From NCBI RefSeq assembly GCF_964204645.1, contig NC_134026.1, forward strand, positions 13,912,450 to 13,976,449: DNA of 64,000 nt, in the 5' to 3' direction. Below the pieces are notes generated by a model. The model was not told the origin of the DNA. It ran no database searches and saw nothing but the letters and a program-made list of their open reading frames with translations. The translations under genes were made by a program, and so were the position numbers. Each line of letters opens with the position of its first letter. Positions within the stretch are counted from its first letter, which is position 1. Below, piece by piece: positions 1 to 64,000 of this stretch. This stretch comes from Tubulanus polymorphus (taxonomy: Eukaryota > Nemertea > Palaeonemertea > Tubulaniformes > Tubulanidae).

Positions 1-1715
1 GGTGTATCTACCTCATACTTTAAACCGAAAGATAATTCTAAATTTTGATTGGAAATGTATTTTCTGCAAGCAGTACTGTACTAAGTAAAGAAATAAACAC
101 TTAAATTCATGATAAGAAATAAACACAGTAAATTCATTCTATATGCTGAATTCCATTTTATTTTTGTCTCAATATTTACAACCTGTCATAGAAGGAAACG
201 GATCGGAAATCTTTTCAGATTTTAACTTTAAAATTTCGATTTATCATCGCAGAATAACGTATACCTATTGACACTGTAATTGACTTTTGACTAGCCATGT
301 GCTTTACTTCCGCGTACGTCACGGTTTGTTTACTTCCGGTATATTCAGAACATGCGCAGTGCGAAACCTAACTGTGGCCGGTAGAAAAAATCGCTTACCA
401 TGTTGTGGAGCACATCACTTGTGTGAATAACACATGAGCACATGTCATGTGTGATTGTGAATATATTTTGTCATAAAATGCATCTTTGGAATAAGAATAG
501 TTACATGACTCTTCTCATTACAAGACATATTTTCAAAACAGAATAACATTGTTAATGGATGGTTCGATCACTACCAGGCCGTAACGTACAAAAACCAAGT
601 ACAAGTGTCCATTCAACCATTGAAAGTCTATAGAGTTTAGATTTTCATTTGGCTTAATTCATAAAAAGGTTATTATATGTTTTTGCATTCGCTGTTGAGT
701 TTATAAAAATATAAATAATCAAAAAAGACTTTAAAAAATATCAGGTATTTACAGGATTCGAACCACTACGGTTAGCAAAGGACTAGAAGTAAGCATACAG
801 GCACACATGCAAACATTTACCGTTTTAATCAATTTTCATGCTTTATTTCTAAGTTAGAACAGTCTGTCTGCTATTTGAATTAAAGTTCCAAGGCGAGTAT
901 CATTGCGTTTCATCAAATATTTATAGTCGACGATATAAATTGAATGTACTGTAATCGGTAAAATCTGTGGCGTGTACCAAATCAATTAAATCAAATTCAT
1001 CCAAACTTTATTTCATTTATGATTGATGCATTGCAAAGTATTTCATGATTGATGCATTGCAAAGTACAACATGTCCATTCCTAGCTTTTTCATAGGTTAA
1101 ATAATTAGAGTAGGCCTAGATTACACAATGAACTCTTTTTAAATCACTATCTGTCCAGCCTTGAAAGGGGCTTATCTGCATACTATTACTAATGATTTCT
1201 TAAAATTTTGCAGATGAAACTCACAAGGATACTGAGGCAAACCATGGGTGCCATGATTCTGATAATTATGATGATGTACTGAATGATCAGGTACTGTGGT
1301 ATTGCACAGTATTTGCGTATTATTTCTTCATTTATGTCATGACTTATAAAATTAAATTTTCCAATAACAATATAGGCACTCAGTACATTTCCTCAAGTCG
1401 TGATTTTTGTTTATGAAACGTATAATTTCACCCAGGACAGATTACTGAAAAAGAGGTTTCGAATGCTGTTTGTGGTAAGTGATAATTGAAAACAGTTATG
1501 AGCTAGTGTTACGATAATCCCATTTATTTTCGTCATGTTTCACTTATCAAATTGTACCTTTTTTCACCAGATGATTGACATTAGGGATGGTCATTCCATT
1601 TCCCCTTTAAAAAGTTTATTTTTTACGCCGCGCAGGGGACAATCAAAGAGTTTGTATGAAACATCATGTCTGAAGAAAGAGATTTTTACCATTATGGATG
1701 TGTAGTTATACTTCA
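1..1715. other. Intronic sequence, no gene recognised
   Basis: No open frame or family similarity is recognisable. It contains a tandem doublet of about 26 bp (gattgatgcattgcaaagta core) at 1021-1066. By position it should belong to the LAP3 intron that follows the 18621 exon. Confidence 0.5.
1021..1066. repeat. Tandem doublet, ~26-bp unit
   Basis: The string gattgatgcattgcaaagta occurs twice in direct succession, with tttcat between the copies. Confidence 0.9.
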
Positions 1716-3917
1716 AAACTAGATGAATCATTGAACACATCCCACACAATAAATCGTTATATCATACGCCGTGAGTATCAGTATTCGCGCTAGAAATGAT
1801 GAATATGAACCTCTTCAATTGTGCCGCCATTTTACTTAGCACCTGCTGATCGACCTCATTTACATATTCAATGAATGCTATGACGTCATTCAAGCCAGTT
1901 CAACACAAATTATACATAACCGAGATTTTGGGGGGTTTCGTCTTTGAAAGCCCCATAACTACCGAAAAAAGCTTCGGATCTTGACGAGATAAAGTTCTTC
2001 CGACACAAATAGCATTGAATTTCACATGTGTTATTTTGGACAGTTAAAGATGCTGCATAAAAAATGTGCTCAAATAAATCGAATTTTTGAGACTTTTTGG
2101 TTAATTTCTCAAAAAATATGAAACCCACAGCTTTCAACTTTGCGCACCATAACGAAAAACAAATTACGAAATATATTTTTGCTTCATCCGTTCAATTCGC
2201 CCATTAGTAGTAAAATAAACAGACTAATGAAATTGAGTTCGAGTGTGCTTAAAGCTTTGAGCTTTGAGCGTAGTGCTGGTGGGCCCTTTGGGAATACAAA
2301 TATATATATGAAAGATCAAGGTGATTAGTAGCCTAATAATTGCCCCTACTGAACAACCCACTCCCTCTGGAATATAGGTAGCCAAGTACATATTTTGACT
2401 ATGTTGCATTAGGCCTATGCCAGTCAACCCAGCTTTTTTGACATATATATATATATATACACACAGTTAAACTCACTTAATTCGTCGTCGGTTAATTTGT
2501 ATAACTACCTAATTCTTCTAACACGAGCCCCAAGGGGCACCATGGCAAGCCTGTCAACTTTTCATAAAATAGCAAATGATGCATTCTGTGGGTTTTGTCC
2601 AAATAAACTCCCAGCGATAGACTAGTCAATCCCAGGCAAATAATTTACACAATTCAATCGTGTTTTCATAAGTAGCACAGACAGCGACTGGAGCTGACAG
2701 GAACAAATACCTTAGATAAATCTCTTCCCTTGGTCTTATTGATTTGAATGCGGAATAGAATTGAATTTTCTGAAATTTGCTCAATAAAACAACATTAAAT
2801 TGGATTTGCTGTTTAACCTTGTTCAATAAAGTAGATTTTTTGCAGAATGAAATTTGATTGAATTTGCGGTTTGAGCAAATGGCTAATTAACATATCAAGG
2901 TCGTCCATGCATTTCGTGAAAAAGTTATTCTTTCTGGACTTTGCATAATTGTCAATGATATTTTCAGTACTGCAAAAATAAAAATGTTCCTCCCAAAAAC
3001 CAAATTCTAAAAACTTCACAGAAATCAATCTTGAAATACAATTTTAAATCTTAAAATAATACCCCGAAATTAAACAGTATACGATACCACGGGTTCACGT
3101 GAACACCTGCTGATTTCTGCAGCTAAGCTAATCATAAAGGAGTCTTTGCTTTCTGATATTTTTGCGTTCAGATTTTCGCGAAAAAGCTCTTATCAATTTT
3201 AACGAGGCCCATTTTCAAAATTCAGCTCACTACAATTTGGCGAATGGATAATGCTTCAATGAATGATATGTATGAATATATGCTAAGTTGCAGTCACAAG
3301 GGCCTTAGCTCTGGAAACCATGAAATTAAAATTTGCTCCCATTGTATGAATAAATTGCCCATGGGCAAAGTGCAGTTTACCTTGAAAAAGCTAGAGGTTG
3401 TTTGGATCAAGGGCTTTACTGCCTTTACTGCATTACTTTTAATCTTTTTAATTCATGACTTCAAAGTTCTATAAGTTTATATTGTATTTTAACTTTCTCA
3501 AAGAATTATTTTGTAGTCAAATAAGACCAAAGATATACATTGTTTACGGTCCACGCACAACATTTAGTAGGGTACAAATAGGCGCGGCAGGGAAACTATC
3601 CAATATTTTGAAAAAGTATTTTTCACAATATGAATAATTCTAGAACAAAATTCATATGATGTCAGCAATCGGAGGATGGCTGAATATTGAGTCTTGGAAA
3701 TCTCTTCCAATGTATGGCTGTGGAAGATAAAATACCGGTACCGTAAAATATCGGCGTATGCAAGTAGATCGATAAAAATCCTGGATTCTACCACTAAAAT
3801 ATTCAGACCTAGAACTAGTTGGCTGCTAAGTATTTTCAGGTCACAAGAAATTACAATTTGCTACAAATCAAACACAGCGCTCATCTTCTGCTATAAAAGT
3901 TTAAAAGATTATTCATA

Positions 3918-4460
3918 AGGCCATCCCAAAATAATGGTCTGTTTATTTGCATTAACCTGACCGACCCGACTTCAAAGGTGCCGAGTGAAAACTTTTTTCT
4001 GGGATTTATTGAAATAAATTTTATTCTTTATTAAAACGGCAGACCCACTACGGATGCATGAACTACGTATGTTTGAAGTGTGAAAACATGCCTTGACATG
4101 TAGCCTAGTTTAAATTTTTCAGGAAACTGGCAGTGTTCCAATAAGCTCCCACTCATTCTTAATGACTACATTTAAGCTGGTAATGTAGCGCGCATATATT
4201 CAATGTACTATTTCATTTTGAACACAGAGATGACGCTCTGGACGAAGTTATAATTTTAGAATTATTCTTCGAATCTAGGCTTAACACAAATTTCCCGTGC
4301 ACGACGAGATTCGTGATATTGTTTCCATGTAAGAAAAGGTGATAAATTCTTTTTTTTTTTACCAAAAATTTTACAAAAAAAAATTTCTACCTTCCTACCG
4401 ATTCATCCTGAAAACTTGAGTCGGTGTTACGGCAAACAGACAATTATTTTGGGATGGCTT
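3918..4460. mobile_element. MITE with GGCCATCCCAAAATAAT inverted termini, copy 1
   Basis: The left end reads aaggccatcccaaaataatg and the right end attattttgggatggctt, which are inverted repeats of each other. The subterminal gtctgttt/aaacagac strings also pair. About 540 bp with no coding capacity. A second copy at 24125-24690 lies in the opposite internal orientation at a different site of the surrounding repeat. TSD unclear (TA or TAA). Confidence 0.75.
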
Positions 4461-4939
4461 AAAGCGTATTTTCATGTCAAACGTGCACGCGCCAGAAAGC
4501 AGTGTTATTACAGTAGCACTATATATAGTAGTGTATACTGTACAATTGTGTGTGTAACAGTCTAATGCACTCTGCGCGCACGTGGAGGCCTTATCTGTAA
4601 GTGAATGTTCTCTTACACTTCAATGACAATCATAACCATCCCCGGGGATTAAAATGAAACAATACCTATGGCGGATATGTGAAATAATTATATTCTCACC
4701 AGCAATGAGCATTTGGAATTCGCACTTTTACGGCACCTAGTCCAATCAAACGTTCGCCATTCATAGCTTTCCCATGGTTATTTTAGTAGCGCCAGAATTC
4801 CCCGTGTATCCCAGAAACAGCCAATCACATTCGATACTAGAGACGACACCCCCAAATAAAGGTCATTGCAATTTAATACACAAGAGCTAAGAATTTTCCC
4901 GCCAAAAACAGTTTTTGTAGAATTTTAACAAAGTTGACC

Positions 4940-5086
4940 ATGTCATCGATGGAGGTTCGCCATGTATTCAATCGCATCGATTATATGTCGTTTAGGCCGA
5001 CAACCAATAAAACATATGCTCACACAAAAAATGTACTACGATTTTACATGAATTGGCTCAATGCCAACTTCATATCGCTGACAAAG
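4940..5086 (+). other. Repeated exon-like ORF start with splice donor, copy 1
   Basis: ATG followed by 49 codons ([20 protein letters not shown], then an Asn-rich stretch ending FYMNWLNANFISLTK) stops at a consensus-like donor aaag|gtaaat. The same stretch with its upstream sequence recurs at 25431-25578, and its last 70 bp near 19950-20025. It looks like the first coding exon of a gene carried in repeat family R. The product is unrecognised. A spacing of Thr/Asn-rich residues then a W-L motif faintly recalls N-terminal parts of Crypton/ZMYM-type proteins, but this is weak. Confidence 0.4.
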
Positions 5087-5150
5087 GTAAATAAAAATAC
5101 AAGAGGCTCACGGGCCTTATACCTTCATGACGCAGTAGAAGAAGAATGAT

Positions 5151-8100
5151 CTAGTTTTCAATGTTTTACAGAAAGTTACATTGTAGCGATGTAACAAGTT
5201 TCAAAATAGTTAATATGGTATCAAACCTGCTTACCCATAAAATTTCAACATCAGTAGTATTACATATTTATCTCAGTAAAACTAAGCTCACATGAGTAGT
5301 TTTAATGAATGTCCGTCAGTAGCTTCCGATTAAGCAACAGTAGTTTTATGCCATAAAATCAGTACTTTCCTTTAGAGTATCATTAGTATCAGAAAACAGA
5401 ATTAATCAAAAAAATAAAATTGAATGTTGTTTACTTTTTAAATTTTTCATTGCTCTTCCTGCCAATGAGTTCCAAAATCTGAGGATCGGAGGGTAACAAG
5501 CGGCCCATGGGCCTTGAAGCATTTACAGAAGATTATACTGTGGTAAGGTATTAAGTGGTTAATGCTTTACATCTGCCGGAAAATGTTCTATGACGATGTT
5601 GATTGGGAGGACCACAGACTAAGAATTGAAATGAATTTCATTTTTCTGCTGAACGATTTAGCCTATACTATTTGTATTGTTTAACCTTGTTAATGCTATT
5701 TTGTTAAGGAGGAAACTAGTTTATTCTGATGTTTTCCATCATGTCCCAGCTAAGAGATTTATATCAATCAAGATTTATATACTAAAACCCATTTATTTAA
5801 TACAACAATTTCGGCACTAGTTTCGTCTACACAATATTCGTATTTAACATACAACTGTAAGGGTAATCTCGACTGACTGTGGTTTTCCTTGCATGAACTG
5901 TTATGCCCTATTGCTGAATAATGAAAACGAAAACAGAACGATTTTTCTGAATGCAAAATACTCTGTTGCATAATAGTTATAGATCAAGCGGACTAATGTA
6001 CGCATCAAAACGTCGCACAGAGAGCAATGCCGGCATTGGTGTCACTATTGAGGCAGGCTGATGATTGCTTGTTTGACTGTTTTTGATTGTTTACGTCGTT
6101 CGGACCTTAGTTTTTAACCCTATTGTTTTGTTCATTTAACCTCACGACTGGACGGCCTTTGAAGTGTTGCCTGCACACAAGTGTTGTAAGCAGTCAGCAG
6201 GACTCGAACCCACTTGTCACTCAGCACAGATAGTGCATGCAACAGCATCACGCCTTACCTCACTGAGCTACCGAAGCCGCTGGATTGAATTCCGAAAAGA
6301 ACTACAGTAGCGGCAAATAACCATCGCATATTGCAATTCACGACAAACAATGTTGAAATTTAATCACTGTTATGGTGTTCAATGCGTGGAAAAGATAAAA
6401 GTTTTTTTTCCAGCGTGCATTTCAAAGCGAATCTATCTGCTGAGTGGCTGCTACCGCCTGGTGAGTGCGCCGGAGGCGGGTTGGGCATCTTAAAGTGAAA
6501 ACTTATTGTAGAATATAGCTGAACCGATGGAATTTTACAATAAACTGTCAGTCAACTGATTGATGATACAACATGGTCGTTCTCGGCATACTTTAACAAT
6601 GATATACCCCCTATAAACAACTATGGTAAAATTGAATAAAATTATCCGTCTTCATTGGTGGAATCATATCATGGTGTTAGCCTACCGTTTACCATTTAAT
6701 GTTTCGTGACATCATGAAATGGTTTTAACTTTTGTAAAGGCGTTCCCGCACAATCACATAATTTACCTGTACAGGCTTCAGTCAAGAGAAGGCCTGTTGT
6801 ACCACTGCTCTAGAATTACGTATTCTGACGCCGAAAATTAATCCCAATTAATCCGATGAATACTGATAGTTGGAATAACAGTGATATTAAAACACTATGA
6901 TATTTATAAATCGGAGGTACATAATTTCATGTTTTTCTATTCAGAAGAGGCCATTCCCCATTCTTTACTGCCAATGTCAATGCGGACATATCACTAGCCG
7001 ATTGCATAACCCCCTCTCATCCACCAGATAACTAATGAGAAAAATGCGATAGAATAACTTTTTTGGCCATTAAATCAGAAATCTGGCAATGCAATCTTGT
7101 TGGGAATAATTGAAAAATTATTTTGAGTCATTTTCAGCTCTGTCTTCTGTTTTACGGGAACGTAGTTACAATTTGAAGTAACTATGAAAATGAGAAGTCA
7201 GTGCTTTTTTCGACTACGACTTTCGATCCATTCTACTAGCAATGGCATGAGGTCATAGACATCAACCAATGCTAAAAACCTCAATTAACCCAGACATAAT
7301 GTTCAAAATGTAGCATTAATTTAGCAATATCGATCTTTTCCCAGGAGTGAATCTACTAAGTATTATGGAAAAGGTATCAATCAGGCAGGTGCTGCCACTA
7401 TCGGGTGATGAAAGGTTGAGTAGTGGGTTTTCCCCAAGGGTGAAAATGTCTATTAATAAAGTCAGGAAAATAATCGTTTCATAAGAAAATACAAAAAAAC
7501 AATTTCATTTTCATTTTTATTTCGCCTTCCAACATTAAACCTACCTTCAAAATAAAAAAGCCTGGCCACACGAAATACAGTAAAAACCACATATAAGTCA
7601 ATGAGTCTTTAACCCCAGGTTTTACCAGCTGAAGAAATATTTATCACGACGTTTATTCATACTTGTCTACTACTTAGTATTTTTCAGGAAACGATAAAAT
7701 ATTCATTGAAAGTTTATTTATTATAAAAACTTTTCATTCAAACACGGTATGAAAACGTAATTATAACGTACACGCATATGTGAGCATTGGTATGCTGTCA
7801 CGAGTGACTGTGTGTATATAGTGTGTGTAAAGAGATTATATTGATCATACACAGTAGCAATGCAGTGAAAGAAGAGATGGACGCACGTGTATGCCACTGC
7901 CATATATTCAATACTCTGACCCGATTTGCGAGCAGTAGAAGAAAACAAACCCGTACTCCCGCTTTTGAAAGTTCATAACCGTTTTCACAGATGTGATGAT
8001 ATACTTTAGCCGTATTTTCATACAGGAAGATAAAACAAATCCGTATTTTGAAAAGAACATATGAAAAACCATAGTTTATATGGACCATCCGTACTTCCGT

Positions 8101-8190
8101 ATTTAGCTATTAAAATCTGTACCAAATACGGAAATACCATGGGGATTAGCAGGTCTGCCCTGGTGAACATAGGCTAAGCCCAATGACCGC
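5151..8190. other. Intronic sequence, no gene recognised
   Basis: About 3 kb without a supportable gene. It contains a hairpin-headed repeat trace (caagcggcccatgggccttg near 5497) and the tRNA-like sequence at 6194-6281. Open frames here are short and have no recognisable similarity. Confidence 0.5.
6194..6281 (-). repeat. tRNA-like sequence (tRNA pseudogene or SINE head)
   Basis: Read on the minus strand, an A-box-like GGTAGCTCAGTGAGGTAAGG is followed about 45 bp later by a B box GGGTTCGAGTCC. These are the internal RNA polymerase III promoter elements. The spacing is too long for a normal tRNA without an intron or variable arm, and the stems pair poorly. A SINE head or decayed tRNA copy is most likely. 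Confidence 0.5.
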
Positions 8191-8600
8191 GAATCTCACT
8201 TCATTCATAGAACATGTTATGAGCTACAACAGTGCAATTGATCATGGTAACAAAATAGGTCTAGGTACCAATATAATAAGGAAATACTAAGCTATTTTAC
8301 TTTTCAACGCCCCCTGGTGACTACATGGAGTAACAAATGACCTTGAAACCCACCACAATCATTGAACAAGTCATGAGCTACAACTTTTCAATTGATTGTG
8401 GTAACAAAATATGCATAGGTACAAATATAATATAGAAATACTAAGTTATTGCATGTTCAATGCCCCCTGGTGGCCATATATAAAAACTAATGAAAAAAAC
8501 TAATGATCTCATAGAACACGTTATGAGCTACAACTTTCCAATTGATTGTGGTAACAAAATATGCTTAGGTATCAATATAATGTGGAAATACTTTTTTCCA
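8190..8600. repeat. ~150-bp tandem repeat, about 3 units, each with a CCCCCTGGTG core
   Basis: Units share catagaacatgttatgagct, attgattgtggtaacaaaat and acgccccctggtg. Related single units occur at 34350-34500, and at 36235-36332, where the unit resumes at 41932 after the transposon A insertion. The core matches the animal CTCF consensus on the opposite strand. Confidence 0.8.
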
Positions 8601-8717
8601 CCTACGAATGAGTACTGATGACACCAAGATGGCCGCCAACTGCATCATTAATGGCTGATCAAAAATACCTGTCTCAGGTATAAAAGAACTTCAAAGAATA
8701 CCCATCACAAATTGCAA

Positions 8718-9030
8718 ATATAGCTGCAAAGCAGAGATAACGGGTTTTCTGCACAGTCTTAGAATCCTGTTCAACGGTGGATTTCGACAAAGCATTTAAT
8801 AAGGCACAACATCAGCCATTACTAAACAGGCTATTAGGAAACAGTATCAATGATAGGTCACTCAAATGGCTCAGCAGTTATCTCTGAACGAAAACTTGTA
8901 GCCCAAATCAACGGAACGCCTCATCTTGGAATAAGTCAGTCTTACTAGTGGAGTCACGCTAGGTAGTATCCTAAGTCGTCTTCTGTTAAATGTCCTGACA
9001 AATGACATACACAGTAATCCAAAATATACC
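8718..9030 (+). pseudogene. Non-LTR reverse transcriptase fragment (CR1/Jockey-like)
   Basis: The translation contains VDFDKAFNKAQHQPLLNRLL then SLKWLSSYL. After a frame break comes LVAQINGTPHLGISQS and a degraded SGVTLGSILSRLLLNVLTND. This is the central palm region of non-LTR reverse transcriptases, with the first catalytic Asp. The YxDD motif, endonuclease and 3' end are absent. It begins just after aaatatagctgcaaagcag, which is also found at 45294. Confidence 0.7.
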
Positions 9031-9060
9031 AGACCAAGTAAATTTCCAAAACGACCTTAA

Positions 9061-9545
9061 CACGCCGTTCGACCAAGAAACTTAATGTTCCGACAAGAAA
9101 ATCTTGTTTCAATGAAAACAATTCTGTTCGATTGAACGAAATACTTAATACTTTTGGTTCGGAGAAAAAACTTTTTACAACGTACTTGTTCGAACGAAAA
9201 ACTTAAGTGTTCTGACAAGAAAATTCTGTTCAAATTAAAACGATTCTGTTCGATTGAACGGTTGTTCGAACGAAAAACCTTTCGTTTGGAGAAAAAACTT
9301 TTTACAATATACTTGTTAGAACGAAAAACTTAATGTTCTGACAAGAAAATTCTGTTCAAATTAAAATGATTCTGTTTCGATCGAACGATTGTTCGAACGA
9401 AAAACCTTTCGATTGGACAAAAAAACTTTGTTCTAATGATTTTTTCAAATTGGTTCATTCGAACAGAATATTATTGGTTCGAACGAAATAAATTTTGTTC
9501 CGAGGAAAGAATTTTCAAGTGAAAGGTCTTTTGAACGAAAAAAAA
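9061..9545. repeat. Degenerate TTCGAACGAAAAACTT low-complexity tract
   Basis: Roughly 480 bp built from variants of gttcgaacgaaaaactt, gacaagaaaattctgttc and aaaacgattctgttcgattg. Many units are self-complementary around TTCGAA. A related but longer tract is at 45640-46265. It has no credible coding content. Confidence 0.85.
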
Positions 9546-9575
9546 AGATATTTCTGGGGCTCGGCAGTAACTTAA

Positions 9576-9902
9576 AGCCGGACGTAGTTCGGCCTTCAGA
9601 CGCGATGCGATCCTCGCATTGCATCCAATGTTTCGGTGCAAGTCGGTTGCGATACGATTGTCAGCGACTGTGTGCGACTAGTTTCAGCCTGTTGCAAGAG
9701 CACGTAGGTCAGTTGTGACAGTCGTGTCGTGTCGCAGAAAGTAGAACACGTGCGACTCATTGTGACTGGCGTTGCTGACAGTCGCAACCCGTCGCAAGGG
9801 AGCGTAGGTCGATGAGTCGTTGCGACACAATCGTCGCTGACGGTCGCAGTGAATGGCATTGCAGTGAGTCACAAGCCTTTGCAAGGCCGACCTACGCCCG
9901 GC
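9576..9902. mobile_element. GC-rich MITE with TTAA target duplication, copy 1
   Basis: TTAA (9572-9575 and 9903-9906) flanks inverted ends GCCGGACGTAGTTCGGCCTT and AAGGCCGACCTACGCCCGGC. The paralogous duplication has the uninterrupted site gtaacTTAActcatcagg at 46291-46308, which proves a discrete 327-bp insertion plus TTAA. The interior is a scramble of gtcgca-type words. A second copy is at 29541-29876. TTAA targeting is typical of the piggyBac superfamily, among others. Confidence 0.92.
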
Positions 9903-11290
9903 TTAAGTCATTAGGAATAATGAAATACCAGTTTCATTTATGATGAAAAAACTCAAATGAAAAGTCTGGCTTATAAAGCTGTCTGCTCAGAAGAAATTTT
10001 CAAAAAAATCTTCACTTTTGGCAATAAAACTGATAATTGTGATTGATCATTGCAAGTCAGAACCAGTTAATCACTAATTAACATGCATTTTAATAAATCT
10101 GATTCCTCCTTTACAGTGAACTTAGCATTAACCTAGTAGAGGCTACTAGCCTATGTAGGCCTATGTATATGCGTAGGCCTAACATCTGGACAGATTGGTC
10201 GTAGGCCTATTGAATAACAACCCTCCTAAATATCGTAAATTTTGTTTTGAGGGTTCAATCAAATGAGTCCGTTAATAAACGCAACAATTATACTGTGTTT
10301 GTTTGAGACAGTAAAGGTCAGTGCCGGTAGGCCTAAAGCCTTAAGGTCGCGTAAAACTCGATAAACACTTCAAGCGACACAGCGAACGATCTCCTTTCCC
10401 CCACAGCGAATGCTTACTCCAAATGTCAAGTATGAGTCCAGCATACGGATAGGAGTTTGTTATATACTTGTATTTAGTAAATACCTTGTGCATTTGACAA
10501 TGATCGGTATGTACTGTAGGAAATATATGAGTATTGATGGTATTGATATAGAGGTCGAGGCCTGCGGCCAAATAAAGTAATATATACTTTCATTTTGATA
10601 CCTCGTCGACACAACAGCTTTTCTCCGCTATATCTCTTCGGCGTGTTAGTTTAGACCTACAGTCCCCGGTACACTAACGATTTATCTTAGTAAATACACG
10701 GTTTGATCTGGTAAAGAAAAATAGGTATTGTTAAACTAACTGCTTGAAGCCCACGGCCAAATCACTGGTAGTAATAAATTAATTTGTACTCGATTTGATT
10801 CTCATGATGAGGTGAAACTCGCAGCTGATCCCCGGAACGACGATGTAGTGACACACGTCGATTCGTCGATGTTTACGGCTCGACAGTTTTTTTTAAAATC
10901 TAAAGTAGTAAATTTCCTGTGTATCGGTAATATGATTTGATGAGGAAAATGGGCTATTGTTAAAATTAGTTTTATTAACCGCGATTGAATGTGCAATCTT
11001 TGGGTAATAAATTTGTTAATTTATGGTTGAATTGATAATCGACGTGACAAGAAACATGCGTTAGATTTCGGAAAGACGACTTAGAAAAACATGTCGGCTC
11101 TTTGAATGGGGCTCAATTTTCGATGTTTACGGCCCGACAGTGCTTTTGTAACGATGATTCGTGAAAAAACATGCGATGTATTTGTAGATCTCAGTGAGCT
11201 GAACGATACCATACGGATTGTATCGACAACAGCGGCAAGGTAACAAAGCCTTTGTTCTTTTAGTGAAAATAGTGTGAGATAAAATAATAA

Positions 11291-11452
11291 TAATAAGAAA
11301 CACGCGAATCTCAACAGGGTTTTCTGTGATGTAACAGAAAACCCTAATAATCACGCGAATCTCAATAGGGTTTTCTGTGATGTAACAGAAAACCCTAATA
11401 AGAAACACGCGAATCTCAATAGGGTTTTCTGTGACGAAACAGAAAACCCTAA
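11291..11452. repeat. Three tandem ~54-bp palindromic units
   Basis: Each unit contains AGGGTTTTCTGT, a 6-bp loop and ACAGAAAACCCT, preceded by cacgcgaatctcaa(c/t). The palindrome would fold as a 12-bp hairpin. A single related unit is at about 15675-15726. Units are contiguous without unique spacers. Confidence 0.9.
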
Positions 11453-11722
11453 ATATAGCTGCAAGCAGCGATAACGGGTTTATGCCTTTCTGGATAGAAT
11501 GTCGTTCAGGGATGCGAGCAAAGATTTCACCCGAAATCAGTTGTTACATTCCTATTACGATTACGATTTTATTTACACTCCAACCATTTCCATGGTATAT
11601 GGAGGAAAACTATTACACATGTATATACAAATATTTACAAAACAATACTGTAGTGATTAAAATTTAGAGAATGAAAACTTAACAAAATATATATACATCA
11701 ACTATTTACAATACTATATGTA

Positions 11723-12421
11723 CTATTGGAGGGATCTATATACATCTAAGCCGGTTATAATGAATTTAGCTAATTTGACCGCTGGGTTTTTCAGAATATC
11801 AAGGATATTAAAGGTATTCAAATTCAAATAGTTTTTCCGGGGTTCGTTCAGTAAGGTACAGTCAAACAGAAAATGGGATTCATCACCTAAAGTATTACAA
11901 GTGGGGCATATTCTATCGGCTCTGTCTAAATGGTTTGAAAATTTGTTCACAGGTATAATATAGGACCCGACCCTAAATTCAAATAAACTAGTTCCTAAGT
12001 CATCACCAAGTTCTATTATATACTTCTCTAACCTAATACCATTTTTATATTGCCTAAAGTTTGTGTATATCGGATTAGTATTTATGGCAGATACGGTTTC
12101 TTGAAGGTGCTGGTCACGGAGTATCTGTTTTATTCGTTTTGAAAAAGATTTACTGTAAGTCATGAATTGCTGCATCCAAATGCAGGACAAACCACAGTCA
12201 TCAAAGGTTTTCTTTATATATGATAACCAAGGGCTCTTAAATTTATCCCTTAAAAATAAATTGAAAGATATTTTATAAAGTATTGAATTAAGTTTGGTTT
12301 GCTTTCCAGATACTGTTTTTACCCAAATGTTAACAATCCTGCGTCTAACATCTATATTCAAAGGATAACGTCCTAGCTCTGATAAAACTTGTAAGTTGCG
12401 AGAATATTTCGTCACTTTCAT
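11723..12421 (-). pseudogene. LINE ORF2 C-terminal region with CCHC-type finger
   Basis: 232 codons without interruption. ELGRYPLNIDVRRRIVNIWV is followed by a long helical region and ends near CPTCNTLGDESHFLFDC, a Cys-x2-Cys...His...Cys motif typical of C-terminal ends of some LINE ORF2 proteins. It lies downstream of the RT and thumb and is offset from them by frameshifts. The fragment at 22730 encodes the same domain ([17 protein letters not shown]). Confidence 0.8.
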
Positions 12422-12514
12422 TAAGATTTTACAGAAGAAGCAATGAACATTTTCTAATTAATCAAGATTTTCGTATCCCCAGATCTCACACCCATACATG
12501 GCTATTGGTGCAAC

Positions 12515-14070
12515 TCACATATCAAATAATTTAAACATAACATCTATGGACAATTTCAAACGTCTGCCTTTTTGAACGATCGAAAACATAGCTCTCATAG
12601 CTTTATCGTAAAAATACTTTTTTGCCTTAGCAAAGTTACCATTCCAAATAAATTTCACTCCGAGATAAACATAATCTTCAACTACCTCAAACTGTTGATC
12701 ACCAAACATAAATTTCGAAATCATTTTTATCTGGGATTTACTTCGCGCAAATACGAGTACTTTAGTTTTCTCTGAATTTACAGTGAGACCATTAGCGGCA
12801 CAATATTCAAATAAGGTTCTAAGTGTAGCTGAAGAGATTTCTCATCCTCAGCAAGAATAACTGTATCATCTGCGTATAGTATTATGAATAAATTCAGTAA
12901 AGTATCAATATCAGGGTCACGATTCAAATTTAGTTTTTCAATAAATGACAAAGTCGGTTTTCCACGATCAATGAAAAATTCTTCAATGTCGTTTAAGAAT
13001 AACGAAAAGATGATAGGTGAGAGATTTTCGCCTTGTCTTAACCCTTTCGCTGCGTACACGCTTGCACCGCCCCCTACGTAAGGTATTTTCCGAAAAATTC
13101 GATTTTTTTCAAATTGTTTTTAACCCCGATTTTTCGTGTTTTTATCGAAGATTATGATGTTATTTAGTGAAAATCAGTAAAAAATCATACCAACAGCCTT
13201 TTCTGTAGGGGGGGGGCGTGTTGGGGGGGGGGTCAGGATGGGTTAGAAATTTTTTTTTTCAGTTTTTCACCCAAGTGCCTATCTCAGTCTTTGGTGATTG
13301 ATGCTACGGTGTGGATGAAAGAAATTCAATTGATATGGGATATCCTTTTCCGCTGGTAGAGGTACGTAAGTGGGGAGCCATCTCAATCCCGCGCAAATTA
13401 CCATGTGCTCAACAGGCTGACAGCACCAACTACTGACGCATTTTCGCCATCTGTTGTTTAGAAAGCTAACTATCTTGTCTTACATGCGTTTCCATACTGT
13501 TTGCTGTGTACGCGTTCGAGTTATAAATCAATAGGTGCATGACGTTTCTACAACGTCATACGCACAGCACGTGTCACTCATATGACGTTTCCAAAACGTC
13601 ACACGTAGCGAAAGGGTTAAGCGTCTATCAGCTGCAAAGTATTGTGACATGCAACCATTAAATTTAACACATGATTTTATGGAATTATACATATTTTTGA
13701 CCACATTGAAAAAGTTTCCATTAACACTGTTAGCAATTAAGTTTCGCCATAACGTTACCCTACAAATCGAGTCGAAAGCTTTCTTAAAATCAACAAAGGC
13801 GCAAAAAAGTCTTCTTCCCTGACAAAGATACAGCTCTACGATTGTTTTAAGCGTGTAAATATGATCAATGGTGGAATATTTCGAACTGAAGCCAGCCTGG
13901 GCTTCACTTATAATGTCATTCGTATCTAGGAATGTTGACAATCTTTGATTTAGGATACTTGTAAATAACTTACCACGACAGCTAACTAAGGTAATACCTC
14001 TATAATTATCAGGATAAGAGGGATCGCCATTCTTTTTGAAAATGGGTTTGATGACGCCTATAGACCACAT
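12515..14070 (-). pseudogene. LINE reverse transcriptase, broken
   Basis: From 14070 downwards the frame encodes IGVIKPIFKKNGDPSYPDNY, then RGITLVSCRGKLFTSILNQR and CAFVDFKKAFDSI (first catalytic Asp). After the MITE insertion it continues as LRQGENLSPIIFSLFLND and ILYADDTVILAED (catalytic Asp pair). After a frameshift comes VEDYVYLGVKFIWNGNFAKA, the thumb. The two halves would meet in frame if the MITE and one TTAA were removed. Remaining frameshifts near 12770 and 12430 show it is a dead copy. Confidence 0.85.
13042..13616. mobile_element. piggyBac-type MITE inserted in LINE RT
   Basis: TTAA at 13038-13041 and 13617-13620 flanks inverted termini CCCTTTCGCTGCGTA and TACGTAGCGAAAGGG (with small differences). 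Removing the element and one TTAA restores a continuous LINE reading frame. Near the right end are palindromes TGACGTTTC-tac-AACGTCA and TGACGTTTCCAAAACGTCA. It also carries two poly-G runs (13208-13235). No transposase. Another end of the same family starts at 62569. Confidence 0.92.
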
Positions 14071-14471
14071 CTCAGGAACATATCCTGTTATAAGAACTAA
14101 ATTGAATAATTTTTGTAATATATCAACTAAAAATGGATATCATTTGTGATTCCATCAATGCCTGGGGCCTTATTGTTTTTGAGTAAAGAGATAGCCTTAA
14201 TTACTTCATCACTGGTTATATCACTGTTCAAAATTTAATTGTCATAGACAGGAGGGTCACCCACGTCTGGGGGCTCATCACCGTCATCGGTTTCATTGTT
14301 AACATTATTCAAATCATTTAATCTCATAAAATGTTGAAGAAAAATATCGATATCTATATTAGCCTCATTATTTTTTGTTCCGCTCGCAGAGTTTAGCATC
14401 GACCAATACTTTTTTGGGTTATTAATTTCGCATTCTCTCAATTCCTTTCCGTTTTTTTGAAAGAGTCCCAC

Positions 14472-15893
14472 CTAGGGGTCAACTCACAACATGGATATGT
14501 TGACCCACATGTGCTACTACGCGCAAAATACTAATGTGCCAGGTTTTGGGGGAAATAACATCGAGCAGAACGAAGCTACAGTGTTTTTACCATTCCCTAG
14601 TGACAGTTTAAGCGCATATTCGGTTATTATTAGTTCCGAAAAAAAGTCGACTAGATAAGAAAACCGAATTTGGCCCAAAGCACAAATTTGGCCTATAGGG
14701 TAAACTATGCAGGAGGGAAGGCCTCATAGTGTTACTATTAGTAGAGGAGTGAAAAGTCCGTCTGACAAGTCAAGCGATCAGTTGGGGACTACAATTCACA
14801 TATGAAATTGACGTCCAATAACCATTATAAAAACATAATCACGAACGGTACCATCACTCCCCATTACTGACTGTCACTGGTCTCTGGCTAGCAAACATTC
14901 TTTATCGGTGCAGTGGGTAGGTATTTTCAACTTACTTTGTTCTTCTATGACATTACCATCGCCGCTGCGTCACGATGTGATGTACATATACAAGAAACCT
15001 CCAATTTGTAATGTATGTGATGTATAAACGGACTTTAGACCGGTTAATATCGACGATAACAAGGTATCACCGACGCTGACATTTTCTGACACTATCTAGT
15101 ATGACCCACCTTTTGGACTGGACCAATTCAATTCAATTAAGAAAACGCGCACTGGTACAGTAAATAAATAAACCGCTGTTGATTTTTCGAAGTATTGATA
15201 TCCACGAACAAAACTATACTATTATAGAATGTTTAAAAGGAACTGCTTTTAATAACAGTATGAATAAACTTACTTCACAAACAAGGAAGTACATTTTTAA
15301 CTTGTGAATGGTCGAACCCCAGTTATTCACAGTAACCTGTGATTTGGATATTCTCGGAGCCTTCCTTCATTATTTATTAATGAAATGACGTCACAAACTT
15401 TCAGATTCGCGCCATGATTGATGATTGCTATTTCCACCGGTGTTATCTTTAAGTAACTTCAAGTTTAAAATAGGAAGCACAGTACATCCATAGAAACTAC
15501 GCGCAGAAAGAGACTGTTATATTATTATCAGAGTTTAACATTACGTTTCAAAGGTGTTAGTAGTCAAAAGCTAATAGAAGATGATTTTTATGTGACGAAA
15601 CTCAGTGGAAAATATGTTAAAATAATAATCAGCAGGAATCCAATAGAGTTTCTGCCGAGGCAGCAGAAACCCTAATAATCTCGTGAATCTCAATAGGGTT
15701 TTCTGTGATGTAACAGAAAACCCTAATGAAAAATGGCAAACCATTAGGAAGTTACAAGACTCAGAATTCAGGCCAAAAATTGAAATTTTTGGGCACAAAA
15801 AAGGTCACAGGACAGCCATCTTGACATGATCACAGAGCTACAAAATTCCTCTATGTTAGGAATGTTTCTCAATATATATCACATTTCTAATGA
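14472..15893. other. Intronic sequence, repeats only
   Basis: No gene is recognisable. It contains one palindromic agggttttctgt...acagaaaaccct unit (15675-15726). Next comes a block (gaaatggcaaaccattaggaag to gccatcttgac, 15725-15828) that recurs at 42112-42205. Confidence 0.5.
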
Positions 15894-15940
15894 GTATAAG
15901 CTTGGAGTAATCATCAAAACTGAAGGGTGATCCTCGTCTC

Positions 15941-16700
15941 GAATCGACACGAAAATTGATAAAATACATGAATCGATTTTTTGATTGCTTGAATGTGTCA
16001 AATACTGTTGATAGTATTCATCAACGCAATAAGTATATTGCACCATTCACAAGAGAAAACCTGGACAGATTAGATGTAAGCATAATCTCGGAGTCAGTCG
16101 TGCATTCAATTAATAAACTTGGTTGCTAAAGATTGCAAATTTTTTATTTCTCATTTTTTTCAGTGGTTGGAGAATAAATTCATACCATTCTTTGAAAATT
16201 GGGAAATTCAGTGCCTCCGAAAAGTCGATTTGCCAATCGGATTACGAAGAAGAATGTGTTTAAGTCGAGAAACACTTGAAGGACTGCGAATAACTGGTAA
16301 GTTTCATTGATGGATATCATATTATTTATTACATAAACAATTACACTGTATGTACATATACATAATACATTGTATGGTTTGAAATCAAAAACTATATGAA
16401 ATGCTTTGTTACAGTCAAATCCGCTGTCAATTTGATTTATGAGCTTTTGAATGAAGATGGTGTACAGTACGTATTGACAGCAAAATTTAATCAGAGATAT
16501 ACTATAGCAAGCAACGTAGATGTGGAGGCTCAAATGATAACCCGTCCGTGAAAGAGTTTCAACAAAATGCAAGAAAACTGCTTGTTGCATGTTCCAAGAC
16601 AATAAAAGGTTCTGCGAGAGGAAACTGCACAATCATTCAAGAAAATGGCGAATCAGTCATCAATTCAGCACCTATACCTAGACGAAGATCAACTCATTAA
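15941..16700 (+). pseudogene. P-element/THAP9-like transposase, C-terminal half, decayed
   Basis: Three exons with good splice sites. 15941-16075 encodes MNRFFDCLNVSNTVDS and ends at gat|gtaagc. 16164-16296 follows tttttttcag, encodes WLENKFIPFFENWEIQCLRK and ends ctg|gtaagt. 16415-16700 follows tgttacag and begins VKSAVNLIYELL with VQYVLTAKFNQ. Then, after a small deletion/frameshift, comes RCGGSNDNPSVKEFQQNARK and a stop. Phases match at both junctions. The order FFDCLN, W-L...W, L-T-x-K-F-N-Q, N-D-N-P-x-x-x-E-F matches what I recall of P-element and THAP9 transposases. The N-terminal THAP and catalytic regions are missing. It is the probable mobility gene of transposon B, not functional here. 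Confidence 0.68.
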
Positions 16701-16773
16701 ATGGTAAAAATTCAATGACACTCATTCTGAGTTTTTAATTTTTTCTTAAACATTTTTCTCGTTTTTTGGCAGT

Positions 16774-18338
16774 TTAACCATCTTTCTGTGACAGGTACAT
16801 GTACGCGCGACTGAAAGCATGAAGTCGCACTGTAACCCAGCAGTCAACCACTTTAGCTAACAACGAATCTTTAATTGAATCACATTCTGTATTTGCCACT
16901 AGTAATGACCAGCTTGTTAGTATTGAATCGTCATTCAAAACTGTCTCTTCAACATTTGAACGCAAATCTTGACGAAGTCTCATAACATTATTTGTCTTTA
17001 AGATTGGATTAATAATGGTTTCTAACGTTTCAAAGAACCTGTATGCAGTCGCTGACATCTCGAATAAACCCCCCCTGTTCACAATTTCTGTCCATTTCTT
17101 GGTATATACCATGAAATTTTGTGTACTTGACACTCCCGGAGACACTTCCCATAACTTAATTAAGTTCGTAAATATATGTGCATGTTGATTTTTACATTTT
17201 CTGTAGTGATTAATCAGCTTGGCACATACATAACCACCCAAATAGTACACGACTTGCTTTTCAGTCTCTGTCAAGGTCAAATTACCTGCATTTATTTCCA
17301 GTGATTGTTTATCAGGATTTGTGTACCTTTTTTCAGAATTTCTTTAAGAAGATTTTCAAGAATTATCTGTATGAGAAAATGGTCACTACCCATGGAAGGA
17401 GTTTCTGATGCTGTTTTGAACCTTTGTATAAAATTCATGGCTGGTGCCAAAGTAGCTACTTCATGAAATTTCGAAAAGACTGCGATTTGTTTTTTTGGAA
17501 ACTGTGTTTTATTGTCTCCCGCTGTCACAGCAATCCAAATTTTTTCCAAAAGTTCTGTTAACAAGTGTCTTTATAATTCGGGTTTTCAGTTAATTTTAAA
17601 ACTGTGGTAGCATTTTCCAAAAGTTCCGAATTATTTATATCCGAGTTAAGAATATCCTTTACAGCATCACAAAATAGCTGAATTTTTTCCTGTTGGAGCT
17701 CACTCAATGAATATTTTGCCTTGTCTGAAAATGAAATAATATGATGTTAAAATATTATTATTATATATTATATAGAGCAATTAATTATTAATATTAAATT
17801 ATTATTAATGCAAAAAATAATTATTTTAAATCACCATGCGGGAATACTTACTCTGAAAGTTCTGAGTTCTTTTTTTCGTTTCTTTACTGTTGGAACATTT
17901 GATTTCTTCTGAGATTTTACTTGAAGCTCTTTGACTTTGTCATCCTTTATCGAATTTGAGGAGTCTTTCAGAACAGTGTGTTCAGCAGCTTGCCCTACAA
18001 GAAAGAATAAAATATCTGTACTTACAAACGATTATTTCGTGAAGATGATTAGATCCAGATGGAGAGACACAAAATTGCAACGACCAACCTTTTTTGCAAT
18101 TGGAACACAGAAAAACTCCGGCGTTCTCGTCCAATCGTTTTTTCAAATTCGGCACACATGGCATATGATACCAAACTGTGCTGCAAGCATGTGATTCGCA
18201 CGCAATTATATCGTCCAATTCTTGAGACTTACATGAACAGTAAATTTCAAATAAATTCGAAATATCACTGTCTTCAGATTCGGAATTATTCTCAAAATCA
18301 GATTGACTAAACCCGTACGCTATGTTATCATTCGCCAT
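16774..18338 (-). pseudogene. PHD-finger protein with GGYVCAKL C-terminal domain
   Basis: Starts at the ATG at 18338 (MANDNIAYGFSQSDFEN, acidic). Exon 18026-18338 contains a PHD finger: C-x-C-x10-C-x4-C-x5-H-x2-C...C-x2-C, with WYHMPC. PHD fingers commonly read histone tails. Exon 17852-17994 is Lys-rich and joins in phase after GTAAGT/cttgtag splice sites. The rest (17724-16774) carries SELQQEKIQLFCDAVKDILN, FQRFKTASETPSMGSDH-like sequence and LTETEKQVVYYLGGYVCAKL...VNRGGLFEMS, with frameshifts near 17564 and 17290. The C-terminal part resembles a multicopy invertebrate family I know only as uncharacterised. An accessory role in the transposon is inference. Confidence 0.6.
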
Positions 18339-18620
18339 TTTGTCCAGTGTTATTTACTAGTTGCTAAGCGCCGAGTTACGCCGAGTGCTGACGGAAATTG
18401 CCGAAGTGGAATCCCCGCCCACTGTGTAGCAGGTGCGCGATGATTGACTGCAACTATGATACGCTGCGCGAAATGAATAGGCGAGCTCTCTCCAGTCAAA
18501 TGATTACTCCAAGGTATAAGTAACCATAATAGTGGACACACTTAGTTGTTTGGTGAGTGGTGCTACAGTACATGCAATAAGAATTGTTAACATGACATTG
18601 TTATGCTGCATTGTTCCTAC

Positions 18621-18745
18621 CTTTTACATTAATGGGTACTTTCAATTTAGCTAATGAAAGAAATGCTCCAACAACACATGCTCCACCACCCATATCAGCT
18701 CGCATTTTATCCATGTCTTTACTCATTTTAAGAGATATACCACCG
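18621..18745 (-). CDS. LAP3: LAP3 exon with metal-binding Asp (MRADMGG)
   Basis: The acceptor is gtctcttttcag and the donor GTAGGA. The exon encodes [20 protein letters not shown], then [21 protein letters not shown]. The Asp of MRADMGG corresponds to bovine Asp273. It ends with one G, so another exon must follow, but none carrying the expected NTDAEGR motif was found from 18620 down to 1. It lies about 100 bp right of transposon B. Confidence 0.94.
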
Positions 18746-21700
18746 CTGAAAAGAGACCACCATAATTGTTAATAAAGGACCAATGGTCCAGTGGCTCGCC
18801 AAACTGGTGTGGGGAAGTTAAAAATCTGTCAAGTAGCCTACTGGTACGCAAAAATTCATTTTATTGACAATTAAACAAGAAAAAAATATATGAAAAGGAC
18901 TCAATTTTGGTCAGTGTGAACTTTTGATGATAACTGACTACAGGAGAATGATATATTCCAATAATTGATTATGGGCCTTTTGTCAGAACAAATGTTCAAA
19001 ATTCTAATACATCCCTTGAACGACCTGAAACAACTAAAACTATGAGTGACCCGCTAAGATACGGTACAAACTTGGTGAAGGCCTGGGTTTCATTGGAGGT
19101 TTTTCATTATCATATATGGACCAATCATTACAGAAGCTCTACAAGTTCTTCAAATTTGAGGCCAGTGCCGGTTACTGATGAAACAAAGTTTATCGATTGA
19201 CATCGTTTTTAATAATTTCACGACATTGAACACGAGAGTATATTGCGATATTGCCTACGCGACTGTACACGACTGTTTTCAACGCGAACGCTCATCACTG
19301 TGCCGTAGTTAACAAACTAATACTCATAATCAAGCTCCAAAACGGATCGCTAATACTTCAGTTAATGATGATTAAACAAGTATTCCAGTCGTGTATATAT
19401 CAGACTCATCTCTAAAAATCCGATGCTATCAGTAAATCAGCCGTGTGGCGAACACGTAAGTAAATTTCTGCATTTTAAAACCACATTTTCGTTAGATATC
19501 TTGATGCAATGTTACCTTATGCATGGAATATCAAAACTAGATGAATTATTGAACACATCGCACACATTAAATTGTTATACCATACGCCTTAAGTATCAGT
19601 ATTTGCGCAAGAAATGATGAATATCAACCTATTCAATCGTATATCGTTCACGTGAACACCTGCTGATCTCTGCGACTAAGCCAATCATAGAGGAGTCTTT
19701 GCTTTCTGATTGGCTTTTTAAACAGATATTTTTGTGATCAGATTTTCGCGAAAAAGGTCATACAAATTTTGACAAGGCCCTCTTTCAAAATTCAGCTTCA
19801 TAGGGGTTGGAGAATGGATAATGCTTTGATGAATGATTAGTAAGAATATATGCTCAGTTGCACAGTCAAAGAGCCTTTACTCTGGAAAACATGATATTTA
19901 AATTTGCTCCATTTGTATAGTAATAGGCTCAGCCTACCACTGGCCTAAAAACGTACTGCGATTTTACATATTTGGCTCAATGCCAACTTCAATATGGCTA
20001 ACAAAGGTAAACCAAAAAGCCTCAGAATGCATGTAATAATCATAAGTTCTGGTTTAAGCCAAATCAAATCAAACTTTGGTTATTTCTCACTAAACTAACC
20101 TATTGCTAGAAAGTTGGGGGTCAATGGTGATATTTTAGAGGCTCCCCTGGTCAAGTTTAAGATCAATAAGTGCCTGGGTTCAGTTGCATAGTCCCGGCTA
20201 AGACTTGTTTTGGGCCCTCTCCCCAAAATATTTTGAAATTTCAAGGGGTTTTTGACGCATCTGAGGCCCATTTTCCAGCATTGACTAATGACAAAACAAG
20301 AGGACCATAGAGTCCATATGGTAGGAGAGAGTTTAGTAGTGAGTGGATGCATGAGATGTCATCAGTGAAAACAAATACATGTTTCCAGGGTTTCTGTGAT
20401 GTTGTCTATTACCATTTAACGGACATTTCCCACAGCAAAAGTAGTCCTATTTTCCCGACATCCTGAAAAATTCTTTGAGGAATTGTGAAAATAAATTGAT
20501 TATTTGTTCTATAAAGGTATTATTGCGTTTTTAGTTTAGTTTATTTCAATGTAACGATCTGGTTCAATAACAAAATAGTGTCAGCGCAGAGGCCATATCT
20601 AACTTCCCTACAAAGTATTGAGTAATTGCCCAATCCTTCCCATCCTATAATTTCCATAATGGTATATTCAACACGATAGCCAATGAAACTGCGAGAACGC
20701 CTAACTTTGAAATCCGCAGTTTCTTTGTAGATTCACACAGGCGAACAAGGTAAAGGCGCAGCCATCAGAACTCGCGAGCGCCAAAGGTGCGAAGCAATTT
20801 TAGGGGGGTTTGGGGCCTCCCCCAAGAAAATTTTAGAAATTAAAAGCATTCTCCGAGCACTTATAGCGATCTTGAACCCATGAACGACCTTTTATCTTTT
20901 GGAAGGTAATGGCTATTTCCAATGTGGCACATCCTCATTCTATAACAATCAGCATCTCATGCAATACGGGTCGACCCCTGAATTATTGCAGTTAAAATGC
21001 GCCGATGAATGCTCACTAAAAATCATCACACAGTGTACATCTTAAGGTGCTCACCACGTACGCGCGCGGCAACAGCAGTAGGCCTATATACATTACTACA
21101 GTTGCCACCCGCGTGTCTGTTCGCAACCGATCATTAACCCTTTCAATGCTGACTAATCATTACCCTATAGTCCTGGAGATAATTTGAAAATTTGAAAAAT
21201 TCCACCCTAGTGTGTTGAATAATGGGAATACCACTATAGGGTGTCTACGCCGCGGCACAGTTTATTGTTATGAATATAATGTTACTATTATTTCACTATG
21301 TTTGACAGGTGCTAACATCATTAAATAGAGATAACAAGAGGCCCACGGGCCTTGTACCTTCATGACGCAGTAGAAGAAGAATGATTTAGTATTCAATGTT
21401 TTACAGAATGATTTACATTGTAACGATGTAACAAGTTTTAAAATAGTTAAGAGGTATAAGCTATGTGGCGACAATGTTCATTTTCTGTTAATATATCTTT
21501 ACATGAAAAGACAAGCCCATTTTAGCTGCCCCAAAGATCACATTACATGAAAAAATGCATCAAGAATTGGTGTAGGCATCGTGCTGAAAAGAAATCCAAG
21601 AAGAATGGCAACCATGGTGGCCATACTTGAACTCAATTTTCAATAAAGGGTAGACATTTCACCTACCAAAATTCTTTCACCTAGTATCCTGGAAATGCAT

Positions 21701-24700
21701 CAAGAATTGCAGGCGATTCCGTGCTAGAAATTCAAGATGGTTGACCTGGTGGCCATATTTGAAGGTCGATGACCTCCATATACATAAGGCATGGACAGCT
21801 TGACCCTGATCCTCACACCAAATTTTGTGGAAATCCATCAAGAATTGCGGGTTGCATCGGCAAACAAGAAATTCAAGATGGCCACCCCAATGGCAGCCAT
21901 ACTTGAACACCAATGACCTTTTTTTCCAATAGGGGTGGACATCTCGCCAGACCCAATCTTCAAGCTAATTTTCAAAAAGATTCATCGCAAATTACAGGCG
22001 AATAAGAATAACTATGTGGAATTCAATTCAATTCCAGAAGTCCTGGCTTAGGCCTATGCAATAGGAGGAGTCAATTAAGATTCAGCTTTTTGAAAAACCA
22101 GCACAGATGCCTATTCAAATCACATGTAATTAAAAAATTCAGCGCTTCTTAGTTCGATGTCCCTGTTTTCGTCGCGCATGTGGTTGAAATTATTGTTTAC
22201 ATCGAACGTCTTCAACACCTGATACAACCGCACCCACGTCTGTCAATCATCTTAATTGATTCATATACTAAAATGCTCCCTATGAAAAAACTATGCGGTG
22301 AATCAATCCGGAATTTTTCAGTAGAATGTCAGACAGTAGGTACCTTTTTTAACTCTTTCCTGCCCACTCCCGGTATGCACCGGGTTGACGTCAGCACTCA
22401 TTCACCAGCAGCTGCGAGCCATACCTGGCACCGTACTAGCTAATAATCGTCAGAAAACCATCACACTAGGACGTGCTGCAAGGTCAAGGTCAGTCACCAC
22501 GTAGGTCAATGATAACACGAAACACACCACGGTTTTGCAGGTTAAGAGCATCTCTCCACATAAATTAGAGGGACTGTAATGGACCATTTGTTGACACTAA
22601 CCTTTAATAAACTTCATATGGATACAATCAAGATAATTCCACCCTGTAATTCCACTATTCAATGATACACGCGCAGCTTAAACATGGCGCCGCCATTCAA
22701 TACGCTAGTCGTGATATATTGGTGCTCCATTATGAGTTCATCAAAAAATGAATCGCTTGTACATATATCATTCCTGGATAGTATAGGTGATATAGATAAG
22801 CCTAACAATTATCAGTCAGGTATTAAAGAACTTCTGTATATATTGCAGCTCTCGCATATTTGGGATAACTTTAGAGGAAATATTAACCTGGTAAAAGTGT
22901 CATTACAAAATCATTTTATAGCCTATTGGAAATCTGAAATTAACGACATTAATCACAGCAGATACATCTTCTATAACAAAATCAAAAAAGGCTTCTATCT
23001 GGAAAAATACTTAATATGTATTAAAAACTTTTCTATGAGATCATCTGTTTGCAAATTGAGGACTTCTTCGCATGGACTTATGATTGAAAAAGGGAGACAT
23101 TTAGGTCTAGAGCCCAACGATCGTCTTTGTGCAAGTTGTCAATTAGTAGAAAATGAAGAACATTTCCTGTTTAGGTGCAATAAATTTTCCATTCAACGTG
23201 ATATGTATATGATAAATATAAATAATCTTGAAGAATTGTCAGCTGTTTTTAACAACCAAATAAGTACTGGTAGTGATTTACTGAATGTGGCGAAATACAC
23301 CAATCAATGTATTAAATAATTAATTAAACAGTAGTGTCATTTTAATACGACTCGTAATGTCAACATCTGATTGATAATGATAATGTAAATTGTTATTTGC
23401 GTTAACCTCATTTGAAAGTATTACGTCGGTTTTTCATTATGTATATAATCCATATTTTATCATGTTAAATGTGTTATATTGTAATCCTTTAATTCATGTA
23501 TCATCAACAAACTTGTCTGTTTTTTATGATGAATAAATTGATTTGAATTGAATTGATGTATCTCTACACACATCAAAATTACACTTGAAAAGTGTTGACT
23601 TACGAGAAACGATCGAAATCTAGCAATTTGATTGGGAAAATAGCAGCACTATAGTTGAAAAAAGTTGATAAACCACCTCCGACTGTCTAATCATTTAAAC
23701 ACTTTGCCTTCACGTGGAACTATTTCCGCCTTATCACAGGTGCACTCTGCAGCCGTGATTCGCCCATTCAAAGATAAAAACTTGCCCACGGTCTTACTAT
23801 CGGCATTTTCTAATAATTTAGGGAAATATTTCAAATAAATTGCCCATGGGCAAAGTGTGGTTTACCTTGAAAGCTAGAGGTTGTTTGGAATAAGGGAATT
23901 GCTTGAAAAATCTTTTTAATAAGTGACTTCAAAGTTCCACAAGTTTATATTGTATTTTAGGCCTATCTTTCTTAAAGAATTATTTTGCAGTCAAATAAGA
24001 CCAAAGATATACATTTGTTTACGGTCCACGTCCAAAATTTTGTAGGATACAGGTAGGCGCGGCAGGATAACTATTTTTTAATTTCAAAAAATTTTGTTTC
24101 ACAATATGAAAAAATGTACAAATAAGGCCATCCCAAAATAATTGGCTGTTTGCCGTAACACTGACTCAACTTTTCAGAAGGAGTCGGTAGGTAGGTAGAA
24201 ATTTATTTTTTGCTAAATTTTAGGGCAAAGAAAAAAACAAATTTTGCACCTTTGGGCTTTTTTACATGGAAACAATATCGCAAAAAATCATCTACGTTGT
24301 GCACCAGAAATTTGTCCTATAGCGTAGATTTTAAGAATTATTCTAAAATTATAACTTCGTCCAGAGCGTCATCTCTGTGTTAAAAATGAAACAGTACATT
24401 GAATATGTGCGCGCTTTTACCTTACCAGCTTGAATATAGTCACTATTAGAATGAATGGCAGCTTATTGGAACACTGCCAGTTTCCTGGAAAACTTAAACT
24501 GGGCCACCTGTCAAGGCATGTTTTCACACGATGCTCATACGTCGGCAGTGGGTCGGTCGGTTGGTCGGTCGGCCGTTTTTATCAAAAATAAAATTTATTT
24601 CAATGAATCACAGAAAAACATTTTCACTCAGTACCTTTGAAGTCGGGTCGGTAGGGTTACGGCAAACAGACCATTATTTTGGGATGGCCGAAAATTCATA

Positions 24701-27700
24701 TGATGTCACATATCAGAGGGTGGCTGAATAATGGGTCTTGGAAACCTCTTCCAATGTTGGCCGCGGAAGCTAAAATACCGGTACAGAAGAAATCGGCTAT
24801 TAGATCGTTTTAAATGCTGGAATTTTCCACTACAATATTCAGACCTCGACAGACCTTATAGTTAGCTACTTAGTATTTTCACAGCCACAAAATTTCAATT
24901 TATTACAAATTCTATCGAACAGAAAACACAGCGCTCATCTTCATCAATGATTATTCAGCCTATTTTCATGTCAAACATGCACGCGTTATAGCATCACCCT
25001 TAGTAGTGTACTGTAAACATGCACGCGTTATAGCATCACCCTTAGTAGTGTACTGTACGAGCTTGTGTGTCGTGTAGCACTCCGCGCGCAGTGAATATTC
25101 GCTTACACCTCAATGTCAATCAAAACAGTCACCGGGTATTAAAATGAAACAATACCTATGGCGGATGTGTGAAATAATTACATCCTCACCAGCAATGAGC
25201 ATTTGAAATTCGCACGTATACGGCACCTAGTCCAATGAAACGTACGCCATTCTATGGCTTTCCCATAATTATTTTGGTAGCGCCGGAATTCCCCGTATAT
25301 CCCAAAAACAGCCCATCCCATTCGCTCATAGGACGATGCCCCCCAATCGAGGTCATTGCAATTTTATACACGAGAGCTAAGAATTTTCCTGCCAAAAACA
25401 GTTTTTCGTAGAATTTTAATTCAGTTGACCATGTCATCGACGGAGGTTCGCCATGTCTTCAATCGCATCGATTATACGTCGTTTAAGCCGAGAACCAATG
25501 AAACAAATGCTCACATAAAAAAACATACCGCGATTTTATATGAAATGGCTCAATGCCAACATCATATCGCTGACAAAGGTAAACCAAAAAGCGAAACTTC
25601 ACACTCTGCATTAATAATATTAAAATATTCATTTGTTTGACAAATCTTCCTCTGAACTCCCACCAACAAGTTATAAGTGGCGACACGAAAATGACGTCAT
25701 CGACTCACTACCATCTTATAACCTTCATGACGTAGTCATGTGTATGTGCAACAGTCTAAAAATGCACAGGGGCTTGTCACAATTTGATGGAAGATGGATG
25801 ACACCAGTATCCCTATTCTTTTTTATATGGGGATACTGGTGTCATCCATCCTCCCATCAAATCATGACAAGCCCTTGTGTAAAAATTATTAGCGCTCAAG
25901 CGCACGTGGAGGCCTTATGAGTTGGTGAATGCTCGCTTACACTTCAATGTCAATTAAAACAATCGCAGGCTATCAAAATGAAACAATACCTATGGCAGAT
26001 ACGTGAAATAATTATATTCTCATCAGTTTCTTCTACTGAAGTTTCTTCTGGTTAAGAAATCGCAGAAAGTACAATTTTGATGGCATTCGCCCTTTAACCC
26101 TTTCAATACCACATAGTGTCTCCGCTGCTGTACCGGAGGAAATTTAAGGGTTTATAGGGGTATATTTGAGGCTTCATAGAATAGTTACCAAGGTATCTGA
26201 CACAGAAAAATTATATAGCATGTTGTTGATAACTTTTAGGCCAACGAAGTATACATAAATTATGTGGGTATAAGTGAACTTGAGGTCAAGGTCACATACT
26301 CCAAGATGGCCGCCATGAAAAAAATTCACGAAAAAGTTTCAGATAAACTGCTCTGTTTCCCAGCAAAATGCAATGATCTATTCAATTCCAACTGAAATAG
26401 TATGCCATATATCCTCATTTTATGTAGTAAAAGAATAGAACAACTAAAAAATTTATTTTTCCACTCATTTACCCACTTTTCCACCGATAGGACGGAAGGC
26501 CGGATGTAAGGGGTTTCATTGGGGTATAATTTCAGGCCTCAGAAAATTGTTACCTATCTATTTGACACAGATACATTGTATACCATGGTGTTGATAACCT
26601 TTGGGCTTACATATAAGACAAATAGTTGGATATATGTGACCTTGAGGAGGGACAGTTTCTGGTTCTTCATTATTATTGGTGTCCGTTGCCATGACAACCG
26701 TATCAACAGGGTCTAAAAAAATTGTCACTGATTTCATTTTCATCATCAAAATTATTGCCGGCACTATAAACCTATTTTCTGACTAAGTCTGATCATCTGA
26801 ACTGCTGCTGTCATATTCGTTACTTCGAGCTACTGAACCGTTTCATCCAGCCAAATTGTTTTTTTCCTGGCTGTTGCCATCTTGGATTCTATGCAGATGC
26901 ACCAGCTGATACTGATAGATATGCCTTTCTAGAAGAAGGGTTAAGCGATACCGTATCACATACGGTACGGGTATCCTAGCTTGCCAATTTGTACCGTATG
27001 CCATACGGTTGTGGTATTGTAAGGGTTAAGGCAAAACGGAGCAGTTAGCATCCCTGCAAGTTTGAAAACTAGAGGACTCAAGGTCCTGAGACATGAAATA
27101 TGTAAGCTCGATCAACAAAATCAACAAAAACGTTGCGGTAAGGATTGATATTGCCTAAGATACGATTAGAAGGGTTGTGAAACGAAGGTATCATTTTAGC
27201 CATCGGTGCATGTTAAATCCATACACTATCAAGTTATACTTAGCATACCACCGGATACAGTCTGCTCTCGGCACAATCGCCAAGAACCCATGACATAGGC
27301 CAATGACCATGAAGTCCATGGGGTACAAGCTTCACATCCGTGTGTTTATACCATTGTTTTGAAGCTTTTCACAGACTGAACCAAAGGCCAGCTGCTAGCT
27401 GTACTCTTAGGGCCTGGAGCTAGTCTAACCATCGACCAAGTGGAACAGAATGAATATTTTCCAGCAGTCTCATTAGCATTCTTGTTCGAAAGAATGATTA
27501 TGGGAATTTATGACTTGATAGAGCCAGGAGAATGATACAATTAAAAACAACTACGATGAGGGCGTAGGCACGTTACTGACAAGCTAGTTACCTAATCGTT
27601 GGTGGTTAAAGCTTTTATAATCGGGTGGGATATTTGTGAAAATTTCGAATCTGAAACTAAACCGGCCACATTCGAGTTTAAAACAACTTACTGACAAAAT

Positions 27701-30700
27701 TATGTTTACCAACTTAAATGTTTTTAATGGTTTCACAATAGGAAAATTTTTTTATATTAAGAGTTGTGAATAATGTTTCTTCTGCTAATTCAAGACCTTT
27801 TTGACAAAACAAGCGTGTGGATTGTAGACTACGCGCGACTCGCTCCGTAGAGCGCAATATCTATTACTGATACATACACGGTGAAAACCGTGTGTATAAA
27901 GTGATATTGCCGACAGGACTGTAACTAATGTTATTGACGCACGCTCTCATAACTGTGCCAAAACTAAATACACATAATCGGGCTCTAAGAACGGATTGCT
28001 AACGGGAAAGTCCAAAGAATTAATGACGATTAATCATTTTACTTTATGGTAATAGTAAGAGAGTTTTCAGTGTTGCTCGACGTACTGCGATCTGCAACAA
28101 GAGCCCCAAGGGGCACTATGGCCAGCCTGTCAGCTTTCCATGAAATGGCAAATGATGATGCATTCTGTGGGTTAAATTTGTCAAAATACACTCTCAGCTG
28201 AGAGTCAATACCTAATAATTTACACAATCAATCGTAGAATACAAAAGTAGCACAGACAGGGACTGGATCTGGCAAGAAAAAATACCTCAGATAAATCTTT
28301 TCCCCTGGTCTTACTGATTTTAATGCGGAATAGAATTGAATTTTCAGAAATTTGTTCAATAAAGTAAAATTAAATTGGATTTAATATTTTTTTGCTGAAT
28401 AGAATTTGATTGTATTTGTAGTTTGAGCACATGGCTAATTAGCATATCAAGGTCATCTATCCATTTAAGAAAAAGCTATTTTTTCCGGACTTTGCACAAT
28501 GGTCAATGATGTTTTCTGTAGTGCTCATAAAAATATTCCTCCCAAAAACCAAATCAACTAAAGCTTTCACAGAAATTGATCTTTAAATACAAATTAAGAT
28601 CTAAAAATAAAACCTGGAAGTAAAACGGTAGACGATACCGGGGGTTCACGTGAACACCTGCTGATTTCTGCGGCTAAGCCAATCATAGAGGAGTCTTTGC
28701 CTTCTGATTGGCTTTTCAAAACCAATATTTTTGCGATCAGATATTCGCGAAAAAGCTCATATAAATTTAAACGAGGCCCTCTTTCAAAATTCAGCTACGT
28801 AGAGTTTGGAGAATGGATAATGCTTTAATGAATTTGTATGAATATATGCTCAGTTGCACAGTAAAAGAGCCATTGCTCTGGAAACCATGTCATTTAATAA
28901 TTGCGGGTAGATTTAAGCATTACAGAGATAGGATCGTTTCCAGCCTTTCTGTATAGTATAGTTAGACGAGGGGTGTGCATTGGATCATGGGTAAAACAGT
29001 TGCATCATGGATGATTAAGATGGCAACCCCGGTGGTGTTTTAGCGTAGATTACGGTAAATTTTATCATTTTTACCAACAAGGTCAAAGCCCATATTCAAG
29101 TGCCTGAGGTCCATATCACCAATATGTAAACATTTCAATTAATCCGCTGACTCACACACACACACCAAGAAAATACCCAACTTTCGACCACGAAACGACA
29201 AAATACATCAGTCAAGAATATGCCTTCAAGTCAGAGAATATGCCTATGTAAATCGCTATTTCAAAAATGTATGCGTGGCACTATTTTAAGTGCGGACTAA
29301 CACAGGTTTTCTTCTTGACAGGGGCGGCACTACTTAAGAGTTTAAATTTTTTCATTTCGGCAATATTCAATTAACCAAGTAACAAAAATTCACCATATAC
29401 GAACTCAAACTTCTATGTTTCATATATAAGCGACTGTGAAAGTTTCAGACGCGTATGTGGCGTTACACGGACGTAATCGTTAGACGTGATGGATTTCACG
29501 ATAACAATAGGGCAACGTGTACTACCTACTGTGGTCCTAAAGCCGGGCGTAGGTCGGCCTTGCGACCTGACGTGGTCATCGCGTTGCGTCACAAGTGGCC
29601 GCGCAAGTCGGATGCGACGCGATTGTCAGCGACTGTGTGCGACTAGTTGCTCCCAGTCGCAAGCGCGCGTATATCGGTTGCGACGGTCGCGTCGCGTCGC
29701 AGAAAGTAGAACATGTGTGACTCATTGCGACTGGCGCCGCTGGCAGTCGCAACCCGTCGCTGGCAGTCGCAAGGTAGCGTAGGTCAGTTGCTCGTTGCAA
29801 CGCGCTCGTCGCTGGCGGTCGCAGCGAGTCGCGTCGTAGTGAGTCGCAAGCCGTCGAAGGCCGACCTACGCCCGCCTTAAGGTAAACCAAAAATCTGGTC
29901 ATACTCTAAGTACATGTTTTTCTCCTCAGAAAAAGAATAAGCGGGGTGAGAACCAGAAATCACAGACCATGGTTCCCACAGTTAAATGAATTTAAGATTC
30001 CCAAGTACTTCATTGGTGATTTTTCAATTTTCCCAAATGGAAATTTGAAAAATCAGTGTTAAATTCTTTAACACTGTTTGGGGTACCGACATCGGTGCAG
30101 TCTGATATATATTATAGGTATATATTCCAACAGGTTATGTATCAGTTAGGAATTAAACAAAATATTTCTAGTGTTCATCACCCAGAATCTCAGGGTCTCT
30201 TGAACGTTTCCACCAAACCCCAAAAACATACTTTGAACATATAGTACACAACATGACATAGATTGGGATGAAGCAGTACCATTTCTATTTTTTGCTATGT
30301 GAGAAGCGGTTCAAAATTCTCTGGGTTTTAGTCCTTTTGAGTTGGTGTTTGGTCACCAAGTAAGAGGTCCATTGAAACTAATCTAAAAAGATGGCTAGAT
30401 ACAGATGAAGTTAATTTGTTGACTGTCAAAACAATGTTTTTATAGTTAATTCTGTTATTTGAGATATGTGTAGAATTAGTTTTATTTTAGAGATATTTAT
30501 TTTATTTCATATATTGAATTTTACCTTTGTTGTAATTACTGAGCACTGAAATGACATTTCTGTGGTTCAGTTCCTGTTGGATAAGTCCTTCTGTTAATGT
30601 CTTTTCCCTGAATAAGCAGTAGTCATACAGAGAAATCCTGATGTTTTATCCTATCTCAGGGGAAACTGGTGATTTTTACTCAAACAATGTGGGTACTTTC

Positions 30701-33700
30701 CTGATATAAAAATCACACGAATTCTGGTTTAGTTGTATAGCCACAAAGTTTATCAAAGGGGCAAGTTTTGTCAGGATTGTTGCATTATTGTTGAAGAGCT
30801 AGATCAGTCTAAGACTCGGTAAGAAATATTTAATTTAATATTACTCTTGTATTTCTGTTGATTATTATTATTATTATAAATGGTCCACTTTCCAGCCAAA
30901 AAAGCCACTTTCGCTACGGTTTATATTGTCACATACCACTGCAAATCAGAAGCATATGTCGCTATTTATAACAGGGAATCGGGCAAGCGAATCCAAACTG
31001 GAAGACACTTTGTAGAGCTGTAAGAACGGAGGGGGGGGGGGGCAGACCTGAAATAAATGAAGAATGCCATTAAGCAATTTAGATAAATATTCAGAATCTA
31101 GCTTTTGGAGAAAGGGCCGCAGGTGCAATTCACCAAAAAGGGGGTCTGGTCTAAGCTTTGAAAATGAGATGCATTTAGGTGCATTCTGAGCATTTCTTAG
31201 TTGATATTAGGAAAAGTATATGCTCACAATATCATCAATTCCACCACTGGGTACCTACGGATACCTACCCAAGGCGTAAAAAAGGATAATGATGATTAAA
31301 ATAGAGGGCACATTCAAGGAGGCTAAGAATATTTAATGTATAACATGAAGGTTGAAATCTATTTTAAGCCCATAAACTGTTGAAGAACTTTAAGATGTAT
31401 TCACCACCTTCTAACAAGCGTGACATCATGCGTTTTTTAGGAATGGCGGGATACAACAGACAGTTTTGTAAAAATTTCACACAAGTCCCTGTTTCTTTAA
31501 CACAGTTAGTGAAAAAGAATGCACAATTTGAGTGGAGTGAAACTTGTGAGAAATCTTTTTCAATTAACAATACATTTATTGATGTCAACTCCTTTTCTCC
31601 CAGCTCCAAATTTCGATAAACAATTTAAGCTTTCAGTTGACGCCAGTGATTTGGGTGCAGGCGCAGTTTTAGCTCAAGATGATGACGACGGTTTGGAACA
31701 TTCTTTATGCTTCTTTTCAAAGTTTGTAGCCGCGCAGAAAAATAACTCGACAATTGAGAAGGAATGCCTGTCTATAATCTTAGCTTTGGAACATTTTGAT
31801 GTCTATGCAAGTATGAAAATCTTTCCAGTAGTTATATTTACATTAACTTTCTTGTACAAGATGCAGAACAAGAATAAGTGTCTCATGGCTTGGAGTGTGA
31901 TACTGCAGTCGTATGATTTAGACATAAGACGTATCAAAAGACGCTGTAATGTTGTTTCAGATGCCCTTTCGCGCACGTAATCTTACTTTAAAATTAATGT
32001 GTGCTGTATCTTCCAAATCATTATGATTTGAAGATTGAATCTGTATTAATTTATAGCATTGTCAGATTTTCTAGAACGTGTGTACATGTTATTTTCAAAA
32101 AATACATCCTTGAATCTTTTTAGAGTGAGGGTGTTACCCAGTGATTGTATTGTATAGTTACTGTATGTAAAGTGTATGTATGGTTTACTGACATCAGTCC
32201 GTTCAGAATGAATTAGTATACTTGAATGACTCCTATAAACTGAACCTATATAAATGTCTGTTACTGACCATAGCCAGTCCCAGCCACGGTACTTTCATAA
32301 ATGTACGTTCGTTCTAATAGTATACGTCTGGTGTTGTCATTAGTTTTGTGGGTGTAGTTCGCCCCTGGATTTTGTGTCCGAAAAGGAATTGGGTTTTTTG
32401 GCCCTGGAGTTTCATCCGTTACAATATACATACCTATCAAATGTAATACCTTTTCCAACGAGAGCAAATGATCTGGACGTTTCTCTTGTACCATTGTATG
32501 AAAGCTCTAAAAACTTCAATGGTTCATTCGAACCATTTGCAACACTAAGAAATGCCCCCATATTTTCAGATTGAACCCATTTCTTGTCCCTGGAATAGAA
32601 ATAAATGGACCAATTAGTACAGTGGCTAGCTCAGCATGCATTTCATTAGGGCAAAGGAGAGTCATTAGAGAATCATTAGACATGGAAAAAACAGTATAAC
32701 TTGCCTAACTCGGATCTCTTTAACATGGGGCTTGGCTTAAAGACTAAGACTAAACTTTATGAAACCGTTCATGGAATATCGTAGTTACTACTGCTGATTG
32801 TTACAACGAAAAAAACTTAATACAAGTGATTTGATAATGATAGTGGTTTAGCTTTTACAAGCAGATCATGTTGTCTTTCCATGAAGATATCACAGGAGAA
32901 CAGGACAGTGAGAAGGACTTCACTATTTTGAGGAAAAAAGTAAACTAAATAGACAGTCCCGAAATGTGTTTTCTGGGCTTAATTTCATCAAGAGCTAGAA
33001 CTCCACTAGTAATTCCCTTGTAGATTAATGTTTGATGCTCTATCCGTTAACTCCTTTTTCATATTTCACATCACCGAATGCCTCTTAACAGCACACTAAT
33101 TAAAGCCACAGCAAAAACTCAGAGAAAGTGAGGTACTCAATTGTACAACTTATTAAAACTTTATTGATAAAAAATAAACATTACATTTACACCTCGTAAT
33201 GTCAAGTTATTTGTCGTCACAATGTAACAGTAACAACAATAATATTTGAACAATTTTGCTTTAGAACTTAATTGTTTGAGATAGAAAGAACTAGAATGAG
33301 GTAAAGCCTTGTATGCCCTCGGCCTGAAATTCACTGCCACGTGAAGTTACAGGGTTTGTTGTAAATACGTTAAAAATATCATGGCCACAATTATTTCTAT
33401 AAGAATGATATTAGAGAACATGTGTACTAAGTGTAAACCAGAAAGAAACTTTCCATGATGGGTTTACGTGTTGACTCAGAACTAGAAAAGTGAGAGGAAA
33501 TAACTGTGTTGATGCAGTACATGTTAAATCCATACTATCAAGGTAAAACGTCAGTAAGTATACTTACCATGGCCACTGGATACAGTCTGCTCTCGGCACA
33601 ATCGCCAAGAACCCATGATATAGGCCAAACACCATGCAGTCCATGGGGTGCAAGCTTCACATCCATGATTAAACAAGAGTGTCCTGAAGCAGTTCACAGA

Positions 33701-36700
33701 CACCTTAAGGCCAACTGCTAGCTGTACCCTGAGGGCCTATAGCTAGTCTTACGATTGACCAAGTGGAACAGGAAAACAGCGGAAGAACACCAGAAACGCA
33801 AGATTAATTATGGGCATTTTGGACTTGACAATTTTGATCCCGTGAGACAATGACATAAAACAACTAAAACTTGAACATAAACTACTCGGGACAAACAAAA
33901 TCAGAAGCTGCTATATAACTTTTTCAATTTCAGGGCAGTACATATATTAAACCAGGATGGCCGGTTACTGTTGAAATCAAGTTCATCAACTGAATGAATG
34001 TGGCTTTCAATAGTTTCATTCATGATAGCTTTTAATAGTAAAGCGTGGGAAGCGTTATCTATTACTACACGTAATCGATACATAAATGGTTAACGGTTAA
34101 TGCGTTATTGCTGACAATGCAATCAACACGCGTCGTGCACTGAGTATTAAAGATATCAAAATCATCAGTGTTGTAAACTAACTACAAGATAGCCAGGCTC
34201 CAACGTTTGCTAACGTAATGGACCTGCTTACCCAAAAATTTCAACATCAGTAGTATTACATATTTATTTCAATAAACTAAGGGTCCAGGGACACCATGCC
34301 CACTTGGAAAGTGGTTTCAAATGCTCAACAATCTAACAACTTCAATATTCAACGCCCCCTGGTGACCATATACAAAACTAATGACCTTGAAACTCACCAA
34401 AATCAAAGAACATGTCAGCAGATACAATTTTTTAATTGATTGTGATAACAAAATATGCATAGGTACAAATATAACATAGAAATACTAAGTTGCCTAGTGA
34501 CCATGGGGATGGAAGGAAGAATGAACATCTAAGCTCCATGTAACTTCTACATATTTAACAGAAACAACATCTTCCAGCCATCTAACTTAGCAGGACAATG
34601 TTAAATAATACACAGGGATTCTTCTGAATATTGCTTCAACAACTACGATCTTCCCTAAGAAAATCTGTGAGTGTTTTAAAAGTGAAATCTGTGGGAAATC
34701 ATCCAAGCAACTTAGCAACCACCAGTCAGCAACCATTTCAGACAAGGGAAACCATGGCAACAAAGGTAAAGGGCTGTGACAAAAAAGAGCAAATTCATGA
34801 AGAAGCTCTGAAGTTTGCTGAGAGTCTAGCAGAACTGGACAGTGATTGTGATTCAACACTAGAAGATGATGAATGGGAAAACTATGAACCGTGCTCTAAA
34901 TGTAACCGTCTGTTTAATTTTGAAAACGAGATCGTCCAGTGTTCCAAGTGCGGTCAGTCAATTTGTAATAACTGCTCCAACGCAGCTGAAAATGCAGAGA
35001 ATCTGCCGGTTAAATATCTGTGTAGTCGATGTTTGACTGATTTTCAAACTGAGCAGAAATTTCAAGAGATGGAGACCATTAAATTGGAGATAAAGAACAT
35101 GAGAGAAATATTCTTTAACGCTATAGAAATTTTAGAATCCCGGATTACCAAAATACATCAAAAAGTTTCTGCAAAAGAAAGCTATAAAACAAATAAATGC
35201 ATAGCTGACATCAGAGAAAAAATCGAGACTCATAGTAGACTATTGGATACGAACTCAAAAAATCTCGATATTCTTTCAAATCAAATTAAGCAGATTGAGA
35301 GTGAAAATATGGTCTTCAAGAAATCTACCCATAAAATGGAAGCTGGATTTAACACTTCAACAAAAACATTGACAGAGGAAATCAGTGTTTCAAATAGCTC
35401 TTCAAATGATGAGAGACGGTCACACATTATCATATATAACATACCTGAATCAGATAATAAGATTATTTGTGACGACACTTCTCGGGTGGAAAGATTTCTA
35501 AATGGTATCATTAAACTTGGTGCAGCCAACTTAAGAGACATCAGAAGAATTGGCAATAAAAATCAAACGAGACCACGTCCCATAAGAGTGATATTTACCA
35601 ATGTAAATGATCGGGTTCAATGCGTAGAGAATTATATAAAATTAAAAAGGATCGAACCTGCAACACTCAACGGGATCCAATTAGCTAAGAACAGAAAAAA
35701 AAAGGAGCAACAACAGCATGTCAAGAAGAAGAGTGGAACCCAACTACAGCATGGATGTGTACCGGAACAGAACAATATATCAAAAACGACACTATTTATA
35801 ATATTCATGCTATATCTAAATATTGATATCACATTTTTTATCAATGTGGAAATAACTGAGAAAAACTTATTTAGATAACTTGAGTATTGATAACTATCTC
35901 AAAAGTCTTTCTCTAAAAAACTATTAGAACTTATTAACTATATATAGATAACTTTATTATTCTTTAAAATCTAAACTCGAAATGATACCGATAGATTATT
36001 GATATCAATATTTTTAACTAGTCATGTAATGTTACAATAATTCTAACCATTCTAACTGATCTAAAGAACATTTAACACGCATCTTTAAGATGGGCTAGGT
36101 GCAGATCAAACTATGAGCATCGAGAAATATCTTAAATATCACCTAAATTTATGTAAATTACCAAACGAGCCGGACATCAAAAGGCCTCAACATGATGATG
36201 ATGATGATGATGATGATGAAGTTATTGTATTATTCAACGCCCCCTGGTGGCCATATACAAAAACCAATTGACCTTGAAACACACCAAAATCATAGAACAC
36301 ATTATGAGCTGCAACTTTCCCATTGATTGTGGCTACGAGCAATTATCTAACATGAGGAAGCTCGCCCTATATCTCTGTACACAAGATCAGTAACGCTGTC
36401 AATCAAACTGTCTACGACCATACAAACTACACACGCTGGGGTATATCTGGCTCAGATGAAAGACGTGGAAGAAACAGCACCAACTGTTTATCGGTAGGTA
36501 ATACAGAAATATTGCAGCCATTATGTCCAACAAAATATTTCTTTAAAGTGGCTAGATGTGGCCGCATACACATCTACTATTGAGAATTCCTCTGTAATAA
36601 TACGTAGAGATATTAATACAGGATCTATACTCCTACTTTTTGTAAAATGCACTTCAATTTTTCATCTTTTCTTCAGAGAATTTGTCATGGGAAATTTTGT

Positions 36701-39700
36701 TGCAAAGAGGAGTGCCACCAGCTTCAATCAAGTCTCGTTTGATCCAGCGACGGAATGGATGAACAGGATCTGTAAATTGGCGAATGGAATTATCGGGGTT
36801 TCTACAGGTTGGTTGAAAACTAGGAATTTTTGCACACTCAGTTGCAATGGGGGTCACATTCTTCTAAATGTTTGTTTACATTTTTAGTAAGATACTTTTC
36901 AGATCCCGTTAAGTCTGGGGAAAGTGGTTTAATAAACTAATTTCAGTGACAGGCTCTCAACCACCATACATTATCATTCTAGATGAAAAAGCAAGAAATC
37001 GATTCTGCATCACGTGGGCGACTAAATCACAAATAATGCAAGAGACAAAGATGTTGTTAGGTTTGGCAGATGCAGATTCAGACAGTAATATTACTACACG
37101 AAAGGAGGCATTGCCTCGTAGAGTATCCAGCGACAAAGCAGCAATCGAAAAACTCAGTCTCCTTAATAGTTTTAGAGTAAGTATACTACCGATTTCAATG
37201 TGAGATTTCTAATTCGATACGCTCGTACATGATGTGCTCAATTATGATCACATTTTATTTTTTTTGAAGGTCTTTGAAAGTGCTCCATCGGGACTTCCTA
37301 GATCTATCGTAACCAACGAAGTTGCCACAGTTAAGATAACGAAGGATCTTCTTTCCGCATCACAGTTGGGTAGAAAACATGTCGAGGCAGTGATAACTAA
37401 TCGACTTATGGACAAATCAACTGATTTCTTTCATCCAATCCCACAACAGAAGGCACAGACATTCAAAAATCTATACGATGCTCCTGTAGAAAAGCCAAAG
37501 ACTACCAAAAAGTACAAATTAGATTCTGATTCTGCTAAGTTCTTGCGGAAACTATTTATCGCTTCACAGAATGGTCGTGACGTAGACATGGCATATATTC
37601 TCAAGCATGAATTGGCAGAATTTCCACCTGCACTAACCACCCACTGTGGGGATATAAGACAGACGTCAAAAAGTATGATTGTTAATATCCTGGCGAAGGA
37701 AGGCTCTGTTGATGTGTATGATAGATCATGACTAAATGAAAGCTGACTGGAAAATCAGTAGTGATAATTGATGGATGTGCAATGATTCAAAAAATTGGCA
37801 GTCCATCGAAACTGTGTACCACATTTGGAGATTATGCAGAATTATTCCGTCAAAAGGTAACACCGATGGATAGTCAGTTTTCATTTTATGAAATGAGATA
37901 TCGTGGGGTCACCTCACTTAGAGACCAGACGAGAGTGTCTATTCACCTATTGCCCTAACCACAAAGCTCCCTTTCTAAATGCGTACTTCTTATCATATTC
38001 AGGTTTACCGTCAGAAGCTTGATGATACATTCCAGATCGATGTTGTTTGATAGATATTATGGAGAAACATCAATGAAGAGAGTTACTAGAGAGAAGAGGT
38101 CTAAAAAGATAAACACACCTGGAGTACGACAATTAATAACAGAGAAAACACCTTTTACAAAAGTAGAATATCATTAATAAATTTCATTTTCGAAATTTCA
38201 ATTTTGATTAATTGCATTTCTATCAAGATAGTACTGGTAATCTTCAATGTAAATTTTTAGGTCTGGAAAGCTTTCATCAAATGCGAGGAAAACAAGGCAG
38301 ACTTGGTAGATTTCCTTCGTCAGCATATGATTAAATCGGAACACGAAGTAAATATAATTACCAGTGGAGGAAGAAGGAACCCCACCTCGTCATTCGCCGG
38401 GGAAATGGCTGCGTTGGAATGCTTACATGAGGAAGCTGACACCAGGATCATATTTCACATGTTTCATGCAGTGAAAAATGGCAAGTAAAATATCATTGCT
38501 TTTTTCGATAATCAACAACCTATCCCAACTTCCTGGCTTGAAATTGCATATACCTCAGCATCAATATTTTGATTTTTCACATTTGTAAAGCTGCTTACAT
38601 GTATCATGTTATGTCGATATTTATCTGTCTATTTTTATTTATAGATGCAACTAGAGTGGTGGTATTGGCTGATGATATGGATGTTCTGCTTCTCTTGCTA
38701 CATTTTGCTAAAGACATCGATGCGGTAATGATCAGTCGAAACAAAGTTTATGTGATTGAGAAACTAAGAGCATCAATCAATGATAACATCCTGACCAATA
38801 TCCTCGGATGGCATGCCCTTACCAGTACCGACACAACAAGTTCGCTGACAGGAATAGGCAAGAAAACTGCTTGGGATATCTTCAAGGCCTCATCGCAGCT
38901 TCTTGAAGGCGTTGGTAGGGACGGTAATTTACCGTAAAAACCGGTGTATACGTCGAGTTTTTAACCCCTGATTTTACCACTAAATTATTGACCTCGACTT
39001 ATACGCCGAGTACAGTTTTCTACGAAGTATTTTCAGGTCACAAGAAATATTGATTCTACCAGACAAAAAAGACAGTGTTCATCTTCTTACTGCTATAACA
39101 GTTTGAATAATTATTCATGATAAATAAAGTTATTTAATGAAAAAAACTTCTTTCATTTTGACACAGCTTCATTTAAAACCATGTATTCATATATGCGCGC
39201 TCATAGCAGCGCTTAATACATTAGGCTATATATAGCGTGTGACTCACACTACTGTATCACTGTATGGTAGTGTATTATACCTGAGTGTGTGTAACAGTCT
39301 ATTGATTAACACACAGCAGCAATCAGGCTGACGCGTGGCGGCGTGCGTGAAGGCACACATCCTTATCAAAACAAACTATTCAATACAATGATACTAGTAA
39401 TTATTCTTCTAAGAGAAGGGACTCGACTTATAAGCCGGATATATGTTAAAATCATGAAATGTAGGTCTAAAAATCGACCTCGACTTATACGCCGTGTAGA
39501 CTTATACGCCGGTTTTTACGGTAGATGAAATTGAGAGATTTATCTGTAGATTGTACGGAAGTGAATGCAGCATGTGTTGAACTGTACAGAGAAAATCGAA
39601 GGAACTAACGGCACTATCACCTACAAGAGATGCACTGAACCTTCACTACTTGAGAGCAAATTATCAATGTAAAGTTTGGTTATCAGCTGATAGAGTAAAT

Positions 39701-42700
39701 CCTATTGGAGAGCCTAAAGATTCAGGTGGTTGGGCGCTTGATAATGGGCGACTGACTATTGTTCACAGATTCATCGAGGCTATACCAACAAATTATGATG
39801 AGATAGTCACTTGTAAATGCACAAAGGGTTGTAAAAAATTGTGTAAATGTAAGAAATTGGGAAAAAGGTGCATCAAATTATGTCTTTGTCACGGTTTGTG
39901 CTAAACGATTTAGATATTATGCAATATAAAAACATGAATTTATTCTGACCGACTTAAGATATTTTATCCTTTTTTTCCCATGCAGAAATGAATATTTTAG
40001 ATTACTTGATTATCTAGATTTAAAAACCTGGTGATAAGTTGATTGTAGCTTTTTTCTCTACCCAAAAACGGGTAGAGCGACCCCAAAAACATAGGAATCG
40101 ATACCAGTATCACTTTTCTGTGACAACTCAAGATCGGACCGTAACCAAAATCATTTCATAGGCATTTTCATGCATTTGCCGCCTTGGTTACCATGGAGAC
40201 AGTCAACAATGTTGGAGTACAACCTTTAACAGTATGTGCTTCCATGGTAACGGAGTTTGTTTGATGTTGATGTCTCACAGCAACAGGAGTGTCGGTTATC
40301 CATTTATCCATTAATTGAAAGGATGGAGACATCCAAATCTATGGTGTCATAGCAACGGCGTTTCAACAATGATGGTCATTATGATTCGTCATATGGAACA
40401 CGGGCAGTCTCTATAAATGAATTATGGTATTATTTGGTTAACTAAAACTGATAAATATAATTCCCGTGTCTTTGCATTAACAGAAACTTAACTTTCAGCC
40501 CTGTGAACAGCGCAAAAATTAGGTCGCTAGGCAACAGCCAACAATATATGATTTTAAACGTTGGATTCCTGGGTTTGACAAAACATATCGTGAACGATTC
40601 ATGCGTATATATATGAAACCATACTCTGCTGACGTGTAAAAGGTCAACAACTTTTTAACTCTTCAGTTGGCGTCGTCACGCCTCACGTAAATTTGCAATA
40701 TATTTGACGATTTTCCTTCTTAACGAATACCCCGTATTTAGCGCCCCCTATAGGCCGAAAGTGAAAAATCACAGAGCGGCAGACAGCTGTTTCAGGGTGA
40801 GGGGAGTCTCACCTTTCATTTAAGCCTGGGTGCCAAGCTCTACCCAAAAATGCCGAAAGATTGGTCTTGGATGGCTGACTAGTCGGGGCAGGGCTAATTG
40901 ATGAGCCTATTGTTCGGATTTTTGGGTGTGATGTATTCACCTCAACAGACATGGATAAAATGAGCCAGACTATAGAATATCAAAACTCAGTATATGTACA
41001 AATTACAAAATAAAGTATTTCATGGTCCAAGAAGTAATTTTCATCTTTTATAAAGGTATAATAGAGGTAACTACTCTTTCATATTTTTAATCTAATATTT
41101 CCATGTTGTGTACATGTATTGCATCAAGACAATTTTCAGTATATTTCTGTTTTAATTTTCGAGATAACTTATATTTGTTTAGTACACCAACAAAACATTC
41201 AATGACATCATGTGAAATTGGAAAGAACGACAATGTTTCATACAACTTTGTCGATGAAAAACTGTGGAGTTGGTTGTCCGTGATTGATGTATTCTAAGGA
41301 TATATTTTTCTGAATTTCTGTAGTAAATAAACAGTGTCCATGCAGTTTCTAATCAATTTCTGTTAAGAAGATACACCAACTATTTACCTATGTGATCACC
41401 ATTTCTAGAAAAAAATCAGTCGAAATGATGATCGGCCATATTTGAGGTGAATGTATTGTATTTTTGTAAGATTTTGCAGCATTTTACCCTAATTCCGCAT
41501 TCATCGGAATGTCATCCCAGCATTCATCAACACTTCATACTTAAAACTGCATACTTCATTCACAGGAACTGTCAGGAACATATAAAATATGTGATTTATA
41601 AAATATATTTATTGCAGAACTTACTAAAAATCTCTGGAGATCCAATAATATCGTAAAAATCTTAATTATCAACCGATTTTCAAAATGTTTTCACTGAGCT
41701 GTGGATTTCGTAAGCGCGGTCATTCTGGTGCAAAATACGCATGCGTCAGTTGGCTACGTCATCTTAAAACTACCTCAATGGATTGCTTTTAGAATCAACG
41801 CGCAGCACTGCTGTCCAGCGATGTCGAATCCCAAACACCCCTGACTGTATGATTGACAGCGTTACTGATCGTACCAGTGTGTAGTACACTGATATAGGGC
41901 GAGCTTCCTCCAGTGAGATAATTGCTCGTAGATTGTGGTAACACAATATGCTTAGGTATCAATATAATGTGGAAAAACTTTTTCCCACCTACGAATCAGT
42001 ACTGATGACACCAAAATGGCCGCAAATTGTGTCATAATTGGCTGATCAAAAAAACCTGTCTCATGTATAAAATTTCCATTTCCAAAGAATACCCATCACA
42101 AATTGCAATGAGAAATGGCAAACCAGTAGGAAGCTACAGAACTCAGAATTCGACCAAAATTGAGATTTTGGGCACGAAAAAGGTCATAGGACGGCCATCT
42201 TGATCTTGATCTTGATCCGATCGACCCAATTTTTCTTAAGCTGATGGACCCTTGGGGGAATCAAATACATACGACACATCAAGGTAATTGATCAAAGCGT
42301 CTTCAAAATTTTCCTCAAAAAGTTCAAAAATGTGTAAAAAGTGATTTTGGCAAACAACAATGGCTGCCAGTTGGCCATCTTGAATCTGACAGGGCCAGTT
42401 CTTGGGCTGAAGATGCGTCTTGGGTAGATGCATTTGTAACCCAAATACCAAGACATTACATTGAGGCGTCTTCAAAACTTCCCAAAAGTAACTGGATTCC
42501 GTCCACTAGACGTACGAACGAACGAATGGACGGACGAAAAGTCAACGGACGAAAAGTGAACGCAAGTGAGTCCCAAGTGGGCTAAAAAATCAGTCAACAA
42601 TTGCGGCCTCTATGCTGTTAATGTCATTTTTCATGTCGGCCCCCTGGTGGCAATAATTTGAGTTGAATCAACCCTATCTTAAATAGGCTTTTGTCCCAAG

Positions 42701-45700
42701 TGATATCCGACTTGTGTACCTAGTTTGAAATGATTCAGTCATTAATTGCAGCCTCTAGGCCGTTAACGTCATTGTTCATGTTGGCCACCTGGTGGCCATA
42801 ATTTGAATCGAATCATAATTTGAATCGAATCAACCGAATTTTAAATAAGGTTCTGGCCCAAGTGATATCCTACTTGTGTACCAAGTTTGAAATTATTCGG
42901 TCAATAATTGCGGCCTTTAGGCTGTTAACGTCGTTTTTCATGTTGGCCCCTGGTGGCCATTATTTGAATCGAATCAACCTAATTTTAAATGGGGTTCTGG
43001 CCGAAATGATAGCCTACTTGTGAACTAAGTTTGAAAACAATCGGTCAACAATTGCGGCCTCTAGGCTGTTTACGTCAATTGCGGCGGCGGCAGCGGTGTA
43101 TTCAGACAGGGGTAAATCTATATGCCCCCTCTCAACTAGAGTTGAGCTGGGGGCATAAAAATCAAGCAAACTGCCGTTTGCTATTAGGATTTAAAGGTTA
43201 CTTGTTATCACAAGCAAAGTATAAGATTTGGAATTTTAACTTGTACAACTTACTTATTGTCACAAAAAGAATTGAACCATCACTTTTTTCGAGATTTGAA
43301 ATGAATATAATTGCAATGGCCATATTGAATACGTGATTAAATCAAGATTGATGTGTGTTAAATTCGAAAAGGTATGCTATAATAAATAAATATTACTCAT
43401 TAGAAAATGAGATTTGTACTGTTTTTGCTTCTATGGATTTCCATGATGGGTTTTGGCCTATTAAATTTTTTAATAGGCCAAAACAGCAGAAGTATGAAAG
43501 TAACTTTGGTTTTTATTTACTATATAATATAAAATATTCATTCTTTCCTGTAATTAAATTGTAGGTATCATAACAATTTTTCTTTTTAGGCAAAGCAAAC
43601 TACACATACGAGGAACTTCAACTTGAGGCTAAAGATTTATTATTATATTTAGTAGAGATTTAGTGGAACGGTGTGGCCGAGTGGTTAGAGCGTTCGACTC
43701 TGGGAAGCCAGGTCGTGGGTTCGAACCCCGTACATTGCCGTAGTGGCCTCGGGCAAGACGCTTATCCTCATTGCCTCTCTCCACCCAGGAGTAAATGGGT
43801 ACCTGACCTGATAGATGACTCCTGAGCATTTGTTAGCAGCTCGGTGTTACTTCTCCCCAGGGAGAGATGACTGATACATGTTAGAGTATAAAATTGGCCG
43901 GGGTAATAATATCGAAAAATGTAAAGCGCTCTGAGCAGCCTGGCTGGATTTAGCACTATATAAGACACATATTATTATTATTATAGTAGCAGAATATATA
44001 TGGCGATTATATCTCCTTGATGTGTCCCTTTTGTGATTATCTGGTTCTTTCTCTCTCTGCGATAAAATGCGCAATCCACCCCACATATCCAGCAAAGCCT
44101 GATCCTACAAGAGTGTTCACCTAAAAGCCAAAATAAAAAATATTCATTAGCAAAACATTTTTGAAATATTGTATTTCCAGTATGAAAGATAATTTTGTTT
44201 AAAGTGTACTAACCATCCATAATATTCACTTCCAGGCTGTTAATATTTGCGTCGCTTCTACGTTTTTCAAAAAAATCAATAGATTCTGATTAAACGAAAA
44301 AAAAAATACACAATATATCTTTTGAAAAAGAAAACAAGTCAGTCCAATACTACTACTTACAGGCTAAGATACATATTGCTTAAAAATTAACAATAGCATG
44401 ATAGTTCTTCAATAAAGTAAAGACACTCTGCACTTATGCATTATCTAGGTGGTATATAAGCATTTTTAAGTGCTCGAAATTTTTTTGCGACGCAATGCAA
44501 CACGTAACAAATCGTAGGTTTGAATAGCACAAATGAACGACTTTAAGATGGTATATTCGTCATTGACCGCAACGTCCGGCTTTTTCACTTATGCTTATTT
44601 AAATGAACTTACCAATTAACAGCACTGATATGAGTGATAATTTAATCAATCGTCGATAAATCTGGTAATTTTCGGTCGATTTTCACAAAATTTGTACCAA
44701 ATTGCGAAGAAATTTGACGAAAAATTAGCTCACTGCGTATGTCTAAACTAGGGCATATTCAATGGGACCACGCATATCGGATCGCTCCAAAAAGGCACTT
44801 CCACTAAAAAGGCGCTATCTATGAAGCGAAGGCGTTGCTTACCAAATCGCACTCGATGATTGATACAGCGCATTCCATGCATTTGAATAGCGCGAGCGAC
44901 CTCCATTCAAATGATTACTCCCAGGTTTCATTTCCCTCATATCATTTTTAATACATCAAATTCATTATTTCACAAAATCTGTTACTTTCCGGACACTAAA
45001 GTCCTTGGTTCGTACTGGTTGGCCGGTGTTTTGATAACCATGGGTTTTACAATTCTCCACAGAAAAATAAAACAAGAAATGTCTTAAATCAATGTCTTAA
45101 ATGGGAGCTGGTCATTAAACATTAAATGTACCCAAAGGAACAATCATTCTATATTTCTTTTTTGGTGCAAGTCCACTATCAGAGCCATTCAAAATCACGG
45201 CAGTGCTCAGCCATGCATGGCGTGCGTATCAATGCATTCTGAAGGAAACAACCAGATCTACCAACCTTACACCCACAAAGATTAATTTCAAATATAGCTG
45301 CAAAGCAGCGATAACAGGTTTTCTGCACAACCATGTTTGTATTCTTGTTAGTGTCAGGACACCTTCGAACACGATTGCGTGTATCCTGACGCAAGCACAC
45401 CATCCTATTGAAAATGAAGGCAATATAGAATCTTGTTCAACAGTAAACACGGTTTTATAAAAGGAAGGTCTACAGTCAATAAGGCCTACTTAAAAGGGTA
45501 TGATATGGATGACTGTAGTGAACTGATATAAATCTCAGTGTAGAGTTAACTAATAATGAGGTTTAGTCTTAACTACAAAACTGATAGGAAATAAACTGTT
45601 TCTACAGAAATAATGTGTGTTTTTCGATTTTCGTTTGTAAATAAATATTTGATCAAATAAAACGTTATGTAATTGTTCGAAAGAAAAACTTTTTGTCCCC

Positions 45701-48700
45701 AACAAAAAATTTGATAGAAAACATTATTGTTCTAACAAATTTTTCGAATGAGAACAATTCTGTTTGATTTAACAACATACTTTTTGTTCGAACAAAAATC
45801 TTTTCGTTCTGACAAAAAAATAGTTTCGAAAAAAAGCTATGTTATAGTTCGCACAAAAAATGTACGTCACGACAAAATGGATTTGTTGAGCGAAAACAAT
45901 TTTTTATACTAATGTTAAAAAAAACAATTCTGTTTGATCGAACAATAATCTTTTTCTTCAGCGAAAAAATTGTTGAGCGAAAACAATTTTGTTCGAATGA
46001 AAACAATTCTGTTCATTCGTCAATATCTTTTTTGTTCATACGAAAAACCTTTCGCCCCAATTCTGAAAATAAAATTGGTTCGAATAAAAAGCTATGTAAT
46101 ATTTATACTGTGAGCGAAAACAATTTTTTTCAAATTTTTCAAAAAAAAGTTTTATTTGAACGAAATCAATTTTGTTTCGATCGAACAAAATATTTTTGGT
46201 TCGAACGAAAAACGTTTTGTTCTGACAAAAAATTTGTTCAAACAAAAAGAAATTCAAACGCAAAAAGATCTTTTTATCCGGGGCTCCGTAGTAACTTAAC
46301 TCATCAGGAATTAGTACAAGGGCAGTTCTATTAATGATGAAAAAACTCAAACTGAAATCTAGTTTATAAAGCTGCCTACTCAGATGAAATTTCCATGAAA
46401 TATTCATCTTTGCCAATCAAATATCGTTGATAATTGTGATTGATCATTGCAAGTCAGAACCAGTTAATCACTAATAGCCCAAATGTATTCTAATAAATCT
46501 GATTCCTCGTTTACAGGGAATATAGTTTAACCTAGTAGAGGCTACTAGTCTACCGGACAGAAGCTTAGGCCTATTGAACTTCAACCCTCCTAAACATTGT
46601 ATTCCTACACCTTATTTAACAGGGTAGGTCTCTGGGGTATTCAGTCAGTAAAATCAAGTTTATTTTCGGATTATGAAGAAACAAATTTTTTGTAGGCCTA
46701 CTTCGCGTCGCAGCAATGTCGCCAAATTTCTTATTGCAAATTCCGTAAATAATCACAACAATTATACTATGGTTGCTTGAAACAGTCAAGCTCAGTAGGC
46801 CTAAAGGTCGCGTACAACTCAATGAACACCTCAAGCGACCTAGAAACCATCTCCTATCCACCGCGGCATCCAAGACGCTCACTCCGAATATCAAGCTTGA
46901 GTCCAGCTTACGGATAAGAATGTGTAATATAGAGGTTTTTAGTAAATATCCCGTGGATTTGGTAAAGATCATTATGTACTGTAGGAAAAATACAATATTC
47001 ATAAATGGATGAAACCCGCTGTCGAATCACTGGTAGTGTAACAAATCCATTTATGATACCTCTTCACCACAACAGCTCTTCTCTGCTGCATCAGTGCGGC
47101 TCGTTTAGTTTAGGCCTATACCACTGGCCGGTACTCCAATGATTTATTGTAGTTAATATGCGATAAAGGAACTGACTGTTTGAAGCCCGCAGCTAAGAGT
47201 AATAAATTTATTAGTACTTGATTTGATTCTCATGGAGAGGAGAACAGTGGATCCGCCGAACGACGATGTTAAAACACACTTTGATTCATCGATCTTTACA
47301 GCATGACAGTGCTTATAATATTTAGAGTAGTAAATATCCTGTGGATCGTTAGAGTGTACTGATGAAGAAAATGGGTAATTGTTAAAAATTGTTACTTACA
47401 ACCCTAATTATGACTAATGAATAACTAATCTGAAAGCTTGGTAACAAACTTTATGAGAAACCCATACTATACCCAGTTCCTGGTTAACCTTTGAGATACA
47501 AAATAGGTAAGACACCTAAAGCTGATATCCCTCCATACCTGCAAAAATACATGAGGTAGTGTAATTTCCCCTGGCCATTTGATATGGGTGAGATCAACAA
47601 GACAGAAGAATGGATGTCCTTCACTTCAGACATCAGACCATGCCATGTCCCTCAACATCATCAGAGACGATGCGATGCAACACAGCGCGGATGTTACCGG
47701 AAAGTAAAAATTGGGATATTTTAGGAAAATTGGCAAAAAGGCTAAAATTTTAGGGAATTTTAGGGAGGCACTAAAAAAATTGGAGTTTTAGGGCTGTTTG
47801 CATGCGTGAGGTAAATCTGCCCCTCTCGACTTATTTTGAGCCGGGGGCATGAAAAAGCTTACGTGTCTGTGTAGTGTATGTATACACGGTTATTGTAAGT
47901 ACTTAGTACAACCGGAAGATATAGAGGAAATAAACCAGCGAGGTAATTATATGGGAACATAAGGCTTTGGTCCTGTACTTCGGTCACTACAGTCTCCAAT
48001 AAAACCTAACCAAACAATTTTCATCAAAATCCTACAATTGAGATAGATCTTAACCTCGTTATAATACCCCTCATATTACTGCCTTTCTCATCTACCGCCA
48101 TCATATCACTGTGGCACCGTTCAGCCTTATCTAATATAGTGTTAAATGCTGCCATCATAACACCCCCACGCTTTTTGCCCAGAGCCACACTATTTACACT
48201 ACACTCTTTGGGGGGGGTTTGGGGGCCCTCCCCCAAGAGAAATTTTAGAATTTAGAAGCGTTTTCCGTGCAATCTTGAACCCATGAACAACTATTATATT
48301 TTGGAAGGTAATGGCTCTTTCCAATGTTCCAATGTGGGTTCGGAACGCTTAGTTAGCAAGAAAATGTTTAAAAATAATTGCTACTGACACTGTCTGTCAC
48401 ACGACACTGCTCTCGCAGCGGGGTTTTGGTCCGAAATTTCGTAAATAATAAATTTATCTGTAAATATTAAGCATCAATTTGTTCAGTAAGGAATTTGCAT
48501 TCACAAATAACTCATGAATTGGCATAAAGTTGCGTTTTTCTTTATAACGCCATTCTCGTTATTACGCCAAAGTTAGCCAGGTCCCATTGGTGGCCTTATA
48601 ACGAAGTTTAACTGTGTCTCAGAATTGCATGTAATAATCACACAACTGCATGATTCTCTGGGATAAATGCGCAATTACGAACACGGTGTATGAAGTTTGA

Positions 48701-51700
48701 AGAAAATCTATCAATTAATAAATTGAACAATAATTCATTACACCCCTTCCCAATTTCACTGCTCTCCTATATAAAGGACCAATGATCCATGCATACGCTA
48801 CTTGTACGCACAAATTCATTTCATTGAAAATTAGAAAAGAGAAGATATACATGTATCAAAAAGGACTTAATTTTGGTCAGTGATAACTGACTTTTTACCG
48901 AGAATGAAATCTTTGAAAAATTGATTTCGGGAATTTTCGTCTCAACAAATTAATATTCATAATTTTTATACATTCATAGAATGACATATAAAACAACTAG
49001 GACTATGAGTGACCCGGCAAAGTGAAAACCTGGGTTTCATCAGCGGTTTATCATTATCATACGCCCAAATTAGGACAGAAGCTGCCAGGTATGCAAATTT
49101 GAGGCCAGTGCCGGTTAATGACACAATTAAGTTTATCCACTGACATGGTTTCACGATAGGATTTTAAGTAGGCGGGCAAGCTTACATCTTCACTCAAGAT
49201 CGTTGTTACGCACGACCTGCGCTGCACGTTATCTTTAACTGATACATACACGCAGTCAACACAAGAGTATGAGGCAATATTGCCTAGGCCACTGTGCACA
49301 ACTGTTTTCAACGCAAACGCTCATCACTATACCGCGATTAACAAACAAATACAAATAATCAGGCTCCAAAACGGATCATTAATGCGAACGTCAATAAAAT
49401 GACTTCAATTAATGATGATAAAACAATTATTCCAGTCATGTAAATATCTGACTCATCTTAAAAAATTCAATGCTATCAGCCGATCAGTATCATCAGTGAA
49501 TCAGCCGTGTGCCAAAAACAGAAGTAAATTTCCGCAATTTGAAACCAGAATTTCGTAAGATATCTTGATGCAATGATACCTTGTGCACAGGATTTCAAAA
49601 CTAGATGAATCATTGAACACAGGGCTGCCAACCTTGTCCTTACGCATATAGGGACAGAAGGATATCTTAGAAGGAACTTTGGGGGGTCAAATAGGAACCT
49701 ACTAAGATGAAGCAATTTCTCAGCGAGAGCGCCAACTATGTGTGAAGTTTTAGTACGCCCGCAATGATAGTTCATTGAATTATAATGACCGGGAAACATT
49801 TTTTTGAATAGTTCTCTCGCGTGATCAGCTGCAGCCAGGGGCAGATTGTGTTCAACTAGGAAAAATGTAAACAAGGTTTCAGCCCTAAATACCTCCAGTT
49901 CCTTCGAGTCCGGACGAAAAAAAGAAGATATTTTCCCTATCTTCAATGTGCTTTTATTTTTTCCAAAATCGCAATGTTTTTTACGTCGTTCAGGCCGCCG
50001 TGAGAGATGCTGAAATCAGCGCCACAAGACGAACAGAACGCAAAGTTAACTCCCCGTTTACTTTCGGCTACGCAAGGAAATGTCAACTTATAGTCTTTTC
50101 GGAATTTTTGCATTCGCTTCGTTTTTTTGTTGTTGGGCCAGATTCATCGGCGGATCCCGAATCGCTGTGCGACGACGGCCCAGCGTCTGCCATCTTGTTG
50201 ATGGTTGAGCTAATTACCGACCGAAACCAATTTTACCCAATTCAATTCAAATCAAAAGTGAATACGGCTGATGTTGAACGAAGGTCAATTCAATTCACTC
50301 CTTTACTTTCACGCTTTTTCCGTAACAATTTTTTTCCATCAAATTTATTTGATTTAGTGTATTTCATAGACATTATGAGGAAATGAAGAAGTTTTATAAT
50401 AAAAATCGTATTTTTGAAATTATTTCCGGGACATCAGGACATTTGCGATGGAATTCATATTTTTTTAACCCTGTCGGAATGGCGTATTTTCATTGGCCGA
50501 ATCGGAACGATTCCGCCAAAATTGAAACACTTGGCAGCCCTGTGAACACACAATAAATCGTTATATCATACGCCTTGAGTATCAGTTTTCACGCTAGAAA
50601 TGATAAGAACCTCTTCAATTGTGCCGCCATCTTGTTTAGCACCTGCTGATCCACATCATTTACATATTCAACAAATGCTATGACGTCATGATGGAGTTCA
50701 AACCGGGTCAACAGAAATTATACATAACCGAGAGGTGGGGGTTTCGTCTTTGAAAGCCCATAACTACCGAACAAAGCGTTGGATCTTGAGGAGATAAAGT
50801 TCTTCCGACGCAAATAGCATTGAATTTTCATATGTGTAATTTTGGACGATTAAAGATGCTGCATAAAAGAACGTGCTCAGATAAATCAAATTTTTGGTTA
50901 ACTTGGTTAACTAAAAAAATATGAAACCCACGGCTTTCAACTTTGCGCACCATAAAGAAAAACAAATTACAAAATATGTTTTTGCTTAATCCGTTCTACT
51001 CGCCCATTAGTAGTGACATTACAGGCTAATGAAATTGCTAAAGAGTGTGCTAAAAATAGCTTTGAGCGTAGTGTATTCAGCATACAAATGATTATCGATC
51101 GGCCAGACCGATGACATAAGCTCGCTAATGCGAGCCAAAACTTCACTGCTAATCACAACTCTGTAATTATTTTGTGGACCATCACGTCGCAGTCGTTTCA
51201 TTTTCAAAGAATGTTGCAGGCTCAAGACATTGCTGAAATAAATCAAAGTCAGAATTCTATCAGCCGAAGTCCCAACATGGGCACACTCAAAAACTGAGTA
51301 TATCAAATTAGCTAATTCAATCATATTCGGCAAGAGACAAAATGCTTACCTACTTACCTACTTGAGATCAAAGTGCGCCATTGAAGAGCAGTGAGTAGCT
51401 GGGGGAGCCCATGTGATCGCCGCAGATCGTCGCAAAGGTTCAAAAGGTCAGGTCAAGCCAAATCAACAAAATTAGGATATGGGGAGTTTCAAATTCAAAA
51501 CCCAACAGCTTCAAAACTTCAATTAGGATTTTGATTGGACGAACAGTGAATGATCCGCATAAGATTAAATTTGTATACTTAAAATTCATTACCAGACGAA
51601 AAAAGCATACCTCTACACTATAATTCACCTCTACAGTCAAACAATATTACTAAATGCAAATCATGTTGGAGCAATGAAAAATAAGCTCACTCATATTGGA

Positions 51701-54700
51701 TGAAAAGATTCATTCAATTCACTTACCTAGCAACACATTTAACACCAAATTTATCAAGTTTATTTGTAGCTTCCTCGACAAAAATTGTAGGAGTCATTTT
51801 ATTCGCAGGAACATCAGTCAGTCTTCTTGCAAAATTCTGACCTTCTGCTAAAACCGTGCCACGATGCCATTTACTGCAGAGGAAGAATTGAATCTACAAT
51901 ATATTGTCTTAAAGCTAGATACATTTTTCATATGCCCTTAAATAATCCAGAAAATCAAAATTTTCAATTACCCCTAAAACATATCAAACGTTTTCTTATC
52001 CATTTTGGACTAATAGTGCAGCACACCTGATCTATTTCTAGTTGCAAGTGATGAACCGAGGTCACCCTCCAACATTCACCAGTATAGTGAACCAGCTCAC
52101 CAGTATAGCTGAACTGCAAGCTGAATATTGTGAAGTATATTTTCTAAAATGTTGATTTAAGAGTCTGGTTTAATATTTTGATCAAGTATGGTTTACAAGA
52201 AGCACTTTCGTCATGCAGGTATCAAGTTAGGAAGAATATGAAAGGTGTTACTTTCGTTTAGTTTCCTAAACCCTGCAGAAGTGTTGGGGTAGCGCATTGG
52301 GGCCCCCATATGGGGCCCCAATCTGGGGTACCATCATTAATATTAAATCCAGGTTTTTCAATACCAGGTGTTGCCGTCGATAAGCGTGGACGTGGACTAA
52401 ATCAACTGATTTAGAAAAGCCGGCTTAATAATCGCTTTAAATTCTGAAATATCGGTAACTAAAGTTTTGAAGCGGGCAACTGGATCTCACCGGGAAACAG
52501 TGAAACGGAAAACCGAAAACATGGCATCGGCTGTTTATTATCACCAGACATTTACATCAAACTTTACAGATACGAACCATCAACTACACCCTTTGTACGA
52601 ATACATATATATATATGGTAAAGTGAAAAGCTGTCTTCACTTTTCTATTATGTTGAACTTCATAAGTAAACATAATCACTTTCTATACACATGTTTCTGA
52701 TAAAAACAACATACAGCCGATTCCGTTGATCTGGCGGCCCACTTAAAAACTTCAGTTACTAATATCTCAGAATCTTTTAAGCCTAATTTCTTTTATAGCC
52801 GGCTCTTCCAAATCAATTTATAAAAATAAGTCCACGTTTATCGCCGTCAATATCTGATATCAAAACCCCCCTGGTTTAATATATATGATGGTACCCCATG
52901 CGGTGCTCCCAATCTGCTACCCCACGTTTCACAGAAACCCGAAAAGTGAACACTGCAACCCACTGGGGGTACACTACTAGTGGTCAAAGAATACTCACCA
53001 TTTATTTGCTCCATCATGGAAACATTTTACAAAAAGTGGTTTTGAATGACTTTCACTTGACTTCAAATCCTCATATTTATATATAGCTAAATTAGCTCCC
53101 TCTGCCGCTGCTTCAACATCACCACACGAATCTACATCAATATCCGTTACGCCAATATCTCTAAGCTGGTTGATTCCAACTAAATGTATGAAGATAAATG
53201 AGACAAGTTTGAAAACTGATAATCAAATAAGACATCCAGTCATTTATCGTAGGTTATTCATTCAAGAAACATTTCATGAATCAAAAAATGTCTAAAACAA
53301 GAGGCCCATGGGTTTTATACATTGAGACATATTTGTAGTAGAATTATTGCGTATTCACAGTTAACAGAATGATTTGCATCATAACATTGTAACAAGTTTT
53401 AAATCACTTAACGGTCAAATGCCCTCTGGTTCCTACTTTTTGACATTTACTATTGAAATAATACCTTTGTGTATAAGTGACCACCTGGGATCAGCCTTTT
53501 CGAAAACAAGAGGCCCATGGGCTATGAAGTTTTGGTTATGATGTTACGATATAACCAGGTGATATCACAAATATCGGGAAAAATAATTTTCACATTAAGA
53601 ACCAAATGTTTCGAAACAGTAATTTTTATCTGTATAGGACTGCAATGACATTTTGCAATGGCATAATAAAGTTGTTGATCAAATATGGAAGCAGGCGTTA
53701 AGAGTCAGATAAATTAGTTTCCCTGATTCAAGGGCCAGTTTATAGTTTATACGCCAGGACCCGAGGATAAACAAGAATATAAAATGGTGCCGAAACCCGG
53801 GAACACAAGAAAACTGTAAAGCTGACTCATGAAATAGAAATAGAACATCAGAAACAGCAAGTATAAACATCAGAAAATTAGACTTCAGTAACTGCTGACA
53901 ATATTTCGCAATCATGGCTAATGTTGATGCAACAGTAAGTACTTCAAAACCGTGGTTTAGGTGAGCTGAAAAAACTTAAGAAAATAGAAAAAAGCACTTT
54001 GACCAGACTCCTAACAATAGCAAAGGTCTTAGAAAGTAAAGAAGATACTGATTAGTAGTCAAGTACTAGAGATAATAGAACCAGCAGCTAATAAAATGCT
54101 ACGGTTGATGAACTCGTTGAAAGGAAAAGCTATTGATACGATAAAGGGTTTCGGTTATAGCTTAGAGGAATACAAAGCGGCAAAAAAATTACTTGTTCAG
54201 AAGTTCAGTGGTAATCGTAGGAAACTACAGGGATATTTAGATGAATTGGAAAAGTCAGAAAAGCCGTCAGTTTATGATATTGACAAATTAGAAATATTGT
54301 CAGATAATCTCGTCATTGCAGTTACAAAATTGAAAGCTGGAGGAAAAGGTGATGATCTCGGTGATGGTGCTTGGTATAGCATTGTATCTCGAAAGATTCC
54401 TGAGATATTGCTCGTACAGTACTATGACTGGTTAAGCTCGAGATCATGTGACGAAGGTCTAGCTTCCTTAAGTGAATGTTTTTCAGAAGTTGTTGTGCGA
54501 AAGGTGAAAGCTCGTGAAGCAGTTAAGGGTCTTCATGGAATATCGAATGATTCGAAGACTGTTGATAGAAAATTACCGAATAAACGTAGTGGTACCTTCG
54601 TGGGTAATTCAGTAAAATATAGCATGTGTGGAATGGAACACACTGAAGTAAAATGCAACCGTTTCCGAAAGATGAAAATCGATGAACGTTGGACTACTGC

Positions 54701-57700
54701 AAAAAGGCTTGGTTTATGTTTTCGATGTTTACGTCCGTATCATCGTGGGTCGAATTGTAATAGTAGACGACAGTGAGGAGTATCTGGCTGTACTCTAACA
54801 CACAGTTCGATGTTGCATCATGTCAAACGATTTTCGCTAATCGTGAAAATCCGAATGAAGAAGAAATTTTGTTAGATTCTACCCTAAAAGCGTTTTGGGA
54901 GATAGAAAAATCGGGTCTCGATGTATCAAGATCCAAATTATCGGTTGACGAAGAAATAGCTCAGAAAAAGCTGGAGCAATCGTTGAAGTTCAACGGCAAG
55001 CGTTATGAAATTGGCGTTCCTTGGAAGGATGAAAGTCCCTATCTGGAAAATAATCAGTCAGTAGCGTTGAACAGACTTCAAATTATTAATGAAGAAAATT
55101 GATTCCAATCCGGACATCAAAAAATCGTATGAAGAAACAATCGCAGAATACCTGACCAAAGATTATATCGAATTCAAAGGTCCGTTAAAATTGTTCAAAA
55201 ATGTTGATGCATGGTATTTACCTCATTTTCCGATTTTGATGGATCGTCGAAGTACAATGAAAAAAGTCCGAACTCTGAAGCATATGCAGGACCGAAACTT
55301 CAAGCTGATTTATTTGAAGTTTTGATTCCATTCAGAAGTGGACTCATGGCTATGGGTGCAGATCTTTCACGGATCTTTCTTTTGTATTTGCAAATAGAAA
55401 TGAAGCCAGAAGATCGAAAGTATCATAGATTTCTCTGGAAAAATCAGACATCCGGTGAAATTGAAGTCTATGAATTTAAAAGGCATGTATTCGGTGGAAC
55501 ATACTCTCCTTGCTGTGCTCAGTATGTATGGCAGACTCATGCGAAAATGAAGAAAGAAGTTTATCCGCTTGCAGCTGATGAAGTTGATTCGAAAAAACAT
55601 ACATGGATGACACCATTTGTTCAATGGATGACCCAGATGTTTCCATAGCCGCCAGACAACAGTTAACGGCTTTGGCTACAGATGGAGGATTTCATTATAG
55701 AAAATGTATTTCAAATAACAGGTCTGTCTTAGAAGATATTCCGGAATCCGATAGATTGAAGATTCAAGACGATGTATTGCCAAAAACCAAAGTTCTGGGT
55801 GTCTACTGGAAAGCAGAATCAGACACATTTGAATATCAAGTTAACATACCAGAATACCACGACAGTATAACGAAACGTGAAGTTCTCAGTCATATTGCTT
55901 GGATATTTGACCCGATGGGACTTATAACACCTTAAGTCCTTGAAGCGAAAATCATTCTGCAAGAAACCTGGCTGAAAGGACTAGAATGCGATGAGATTCT
56001 TACGTCAAAATTACGTCAGAAATGGAAATCGTGGTGTGAAGATTTGTCATCGATCTCATGTCTCCACATACCAAGATGTTTGAAGACTCAAAAAGATGTA
56101 AAATCAGTGACTTTACATACATTCGGTGATGCTTCGATTAGAGCTTACTCCACAGCAGTGTATCAGTTAACTACATATGAAGATGGTTCAGTTACTGTCA
56201 GACTAGTTACTGCAAAATCGAAGTTGGCTCCAACAAAGAGTATTTCAATTCCAAAGCTCAAGTTAATGGCTGCGGAAATTGGTATGCAGTTGACAAGATG
56301 AGTATGTAAAGTGCTGAAATTACCAATAGAAGCTACTTTCTGGAGCGACTCTTATGATGTTTTGTTCTGGTTAAGAGGAGAAAGTCGAAGTTACAAGACT
56401 TTCGTTTCAAATCGTGTTGCTAAAATTCATGAAGTTACCTCTCCGTCTCAGTGGAGATACATACCAACAAGCTGTAATCCGGCAGATGTCGCGTCAAGAG
56501 GCTGCAGTATAGTTCCGTTGAAAGATGAACAGTTATGGTGGCACCTACTGGGTTTATGATTCGTGCGTTGGATTTAAACATCGAAAATACAGAAAATCGC
56601 AAAGAAAATGATGATTCGATGACAAATATTCCACTCGATGAATTTGTGTGGAGTTTGAAGCCTAGTCGATGGTCTAGATGGTTACCCGTACAAAACGGTG
56701 GTACATCCTCAACAGGAAAGTTTTCGCTGGTTCAAATTTATGCGTGGGTTAAGCGATTTGTATTGAACTGTAAAACGTGTAACTCAAGCATAAATTATGA
56801 TCGTGTATTGTCTCCTGATGAACTGAAAGCAGGGGAAGTAGAGTTAGTGAAAGTAGGTCAAAGAGAAGCTTTCAGTGAAAAAAAAGTAGCATTAGAAAAG
56901 AAGAAAAATGTATTACTCAGTAGTAAAATCGCATGGTTGAACCCATACCTGGACGGAGTTCTTCGATCGCAAACGAGAGTCGAAAGATGCAAATTATTAC
57001 CAGAAGAACAAAATTTCCGATAATTCTGTCGAAATCGAGGGACATTACAAGACTTTTGATAGTACAGGCACATGATGATACTGCACATAGTGTAGGGCCA
57101 GTACAAATTCTTAACACTCTTCGTAGAAAATATCTGATTTTACAAGGGTTGACTGCGGTTAAGAAAATCGTGAACAACTGTGCGTATTGTCTTACATGGT
57201 TACGAAAGAAGCATCTCAGTCAACAGATGGCTCCTCTGCCTAGTATTCGAGTAAACCCATCATGGAATGTGTTTTCAGACATCGGTCTGGATTTCGCGGG
57301 TCCATTTTCAGTTAAGATAGGCAGAGTTTGGGCGAAAAATTACCTCCTTTTGATGGTCAATCTGCAAGTCAGAGCGGTACATCTCGAAGCTACTGATAGC
57401 CTGGATACAGATTCGTTCCTTTGCGCATTCTCAAGATTTGCGGCAAGGCGTGGTTGGCCTAAAAGATGCTTATCAGATAACGGTGGAAGTTTTGTTTCAG
57501 GAGAATCAGAGTTGAAGGAGCTCGTTGATTGTCTTGATAGTCTTGATCAAGATAAGATATCGAATAACTTAGCAAATAACGGAGTAAACTGGATTTGGAA
57601 TCCACCTGTTAGTCCACATTTCGGTGGTGTATTTGAAACAAATACTTAAGCCACAAAGCGTTCAATAAAAGCAATAATCGGAGGTAGTGAATTAAACGAT

Positions 57701-60700
57701 GAGCAGTTTCGTACAGTCGTTACATTATTTGAAGGAATAATGAACTCGAGACCGTTGGTAGAGATAAATGAACCTATGTTGACACCAAATCATTTTATCA
57801 TGGGACGAGTCAGCGGAGATACTGCACCGAGTAGTGTAGACTGCATTCCGTACAATTTGCGTAACAAGTGGCGACATAGTCAAGAAGTCGTTCGTCCGTT
57901 TTGGTGTAGGTGGATCCAAGAGATTCTACCTCAGTTGAGCGCGAGAAAGAAATGGTTGTCTCCATTGCAAACGGAGATATTGTACTAGTTATCGATAAGG
58001 ATCTTCCTAGGCGGCAGTGGAAATTGGGAGAAATCAAATCGGTCTATCCAGGAAAAGATGGATTAATTCGTGTCGTTGATGTTGAAACCTCGAAAAAGGT
58101 TTATAAGCGTTCCATAGGCAACATCTGTCCTCTGGAATTTAATTCGAATAATTTCAGTTGTGCGTTGTATAAACAGTGAAACAATCATTCGGAAGGAAAA
58201 ACCGAATTTGAAGCGTAATTCATTCATTGGTCGGAATTAGAAATCAGCAAACATATATTGTCGCATGAATATGTTTGATTACTCACCGAAGAGTAATTTG
58301 TGTTAAAAGTCAATTTTGAGATTATCTAGTCTCAATAATTCGTTTTCGGTTCGCGTGTTGCGTTGAAAGTTGAACATTAGATTTGTATGACTACATTGTA
58401 TTTAGATAGTTGTTTTAAGTGTATGCACATATAGAAATAGATTTAGATATAATTCATATACAAATCTTGGTAAAATTACAAAGAATCATTCCAATTAATG
58501 TATATTACAAGTGTTAAGTTTAGTAATTTCTTCAGAAAATTTATAGAAATAGTTTAGCTCTTAAAAGTTTAATGTTAAGCTATAGTTAATTTAGATTTTG
58601 TTTAATTTAGTGGATATTGACTTAAGAATGATTAAAGAGACAGGATGTCACTTTAGAGGGAAGGATGAAGATTCGGACCTGTGACCTTATATTGAAAATT
58701 GTTACATCTGTTACATATCAAATTTTTGAGTTGATTTTTTTGTATAGCTGTTGCATAATAAAGTTGTTGATCAAATATGGAAGCAGGCGTTAGAGTCAGA
58801 TAGATTAGTTTCCCTGATTCAAGGGCCAGTTTATAGTTTATACGCCAGGACCCGAGGATAAACAAGAACAAGATGTAACCAAATTTTACCAGCATTTGTT
58901 TTTCTTTCCTTGTTGAAGGGCAAACATAGTAAGACTTAATTATTTCGACCAAGACAGAAAACAAATAAAGTCCCAAATACTTTTTCCAAGGCTTTGAGAA
59001 TTTTCCGCTAGAACTCTCTGGCTAACTATTCCTTTAGGTTTATTTTTAATGCTCTATCCGATCATTCCATTTTCTAAGTTCACATCACTGAAAGCCTCTT
59101 AAAGATAACAGCAATGGCAATAACTTCTCTAAAGGTAAAAAGTTAAATAATTCATTGAAACGTAATTGGAAATTTGAATTATACAGACAATGTACAGACA
59201 GCAGATTGACAGCTGCATAAGGATCAACACAATCAATCCTAAAAAGTAATAAAAGTATATCATACCACCTATAGCCGATCGTATATGTTCTCGCCCTTCA
59301 TCAAGTTGCTCTTCCTCATTGTATCCTTTGCCTTTTTCCCCTAAACACACAACTGCTATGCTAGGAAAGTTATCGTCCAAACCATAAAAAATCCTGCTCT
59401 TTCCCTTTTTCAATGGAACCCCGGATCTGTTGGAAAAAAAGTTAAGAAATCAGGGTTTGTGCATTTGATACCTTTTTTCAGGGCCAAGTACAAAATAAGT
59501 ATTGTTGAGACAGGGCCAAGTTTCACGAAAAAGTGTAAACATTTAAACCGAATTAGTTAATTTTTGGTGTAAATCAAGTTTCACAAAGTAGTGTAACTAG
59601 CGAATTAACTAAACTGGTTAAGTGACGTCACCGCATATAATAAGTGTAATTAGTATTATAATTAAAATGGCGTCACGTCAAAGTTCAGCAAGCGCTACAC
59701 TTGTCAAAAACAAGCGAAAGAATTTTACTTTGGCAGAGGCACTGCTCTTGACGCAGCTGGTTCAAGAAAACCAGAATGTACTATTCAATTAATTCAGCGT
59801 GTCGATAACTAAAGTGGCAAAACAGAAAGCGTGAGGTGAAATTGCCGATCAAATCACAGCATTAGGAGAGGCTGTCAGGACACCAGATGAATGTCGATCA
59901 AAATTCAAAAACGATCAACAAAACGCAACAAGAATCGCTACCAAGGAACGGCAAAGCCTGTCAAAGACTGGTGGTGGACCACCTGCTATAAACATATCGG
60001 AAAGAACGAACATCATCATCGATATGTTCAAAGATTCAAGCTCGTTTCACAGCATCCATGGCGGCTGTGAATTGCAGTTTCAAATATTGATCATGCCCTC
60101 GATAATGTTGAAATTGTCAATGGTAAGCTTCTAATTGATAATCTAAATTACAAGGTCAAAAGGGAATTGGGTGAAAAATCTTGTTCAGGATTTTTCAGGG
60201 CCCCGGGATTTTTCGTCTGTCAACATCACTTCCCTCTGCGAAGTCTGTTTACATCGGTTGGTAAATGGGTGGAAAAATACATTTTTCAGTTGTTCTATTG
60301 CTTTGAAATTTTTACTACATAAAGGAAGGATATATGGCATACAATTTCAGTTGGAATTGAATAGATCAGTGCATTTTGCTGGGAGACAGAGCAGTTTATC
60401 TGAAAATTTTTCATGAATTTTTTTCATGGGGGCCATCTTGGAGTATGTGACCTTGACCTCAAGTTCACTTATATCCAAATTATTTATGTCTACATTGTTG
60501 GCCCAAAAGTTATCAACAACATGCTATATAAATTTTGTGTCAGATACTTTGGTAACTATTCTATGAAGTTTCAAATATACCCCCTATAATCCCCTAAATT
60601 CCCTCCGGTACAACAGCCGAGACACTATGTGGTATCGAAAGGGTTAAGGTTGATAAAGAGAAGGGTTGGAGAGTTCACCAGCGACTGTTCATAAATCTGC

Positions 60701-62408
60701 TGTTACTCCAAGGTCGTATGTTGTTCAGTTACTTATTGAAAGGTAAGCGTTAATTCCAGGACGAATGAGTTACCTTTTTTCAGGTAGGGTTTATTCCAAC
60801 TGAAGTGACGTTGCTAAATACGCATGTGCAGAATTGTTGGAAAATCCTAAGTATAAATGAGAAAACAAGAGCCCCAAGGGGCACTATGGCCAGCCTGTCA
60901 GCTTTTCATAAAATGGCAAATGACGCATTATGTGGATCATATTTGTCAAAATACACCCCAGCTCAGCACAGTCATTACCATTAATTTACACAATGCAATT
61001 GTGTTTAGCTCAGACAGCAACTGGAGCTTGCAGGAACAAATACCTCAAATAAATCTTTTCGCTTGGTCTAGCCTAGCGTACATCGACACTGCGATAGGAG
61101 ACAACTAGACAGCAACAGTTTTCGGTGAATGCGAGGAACTGGCTGGATACAATCAGTTACTCAAATTTGTTGATGCGATCAAGCTAACGACTGTAGCTAA
61201 TGACTGGTTAGCGTCCATCTATCTCCAGTTCCAGCCAGTTGCCCATGTTTCACTTTTGAGCAACTAGTTGTACTCAGTTACTGTCATATCCGTAGATGTG
61301 AACGCTCCATAATCAGATGCCCTCAAGGATATTTGCTAGTTAACACATCTCAGTTGCTATTGATGTACGCGCTATGATGTACGTGCTACCAGCATGAACC
61401 AGCATGAGTTGCTGGCTTTTACTAGATTTTCGATGTGCACGAGGTATTCACTCACGAGCAACAAGTTGTCTCCAGTCGCTTTGTCAATGTACGCTTAGCT
61501 TTATTGATTTGAATGCGGAATTGAATTTTCTGAAAATTGCTCTATAAAACTAGAAATTGATTTGGATTTGTTTTATTTGTTCAATGGAAGTAAAATTGAA
61601 TTGAATTTATTTTGCTGAATAAGCATATGGCTAATAAGCATATTAAACTCCTCCTGGTGTCCAGGGTCTTAACCAGGAATGAATATGTACCTGCACAAAA
61701 TTGGAACATCTGAAATTATCAGCCAGTCCAACATATATGGCGCCACAGGTGACACACAAGGTCACCGAGCCAGTTTTTGGGCTGAAGATGTCCCTAGGGT
61801 TGATACAAGTGTAAACCAAATATCAAGACATTACATTGAAGCATCTTTAAAATTCCCAAAATAACTGGATTCGGCTTACGGATGAATGGATGGACGACGG
61901 ATGAAAAGTGAACGCAATAGCCCATTGGGACTTAAGTCCCAAGTGGACTAGAAAAAAAAAACGAAAAAATTCCTGTCCTTTAAGTGCGTGCTTGGTGCAG
62001 AGCCCGGCTTGTACCCCATATCTATACATATGCAGCATGCCTGCACAACGGATGATGAGAATTTTATACTCTTCTCACCCTCAAAAGACACGCAGCATTT
62101 TGTGAGCAAGGTATTTCTGGATAGGTCTTTAAAGCCATTATGAAGAAGTCAAAAAATATTCAAGACTCAACGGTTAACCAACAGGAATTATACCTAGGAG
62201 CTTAAACCCAACACTTAAGCATTAGAAAATGAGATGATCACTGTAATAGGCCTATGATATACTGTAAATAAATAAAAACATACATGTTTAATAAGTGTTC
62301 GATTTTTCCTGCAACTCTTTCTTCATTATATTTTTCTCCACATTTAGTAAACAACACATTTCTATCTTCATTTTTCTCTTCGAAAACTCCTAATACCAAA
62401 CCTCGTCC
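18621..62408 (-). CDS. LAP3: Leucine (cytosol) aminopeptidase gene, M17 family, partial (6 exons)
   Basis: Minus-strand host gene spread over about 44 kb. Six exons (62284-62408, 59269-59426, 52999-53179, 51727-51873, 32434-32589, 18621-18745) have matching splice phases and no stop codon. Joined they encode roughly 297 residues colinear with the first 55-60% of animal leucine aminopeptidase. Visible landmarks are [11 protein letters not shown], the [16 protein letters not shown] block, VGKGITFD (Lys and first metal Asp) and MRADMGG (second metal Asp). M17 enzymes are metal-dependent exopeptidases that remove N-terminal residues, usually as cytosolic or mitochondrial hexamers. The NTDAEGR segment with the remaining metal ligands is not in the window, so the gene continues past position 1. 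A first exon upstream of 62408 was not identified. Introns reach 19 kb and hold most of the mobile elements listed here. Identity rests on recalled family motifs. Confidence 0.93.
19040..20040. repeat. Composite repeat family R, copy 2
   Basis: Contains the cctgggtttcat...gaggccagtgccggtta block shared with 49020-49115. It also has the gctatcagtaaatcagccgtgtg and aaactagatgaatta blocks, gttcacgtgaacacctgctg (19645), aatggataatgctttgatg and a remnant of the repeated exon (gattttacatatttggctc to ctaacaaag|gtaaacc near 20010). Confidence 0.75.
20041..21520. repeat. Dispersed repeat blocks, no gene
   Basis: The ggggggtttggggcctccccc block near 20800, with its following cttgaacccatgaac, recurs at 48210-48330. 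A possible TTAA element end (ttaaccctttcaatgctgac) is at about 21134. The acaagaggcccacgggccttg repeat (21338-21460) recurs at 5100-5215 and 53290-53410. No supportable coding region. Confidence 0.6.
21530..21990. repeat. ~150-bp tandem repeat, three units
   Basis: Units share 'catcaagaattg', 'aagaaatt/caagatgg', 'tggccatacttgaa' and 'gacctt...ggacat'. Open frames here follow the repeat and are not credible genes. Confidence 0.75.
22730..23557 (+). mobile_element. LINE 3' end fragment with GAATT tail
   Basis: About 200 codons encode [15 protein letters not shown], then [19 protein letters not shown] and [17 protein letters not shown], matching the C-terminal domain of the LINE at 11.7 kb in the opposite orientation. 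A stop at about 23317 is followed by a ~200-bp 3' UTR. It ends in aataaattgatttgaattgaattgatg, a short repeated tail as LINEs of several clades have. The 5' junction is near 22730, so this is a severely 5'-truncated insertion. Confidence 0.82.
24125..24690. mobile_element. MITE with GGCCATCCCAAAATAAT inverted termini, copy 2
   Basis: The left end is aaggccatcccaaaataatt and the right end attattttgggatggccg. Internal order is inverted relative to the 3918-4460 copy (the gtcgggtcggtagg side is on the right here). It interrupts ...cacaatatgaa/aaattcatatg, which is uninterrupted at about 3628-3660. Copy 3 lacks the insertion seen at 3918. Confidence 0.78.
24973..25056. repeat. Perfect 42-bp tandem doublet
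   Basis: The unit beginning aaacatgcacgcgttatagc and ending agtagtgtactgt is repeated twice back to back, with period 42. Confidence 0.95.
25431..25578 (+). other. Repeated exon-like ORF start with splice donor, copy 2
   Basis: Begins ATGTCATCGACGGAGG and encodes [20 protein letters not shown], ending at gacaaag|gtaaac. Compared with 4940-5086, the first 33 codons keep the frame, with changes mainly at codon positions compatible with protein conservation. One extra base then shifts the frame. The upstream ~450 bp is also conserved and could hold a promoter. Product unrecognised. Confidence 0.42.
25764..25880. repeat. Near-perfect foldback hairpin, ~50-bp arms
   Basis: The left arm 25764-25813 (gcacaggggcttgtcacaat to accagtatccc) pairs with the right arm 25829-25880 (ggggatactggtgtcatcca to acaagcccttgtgt). 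A 15-bp AT-rich loop separates them, and there are only a few mismatches. It could be a very short foldback MITE or an inverted duplication. As RNA it would form a long stem. Confidence 0.93.
26098..27025. mobile_element. TTAA-flanked element with TTAACCCTT...AATACCACA termini
   Basis: TTAA at 26094-26097 and 27026-27029 flanks ends CCCTTTCAATACCACA and (reverse complement) CCCTTACAATACCACA. The interior holds a duplicated ~360-bp half (ggggtatatttgaggc... at 26157, ggggtataatttcaggc... at 26518). It also has ACCGTATnACATACGGT palindromes close to the right end. No transposase. A truncated copy in reverse orientation is at about 60260-60643. An internal gggTTAA at 26938-26944 could mean two abutting elements. 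Confidence 0.75.
27190..27430. repeat. ~240-bp duplicated segment (partner 33510-33740)
   Basis: gcatgttaaatccata, gatacagtctgctctcggca, caatcgccaagaaccca and gtccatggggt(a/g)caagctt occur in both places in the same order. Confidence 0.85.
27830..28910. repeat. Composite repeat family R, copy 4
   Basis: Carries the acaagagccccaaggggcac hairpin head (28097), the gccagcctgtcagctttcca block and gttcacgtgaacacctgctg (28645). It ends with gaatggataatgctttaatg, as in copies 1 and 2. Confidence 0.75.
29541..29876. mobile_element. GC-rich TTAA MITE, copy 2
   Basis: Inverted ends AGCCGGGCGTAGGTCGGCCTT and AAGGCCGACCTACGCCCG(C)C. The right flank is TTAA (29877-29880) and the left flank CTAA, a probable mutated TTAA. 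The interior matches 9576-9902, with many gtcgca words. Open frames inside are a by-product of the GC-rich repeat. Confidence 0.88.
30056..30400 (+). pseudogene. Ty3/gypsy integrase fragment
   Basis: The first 62 codons contain [20 protein letters not shown] and [11 protein letters not shown], followed after breaks by [19 protein letters not shown]. This is the integrase core around the second catalytic Asp, and the downstream segment of Ty3/gypsy retrotransposons. The zinc finger and the first catalytic Asp are missing. It lies upstream of the RNase H fragment, the reverse of normal pol order, so the two pieces are rearranged or come from separate insertions. Confidence 0.75.
31380..31980 (+). 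pseudogene. Ty3/gypsy RT C-terminus and RNase H fragment
   Basis: One frame encodes [20 protein letters not shown] up to about 31570. After a frameshift, the next encodes [32 protein letters not shown] and, at the end, [11 protein letters not shown]. These are the RT connection, RNase H core (Asp and Glu visible) and the end-of-RNase-H tether of Ty3/gypsy elements. No upstream RT palm or gag is present, and a stop ends it at 31980. Confidence 0.85.
32132..32400 (+). repeat. Possible Ty3/gypsy 3' LTR
   Basis: A purine-rich tract tagagtgaggg precedes TGTTACCCAGTG, the usual polypurine-tract/LTR-start arrangement. A TATA-like tatataaatg lies at about 32249. No second LTR was found in the window and the right end is not defined. 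It abuts the LAP3 exon at 32434. Confidence 0.4.
32434..32589 (-). CDS. LAP3: LAP3 exon with metal-binding Lys/Asp (VGKGITFD)
   Basis: The acceptor is ctattccag and the donor GTATGT. The exon encodes [20 protein letters not shown], then [12 protein letters not shown] and [12 protein letters not shown]. In bovine LAP the Lys and Asp of this last motif bind the two-metal centre (Lys250, Asp255). The exon ends AG, joining C of the next exon to form Ser-Gly-Gly. A Ty3/gypsy LTR-like sequence begins about 300 bp away on the low-coordinate side. Confidence 0.95.
32600..34560. other. Intronic repeats, no gene
   Basis: Holds the 33510-33740 duplicate and a segment near 33000-33130 that resembles 59010-59140. 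A family R piece is near 33950-34230. One or two units of the CCCCCTGGTG repeat are at 34350-34500. No credible coding region. Confidence 0.55.
34754..35878 (+). CDS. LINE ORF1-like protein (PHD-like zinc finger, coiled coil)
   Basis: Start chosen at acc-ATG-G (34754, [20 protein letters not shown]), although the frame is open from 34631. A zinc finger ([30 protein letters not shown]) resembles the PHD/RING-like fingers of CR1/L2-type LINE ORF1 proteins. A long coiled coil follows (about residues 120-230). Then comes [11 protein letters not shown] with [18 protein letters not shown], the RRM-like and C-terminal RNA-binding parts of ORF1p. After QQHVKKK the similarity ends and the tail is AT-rich, so the C-terminus is probably frameshifted. 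No ORF2 follows. An orphan ORF1 from a LINE is the likely identity. Confidence 0.8.
   Translation: MATKVKGCDKKEQIHEEALKFAESLAELDSDCDSTLEDDEWENYEPCSKCNRLFNFENEIVQCSKCGQSICNNCSNAAENAENLPVKYLCSRCLTDFQTEQKFQEMETIKLEIKNMREIFFNAIEILESRITKIHQKVSAKESYKTNKCIADIREKIETHSRLLDTNSKNLDILSNQIKQIESENMVFKKSTHKMEAGFNTSTKTLTEEISVSNSSSNDERRSHIIIYNIPESDNKIICDDTSRVERFLNGIIKLGAANLRDIRRIGNKNQTRPRPIRVIFTNVNDRVQCVENYIKLKRIEPATLNGIQLAKNRKKKEQQQHVKKKSGTQLQHGCVPEQNNISKTTLFIIFMLYLNIDITFFINVEITEKNLFR
36192..36218. repeat. (ATG)n microsatellite
   Basis: About nine uninterrupted atg/gat triplets, possibly the 3' tail of the preceding LINE-derived sequence. Confidence 0.95.
36333..36420 (+). repeat. Transposon A left terminal inverted repeat
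   Basis: Pairs with 41845-41931: 16 bp perfect at the tip, then gaggaagctcgccctatatc and gatcagtaacgctgtcaatc in both, separated by variable bases. Confidence 0.93.
36677..39904 (+). pseudogene. FEN1/XPG-like (PIN-fold) nuclease with CXC domain, multi-exon, decayed
   Basis: Exons 36677-36807, 36947-37176, 37270-37856, 38003-~38162, 38261-38480 and 38645-38929/39524-39904 join in phase where tested. The first intron pairs G|TG, the second is phase 0, and 38481 is a GC-AG donor (G|GCAAGT). In order: [85 protein letters not shown], then [17 protein letters not shown]...CHGLC. The acidic motifs, then an H3TH-like G-I-G-K-K-T, follow FEN1 layout. The end is a CXC (TCR/tesmin-type) cysteine cluster. 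The usual G-C-D is S-T-D. Frameshifts/stops near 37731-37745, 38048 and 39570-39610, plus a MITE, make it a pseudogene. It belongs to a widespread uncharacterised invertebrate family (recalled). Confidence 0.82.
38930..39523. mobile_element. TA-flanked MITE (Tc1/mariner/pogo-like) inside the nuclease gene
   Basis: Ends are TACCGTAAAAACCGGTGTAT and ATACGCCGGTTTTTACGGTA, inverted repeats extending over about 26 bp with a repeated cgacttatacgccg motif. The TA dinucleotide is shared at both borders. Removing the element and one TA rejoins the codons for EGVGRDGNL with [12 protein letters not shown] in frame, so the insertion interrupted an open exon. 594 bp, no ORF of note. Confidence 0.92.
39905..41844. 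other. Transposon A right half, no gene recognised
   Basis: About 1.9 kb with no open frame resembling a known family. A frame at 41103-41297 follows an acceptor-like ttttcag but has no recognisable similarity. The word ctacccaaaaa(c/t)g occurs at 40058 and again at 40841. Confidence 0.45.
41845..41931 (-). repeat. Transposon A right terminal inverted repeat
   Basis: Reverse complement of 36333-36420. The flanking sequence attgtggtaacacaatatgc continues the CCCCCTGGTG repeat unit interrupted at 36332. Confidence 0.93.
42110..42580. repeat. Dispersed repeat with cttgggctgaagatg and gaaaagtgaacgcaa 3' end
   Basis: The gaaatggcaaaccagtagg block matches 15725-15828. The section from ggccagttcttgggctgaag to gaaaagtgaacgcaa matches 61765-61917. 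It ends gagtcccaagtgggct, half of the hairpin seen at 61925-61947. Confidence 0.8.
42592..43080. repeat. ~150-bp tandem repeat, about 3.3 units, with CTGGTGGCCA core
   Basis: Units share caattgcggcctctaggctg, gttaacgtca, tgttggccccctggtggcca and aagtgatatcc(g/t)acttgtg. The core on the opposite strand is TGGCCACCAGGGG, close to a CTCF site. The sequence differs from the 8190-8600 repeat apart from that core. Confidence 0.9.
43122..43156. repeat. Palindrome ATGCCCCC...GGGGGCAT
   Basis: atgccccctctcaactagagttgagctgggggcat folds with one mismatch pair per arm. A related half is near 47819 (ctgcccctctcgac...gagccgggggcatga). Confidence 0.9.
43451..43483. repeat. Perfect hairpin TTTTGGCCTATTAAA
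   Basis: ttttggcctatta and taataggccaaaa are perfect inverted repeats separated by a 7-bp AT loop. Confidence 0.95.
43669..43985 (+). mobile_element. tRNA-derived SINE
   Basis: The tRNA-like head has an A box TGGCCGAGTGG (43674) and B box GGGTTCGAACCCC (43717). A body follows with cacccaggagtaaatgggta and gggagagatgactgata. The 3' part gtaaagcgctctgagcag...gcactatataaga ends in an ATT microsatellite. This tail type is shared with L2/CR1-like LINEs, which would supply the reverse transcriptase in trans. The SINE should be transcribed by RNA polymerase III from its internal promoter. Confidence 0.92.
44077..44300 (-). other. Two exon-like segments near a transposon end, product unknown
   Basis: On the minus strand, an acceptor (pyrimidine tract, ttaatcag) precedes about 78 bp encoding [20 protein letters not shown] with a following gttagt donor (about 44210-44290). 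A second acceptor (ttttggcttttag) near 44125 opens [19 protein letters not shown] and ends in a stop by about 44045. They lie 560-800 bp inside the transposon-like end at 44934, as the PHD gene lies inside element B. No family recognised. Confidence 0.3.
44855..44934 (-). repeat. Third terminus of the A/B transposon type
   Basis: Reads gatgattgatacagcgcatt, aatagcgcgagcgacctcca, ttcaaatgattactcccag. It aligns with the right end of B (gatgattgactgcaac..., aataggcgagctctctccag, tcaaatgattactccaag) and, less closely, the right end of A. By analogy the adjacent 7 bp GTTTCAT would be the TSD. No matching left end was found. Confidence 0.6.
45290..47400. repeat. Segmental duplication, copy 2 (partner 8700-11000)
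   Basis: Colinear with copy 1 from aaatatagctgcaaagcagc through the low-complexity tract, the uninterrupted TTAA site (46296-46299), gtgattgatcattgcaagtc and the 46790-47380 region. It retains a short reverse transcriptase motif ([11 protein letters not shown], about 45436-45480) that copy 1 has lost. Confidence 0.82.
45640..46265. repeat. Degenerate TTCGAACAAAAA low-complexity tract
   Basis: Over 600 bp of variants of ttcgaacgaaaaac, aaaacaattctgttcg and gacaaaaaat. Long open frames on both strands arise only because stops are rare in these words, and they are not genes. Confidence 0.85.
47400..49009. other. Intronic sequence with dispersed repeats
   Basis: Contains the gggggggtttgggggccctc block (48208) shared with 20800, and the family R block from about 48780 on (accaatg(a/g)tcca...gcgca, shared with 18779). 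No gene recognised. Confidence 0.5.
49622..50542 (-). mobile_element. Nested hAT-type DNA transposon, internally deleted
   Basis: Termini (CA)GGGCTGCCAA and TTGGCAGCCCTG are inverted, and CAGGG starts are typical of hAT. The 8-mer TGAACACA is present at 49614-49621 and 50543-50550, matching the 8-bp TSD of hAT (its last CA overlaps the left tip). It encodes only the N-terminal part of a transposase on the minus strand, so it is non-autonomous. Confidence 0.88.
49690..50193 (-). pseudogene. hAT transposase N-terminal fragment (BED-like finger)
   Basis: From the ATG at 50193 ([19 protein letters not shown]) two frameshifts are needed. A middle frame contains a BED-like finger ([20 protein letters not shown]; Cys-x2-Cys, then His). 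A third frame holds [20 protein letters not shown] then [14 protein letters not shown] and [12 protein letters not shown]. This order is typical of animal hAT transposases with a BED or TTF-type finger, upstream of the catalytic RNase H fold. The catalytic part is deleted and the frame runs straight into the left terminus. Confidence 0.8.
51019..51333 (-). other. Unrecognised 104-codon open frame
   Basis: Encodes [20 protein letters not shown] through [20 protein letters not shown], with no similarity I recognise. It starts outside family R and runs into it. Composition looks protein-like, but no conserved copy or splice context supports it. It could be a captured exon or chance. Confidence 0.2.
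51727..51873 (-). CDS. LAP3: LAP3 exon ([16 protein letters not shown] segment)
   Basis: The acceptor is tcctctgcag and the donor GTAAGT, both near consensus. The exon encodes [18 protein letters not shown] then [20 protein letters not shown]. The Asn-Phe-Ala-Arg...Pro-Ala-Asn-x-Met-Thr-Pro block marks the start of the M17 catalytic domain. The next LAP3 exon is 19 kb away at 32.6 kb, and element A sits in that intron. Confidence 0.95.
52284..52924. mobile_element. MITE with TGGGGTAGC inverted termini
   Basis: Left TGGGGTAGCGCATTGGGG and right (reverse complement) TGGGGTAGCAGATTGGGAGC are inverted. They continue into gggtaccatcat(t/a)aatattaa on both sides. A strong internal palindrome ATTGGGGCCCCCATATGGGG...CCCCAAT sits at the left end. 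641 bp without coding capacity. TSD not clear. It lies in the LAP3 intron between exons at 51873 and 52999. Confidence 0.75.
52999..53179 (-). CDS. LAP3: LAP3 exon ([11 protein letters not shown] segment)
   Basis: The acceptor is acatttag and the donor GTGAGT. The exon encodes [20 protein letters not shown], then [19 protein letters not shown] and [13 protein letters not shown]. The Cys-Gly-Asp...Ala-Ala-Ala-Glu-Gly motif is characteristic of leucine aminopeptidases. The phase-2 end (TG) joins T of the next exon. Confidence 0.93.
53661..53778 (+). repeat. 5' LTR, 5'-truncated
   Basis: Matches only the last ~116 bp of the 3' LTR. Upstream of 53661 the similarity ends abruptly, so the promoter half is missing. 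It includes an aataaa-like polyadenylation signal (cataataaag). Confidence 0.85.
53785..53802 (+). promoter_or_regulatory. Primer-binding site complementary to tRNA-Phe
   Basis: TGGTGCCGAAACCCGGGA is complementary to the 3' end of animal tRNA-Phe(GAA) (CCA tail, acceptor stem and T-arm start), as recalled. It starts a few bases after the LTR end, the expected position for minus-strand DNA priming. Confidence 0.85.
53914..54820 (+). pseudogene. BEL/Pao gag remnant with zinc-knuckle region
   Basis: A short start ([12 protein letters not shown]) soon meets a stop. The clean frame resumes at 54096 with 226 codons. It contains [20 protein letters not shown] and a Cys/His-rich end ([30 protein letters not shown]) typical of BEL gag zinc knuckles. 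A TGA at 54774 cuts the cysteine cluster and [11 protein letters not shown] follows it. Much of the N-terminal gag is missing. Structural protein in life, not functional here. Confidence 0.85.
54830..55935 (+). pseudogene. BEL/Pao reverse transcriptase, several frame breaks
   Basis: Begins with the segment that precedes RT in this group ([40 protein letters not shown]). The palm follows in pieces ([40 protein letters not shown]). The YMDD catalytic motif is at 55600-55611, in a different frame from the preceding segment, so a frameshift lies just upstream of the active site. Further breaks are near 55090 and 55320. The protease that should precede this region is absent. Confidence 0.88.
56044..56559 (+). 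pseudogene. BEL/Pao RNase H with altered catalytic position
   Basis: [17 protein letters not shown] starts the RNase H fold (first Asp). [14 protein letters not shown] follows, where family members have Glu in place of the second Lys (catalytic). A TGA at 56299-56301 precedes [20 protein letters not shown] (third Asp), and NPADVASRG closes the domain. The Lys would by itself be expected to abolish activity. Confidence 0.85.
56535..58179 (+). pseudogene. BEL/Pao integrase, interrupted
   Basis: A His-x4-His...Cys-x2-Cys zinc domain ([17 protein letters not shown]) is followed by the core with Asp (GLDFAGPF), Asp (CLSDNGGSF) and Glu (HFGGVFE). A TAA stop immediately after the Glu region (about 57647) is followed in frame by [20 protein letters not shown]. 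After a further frame change comes the C-terminal domain ([20 protein letters not shown]). An early region (56535-57020) is frameshifted near 56950. All three catalytic acids are present, but the reading frame is broken. Confidence 0.9.
58646..58868 (+). repeat. 3' LTR, ~223 bp
   Basis: Starts TGTCACTTTAGAGGG directly after a purine-rich tract attaaagagacagga (polypurine tract) and ends near aacaagaaca. The last ~116 bp match the 5' remnant. It contains the cataataaag polyadenylation signal. Confidence 0.75.
59269..59426 (-). CDS. LAP3: LAP3 exon ([16 protein letters not shown] segment)
   Basis: The acceptor is ttccaacag and the donor GTGGTA. The exon encodes [16 protein letters not shown], then [12 protein letters not shown] and [10 protein letters not shown], all typical of the M17 N-terminal domain. 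It ends with a single G that joins TT of the next exon to give Val. It lies just right of the BEL/Pao element. Confidence 0.9.
59667..60110 (+). pseudogene. Harbinger-type Myb/SANT-like protein remnant
   Basis: ATG at 59667 ([20 protein letters not shown]) is followed by a helix-rich domain with a TGA where Trp is expected (KQKA[16 protein letters not shown]) and [20 protein letters not shown]. Later comes [10 protein letters not shown]. This pattern (KRKNFT..., RT-x-x-E-x-x-x-K, GGGPP) fits the Myb/SANT-like DNA-binding partner protein of Harbinger transposons. An earlier TAA is near 59790. The upstream gggccaagtttcacgaaaaag (59513) may be the element's left inverted repeat. No DDE transposase or right end is visible. 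Confidence 0.65.
60260..60643 (-). mobile_element. Truncated copy of the TTAACCCTT...ATACCACA element
   Basis: Reverse orientation copy of 26098-26480. It ends ggtatcgaaaggg next to TTAA (60644-60647) and shares caagatggcc-type sequence, gtgaccttgacctcaag and gttgataacttt (as reverse complement). Its inner part is missing. Confidence 0.75.
60865..61950 (+). mobile_element. Hairpin-ended repeat (ACAAGAGCCCCAAGGGGC...AAGTCCCAAGTGG)
   Basis: Starts aacaagagccccaaggggcac (hairpin GCCCC/GGGGC), as at 2521 and 28097. It ends gggacttaagtcccaagtgg (hairpin), similar to the end at 42560-42585. The middle contains gccagcctgtcagctttt and ggctgaagatg...gaaaagtgaacgcaa. A 431-bp MITE (61070-61500) is nested inside. 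No coding capacity. The class is uncertain; terminal hairpins without inverted repeats are unlike ordinary TIR elements. Confidence 0.55.
61070..61500. mobile_element. Nested MITE with AGCGTACAT inverted termini
   Basis: Left agcctagcgtacatcgacac and right (reverse complement) agctaagcgtacattgacaa form inverted repeats of about 35 bp, continuing ggagacaact. The surrounding repeat is uninterrupted at 2731-2745 (cttggtcttattgatttgaa), which fixes the insertion point. The TSD is 2-3 bp at most (CT/TCT). Confidence 0.85.
62284..62408 (-). CDS. LAP3: LAP3 exon (N-terminal, [10 protein letters not shown] segment)
   Basis: The acceptor cttttcttctag precedes GGACGAGG, and the exon ends ...AACAT before the donor GTATGT. 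It reads in phase 0 and encodes [12 protein letters not shown] and, further on, [10 protein letters not shown], matching the N-terminal regulatory domain of leucine aminopeptidases. The last two bases join the next exon to complete Ile before Ser-Gly-Val-Pro. The upstream exon with the start codon and any mitochondrial targeting sequence was not found to the right. Confidence 0.88.
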
Positions 62409-62568
62409 CTAGAAGAAAAGAATCATAGAAATTTCAACAGAGATTTCATATTAGTAGTATATGTATATTAAAAACCAACCAGAACTGTAAGAAAGTCCAA
62501 GTGTGCTAGTTTTCTTTTCAAACATCTCATTCATTTCTACACATCATTGTCATCATCAGCAGTTCCCC

Positions 62569-62690
62569 TTAACCCTTTCGCTGCGCATGACATTATGGAA
62601 ACATATGAGTGACAGATACTGCCCATATGACGTTTATGAAACGTCATTCACTTATCCACTATCAGCGTGAAGGCGCACAAAACTAGCACG
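62569..62690. mobile_element. End of a piggyBac-type MITE (CCCTTTCGCTGCG)
   Basis: TTAA followed by CCCTTTCGCTGCGCATGACA, and a palindrome TGACGTTTATGAAACGTCA, matching the right end of the 13042-13616 element in reverse. No opposite end was found before the window ends. Confidence 0.7.
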
Positions 62691-64000
62691 TATGTAATAC
62701 ACAGGGTTTGGTAAATTTTCTTTCGTTTTATTTGCTTATTCCATTCATTTACAATAAATGTCACAGTTTGGATGAATGAGATTATCATAGGCCTAACATG
62801 ATTATTACAATAATATCATAACTAATATCGCAAAGAACTATTCATTATAATAGCTTTTGCAATAAACAATGCTTTTTTGTTGTTCATTTTATTTGATTGC
62901 AGAATAACCACTCATAACACAGCTACATTATCAATAACTCTGGGAACTGTACCCAAAGCCCATCGAGGAGTGCCTGTGGTCGGTCATTGATACTGGTTTT
63001 ATTCATTCACTATCATTAGTTACAGGTCCATGCGTCAGTGATTTAGGCCGAATTAGACATAGTGAATATTTAGCTGTATACGGCAAAGTATTTATCTCTG
63101 CTATTTGATCGTATAGGGCCTATATTATTCATAAAAGTAACAATAAAATCATTATATTAGATATATATCTGTTGATTGTCACAACGTACAAACAGCTTGT
63201 CAGTTAGTATGTTGCGAAAGATCACCGGATAATCTGTGTCCACATTAAACGCACTAAATATGCATCAAACTACCTAAAAATAAGCATTTTAGATTTTTAT
63301 GACGAGCCTCGCTGTTTTTCGTGAAGGCATATCCCATAGCCCTTTTGATGCAATTTACTTTGATTCAGGATGTCATTCAGATGAAGATAATCAATTCGAC
63401 AAAACTGATTTGCGAGTCATAGATTATTTTTCATCAATTAAAATGATAATTTGATAGCAGAATTGTTAAACATGGAGGACTTGAAAGGCTGAATTCAAGA
63501 AAATGTCTATCGCACTTTTGAGCCCAAACGTCTACTTTTACTTAGTAGCCACTTGAGAACAATAAGCAATTAACGATATCGGCTTCTTTTCCAGAAGTAT
63601 ACATTTCAAAACAGTCACTCTGAAATAGTATTCCTTTCAATTCGGTTGGTTTTCTATAGTGGCTGTTTCAAAGAGTCTACTATTGAAAAGTGACCATTTT
63701 GAAACATCTGGTTTTGATAGTGCACACTAGCAGTAGAGGTGACTGTAAAACCACCCGCCTGTTAACAGTGACTTTGTGATAGTAACTCCTACCATAGCAG
63801 CTAGCATAGCAGATACGAGTAAAATCCCACAATAAAAGAATTAGATGATAAAATGTTTATTAAAACATATAAGAAATATTTCGGGTGGTTACTACCTCCC
63901 TTCTTCAGTCTAAAATGAGTCTAGCATAGCAGATGATTAATCAGCCTCTTCAAAATTTCACTTGAAAACAAATGTGTAAACATGGCTAATTATGACGAAC
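62691..64000. other. Sequence at right edge, no gene recognised
   Basis: No open frame or splice-bounded exon with recognisable similarity. The LAP3 first exon and promoter would be expected in this direction, but nothing convincing was found. Confidence 0.45.

Follow-up and report, generated by a model that had tools for sequence, protein, structure and literature searches.

A FEN1-like gene between transposon ends in Tubulanus polymorphus probably belongs to a second, AcademX-like transposon nested in the first

The window analysed here is a 64,000-nt stretch of the Tubulanus polymorphus genome. It contains a FEN1-like nuclease gene lying between terminal inverted repeats (TIRs) with a 7-bp target-site duplication (TSD). 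Is this gene carried by the 7-bp-TSD transposon, or did it come with another element? The sequence-only reading of the locus treated 36333..41931 as one element. As shown in Table 1, we found two elements, one inside the other.

Table 1. Positions of the two elements, the interrupted gene and the target copies in the window
Feature	Positions	Strand	Remarks
TSD of outer element, left copy	36326..36332	+	ATTGTGG, 7 bp
Outer element	36333..41931	+	DNA transposon, non-autonomous; ends CTACGAG...CTCGTAG; interrupted by nested block
Outer left TIR	36333..36412	+
3-bp repeat flanking nested block, left copy	36410..36412	+	GTC
Nested block	36413..40881	+	4469 bp; 5′-truncated AcademX-like transposon
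Broken coding pieces	36413..37731	+	Residues ~879-1165 of a ~1,600-aa protein, start YDHTNY
Broken coding pieces, FEN/XPG-like domain	37740..38926	+
Insertion of ~600 bp	about 38927..39526	.	28-bp inverted repeats; inside coding exon
Last coding piece	39527..39904	+	C-terminal CXC-like cysteine cluster; frame ends 39904
Right terminus of nested transposon	40830..40881	+	Reverse complement TAGTCAGCCATCCAAGACC..
3-bp repeat flanking nested block, right copy	40882..40884	+	GTC
Outer right TIR	41843..41931	-
TSD of outer element, right copy	41932..41938	+	7 bp
Uninterrupted copy of outer element's target	8443..8717	+	Joined flanks 84% over 287 columns, unbroken across site
Second uninterrupted target copy	34346..34486	+	Joined flanks 81%

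The ends of the outer element were found as first described. The end CTACGAGCAATTATCT forms a perfect inverted repeat of 16 bp, and the arms are complementary at 90% between 36333-36380 and 41884-41931 and at 93% between 36385-36412 and 41843-41870, giving imperfect repeats of ~80-89 bp in all. The ATTGTGG duplication on both sides and the uninterrupted target copies in the window were also confirmed; positions 8289-8442 match the joined flanks as well (81%). The genome of the window gave 28 matches to the outer-family ends, and an exact 7-bp TSD was present in 8 of the 10 end-pairs examined. L009 is a segmental duplicate of the window composite (99.9% identical; flanks 99.6-100%), and with it set aside the count was seven of nine. 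In both pairs that had no exact TSD the left end was damaged. Except for the one shared with L009, each exact TSD was different in sequence. A 2812-bp member of the family, L016, is flanked by an exact TSD of its own and contains different open frames, two of which matched no Pfam model above cut-off and gave no meaningful match in the PDB. The outer element itself seems to be a non-autonomous transposon of ~1.1 kb, apparently with no gene of its own.

The gene described between these ends was borne out, with corrections. In the window gene the acidic motifs follow the FEN order, and GIGKKT and a CXC-like cysteine cluster are found as well, but its N-terminal half is missing, the reading frame breaks near 37729-37745 and the ~600-bp insertion interrupts a coding exon. 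Because of these three defects the window copy of the nuclease transposon looks dead. Its last coding piece alone had no Pfam match; the homologues of this piece do match.

At its right edge the nested block ends in a terminus that belongs to another transposon family (TAGTCAGCC...GGCTGACTA). This edge resembles the TIR of a relative, C5 (TAGTCAGCCAKCCAA ... GCATTTTT ... AGCTTGGCA), and the related copies C2:131, C7:117 and C6:133 stop matching the block and each other within a few bases of it. A small rearrangement is present in C6:133. The left end of the block falls within coding sequence, not in a TIR, and because of this the GTC repeat may be a chance match (1 in 64), or the block may have been captured. 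At the junction the block was absent from all 12 other outer-family loci read there (L010-L019, L022 and L024, with small variants), among them L016 with its different frames; the other five fetched loci, with right-type or damaged ends, were left out of this reading. When 9 of the 89 homologues were compared with 18 outer-family loci by tblastn, coding matches were found in the duplicate L009 only, and no coding match to the nuclease protein was detected in the 17 others. Neither an intact composite nor a second independent insertion of the composite was found. We are fairly confident that two unrelated DNA transposons are nested here, an AcademX-like one inside the 7-bp-TSD element; the inner copy, damaged later, looks dead.

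A capture of genic sequence would be another way to build this locus: the 7-bp-TSD transposon may have taken up part of the nuclease gene by transduplication and now move it, as the arbitrary left edge within the gene and the position of the whole block between good TIRs with a TSD would suggest. We consider this improbable. On the right the block ends in a transposon terminus similar to the C5 TIR, it has a 3-bp repeat on either side, and a single composite insertion was found. The second copy is the segmental duplicate with the same flanks, so the composite has not been seen moving as a unit. The short outer-family copies retain element positions 1-79 and about 4550-5599, which is also what internal-deletion derivatives would retain if the FEN/CXC protein were the transposase of the 7-bp-TSD family. 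That reading is strongly disfavoured and appears very improbable, since the same junction occurs in copies ~74-92% identical over longer matches, L016 with its other frames included, since an independent family, with 3-bp TSDs in its relatives, has its terminus at element position 4549/4550, and since no other fetched outer-family member codes for the FEN/CXC protein. Under the nested arrangement the nuclease gene would not be cargo of the outer element, because it belongs to a separate transposon inserted into it. The earlier proposal that such genes are multicopy as transposon-borne genes keeps its first part, for a gene borne by a transposon explains the multicopy state; its second part, that they are cargo or machinery of the 7-bp-TSD element, does not hold, given the 12 loci that have no block and the 17 with no coding match.

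The inner family has TAGTC...GACTA ends and 3-bp TSDs. A scripted search around seven relatives for TIRs with 4-10 bp TSDs, and then for long inverted repeats, returned weak pairs or long inverted repeats; the true C5-type ends were placed by comparing copies. In the three nearest relatives no left end could be placed. The C5 element is 8.4 kb long, and its ~1-kb inverted repeats enclose a gene with exons for a zinc-finger pair, a DUF6589 region and the FEN-like and CXC parts. The C5 copy is apparently frame-broken too. C5-type ends had 41 matches in the genome, and an exact 3-bp TSD was present in every one of the seven end-pairs examined. Two further gene copies have a C5-type end nearby, at 1.4 kb for C6:14922874 and at 1.0 kb for C1:15840834 (1.5 kb for C5 itself). 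The nested family includes a short derivative, L061, which is flanked on each side by TAA, as read by eye. The ends of C2:176 are TAGTAG..CTACTA; this relative is more distant, and no 3-bp TSD (AAG/ATG) was seen at it.

Homologue searches gave 23 and then 81 homologues. The full-length proteins are ~1,500-1,600 aa in size and are ordered as zinc fingers, DUF6589 region, FEN1/XPG-like nuclease and CXC. DUF6589 was matched by 17 and CXC by 9 of the 31 aligned homologues (E up to 1). The homologue P0003 scored 32.6 bits against DUF6589 (PF20231), above the curated cut-off of 27; relatives in the window's genome reach this model only below cut-off. The best E value for Tesmin/TSO1 CXC (PF03638) among the 31 members was 2.9e-5. 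D506, D677, H706 and E933 are invariant in 31/31. The DUF6589 region probably forms a transposase core of the DDE (RNase H-like) type. The C/DxxH signature of DDE transposases (hAT, P, MuDR, Kolobok, Dada) was not seen, GxxH being present in nearly all of the 31. The whole-protein profile had no match in the PDB, and viral contigs yielded no relative.

In the FEN-like region D1189, D1233, D1337, D1361, D1363 and D1417 are likewise invariant in all 31 homologues. As in FEN1, EXO1 and XPG, the acidic positions follow the FEN order (IDG, FDRY, HEEAD, RDTD, GCD), and GxGKK is present in most members. From those nucleases the inner protein is very remote in sequence, and no XPG family model matched. 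The sole match in a profile search of the PDB was exonuclease 1, a weak one (E 1.5). With hhalign to FEN1 the P values were 0.013 and 0.008 (probability 3-5%), and the FEN-like region scored 26.8 over 192 columns against 25.0 over 24 columns for one control, the DUF6589 region. The FEN assignment is statistically weak.

AcademX, a lineage of the Academ superfamily credited to Kojima 2020, is described with a TSD printed as 3 or 4 bp and a nuclease encoded with the transposase (PMC10045372). The inner family resembles this description in its 3-bp TSD and, if its FEN-like part is a nuclease, in having one beside the transposase; its DUF6589/CXC annotation and TAGTC ends are absent from the printed AcademX passages. 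A TSD of the printed length was observed in all seven C5-type pairs, in L061 and in the window block (GTC), not in C2:176. The protein order and the 3-bp duplications together fit AcademX, the nuclease-encoding Academ lineage, of which the inner family is likely a member by comparison with the printed description. Academ had been set aside at this locus for its shorter TSDs, a reason that falls away with an inner TSD of 3 bp and an AcademX TSD of 3 or 4 bp (PMC10045372).

The inner family might instead be an unnamed superfamily of DUF6589-FEN-CXC transposons, also with 3-bp TSDs, an unlikely but not negligible alternative. In its favour, a literature search found no paper on DUF6589 and no link of DUF6589 to Academ. 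Against it, Academ in Repbase codes for a cysteine-rich motif as well as an XPG nuclease. The printed AcademX traits, a 3- or 4-bp TSD and a nuclease, also agree with what is seen or predicted for the inner family (PMC10045372). Literature searches joining Academ with XPG, or CXC with FEN1, gave no usable paper.

Kinship with Dada was considered because of the 7-bp duplication and the D-D-xxH-E pattern, and was rejected. Dada is described with TSDs of 6-7 bp, and many of its families hit specific RNA genes (PMC3706591). The 7 bp of the outer element are within this printed range; the fixed snRNA/tRNA gene site was not seen, as the seven independent exact TSDs all differ. The inner protein is like the described Dada protein in being long and multi-exon, with the D, D, xxH, E pattern and zinc fingers, and unlike it in the 3-bp TSDs of its family and in having GxxH, not DxxH.

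The history of the locus may be proposed as follows. The outer element duplicates 7 bp on insertion and is presumably moved by a transposase made elsewhere. An AcademX-like transposon that makes a 3-bp duplication and encodes one long protein then inserted into it. In this protein the DDE part most likely cuts and joins the TAGTC ends, the flap-nuclease part, a putative nuclease, most likely trims strands in excision or integration, and the zinc fingers and CXC may bind DNA. From the inserted copy the left end and the 5′ half of the gene later disappeared, plausibly by deletion between two GTCTA words, one made of the duplication GTC and the end TA, the other of the codons GTC TAC. The frame break and the 600-bp insertion may have followed, in an order that we can only suggest. 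Going further, we tentatively propose, as possible rather than probable, that invertebrate DUF6589 and 'Tesmin/TSO1-like CXC' proteins are one transposase family that cannot do without its flap nuclease as a second catalytic centre. Strands would be joined by the DDE core, and the FEN-like domain would cut the second strand or flaps, fixing the 3-bp duplication.

The tested nesting reading takes the place of the one in which a new 7-bp-TSD transposon carries a flap nuclease as cargo. It also links the DUF6589 and 'Tesmin/TSO1-like CXC domain-containing protein' annotations to a transposon family whose ends are defined, whose duplication is 3 bp long and whose protein has the order zinc finger, putative DDE, FEN-like, CXC. 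Should the same be true in other genomes, invertebrate genes of this kind should count as transposon genes in gene sets, and it would become testable what a built-in flap nuclease does in transposition. The coral protein P0042 (Porites evermanni, Tesmin/TSO1-like CXC domain-containing protein) belongs to the same family, with DUF6589 as a precomputed annotation and CXC in its name. It is named as an ordinary protein, whereas its relatives in the window's genome sit inside transposons.

As shown in the table, two elements are nested here, and the nuclease gene lies in the inner one. The inverted repeats of the outer element have 16 perfect outermost bp followed by longer imperfect arms, and ATTGTGG flanks it on the left and the right. 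The ends, the 7-bp duplication and the presence of uninterrupted target copies in the window had been described in the sequence-only reading and were confirmed, with target copies at three places. The target is itself a repeat, with three adjoining units at 8158-8717 and further sequence at 34346-34486.

Features in and near the outer element (window positions)
Feature	Position	Remark
Outer element	36333-41931	DNA transposon
Block	36413-40881	nested in the outer element
Uninterrupted target copy	8443-8717
Uninterrupted target copy	8289-8442
Uninterrupted target copy	34346-34486
416-aa open frame	34628-35878	directly left of the outer element; PHD-like cysteine motif
~600-bp insertion	38927-39526	28-bp inverted repeats (TTACCGTAAAAACC type); splits a coding exon of the window gene

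The assembly of the window (267.8 Mb, 77 contigs), which its introns and repeats mark as eukaryotic, was searched. The left TIR of the outer element gave at least 28 matches, and 18 further places of the outer family were fetched. An exact 7-bp duplication was found in 8 of the 10 end-pairs examined, with the window copy counted. L014 and L015, with damaged left ends, had no 7-bp duplication. L009 is 99.9% identical to the window copy and its flanks are 99.6-100% identical, which indicates a segmental duplication, so that 7 of 9 independent pairs have the exact duplication. L017 was left out of these counts; it is a very short member whose flanks, by eye, agree at 6 of 7 bases. The exact duplications show that the outer family is real and not a product of chance. 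The composite of outer element and block occurs twice in the genome, in the window and, ~1.1 Mb away, at L009 (C2:12823700-12830400); the flanks of the two copies are nearly identical, and the second copy is a recent segmental duplication or an assembly duplicate.

At the junction, short outer-family members have CAATCAAACTGTTGGCGCAGGGCTAATTG, and the window copy has CAATCAAACT-GTC, the block and GTC-GGGGCAGGGCTAATTG; a 3-bp GTC repeat alone has a chance of 1 in 64. The block was absent in all 12 other loci read at the junction, where the sequence runs through with small variants. L009 has the block, and the five remaining fetched loci (right-part matches or a damaged end) were outside this reading. 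One of the 12, L016, is no mere deletion copy, having an exact duplication of its own and other open frames. Of the 18 loci, only L009 gave coding matches to the inner protein (tblastn, 9 of 89 homologues as queries). C2:131, C7:117 and C6:133, copies of a related gene, no longer align with the block or with one another beyond one point, which is shared to within a few bases (GGATGGCGGACTA in C7, GGAATA in C2:131, a small rearrangement in C6), so the block's right edge is the terminus of another transposon.

The relative C5 has inverted repeats of ~1 kb, 99.4% alike, with 8,400 bp between its ends, and its end sequence has 41 genome matches. Seven C5-type pairs (C5 and six others) were examined, leaving out an evident eighth pair at C2:11.71 Mb, one end of which matched partly, and eight unpaired single ends. 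All seven have the outer bases TAGTCAGCCAGCCAA and an exact 3-bp flanking repeat, which does not reach 4 bp (six pairs by script, C5 from its flanks). Read inward, the right end of the block is TAGTCAGCCATCCAA...GGCATTTTTGGGTAGAGCTTGGCA, whereas that of C5 is TAGTCAGCCAGCCAA...GGCATTTTTTGTTACAGCTTGGCA; the block's end has 18 genome matches. Of ten fetched loci with a block-type end, one, the short derivative L061, has both ends, in variant form; it was the one locus checked for a duplication and, by eye, lies between two copies of TAA. Two observations speak against this reading of the inner family: the more distant C2:176, with TAGTAGAGGAGCAG ends, is flanked by AAG and ATG and thus has no 3-bp duplication, and no left end was pinned down for C2:131, C7:117 or C6:133.

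The left junction of the block is GTC-TA-CGACC, running on into Val-Tyr-Asp codons. An intact inner transposon inserted at GTC would give GTC-TA-GTCAGCC. We infer a deletion between two GTCTA words, which would strip the left end and the 5' half and leave the observed junction.

An excerpt of PMC10045372 gives duplications of 3 or 4 bp for AcademX and 9 or 10 bp for AcademH, and connects the difference with the nuclease and helicase genes of these lineages. The inner family makes a 3-bp duplication and probably encodes a nuclease; it is classed as AcademX-like on these two traits. Academ had been set aside in the sequence-only reading for the 7-bp duplication, an objection that falls, since the 7 bp belong to the outer element and the inner family makes 3 bp. 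In the inner protein, the DUF6589 region would be a DDE transposase core (PMC9587614, PMC3706591), the putative FEN-like domain would be a strand-trimming nuclease, and the zinc fingers and CXC putative DNA binders.

The window gene pieces match a long protein, about 1,500-1,600 aa in size. Exons of C5, which encode one zinc-finger pair, a DUF6589 region that scores below the Pfam cut-off, the FEN-like part and CXC, were joined into a query. This query found 23 homologous proteins, and the alignment of these found at least 81 among the best 8,000 candidates scored. One homologue, from Porites evermanni, is annotated as a Tesmin/TSO1-like CXC domain-containing protein. In 31 long members picked from 89 homologues, D506-N-x-D, D677, H706, E933, D1189, D1233, D1337, D1361, D1363 and D1417 are invariant. 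At least 90% of these members keep two N-terminal Cys/His pairs, G703 (GxxH), E1334, E1335, K1427 and the CXC cysteines. At E up to 1, Pfam found DUF6589 in 17 of the 31 members and, in 9, the Tesmin/TSO1 CXC domain. The window copy begins at YDHTNY, about residue 879 of 1,595, downstream of D506 and D677, which are therefore missing; a frame break lies near 37729-37745. Sequence resembling parts of the insertion in its exon lies near the window's left end (3817-3916, 4509-4567). Three inner-gene relatives with long open frames at C3:17729588, C8:9144128 and C2:18601568 (1097, 847 and 659 aa) are probably one subfamily.

The motif order of the inner protein agrees position by position with that of FEN1. 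A FEN-region profile built from 14 members and run against 177,635 PDB sequences gave only three at E≤10, all named exonuclease 1 (E 1.5-1.6), with matches at two expected motifs. Pfam matched nine families in this region: XRN_N and NYN, which are PIN-like, in 1 of 14 members each, and seven unrelated ones. Nothing relevant in the region was matched by NCBIfam. From 120 listed FEN1 proteins, 13 (12 from vertebrates and one from a moth) were made into a shallow profile, which hhalign aligned over 192 columns in order (P 0.013 or 0.008, probability 3-5%). The score was 26.8. Ten column shuffles gave no more than 16.8, reversal gave 16.7, and two other protein regions gave 14.8 and 14.2, but the DUF6589 region reached 25.0 over 24 columns. 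These statistics are weak, though pointing one way, and the FEN-like domain is likely a nuclease. The host's own XPG_I exons were located elsewhere (4 matches).

No gene of its own was evident in the outer element, whose movement must depend on a transposase supplied in trans. The frames of the outer-family member L016:593-3404, a cysteine-rich piece and then ..AGYICFKLLKHY..MINRGGLYQI.., may be a remnant of that transposase; one has 4 genome matches, itself included. In the 416-aa frame beside the outer element, which has the PHD-like motif, the C-terminal half resembles ORF1 of non-LTR retrotransposons. Polinton-like gene clusters or pieces adjoin some ends or gene copies (L021, L026, C6:133, C2:146).
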